Below are positions 1 to 8,578 of a stretch of 8,578 nucleotides of DNA, piece by piece. Position numbers and translations under genes: made by a program. The DNA lies in NCBI GenBank assembly GCA_003697085.1, contig RFFU01000051.1:1-8578 (forward strand), in the 5' to 3' direction. The notes beneath the pieces are model-generated. The model saw only the letters and a list, made by a program, of their open reading frames with translations, made no database searches and had not been told where the DNA came from. Source of the DNA: Candidatus Hydrogenedentota bacterium (GTDB taxonomy: Bacteria > UBA8481 > J006). Every line of letters begins with the position of its first letter. Position 1 is the first letter of the stretch.

Positions 1-11
1 AAAGACCTGCC

Positions 12-3000
12 ATGGCGCCATTGACAGAATCCGACCTTGAAATTGCTACGTTAGATTATTTCCGCGGGCTTGGCTATTCCTACGTTCATGGGCCGGAGAT
101 TGCGCCTGACGGGGAATCGCCCGAACGGGAGGACTACGGCCAGGTCGTGCTTGTCGGCCGGTTGCGGGATGCGCTGGGGCGGATCAATCCCGACGTACCA
201 GCCGAAGCGATCGAAGAGGTTGTCCGAAAAGTCACCCGGCCCGAGAGCCCGTCGCTTGTCGTCAATAACCGTGCCTTCCACCGGATGATCACGGACGGCG
301 TCGATGTGTCCTGGCGCGAAGACGGCCGCGAGCGGCACGGAAAGGTATGGCTGATCGAACGTGATCCCGCGAAGATCGAGGCCAACGAGTTCCTGGTCGT
401 CAACCAGTTCACCGTCATTGAAGAGAAACGGAACCGTCGTCCCGACGTGGTGGTCTTCGTGAACGGGCTACCCCTCGCCGTGATTGAACTCAAGAACCCG
501 TCGGAAGAGAAAACCACGATCCGCCAGGCCTATAACCAGTTTCAGACCTACAAGACCGAGATCCCGATTCTTTTCACATATAACGAAATCCTCGTTATTT
601 CCGACGGCTTTGCCGCGCGGGCAGGTACCCTGACGTCTGGTTGGGACCGGTTTATGCCCTGGCGCACGATTGACGGCAAGAGAATGGCGCCGGCCGGGGA
701 GGTACAACTTGAAGTTCTCGTCAAAGGCATTTTTGAACGGAACCGTTTCCTTGATTATATCCAAAACTTCATCGCCTTCGAGGACGACGGCAGGGAGATC
801 GCCAAAAAAGCCGCCGCCTATCACCAATACTGGGCGGTGAACAAGGCGGTGGAATGCACCATAAAAGCCAGCCGTCCGGACGGCGATCGCCGAATTGGCG
901 TTGTGTGGCATACCCAGGGATCGGGCAAGAGTTTGTCAATGACCTTCTTCGCGGGAAAGATCATCAAGCACCCTGCGATGGAGAACCCGACGCTCGTTGT
1001 CATCACCGATCGGAACGACCTGGACAATCAGCTCTACGGGACCTTCAGCGTCAACAGCGATCTGCTCCGGCAGAAACCCGAGCAGGCCGACAGCCGGGAA
1101 CATCTCAAGGATTTGCTGCGGGTCGCCTCGGGCGGGGTTGTCTTCACTACGCTCCAGAAGTTCGAGGGCGGAGAGGCGCTAAGCGAACGCCATAACATCG
1201 TTGTTATTGCCGACGAGGCCCACCGAAGCCATTATGGTTTCAGCGCCCGGTTCGACAAAGCGAGCGGCGAAATCAAGTACGGCATGGCGAAATACCTGCG
1301 CGATGCGCTCCCCAACGCTTCGTTCATCGGGTTCACCGGCACCCCGATTGAGTTGGACGACAAGAGCACGCCCGGCGTCTTCGGCGATTACATCGATAAA
1401 TACGACATTCTCCGTGCCGTCGAAGACGGGGCAACGGTCCCGATCTACTATGAGTCGCGCCTGGCCCGGATTGAACTGAGTGAGGAAGAGAAGCCACGCA
1501 TCGATCCGGCGTTCGAGGAGATTACCGAGGGTGAGGAAGAGGAAGCGAAACACAAACTCAAGACGAAATGGGCCGCCCTGGAAGCCATGGTCGGCACAGA
1601 GAAGCGCATCGGGCTTGTCGCGCGAGATATTGTCGATCACTTCGAGAAACGCCTGGCCGTACTGCAGGGCAAGGGCATGATCGTGTGCATGTCGCGGCGC
1701 ATCTGCGTGGAGATGTACAATGCAATCACCAAGATTCGGCCGGACTGGCACGACGAAGACGACGCCCGGGGTGAGATCAAGATCGTCATGAGCGGCTCCG
1801 CATCAGATGAACCCTCGTGGCAGCCGCACATCCGTACGAAGGCGGCGCGTGAAGAGATCGCCAGGCGATTCAAAGATCCGGACGATCCGCTCAAACTCGT
1901 CATCGTGCGCGACATGTGGTTGACCGGGTTCGATTGTCCCAGCATGCACACGATGTACCTCGACAAACCTATGACCGGACACAATCTCATGCAGGCCATC
2001 GCCCGTGTGAACCGTGTCTTCAAGGACAAACCCGGCGGCCTCGTGGTGGACTACCTCGGTGTCGCCGATGCGCTGAAGAACGCGCTCAAGACCTACACCG
2101 CCAGCGGCGGCAAAGGCACGGCCACTATCGACCAGGAACAGGCGGCCGCGGTGATGATGGAGAAGTACGAGATTGTCCGCGATATGCTGCACGGGTATGA
2201 CTACAAGTGTATCCTGACGACCGAAGCAGCTGACCGCATGGCCGCCATCGCCCAAGCCATGGAGTTCATCCTCGGACTGGAGGATGGAAAGAAACGATAT
2301 CTCAAGGCCGTCGCCGCCTTGTCCAAGGCCTTTGCATTGGCGGCGCCCCACGACAAAACGGCTGCGATCCGTGACGAGGTCGGCCTCTTCCAGGAAATCC
2401 GGTCTGCCATCGTCAAGGCGACCGTTTCCGAGTCCGACAAGACGCCCGACGAGTTGGAGTCGGCGATACGCCAGCTCGTCTCGAAGGCGGTTTACTCGAC
2501 GGAGGTCGTGGATATCTTCGCGGCCGCCGGACTGGAGAAGCCGGACATTTCCATCCTGTCCGATGAGTTTCTCGCCGAGATCCGGCAGTTACCCCACCGC
2601 AACCTGGCCCTGGAACTTTTGAAGAAACTCATCAACGACGAAATCAGAACGCACATGCGGAAGAACGTCGTCCAGGCGCGATCATTCGCGGAGATGTTGG
2701 AGCAGGCCGTCCGCAAGTACCAGAACCGGGCCATCGAGGCCGCCCAGGTCATCGATGAACTGATCAAGTTGGCAAAGGATATCCGCAAAGCGCAGGTCCG
2801 CGGTAAGGAACTCGGTCTCACGGATGACGAAGTCGCGTTTTATGACGCCCTTGCGGACAATGAAAGCGCCCGCGATATCATGGGTGACGAGAAACTTCGA
2901 TTCCTGGCGCAGGAACTTGTCAGTCGCGTCAAGCAAAGCGTCTCCATCGACTGGCAGGTGCGGCAGAATGCCCGAGCCCAGATCCGCATTCTCGTGAAGC

Positions 3001-3629
3001 GCATTCTACGGAAACACGGATACCCGCCGGATATGCAGCAGCGCGCAACGGAACTGGTCCTCGAACAGGCCGAAGTGCTCTGCAAGGACTGGTCGGAAGA
3101 AGCGCCATCCACCAAAGATGAGGGGCTTGAATCATCTCCAGTCAAGAAGATCTCGATCATTGAAGACATTCCCGAAACCGACAAGTACAAGACGTTTGTA
3201 CCTGTTTATAACCTGAAGGCGGCAGCCGGCGCTTTCGGCGACATCCAGCAGGTTGAGCCCGACGGCTGGGTGGAAATCAAGACCCGGCGGCGCCTTCAAC
3301 CCGGGATGTTCGTTGCGCAGGTCGTCGGCAAGTCGATGGAACCGCTTATTCCGGATTCATCCTATTGCCTGTTCCGTTCGCCGGTCGAGGGCTCCCGGCA
3401 GGGACGCGTGGTGCTTGCCCAGCTTCTGAATGACGTGGATCCAGAGTGCGGCGAGCGCTACACGGTTAAACGATATCGGAGTGAAAAACGGGAAACCGAA
3501 GAGGAATGGCGGCATACGAAGGTCGTTCTGGAACCTGAGAACAGTGATTTCGATCCAATCGTGTTTACCGAAAACCCTGATGACTGCCTCCGGATCATCG
3601 CCGAATTTGTTGAGGTCGTAGAATCATAA
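12..3629 (+). CDS. hsdR: Type I restriction endonuclease subunit R (HsdR) fused to a C-terminal S24/LexA-like peptidase domain
   Basis: This is the motor and nuclease subunit of a type I restriction-modification complex, which translocates unmethylated DNA using ATP and cuts it at a distance. Over 1205 residues one sees: an N-terminal HsdR nuclease domain with D145, E159-L-K161 and a QxxxY motif (Q176-Y180); a superfamily 2 helicase core with Walker A GSGKS (303-307), DEAH (401-404), motif III FTGTP (441-445) and motif [10 protein letters not shown] (661-668); an alpha-helical C-terminal region (about 700-1025, DUF3387-like); an acidic linker (about 1026-1058); then an S24 domain (about 1060-1203). 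The S24 part has S1108 in GKSMEP, K1153 in YTVKRY, and an Ala-Gly pair at 1072/1073. HsdR proteins are usually about 1000-1100 residues, so the tail is extra. The ATG start fits the family's N-terminus (TESDLE...); no Shine-Dalgarno is visible in the 11 bases before it, and the frame stays open to the window edge. HsdM and HsdS are not in the window. Confidence 0.95.
3189..3626 (+). other. S24 (LexA/UmuD-like) serine peptidase domain at the HsdR C-terminus
   Basis: This is a domain within the HsdR fusion, roughly residues 1060-1205. The candidate scissile bond is A1072-G1073 (codons at 3225 and 3228) in the context LKAAAGAFG. The candidate nucleophile is S1108 (codon 3333) in [12 protein letters not shown] and the general-base lysine is K1153 (codon 3468) in YTVKRY. 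From Gly to Ser is 35 residues, matching UmuD (G25 to S60) and within one of LexA (G85 to S119). From Ser to Lys is 45 residues, against 37 in LexA and UmuD, so about 8 residues are inserted. No helix-turn-helix precedes the domain, so it is not a repressor. Self-cleavage is inferred from the motifs; nothing here shows it happens. Confidence 0.85.
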
Positions 3630-3664
3630 TATGACGGGCGGGGAGGGTTTTATGCTTTCCATCT

Positions 3665-3737
3665 AACCACGGAGAGAGGGGAAAAGGAATTTGAAGGTAA
3701 ACTGTGCCTTCTCCGTGCCCTCCGTGCCTCCGTAGTT
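3665..3737. repeat. CCACGGAG-type imperfect inverted repeat
   Basis: The left arm AACCACGGAG (3665-3674) pairs with CTCCGTAGTT (3728-3737) with one mismatch. The right arm is itself tandem, with CTCCGTGCC at 3711-3719 and again at 3720-3728, followed by a diverged TCCGTAG. This is consistent with a degenerate copy of a short dispersed intergenic repeat; it starts 35 bases after the hsdR stop codon and could also act as a transcript-end structure. Confidence 0.6.
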
Positions 3738-3778
3738 TTAAAAACTTCCCCTCGGAATGAAAGGGGGAAACGGCGACC

Positions 3779-3801
3779 CGCGGACTGGAGAGTCCGCGCT
3801 C
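3779..3801 (+). repeat. Small hairpin repeat, copy 1 (8-bp stem, GGAG loop, CTC tail)
   Basis: The arms CGCGGACT (3779-3786) and AGTCCGCG (3791-3798) pair perfectly around the loop GGAG, followed by CTC. It belongs to the same family as the copies at 3819-3842 and 8511-8533, since the stem layout and the CTC tail are conserved while stem bases differ in compensated pairs. Confidence 0.75.
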
Positions 3802-3818
3802 AATTACGCGGCGGGCGT

Positions 3819-3842
3819 GGAGCGCAGGTTCTCCAACCTGCG
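3819..3842 (-). repeat. Small hairpin repeat, copy 2, inverted relative to copy 1
   Basis: The arms CGCAGGTT (3823-3830) and AACCTGCG (3835-3842) pair perfectly around CTCC. Read on the minus strand the loop is GGAG and the tail is CTCC, as in copy 1. Stem positions 4, 6 and 7 differ from copy 1 and each change is matched on the opposite arm, so pairing is kept. In the single-stranded plus strand the loops of copies 1 and 2 (GGAG and CTCC) are complementary. Confidence 0.75.
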
Positions 3843-3951
3843 GGGCCGATTGGCACTCGTGGGGGATTCCTCGTCGCGCTCCGCCTCACTCGGAATGACA
3901 AGTATGGTGTCGGCCCGCGGCCTCCTCGGAATGACACCTCTAATTCACCCG

Positions 3952-3971
3952 AAAATACTCGCGAGTAATTT
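3952..3971. promoter_or_regulatory. 20-bp near-perfect palindrome abutting the ATPase promoter
   Basis: AAAATACTCG (3952-3961) faces CGAGTAATTT (3962-3971). Nine of ten base pairs match; the exception is an A opposite A at the seventh pair from the centre. It has no loop, so it suits a dimeric DNA-binding protein better than an RNA hairpin. It ends on the first base of the TTGACA -35 element, a position suited to repression or activation. The regulator is unknown. A short bidirectional terminator is a weaker alternative. Confidence 0.5.
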
Positions 3972-3999
3972 TGACAATAGTGGAAAATAGTAGTAGGAT
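3971..3999 (+). promoter_or_regulatory. Sigma-70-like promoter for the DUF4143 ATPase gene
   Basis: A perfect -35 TTGACA (3971-3976) is separated by 17 bases from TAGGAT (3994-3999), which matches the TATAAT consensus at four of six positions. Transcription would begin near 4006-4007, at or next to the ATG at 4007, so the mRNA would have little or no leader. Because the TTG of the -35 box could be read as an alternative start codon (3971), this promoter also argues for the downstream ATG. Confidence 0.5.
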
Positions 4000-4006
4000 C
4001 GGTGTG

Positions 4007-5128
4007 ATGAGGACGTGGAAGCGATATCTGGAACGGCAGGTTCAACGAGACCTAAACCGGAAGATGGTGTTTGTCGGCGGTCCCCGGCAGGTCGGAAAAA
4101 CGACGATGAGCCGCCGGATTCTCGGCCGGAGAAGGGGTTATCTGAACTGGGACATTCCCGAGGATCGCGAGGCGATCCTGAAAAGAATACTCCCGGATAC
4201 TTCGATGTGGGTCTTCGATGAACTGCACAAATATAGGAAGTGGCGAAACTACCTCAAAGGCCTCTACGATCAGTATTACGAAACAAAGAAGATACTGGTG
4301 ACGGGTAGCGCGCGCCTCGACCTCTATCGCTTTGGAGGCGATTCTCTTCAGGGGCGTTATCACTATTTGAGACTGCATCCCTTCTCCGCCGGCGAACTCG
4401 GGATCGACGATCAAGACGGAATGGAAACACTCTTGCATCTCGGAGGTTTCCCGGAACCGTTTCTCGGGGGTTCGGAGGTAGAGGCGCGGAGATGGTCCCG
4501 CGAATACCGGGCCCGTCTCATCGAGGAAGAGATCGGTTCCCTGGAGCGGATTCAGGATCTCGGGACGCTCGAGTTGTTGATGTTGAGGCTTCCCGAGCTC
4601 GTCGGCAGTCCTCTCTCGATCAATGCCCTACGCGAGGATCTCCAGGTGGCTCACAGTACGGTGGCGGGTTGGTTGGAAGTTTTCGAGCGGACCTACGCCA
4701 TCTTCCGCCTTTCCCCGTTCGGCGCTCCGAGGATTCGAGCCGTAAAAAAGGAACGGAAGCATTATCATTTCGATTGGACGCTTGTTGAGGAGCCGGCGGC
4801 TCGTTTTGAGAAAATGGTGGCTTGTCATCTTCTCAAATGGGTCCATTTTCAACAGGATTCAAAGGGAGAAGATATCGAACTGCGATATTTTCGGGATGTT
4901 GATCGGCGCGAGGTGGATTTCGTCCTTACGCGGAAAAACCGGCCGATCCAGTTCATCGAATGCAAACTCGGTGACACCGGCGTCGATCGCGGTCTGCGTT
5001 ACCTCAAGGAACGTTTTCCGGAGGTTCCGGCTTTTCAGGTCTCGCTGAGAGGGAAGACCGACCGCCTCGCGACGCGCGAGAAGATTCGGTTGTTGCCCGC
5101 GTGGAGGTATCTCCGGAATCTGGTTTGA
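4007..5128 (+). CDS. AAA_14/DUF4143-family ATP-binding protein
   Basis: The 373-residue protein has an N-terminal P-loop ATPase domain with Walker A GGPRQVGKTT (24-33), Walker B WVFDEL (68-73; D71, E72) and a sensor-like LVTGSAR (97-103). A helical middle region (about 165-250) follows, then a C-terminal DUF4143 region with VDF (303-305) and IECK (317-320), a D...ExK pattern like that of PD-(D/E)xK nuclease folds. The order and length are typical of the AAA_14 plus DUF4143 family, which is widespread, often horizontally spread, and of no settled function. The ATG at 4007 is preferred: family members begin shortly before the strand leading to Walker A, and the longer frame from TTG 3971 overlaps the promoter. 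No strong Shine-Dalgarno precedes it. Its own promoter and the repeat-filled gap separate it from hsdR, so it is probably not part of the restriction operon. Confidence 0.9.
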   Translation: MRTWKRYLERQVQRDLNRKMVFVGGPRQVGKTTMSRRILGRRRGYLNWDIPEDREAILKRILPDTSMWVFDELHKYRKWRNYLKGLYDQYYETKKILVTGSARLDLYRFGGDSLQGRYHYLRLHPFSAGELGIDDQDGMETLLHLGGFPEPFLGGSEVEARRWSREYRARLIEEEIGSLERIQDLGTLELLMLRLPELVGSPLSINALREDLQVAHSTVAGWLEVFERTYAIFRLSPFGAPRIRAVKKERKHYHFDWTLVEEPAARFEKMVACHLLKWVHFQQDSKGEDIELRYFRDVDRREVDFVLTRKNRPIQFIECKLGDTGVDRGLRYLKERFPEVPAFQVSLRGKTDRLATREKIRLLPAWRYLRNLV

Positions 5129-5136
5129 GTGACCCC

Positions 5137-5156
5137 GCGTCGGGTAATGCCGGCGC
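5137..5156 (+). terminator. Hairpin just after the ATPase gene, possible transcript end
   Basis: GCGTCGG (5137-5143) pairs with CCGGCGC (5150-5156) through seven pairs including one G-T wobble, with a six-base loop. It begins eight bases after the stop codon. No T-run follows, so it is not a classical intrinsic terminator; it may only protect the 3' end. Confidence 0.3.
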
Positions 5157-5203
5157 ATCGAGCAACGGAGAGCAAGAAAAAACATCAATGACAGCGCCCG
5201 CAT

Positions 5204-5226
5204 CCCCGAAACGAAGTCGTCCGGGG
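5204..5226. other. Hairpin in the convergent intergenic spacer
   Basis: CCCCG (5204-5208) pairs with CGGGG (5222-5226), and an inner ACG (5211-5213) pairs with CGT (5218-5220), leaving small internal bulges. It sits between two converging genes, where bidirectional stop signals are common. On neither strand does a T-run follow immediately. Confidence 0.3.
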
Positions 5227-5248
5227 AGCGGGGCCGTTCCAAATATCC

Positions 5249-5269
5249 AAAAACGCCCGGAAACGCCGG
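5249..5269 (-). terminator. Weak candidate terminator for the aldehyde dehydrogenase transcript
   Basis: On the minus strand CCGG-CGTTT-CCGG is followed after three bases by TTTTT (plus positions 5249-5253), about 75 bases past the dehydrogenase stop. The stem is only four G-C pairs, so efficiency is doubtful. Confidence 0.3.
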
Positions 5270-5342
5270 TAATCCGCGTGCGGGAAAAGGAGTCGAAGAC
5301 AGCGGTATCCGCGGGCCTTCGTTCGATCGGGAATATTCCGAA

Positions 5343-6779
5343 TTACACTTCCGTTCCTCGAATACGGACGACGAGAAGCCGAATCTCGGTCATATCCTCG
5401 ATCGCCCAACGGATGCCCTCACGTCCGAGACCGCTCTCCTTGACGCCGCCGTAGGGCATATGGTCCACGCGCCAGGAGGGGATATCGCCGATCACGACGC
5501 CTCCCACCTCGAGTTCATCCCAGGCGCGGTGCATCTTGTAGAGATCGCGCGTGAAGAGGCCGGCCTGGAGGCCGAAACGGCTGTTGTTCACCTCGGCCAA
5601 CGCGGCGCTGAAGTCGCTGAACCGCGAAAGAACCGCCACCGGTCCGAAGGCTTCCTTACAGGAAATCGGTTCGTCCCTCGGGACGTTTTCAAGCAGCGTC
5701 GCCTCGAGCATCGCGCCGTCCCGTTTTCCCCCACAAAGAAGACGCGCTCCCTTCCGGACCGCGCTCGCGATCCATTCCTCCAGTCGCCGGGCTTCCTTCT
5801 CGGAGATCATCGGACCGAGGAAGGTCTTCTCGTCCCGGGGATCGCCGGCGATGAGTTTTCCCGTTTCCGTCACCAAACGATCGCGGAACTCGTCATAGAC
5901 GTCCTCGTGGATCAGGATTCTCTGAACGCCGATGCAGCTCTGGCCGGACTGATAGAAGGCGCCGATCAAGATCCGCTCGACGGCGTCGGCGAGATCAGCG
6001 TCTCGGTCCACGATGACAGCGGCGTTGCCACCCAGTTCCAAAACAACCTTCTTCTTTCCGGCGCGGGCCTTGAGGGCCCACCCGACCTCGGGAGAACCGG
6101 TGAAGCTCAGGAGTTTGAGCCGTTCGTCGGTCGTGAAGAGATCGGCGCCGTCGCGGCGGCAGGGAAGAATCGAAAAGGCTCCTTTGGGAAGTGAGGTTTC
6201 CGCGAGAGTTTCTCCGATCAAGAGGGCGCCGATCGGCGTGAGGCTGGCGGGCTTGAGAACGAAGGGGCATCCCGCGGCGATGGCCGGCGCGATCTTGTGC
6301 GCCGCGAGGTTCAGAGGAAAATTAAAAGGTGAAATAAAACTGCAGGGACCGACGGGAACGCGTTTCCAGTAACCGCGGTAACCGCGGGCGCGCGGACTGA
6401 TATCGAGCGGCAGCACCTCGCCGAGGATCCGCACGGATTCTTCAGCGGCGATCCGAAAGGTGTCGATCAACCGCGAGACTTCGCCGCGCGCGTCGCGGAT
6501 CGGTTTCCCCGCTTCGATGCAAAGCGTTTCCGCCAATTCCTCGAAACGCTCCTCGAATCTCTTCACACAATGCAAAAGGATGTCCCGGCGTTCATACGCG
6601 GGGAGCCGAGCCATCTCCGGTGCCGCCTTCGCCGCGGCCGCTATACCACGGTCGATCGCTTCCGCATCCGCCAGCGCCACGCGACAGACCGGTTTCCCTG
6701 AATATTTGTCCAGGACCTCCAAGCCCTCGTTCGCCTGCACAGGCTCGCTTCCCAGATAATACGGATAGACGTCCTTCAT
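5343..6779 (-). CDS. NAD(P)-dependent aldehyde dehydrogenase, lactaldehyde dehydrogenase/GapN-like
   Basis: This is a complete 478-residue member of the aldehyde dehydrogenase superfamily, cytosolic, oxidising an aldehyde to the acid with NAD(P)+. Visible catalytic parts are N153 in PFNFPLN, K176 in LKPAS (cofactor binding), the FTGS turn (226-229), general base E248 in LELGGN, nucleophile C282 in GQSCIG, E376 in CKEAFGP (cofactor ribose), and the C-terminal PYGGVKESGLGREG (442-455). The pattern around PFNFPLNLAAHKIAPAIAAG and the C-terminus most resembles archaeal lactaldehyde dehydrogenases and non-phosphorylating GAPDH-like enzymes, as recalled. The substrate cannot be fixed from sequence. 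The ATG start is supported by a strong Shine-Dalgarno eight bases upstream. The gene lies 143 bp downstream of a nucleoside transporter on the same strand, so co-transcription is likely, and an aldehyde from pentose or deoxyribose breakdown is a plausible but unproven substrate. Confidence 0.93.
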   Translation of the reverse strand: MKDVYPYYLGSEPVQANEGLEVLDKYSGKPVCRVALADAEAIDRGIAAAAKAAPEMARLPAYERRDILLHCVKRFEERFEELAETLCIEAGKPIRDARGEVSRLIDTFRIAAEESVRILGEVLPLDISPRARGYRGYWKRVPVGPCSFISPFNFPLNLAAHKIAPAIAAGCPFVLKPASLTPIGALLIGETLAETSLPKGAFSILPCRRDGADLFTTDERLKLLSFTGSPEVGWALKARAGKKKVVLELGGNAAVIVDRDADLADAVERILIGAFYQSGQSCIGVQRILIHEDVYDEFRDRLVTETGKLIAGDPRDEKTFLGPMISEKEARRLEEWIASAVRKGARLLCGGKRDGAMLEATLLENVPRDEPISCKEAFGPVAVLSRFSDFSAALAEVNNSRFGLQAGLFTRDLYKMHRAWDELEVGGVVIGDIPSWRVDHMPYGGVKESGLGREGIRWAIEDMTEIRLLVVRIRGTEV

Positions 6780-6787
6780 CGCGGTGC

Positions 6788-6793
6788 CCTCCT
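6788..6793 (-). promoter_or_regulatory. Shine-Dalgarno of the aldehyde dehydrogenase gene
   Basis: Minus-strand AGGAGG lies eight bases before the ATG whose last plus-strand coordinate is 6779. It is a full consensus match at ideal spacing and fixes that start. Confidence 0.8.
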
Positions 6794-6824
6794 CTCCTTT
6801 ACTCGATCTCTCGATTCCATTCCG

Positions 6825-6838
6825 GGAAATGAATTTCC
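6825..6838. promoter_or_regulatory. Short inverted repeat upstream of the aldehyde dehydrogenase
   Basis: GGAAAT-GA-ATTTCC is a perfect 6-bp inverted repeat with a 2-base centre, about 45 bases upstream of the start. It could be an operator half-site pair, but no clear -10/-35 pair was found around it, so function is uncertain. The rest of the 143-base gap shows no terminator for the transporter transcript. Confidence 0.25.
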
Positions 6839-6922
6839 TTCGCCCCGAATCGGATTGGTTCCTTCGGTTCTTCCGTTTGGTGAGTCGCGCGAGCCGAGGA
6901 CACCCTTACCGAATTCCGCTCC

Positions 6923-8326
6923 CTATTTCGCCGGTTCGATATTCGCTTCCGATGCTTCCGAAACGGCGGCGGGAGGAGCCGCGGTCGGCTTGAGGATCGT
7001 CTCTCCGTTGTAGAAGACCCCCGCGACGTTGCCGGTCAAATAGGCCGCCAGTGCGCCGGCGACCATCGCCCGCATTCCGAGTTTGGCGAGATCACCGCGG
7101 CGGGAAGGGGCGATCCCGCTGATGCCTCCGATCTGAATCGCGATCGAGGCGAAATTGGCGAAGCCGCAGAGACCGTACGTGACGATCACGACGGAGCGCG
7201 GATCGAGCGACACGGCGGGATCGGCGAGCAGCGTCTTGAGATCGATGTACGCGAAGAATTCCGTCAAGACCAGCTTCTCGCCGAGCAAGCGGCCGACGAG
7301 GAAGCAGTCCTTGACAGGAACCCCCATTATCCACGCCAGCGGCATATGGAGATAACCGAGAATGTTCTGGAGCGTCAGATTCGAGAGAATCTCGTGCGGC
7401 TTCCCGGAAAAGAAACGCGCAAGATGATCGCCGACCCAGTCGAGCCCGAAGTTGACCATCGCGATCAAGGCCGTGAAAGCGATCAACATCGCGGCGACGT
7501 TGAGCGCCAGTGTCATTCCGCTCGAGGCCCCCCCGGCGGCGGCGTCGAGTACGTTGACGTCCTTCACCTCGACCGCCATCTTCACCTCGCCTCGCGTCAC
7601 CGGCTCCTCCGTCTCCGGAAGCATCACCTTCGCCATAACGAGCGCGGCGGGGGCGGAAAGCACGCTGGCGGATATGAGATGCCCCGCGATGTTGGGAAAG
7701 TACGGCTTCAGAAAGAAGACGTAGGCTCCCATCACGCCCCCCGCAACCGTCGCGAATCCTCCCGTCATCACCGCCATCAACTCGGACATCGTCATCTTCT
7801 CGACATAGGGCCGAATCACCAAAGGAGCCTCCGTCTGGCCCACGAAGATGTTTGCAGAGGCCGAGAGCGACTCGGCTCCCGAGGTCCCCATCGTGATGTT
7901 CATAATCTTGGCGAAGAACTCGACGATCTTCTGCATAAAACCGAGGTAGTAGGCGACCGACATCAGGGAGGAGAAGAAGATGATCGTCGTCAAGACCTGG
8001 AACGCGAAGAAGAAACCGAGCGATTTCGTGCCGGTTCCGAAAGACCCTTGCCACGGAGACTGGTCCATCGGAACGGCCAGCGCGTTGAAGACGAAGACGC
8101 TTCCCTCGATGGTGAAATTGAGAAGCCCGGTGATGAGGTCATTGAGAAAGGCGAAGAGCGCCCGGCCCGGAGCCGTCCGCAAAACCAACACGGCGAAGAT
8201 GAGTTGGAGGATGATTCCCCAACACACGACCCGCCACGGAAAACGCTTCCTGTCCGTCGAAAAAAGCCAACCGATACCAATGATGGCGGGGATCCCCAGA
8301 AGGCTGATCAGATTCTCGGTGTTCAT
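6923..8326 (-). CDS. Concentrative nucleoside transporter, CNT/NupC family
   Basis: This 467-residue inner-membrane protein couples nucleoside uptake to an ion gradient (Na+ or H+). The family is recognised from GQTEAP (163-168), which corresponds to the ion- and nucleoside-binding hairpin of CNT proteins; TEFFAY (355-360) after RLLGEK; and GFANFASIAIQIGG (388-401), the second re-entrant/substrate region. Hydrophobic segments are visible at about 6-23, 33-50, 103-124, 187-206, 214-235, 272-292, 378-401 and 420-438. A polar loop at about 240-262 and a low-complexity Ala/Pro/Glu-rich tail from about 446 are extramembrane. ATG 8326 is chosen over the upstream TTG at 8350 because GGGAGGT lies 4 bases before it; a GTG immediately preceding (8329) is a less likely start. 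It is the first gene of a probable two-gene unit with the downstream aldehyde dehydrogenase. Purine versus pyrimidine preference cannot be told from what I can see. Confidence 0.93.
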   Translation of the reverse strand: MNTENLISLLGIPAIIGIGWLFSTDRKRFPWRVVCWGIILQLIFAVLVLRTAPGRALFAFLNDLITGLLNFTIEGSVFVFNALAVPMDQSPWQGSFGTGTKSLGFFFAFQVLTTIIFFSSLMSVAYYLGFMQKIVEFFAKIMNITMGTSGAESLSASANIFVGQTEAPLVIRPYVEKMTMSELMAVMTGGFATVAGGVMGAYVFFLKPYFPNIAGHLISASVLSAPAALVMAKVMLPETEEPVTRGEVKMAVEVKDVNVLDAAAGGASSGMTLALNVAAMLIAFTALIAMVNFGLDWVGDHLARFFSGKPHEILSNLTLQNILGYLHMPLAWIMGVPVKDCFLVGRLLGEKLVLTEFFAYIDLKTLLADPAVSLDPRSVVIVTYGLCGFANFASIAIQIGGISGIAPSRRGDLAKLGMRAMVAGALAAYLTGNVAGVFYNGETILKPTAAPPAAVSEASEANIEPAK

Positions 8327-8330
8327 CACG

Positions 8331-8337
8331 ACCTCCC
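8331..8337 (-). promoter_or_regulatory. Shine-Dalgarno of the nucleoside transporter gene
   Basis: Minus-strand GGGAGGT ends four bases before the ATG at 8326. The upstream TTG at 8350 has no comparable site, so this element decides the start. Confidence 0.7.
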
Positions 8338-8355
8338 ACTCTCGTATCAATGCAG

Positions 8356-8361
8356 GTTATA
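8356..8361 (-). promoter_or_regulatory. Candidate -10 element of the transporter/dehydrogenase transcript
   Basis: Minus-strand TATAAC matches five of six consensus bases and lies 29 bases upstream of the transporter start, predicting a leader of roughly 20-25 bases. No good -35 sits at the right distance (the area reads CTTTCAT), so the call rests on the -10 alone. Confidence 0.35.
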
Positions 8362-8397
8362 CAATCTTGAACTCTTATGAAAGAAAAAAGCCCTCTC

Positions 8398-8428
8398 CCG
8401 GCGGATGGCGAAAAATGGGCGCCTTTTT
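8398..8428 (+). terminator. GC-rich hairpin followed by a T-run, weak terminator candidate
   Basis: GGCG (8407-8410) can pair with CGCC (8420-8423), followed by TTTTT (8424-8428) on the plus strand. The stem is short, and no plus-strand gene ends nearby in the window. On the minus strand a T-run at about 8384-8389 follows GC-rich sequence and might end transcription from a gene beyond the right edge. Both readings are weak. Confidence 0.2.
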
Positions 8429-8510
8429 CCGGATCGTTCCAGGCCACGGCTGGGCGAAAAACCACACAAGATCGGGAACGCCGAAGGGTGATCCTCTCCG
8501 AATCCGCTTT

Positions 8511-8533
8511 TGCAGGCAAGATGCCTGCGCTCC
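8511..8533 (+). repeat. Small hairpin repeat, copy 3
   Basis: GCAGGCA (8512-8518) pairs perfectly with TGCCTGC (8522-8528) around a three-base loop, with an added T-G wobble (8511/8529) and the family's CTCC tail nearby (8530-8533). It is the same family as the hairpins at 3779 and 3819, about 4.7 kb away. No gene is visible between it and the window end. Confidence 0.7.
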
Positions 8534-8578
8534 CAGGAACGCCTGTTTACCTAAATTTGACCCAGCCTACTATTTGCC

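Follow-up and report, generated by a model that had tools for sequence, protein, structure and literature searches.

A predicted S24 autoprotease tail shared by the restriction subunit HsdR and unrelated defence enzymes: a possible damage-responsive switch

Introduction

How are immune enzymes that destroy DNA kept from killing a host whose own DNA is damaged or unmodified? This question is raised by a locus in an 8,578-nucleotide stretch of DNA from a Candidatus Hydrogenedentota bacterium (contig RFFU01000051.1, forward strand; hereafter the window). The window encodes the type I restriction subunit HsdR, and it had been predicted from the sequence alone that this protein ends in a LexA-like, self-cleaving module of Peptidase family S24. 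S24 proteins self-cleave when they are bound to RecA-ssDNA. We found no description of S24 tails on restriction enzymes in the literature searched, a body with few preprints or subscription papers, and such tails are not described in the reviews of type I systems and restriction biology that were examined, or in one paper each on SOS autopeptidases, a YprA helicase and Druantia III.

Results

The HsdR protein of the window is complete and has an additional C-terminal domain

The hsdR gene (positions 12 to 3629, forward strand, as are all of its features given below) codes for a protein of 1205 amino acids, which matches the hsdR model TIGR00348 with 642.6 bits (cut-off 284.55) and the PADLOC model REase_I with 1199.9 bits over residues 4-1028. 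It starts with an HSDR_N nuclease domain (residues 4-212, positions 21 to 647; PF04313, 172.2 bits), in which the PD...ELK motif is present at residues 144-161 and the QxxxY motif as QFQTY at residue 176. This is followed by a SWI2/SNF2 motor domain (residues 271-513, positions 822 to 1550; PF18766, 261.7 bits) with an intact GSGKS motif at residue 303 and DEAH at residue 401, a T1R_D3-like second motor domain (residues 610-681, positions 1839 to 2054; PF22679, 75.5 bits) and a helical T1RH-like_C domain (residues 698-1025, positions 2103 to 3086; PF11867, 449 bits). HsdR proteins that lack a tail stop at about this point. The PADLOC model is likewise exhausted at residue 1028, and the remaining 177 residues are an extension made up of a linker without a Pfam match (residues 1026-1057, positions 3087 to 3182) and the S24 domain. 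Residues 4-1025 make up an entire type I restriction subunit, to which a C-terminal Peptidase_S24 domain is added. When a related HsdR was modelled in full length, the model was poor (pLDDT 61) and uninformative on docking, and the equivalent linker had low confidence in it.

The hsdM and hsdS genes are not visible in the window because the contig, which belongs to a draft assembly, begins 11 bases before the hsdR start codon; no PF02384 methylase was found in this assembly. In related loci, for example L030 and L024, HsdS genes adjoin the tail-bearing hsdR, and relatives such as the L060 or L077 type have hsdM and hsdS intact. Downstream of hsdR, the window contains a gene for an AAA_14/DUF4143 ATPase of 385 amino acids (positions 3971 to 5128, forward strand) and two ordinary metabolic genes on the reverse strand, coding for a lactaldehyde/semialdehyde-type aldehyde dehydrogenase (5343 to 6779) and a NupC/NupG-like nucleoside transporter (6923 to 8350). 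Both RecA and a typical LexA are encoded in the host genome.

The tail has the profile, the predicted fold and the residues of an S24 autoprotease

The tail itself comprises residues 1058-1205 (positions 3183 to 3626). Peptidase_S24 (PF00717) is matched at residues 1069-1199 with 28.9 bits when the whole protein is searched and with 34.6 bits when residues 1040-1205 are searched alone, in both cases above the Pfam cut-off of 23.3. An AlphaFold2 model of the tail, built with 46 relatives, has a mean pLDDT of 92.7 and a pTM of 0.87. When this model was compared with solved structures (Foldseek, VIA-align), LexA was the top match, with a Z score of 12.7 over 127 residues for the Thermotoga protein and of 12.2 for E. 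coli LexA. The RecA-bound structures of LexA (8gms, Z 11.6), lambda CI (8gmu, 11.5) and UmuD (8gmt, 10.2) were matched as well, and signal peptidases far lower, at a Z of about 6. A fold unlike S24, which would have spoken against the original prediction, is not what the model indicates. A phmmer search of PDB sequences gave no match, and the score of the LexA equivalog TIGR00498, 17-18 bits, fell far short of its cut-off of 110.95; the N-terminal partner of the domain is HsdR, not a LexA-type helix-turn-helix (HTH) domain.

The residues named in the original prediction are all found in their predicted places. These are the putative scissile bond Ala1072-Gly1073 (positions 3225 to 3230), the putative nucleophile Ser1108 (3333 to 3335) and the putative general base Lys1153 (3468 to 3470), with a Gly-to-Ser spacing of 35 and a Ser-to-Lys spacing of 45 residues. 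Counted from the predicted bond, cleavage would release a fragment of 133 residues (3228 to 3626). By its profile, its modelled fold and its predicted Ser-Lys dyad with a small-residue scissile bond N-terminal of the dyad, the tail is a member of Peptidase family S24. A chance match or artefact was rejected in view of the score above the cut-off, the high-confidence model, the 92 tails that could be aligned and the single open frame. By our own rough estimate, it is very probable that the tail is an active autoprotease.

The catalytic residues are invariant and the tails are under purifying selection

We aligned 92 tails, including that of the window, over 153 columns. Only seven columns are fully invariant, namely Leu1068, Ala1072, Phe1100, Gly1106, Ser1108, Met1109 and Lys1153, and these include the predicted P1 alanine and both residues of the dyad, which are kept in 92 of 92 tails. 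The original proposal of an intact catalytic apparatus is supported, and homologues without Ser, Lys or the P1 Ala, whose regular occurrence would have counted against an autoprotease, were not encountered. At P1', Gly is found in 84 tails, Ser in five and Thr in three, and these eight exceptions count against the switch proposed below. P2 is Ala in 90 of the 92 tails, so that the predicted product would end in AA; canonical S24 proteins, where legible, are mixed at this position.

The peptide patterns used to scan the collection left out the three catalytic and cleavage residues, and the search did therefore not force their conservation, although the retention of the best 80 of the 199 relatives found in this one-genome-per-species scan favours close relatives. 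In tails found with a profile instead of patterns, Ser and Lys are kept wherever the stretch is readable, and the P1 Ala wherever it is in view. The dN/dS ratio of the tail is 0.07-0.27 in 14 pairs and is usually somewhat higher than that of the body of the same protein. An invariant dyad and P1 residue together with a low dN/dS are the pattern that a working protease would show, and a purely structural domain need not keep these residues. For the family, the same two observations led us to reject a decayed tail. Fragments and broken copies do exist (L010, L031 and L178). The last of these, on Halomonas sp. PA16-9 plasmid NZ_CP040452.1, was the sole plasmid match, and its matched tail lies outside any long open frame, so that this copy looks broken.

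The tails form a distinct S24 subfamily carried by unrelated defence proteins

A search with the tail alone gave matches in ten of 192 diverse genomes, including that of the window, mostly in long open frames, and a search with a profile of the tails gave matches in 18 of 386 genomes (13 of 333 in the high-quality subset). At E <= 0.001, the tail profile picked out one to three members in each of 17 carrier genomes and passed over their other S24 proteins. The weakest match in the 386 genomes (L165, 7.4e-7) resembles an ordinary LexA-type protein. Ordinary S24 matches in 60 genomes lie in frames of 111-359 amino acids, and all S24 frames longer than 400 amino acids belong to the tail subfamily. 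An accidental fusion of an ordinary LexA was rejected, as the matches of the tail profile are almost confined to this subfamily in genomes that have other S24 proteins as well.

That the fusion might be recurrent had been suggested in the original prediction, and this is borne out. According to Pfam and PADLOC, which were run on the carriers or on cluster representatives, with the remaining carriers assigned by BLAST clustering, the tail is found on two HsdR subtypes, DruE-like helicases (Druantia; DEAD and MZB), type ISP enzymes, DrmMI-like methylases (DISARM), type III Res proteins, Schlafen-g3 helicases and HTH_3 repressors. One of the DruE-like carriers (L068) comes from a cultured strain, Marinobacter aromaticivorans D15-8P. 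A trait of the window HsdR alone was rejected because of this recurrence on several unrelated defence proteins, and a phage module was rejected because 50,697 phage records gave no match and viral contigs gave only three. Five HTH_3 repressors belong to the same S24 subfamily (L076 7641-8471, L104 7641-8474, L106 7671-8492, L036 418-1410 and L174 3165-3911), which makes transcription control also part of the family. The tail was originally viewed as attached to a DNA-cutting motor; this holds for HsdR, but the tail is not special to motors, as methylase/specificity proteins and unrelated defence enzymes share it. In most type ISP and in the DrmMI-like cases, it sits on a methylase/specificity protein next to a separate partner gene, which points to the restriction complex, and not to the nuclease or motor as such, as the common factor.

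The tail is nearly always located at the extreme C-terminus of its carrier, with a predicted fragment of about 131-163 residues; in the exceptions L105 and L109, the protein continues for about 199 residues beyond it. In these two loci, from metagenome bins named Chloroflexi and Actinomycetes, the type ISP proteins have tails identical to each other, due to either recent transfer or mis-binning. Another type ISP protein with an S24 tail (L044 3399-8441, forward strand) lies in an open frame in which the IS200-like transposase family (Y1_Tnp) is matched as well, at residues 652-728, and a short frame in L062 (7752-8432, forward strand) combines a weak PIN-domain match with an S24 tail. The neighbours of the tail loci are the expected partners, HsdS, HsdM, Mod, helicase and ATPase genes, and the survey revealed no additional gene common to all carrier types. 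In tail-bearing hsdR loci (L033, L060, L070, L075, L087, L088 and others), a gene for an ATPase-like protein (about 420 amino acids; with a P-loop start in L070) is often found upstream and a gene of about 216 amino acids just upstream of hsdR, resembling an extended type I operon.

The tail appears to have moved between systems and is dispensable for a complete HsdR

In a tree of the tails, the carrier classes are intermixed, with 30 carrier changes against a minimum of 13, and well-supported branches force at least six changes for HsdR and at least four each for DruE-like and type ISP carriers; the bootstrap values behind both counts are not fully settled. This intermixing indicates that the module moved between systems. 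One genome, G030, codes for three different tailed enzymes. Among 11 close full-length HsdR proteins of the window subtype, only two, those of the window and of G030, are encoded by a frame of sufficient length for the tail, and the tail-less homologues are 981-1112 amino acids long. In the other subtype, a tail-less HsdR that is 74% identical to the tailed L077 protein ends where the linker would begin, and no S24 remnant was found downstream of it. As this relative ends cleanly before the tail, the tail seems to be dispensable for a complete HsdR, and by these sequence comparisons an enzyme that is complete without it has either gained it or lost it.

Discussion

Sequence comparisons and structural models support an S24 domain with the expected fold, intact catalytic residues, purifying selection, recurrence and dispensability on the HsdR of the window and its relatives. 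We tentatively propose that the tail of HsdR is a damage-responsive autoprotease switch, which is triggered by RecA and after whose cleavage HsdR is removed by ClpXP. RecA-ssDNA filaments would form when the host is damaged, when the enzyme itself makes breaks or during recombination, and would induce the tail to cut its own Ala1072-Gly1073 bond by means of Ser1108 and Lys1153. The 133-residue fragment would be freed and the truncated HsdR would end in ...LKAAA-COOH. Cleaved LexA ends in VAA and ssrA-tagged proteins in LAA, both of which are recognised by ClpXP, and cleaved LexA is reportedly a ClpXP substrate (Neher et al. 2003, as cited in PMC4231737). The AA-COOH end of HsdR might be read in the same way, in which case ClpXP would remove the restriction subunit while the methylase survives, resulting in restriction alleviation within the enzyme. 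We infer the occurrence of cleavage, the removal by ClpXP, the role of RecA and the OFF direction; by our rough personal estimates, a RecA-type trigger is somewhat more likely than not, and for the direction, which is undecidable from sequence, we lean only slightly towards OFF.

OFF appears probable because the truncated HsdR would offer ClpXP an AA-COOH end like those of cleaved LexA and ssrA-tagged proteins, an argument that is weak, as P2 may be conserved for packing. Cleavage could equally turn the enzyme on, since loss of the tail restores a near-natural, tail-less and presumably active HsdR. In this main rival, the tail restrains the enzyme, and cleavage triggered by RecA filaments during phage attack or DNA uptake, in which phage infection can generate ssDNA, frees the active form. 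The tail-less homologues are complete enzymes, so that cleavage would give a near-ancestral form, and UmuD, the closest regulatory precedent outside the repressors, is activated by cleavage (PMC3765255). However, DNA damage leads to the suppression of type I restriction, which hosts need under these conditions (PMC3874165), DNA cutting turned on by host damage would be self-harming, and the predicted product end is almost uniformly AA. We regard an activation switch as rather unlikely.

The tail could also serve to localise or assemble the complex by binding RecA filaments or another S24 tail, either on a second HsdR or on a partner, with cleavage being incidental. S24 domains dimerise and bind RecA filaments, RecA-bound LexA, UmuD and CI are among the fold matches, and methylase/specificity proteins are also tailed. 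Docking alone, however, needs neither Ser, Lys nor the P1 Ala, all three of which are among the seven invariant columns, and we consider it improbable. Still less probable, in our view, is a constitutive maturation, in which the tail self-cleaves soon after folding and aids folding or assembly only, with no signal involved. S24 proteins can self-cleave without RecA at high pH, and a tail that is nearly always C-terminal is the last part to be made, but its presence on HTH repressors of the LexA/CI layout suggests a signal-dependent role. We give equally little weight to the idea that damage or infection is sensed independently of RecA, with cleavage being induced by some other filament, by a phage protein or by ssDNA to which the enzyme itself is bound. 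In its favour, the proteins that carry the tail are DNA motors or bind DNA, and the subfamily stands apart from LexA, since ordinary S24 proteins encoded in the same genomes were almost never picked up by the tail profile; against this, the nearest solved folds are those of RecA-regulated proteins, and RecA is present in the host.

The components are known; what appears to be new is the architecture, in which immune enzymes unrelated to one another share an autoprotease tail. The presence of this tail on several kinds of anti-virus enzyme suggests that damage to a cell's own DNA switches immunity off (or on) by a common route that has so far gone undescribed. The same cassette has been attached to other restriction-type systems. 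We speculate, more tentatively than for HsdR alone, that it is a mobile, self-cleaving element which type I, type III, type ISP, DISARM-like, Druantia-like and Schlafen-helicase systems acquired independently of each other, and that it commonly serves to control immunity in response to damage, so that a RecA-filament signal could switch several unrelated defences of one cell together. If true, the shared LexA-like tail would be a direct molecular link from the SOS signal to immunity, and this would explain a fusion that recurs across many phyla and is absent from the literature searched.

Compared with known systems, the domain resembles LexA in its modelled fold (Z 12.7), its Ala-Gly bond, its Ser/Lys dyad and a VKR motif around the Lys, but it is located at the C-terminus of a restriction enzyme, whereas the S24 domain of LexA follows an HTH domain, and its equivalog score is 17-18 bits as opposed to the required 110.95. 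With UmuD it shares the fold (Z 10.2), the catalytic residues and the prospect of regulating an enzyme and not transcription; UmuD, however, forms a subunit of its own and has an N-terminal arm, while the protease of the window is fused, with the enzyme N-terminal of the cut. As a type I HsdR (TIGR00348, T1RH-like_C subtype), the protein has the complete body with all motifs and differs by its 177-residue S24 extension beyond the end of the PADLOC model near residue 1028, for which two of the 11 sampled proteins have room. In the restriction alleviation of EcoKI, ClpXP degrades HsdR in translocating complexes (PMC4231737), and removal of HsdR by proteolysis to protect host DNA is what we propose, and only propose, for the enzyme of the window. 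The E. coli process needs no S24 tail and targets individual translocating complexes, not a general SOS signal, and its protease is external, with a degron on HsdR that was sought but not found (PMC4231737), whereas the enzyme of the window has a predicted self-cleaving domain built in. Finally, the five HTH_3 members of the subfamily (L036, L076, L104, L106 and L174) have the layout of CI-like HTH_3-S24 repressors, whereas most subfamily members found are fused to defence enzymes.
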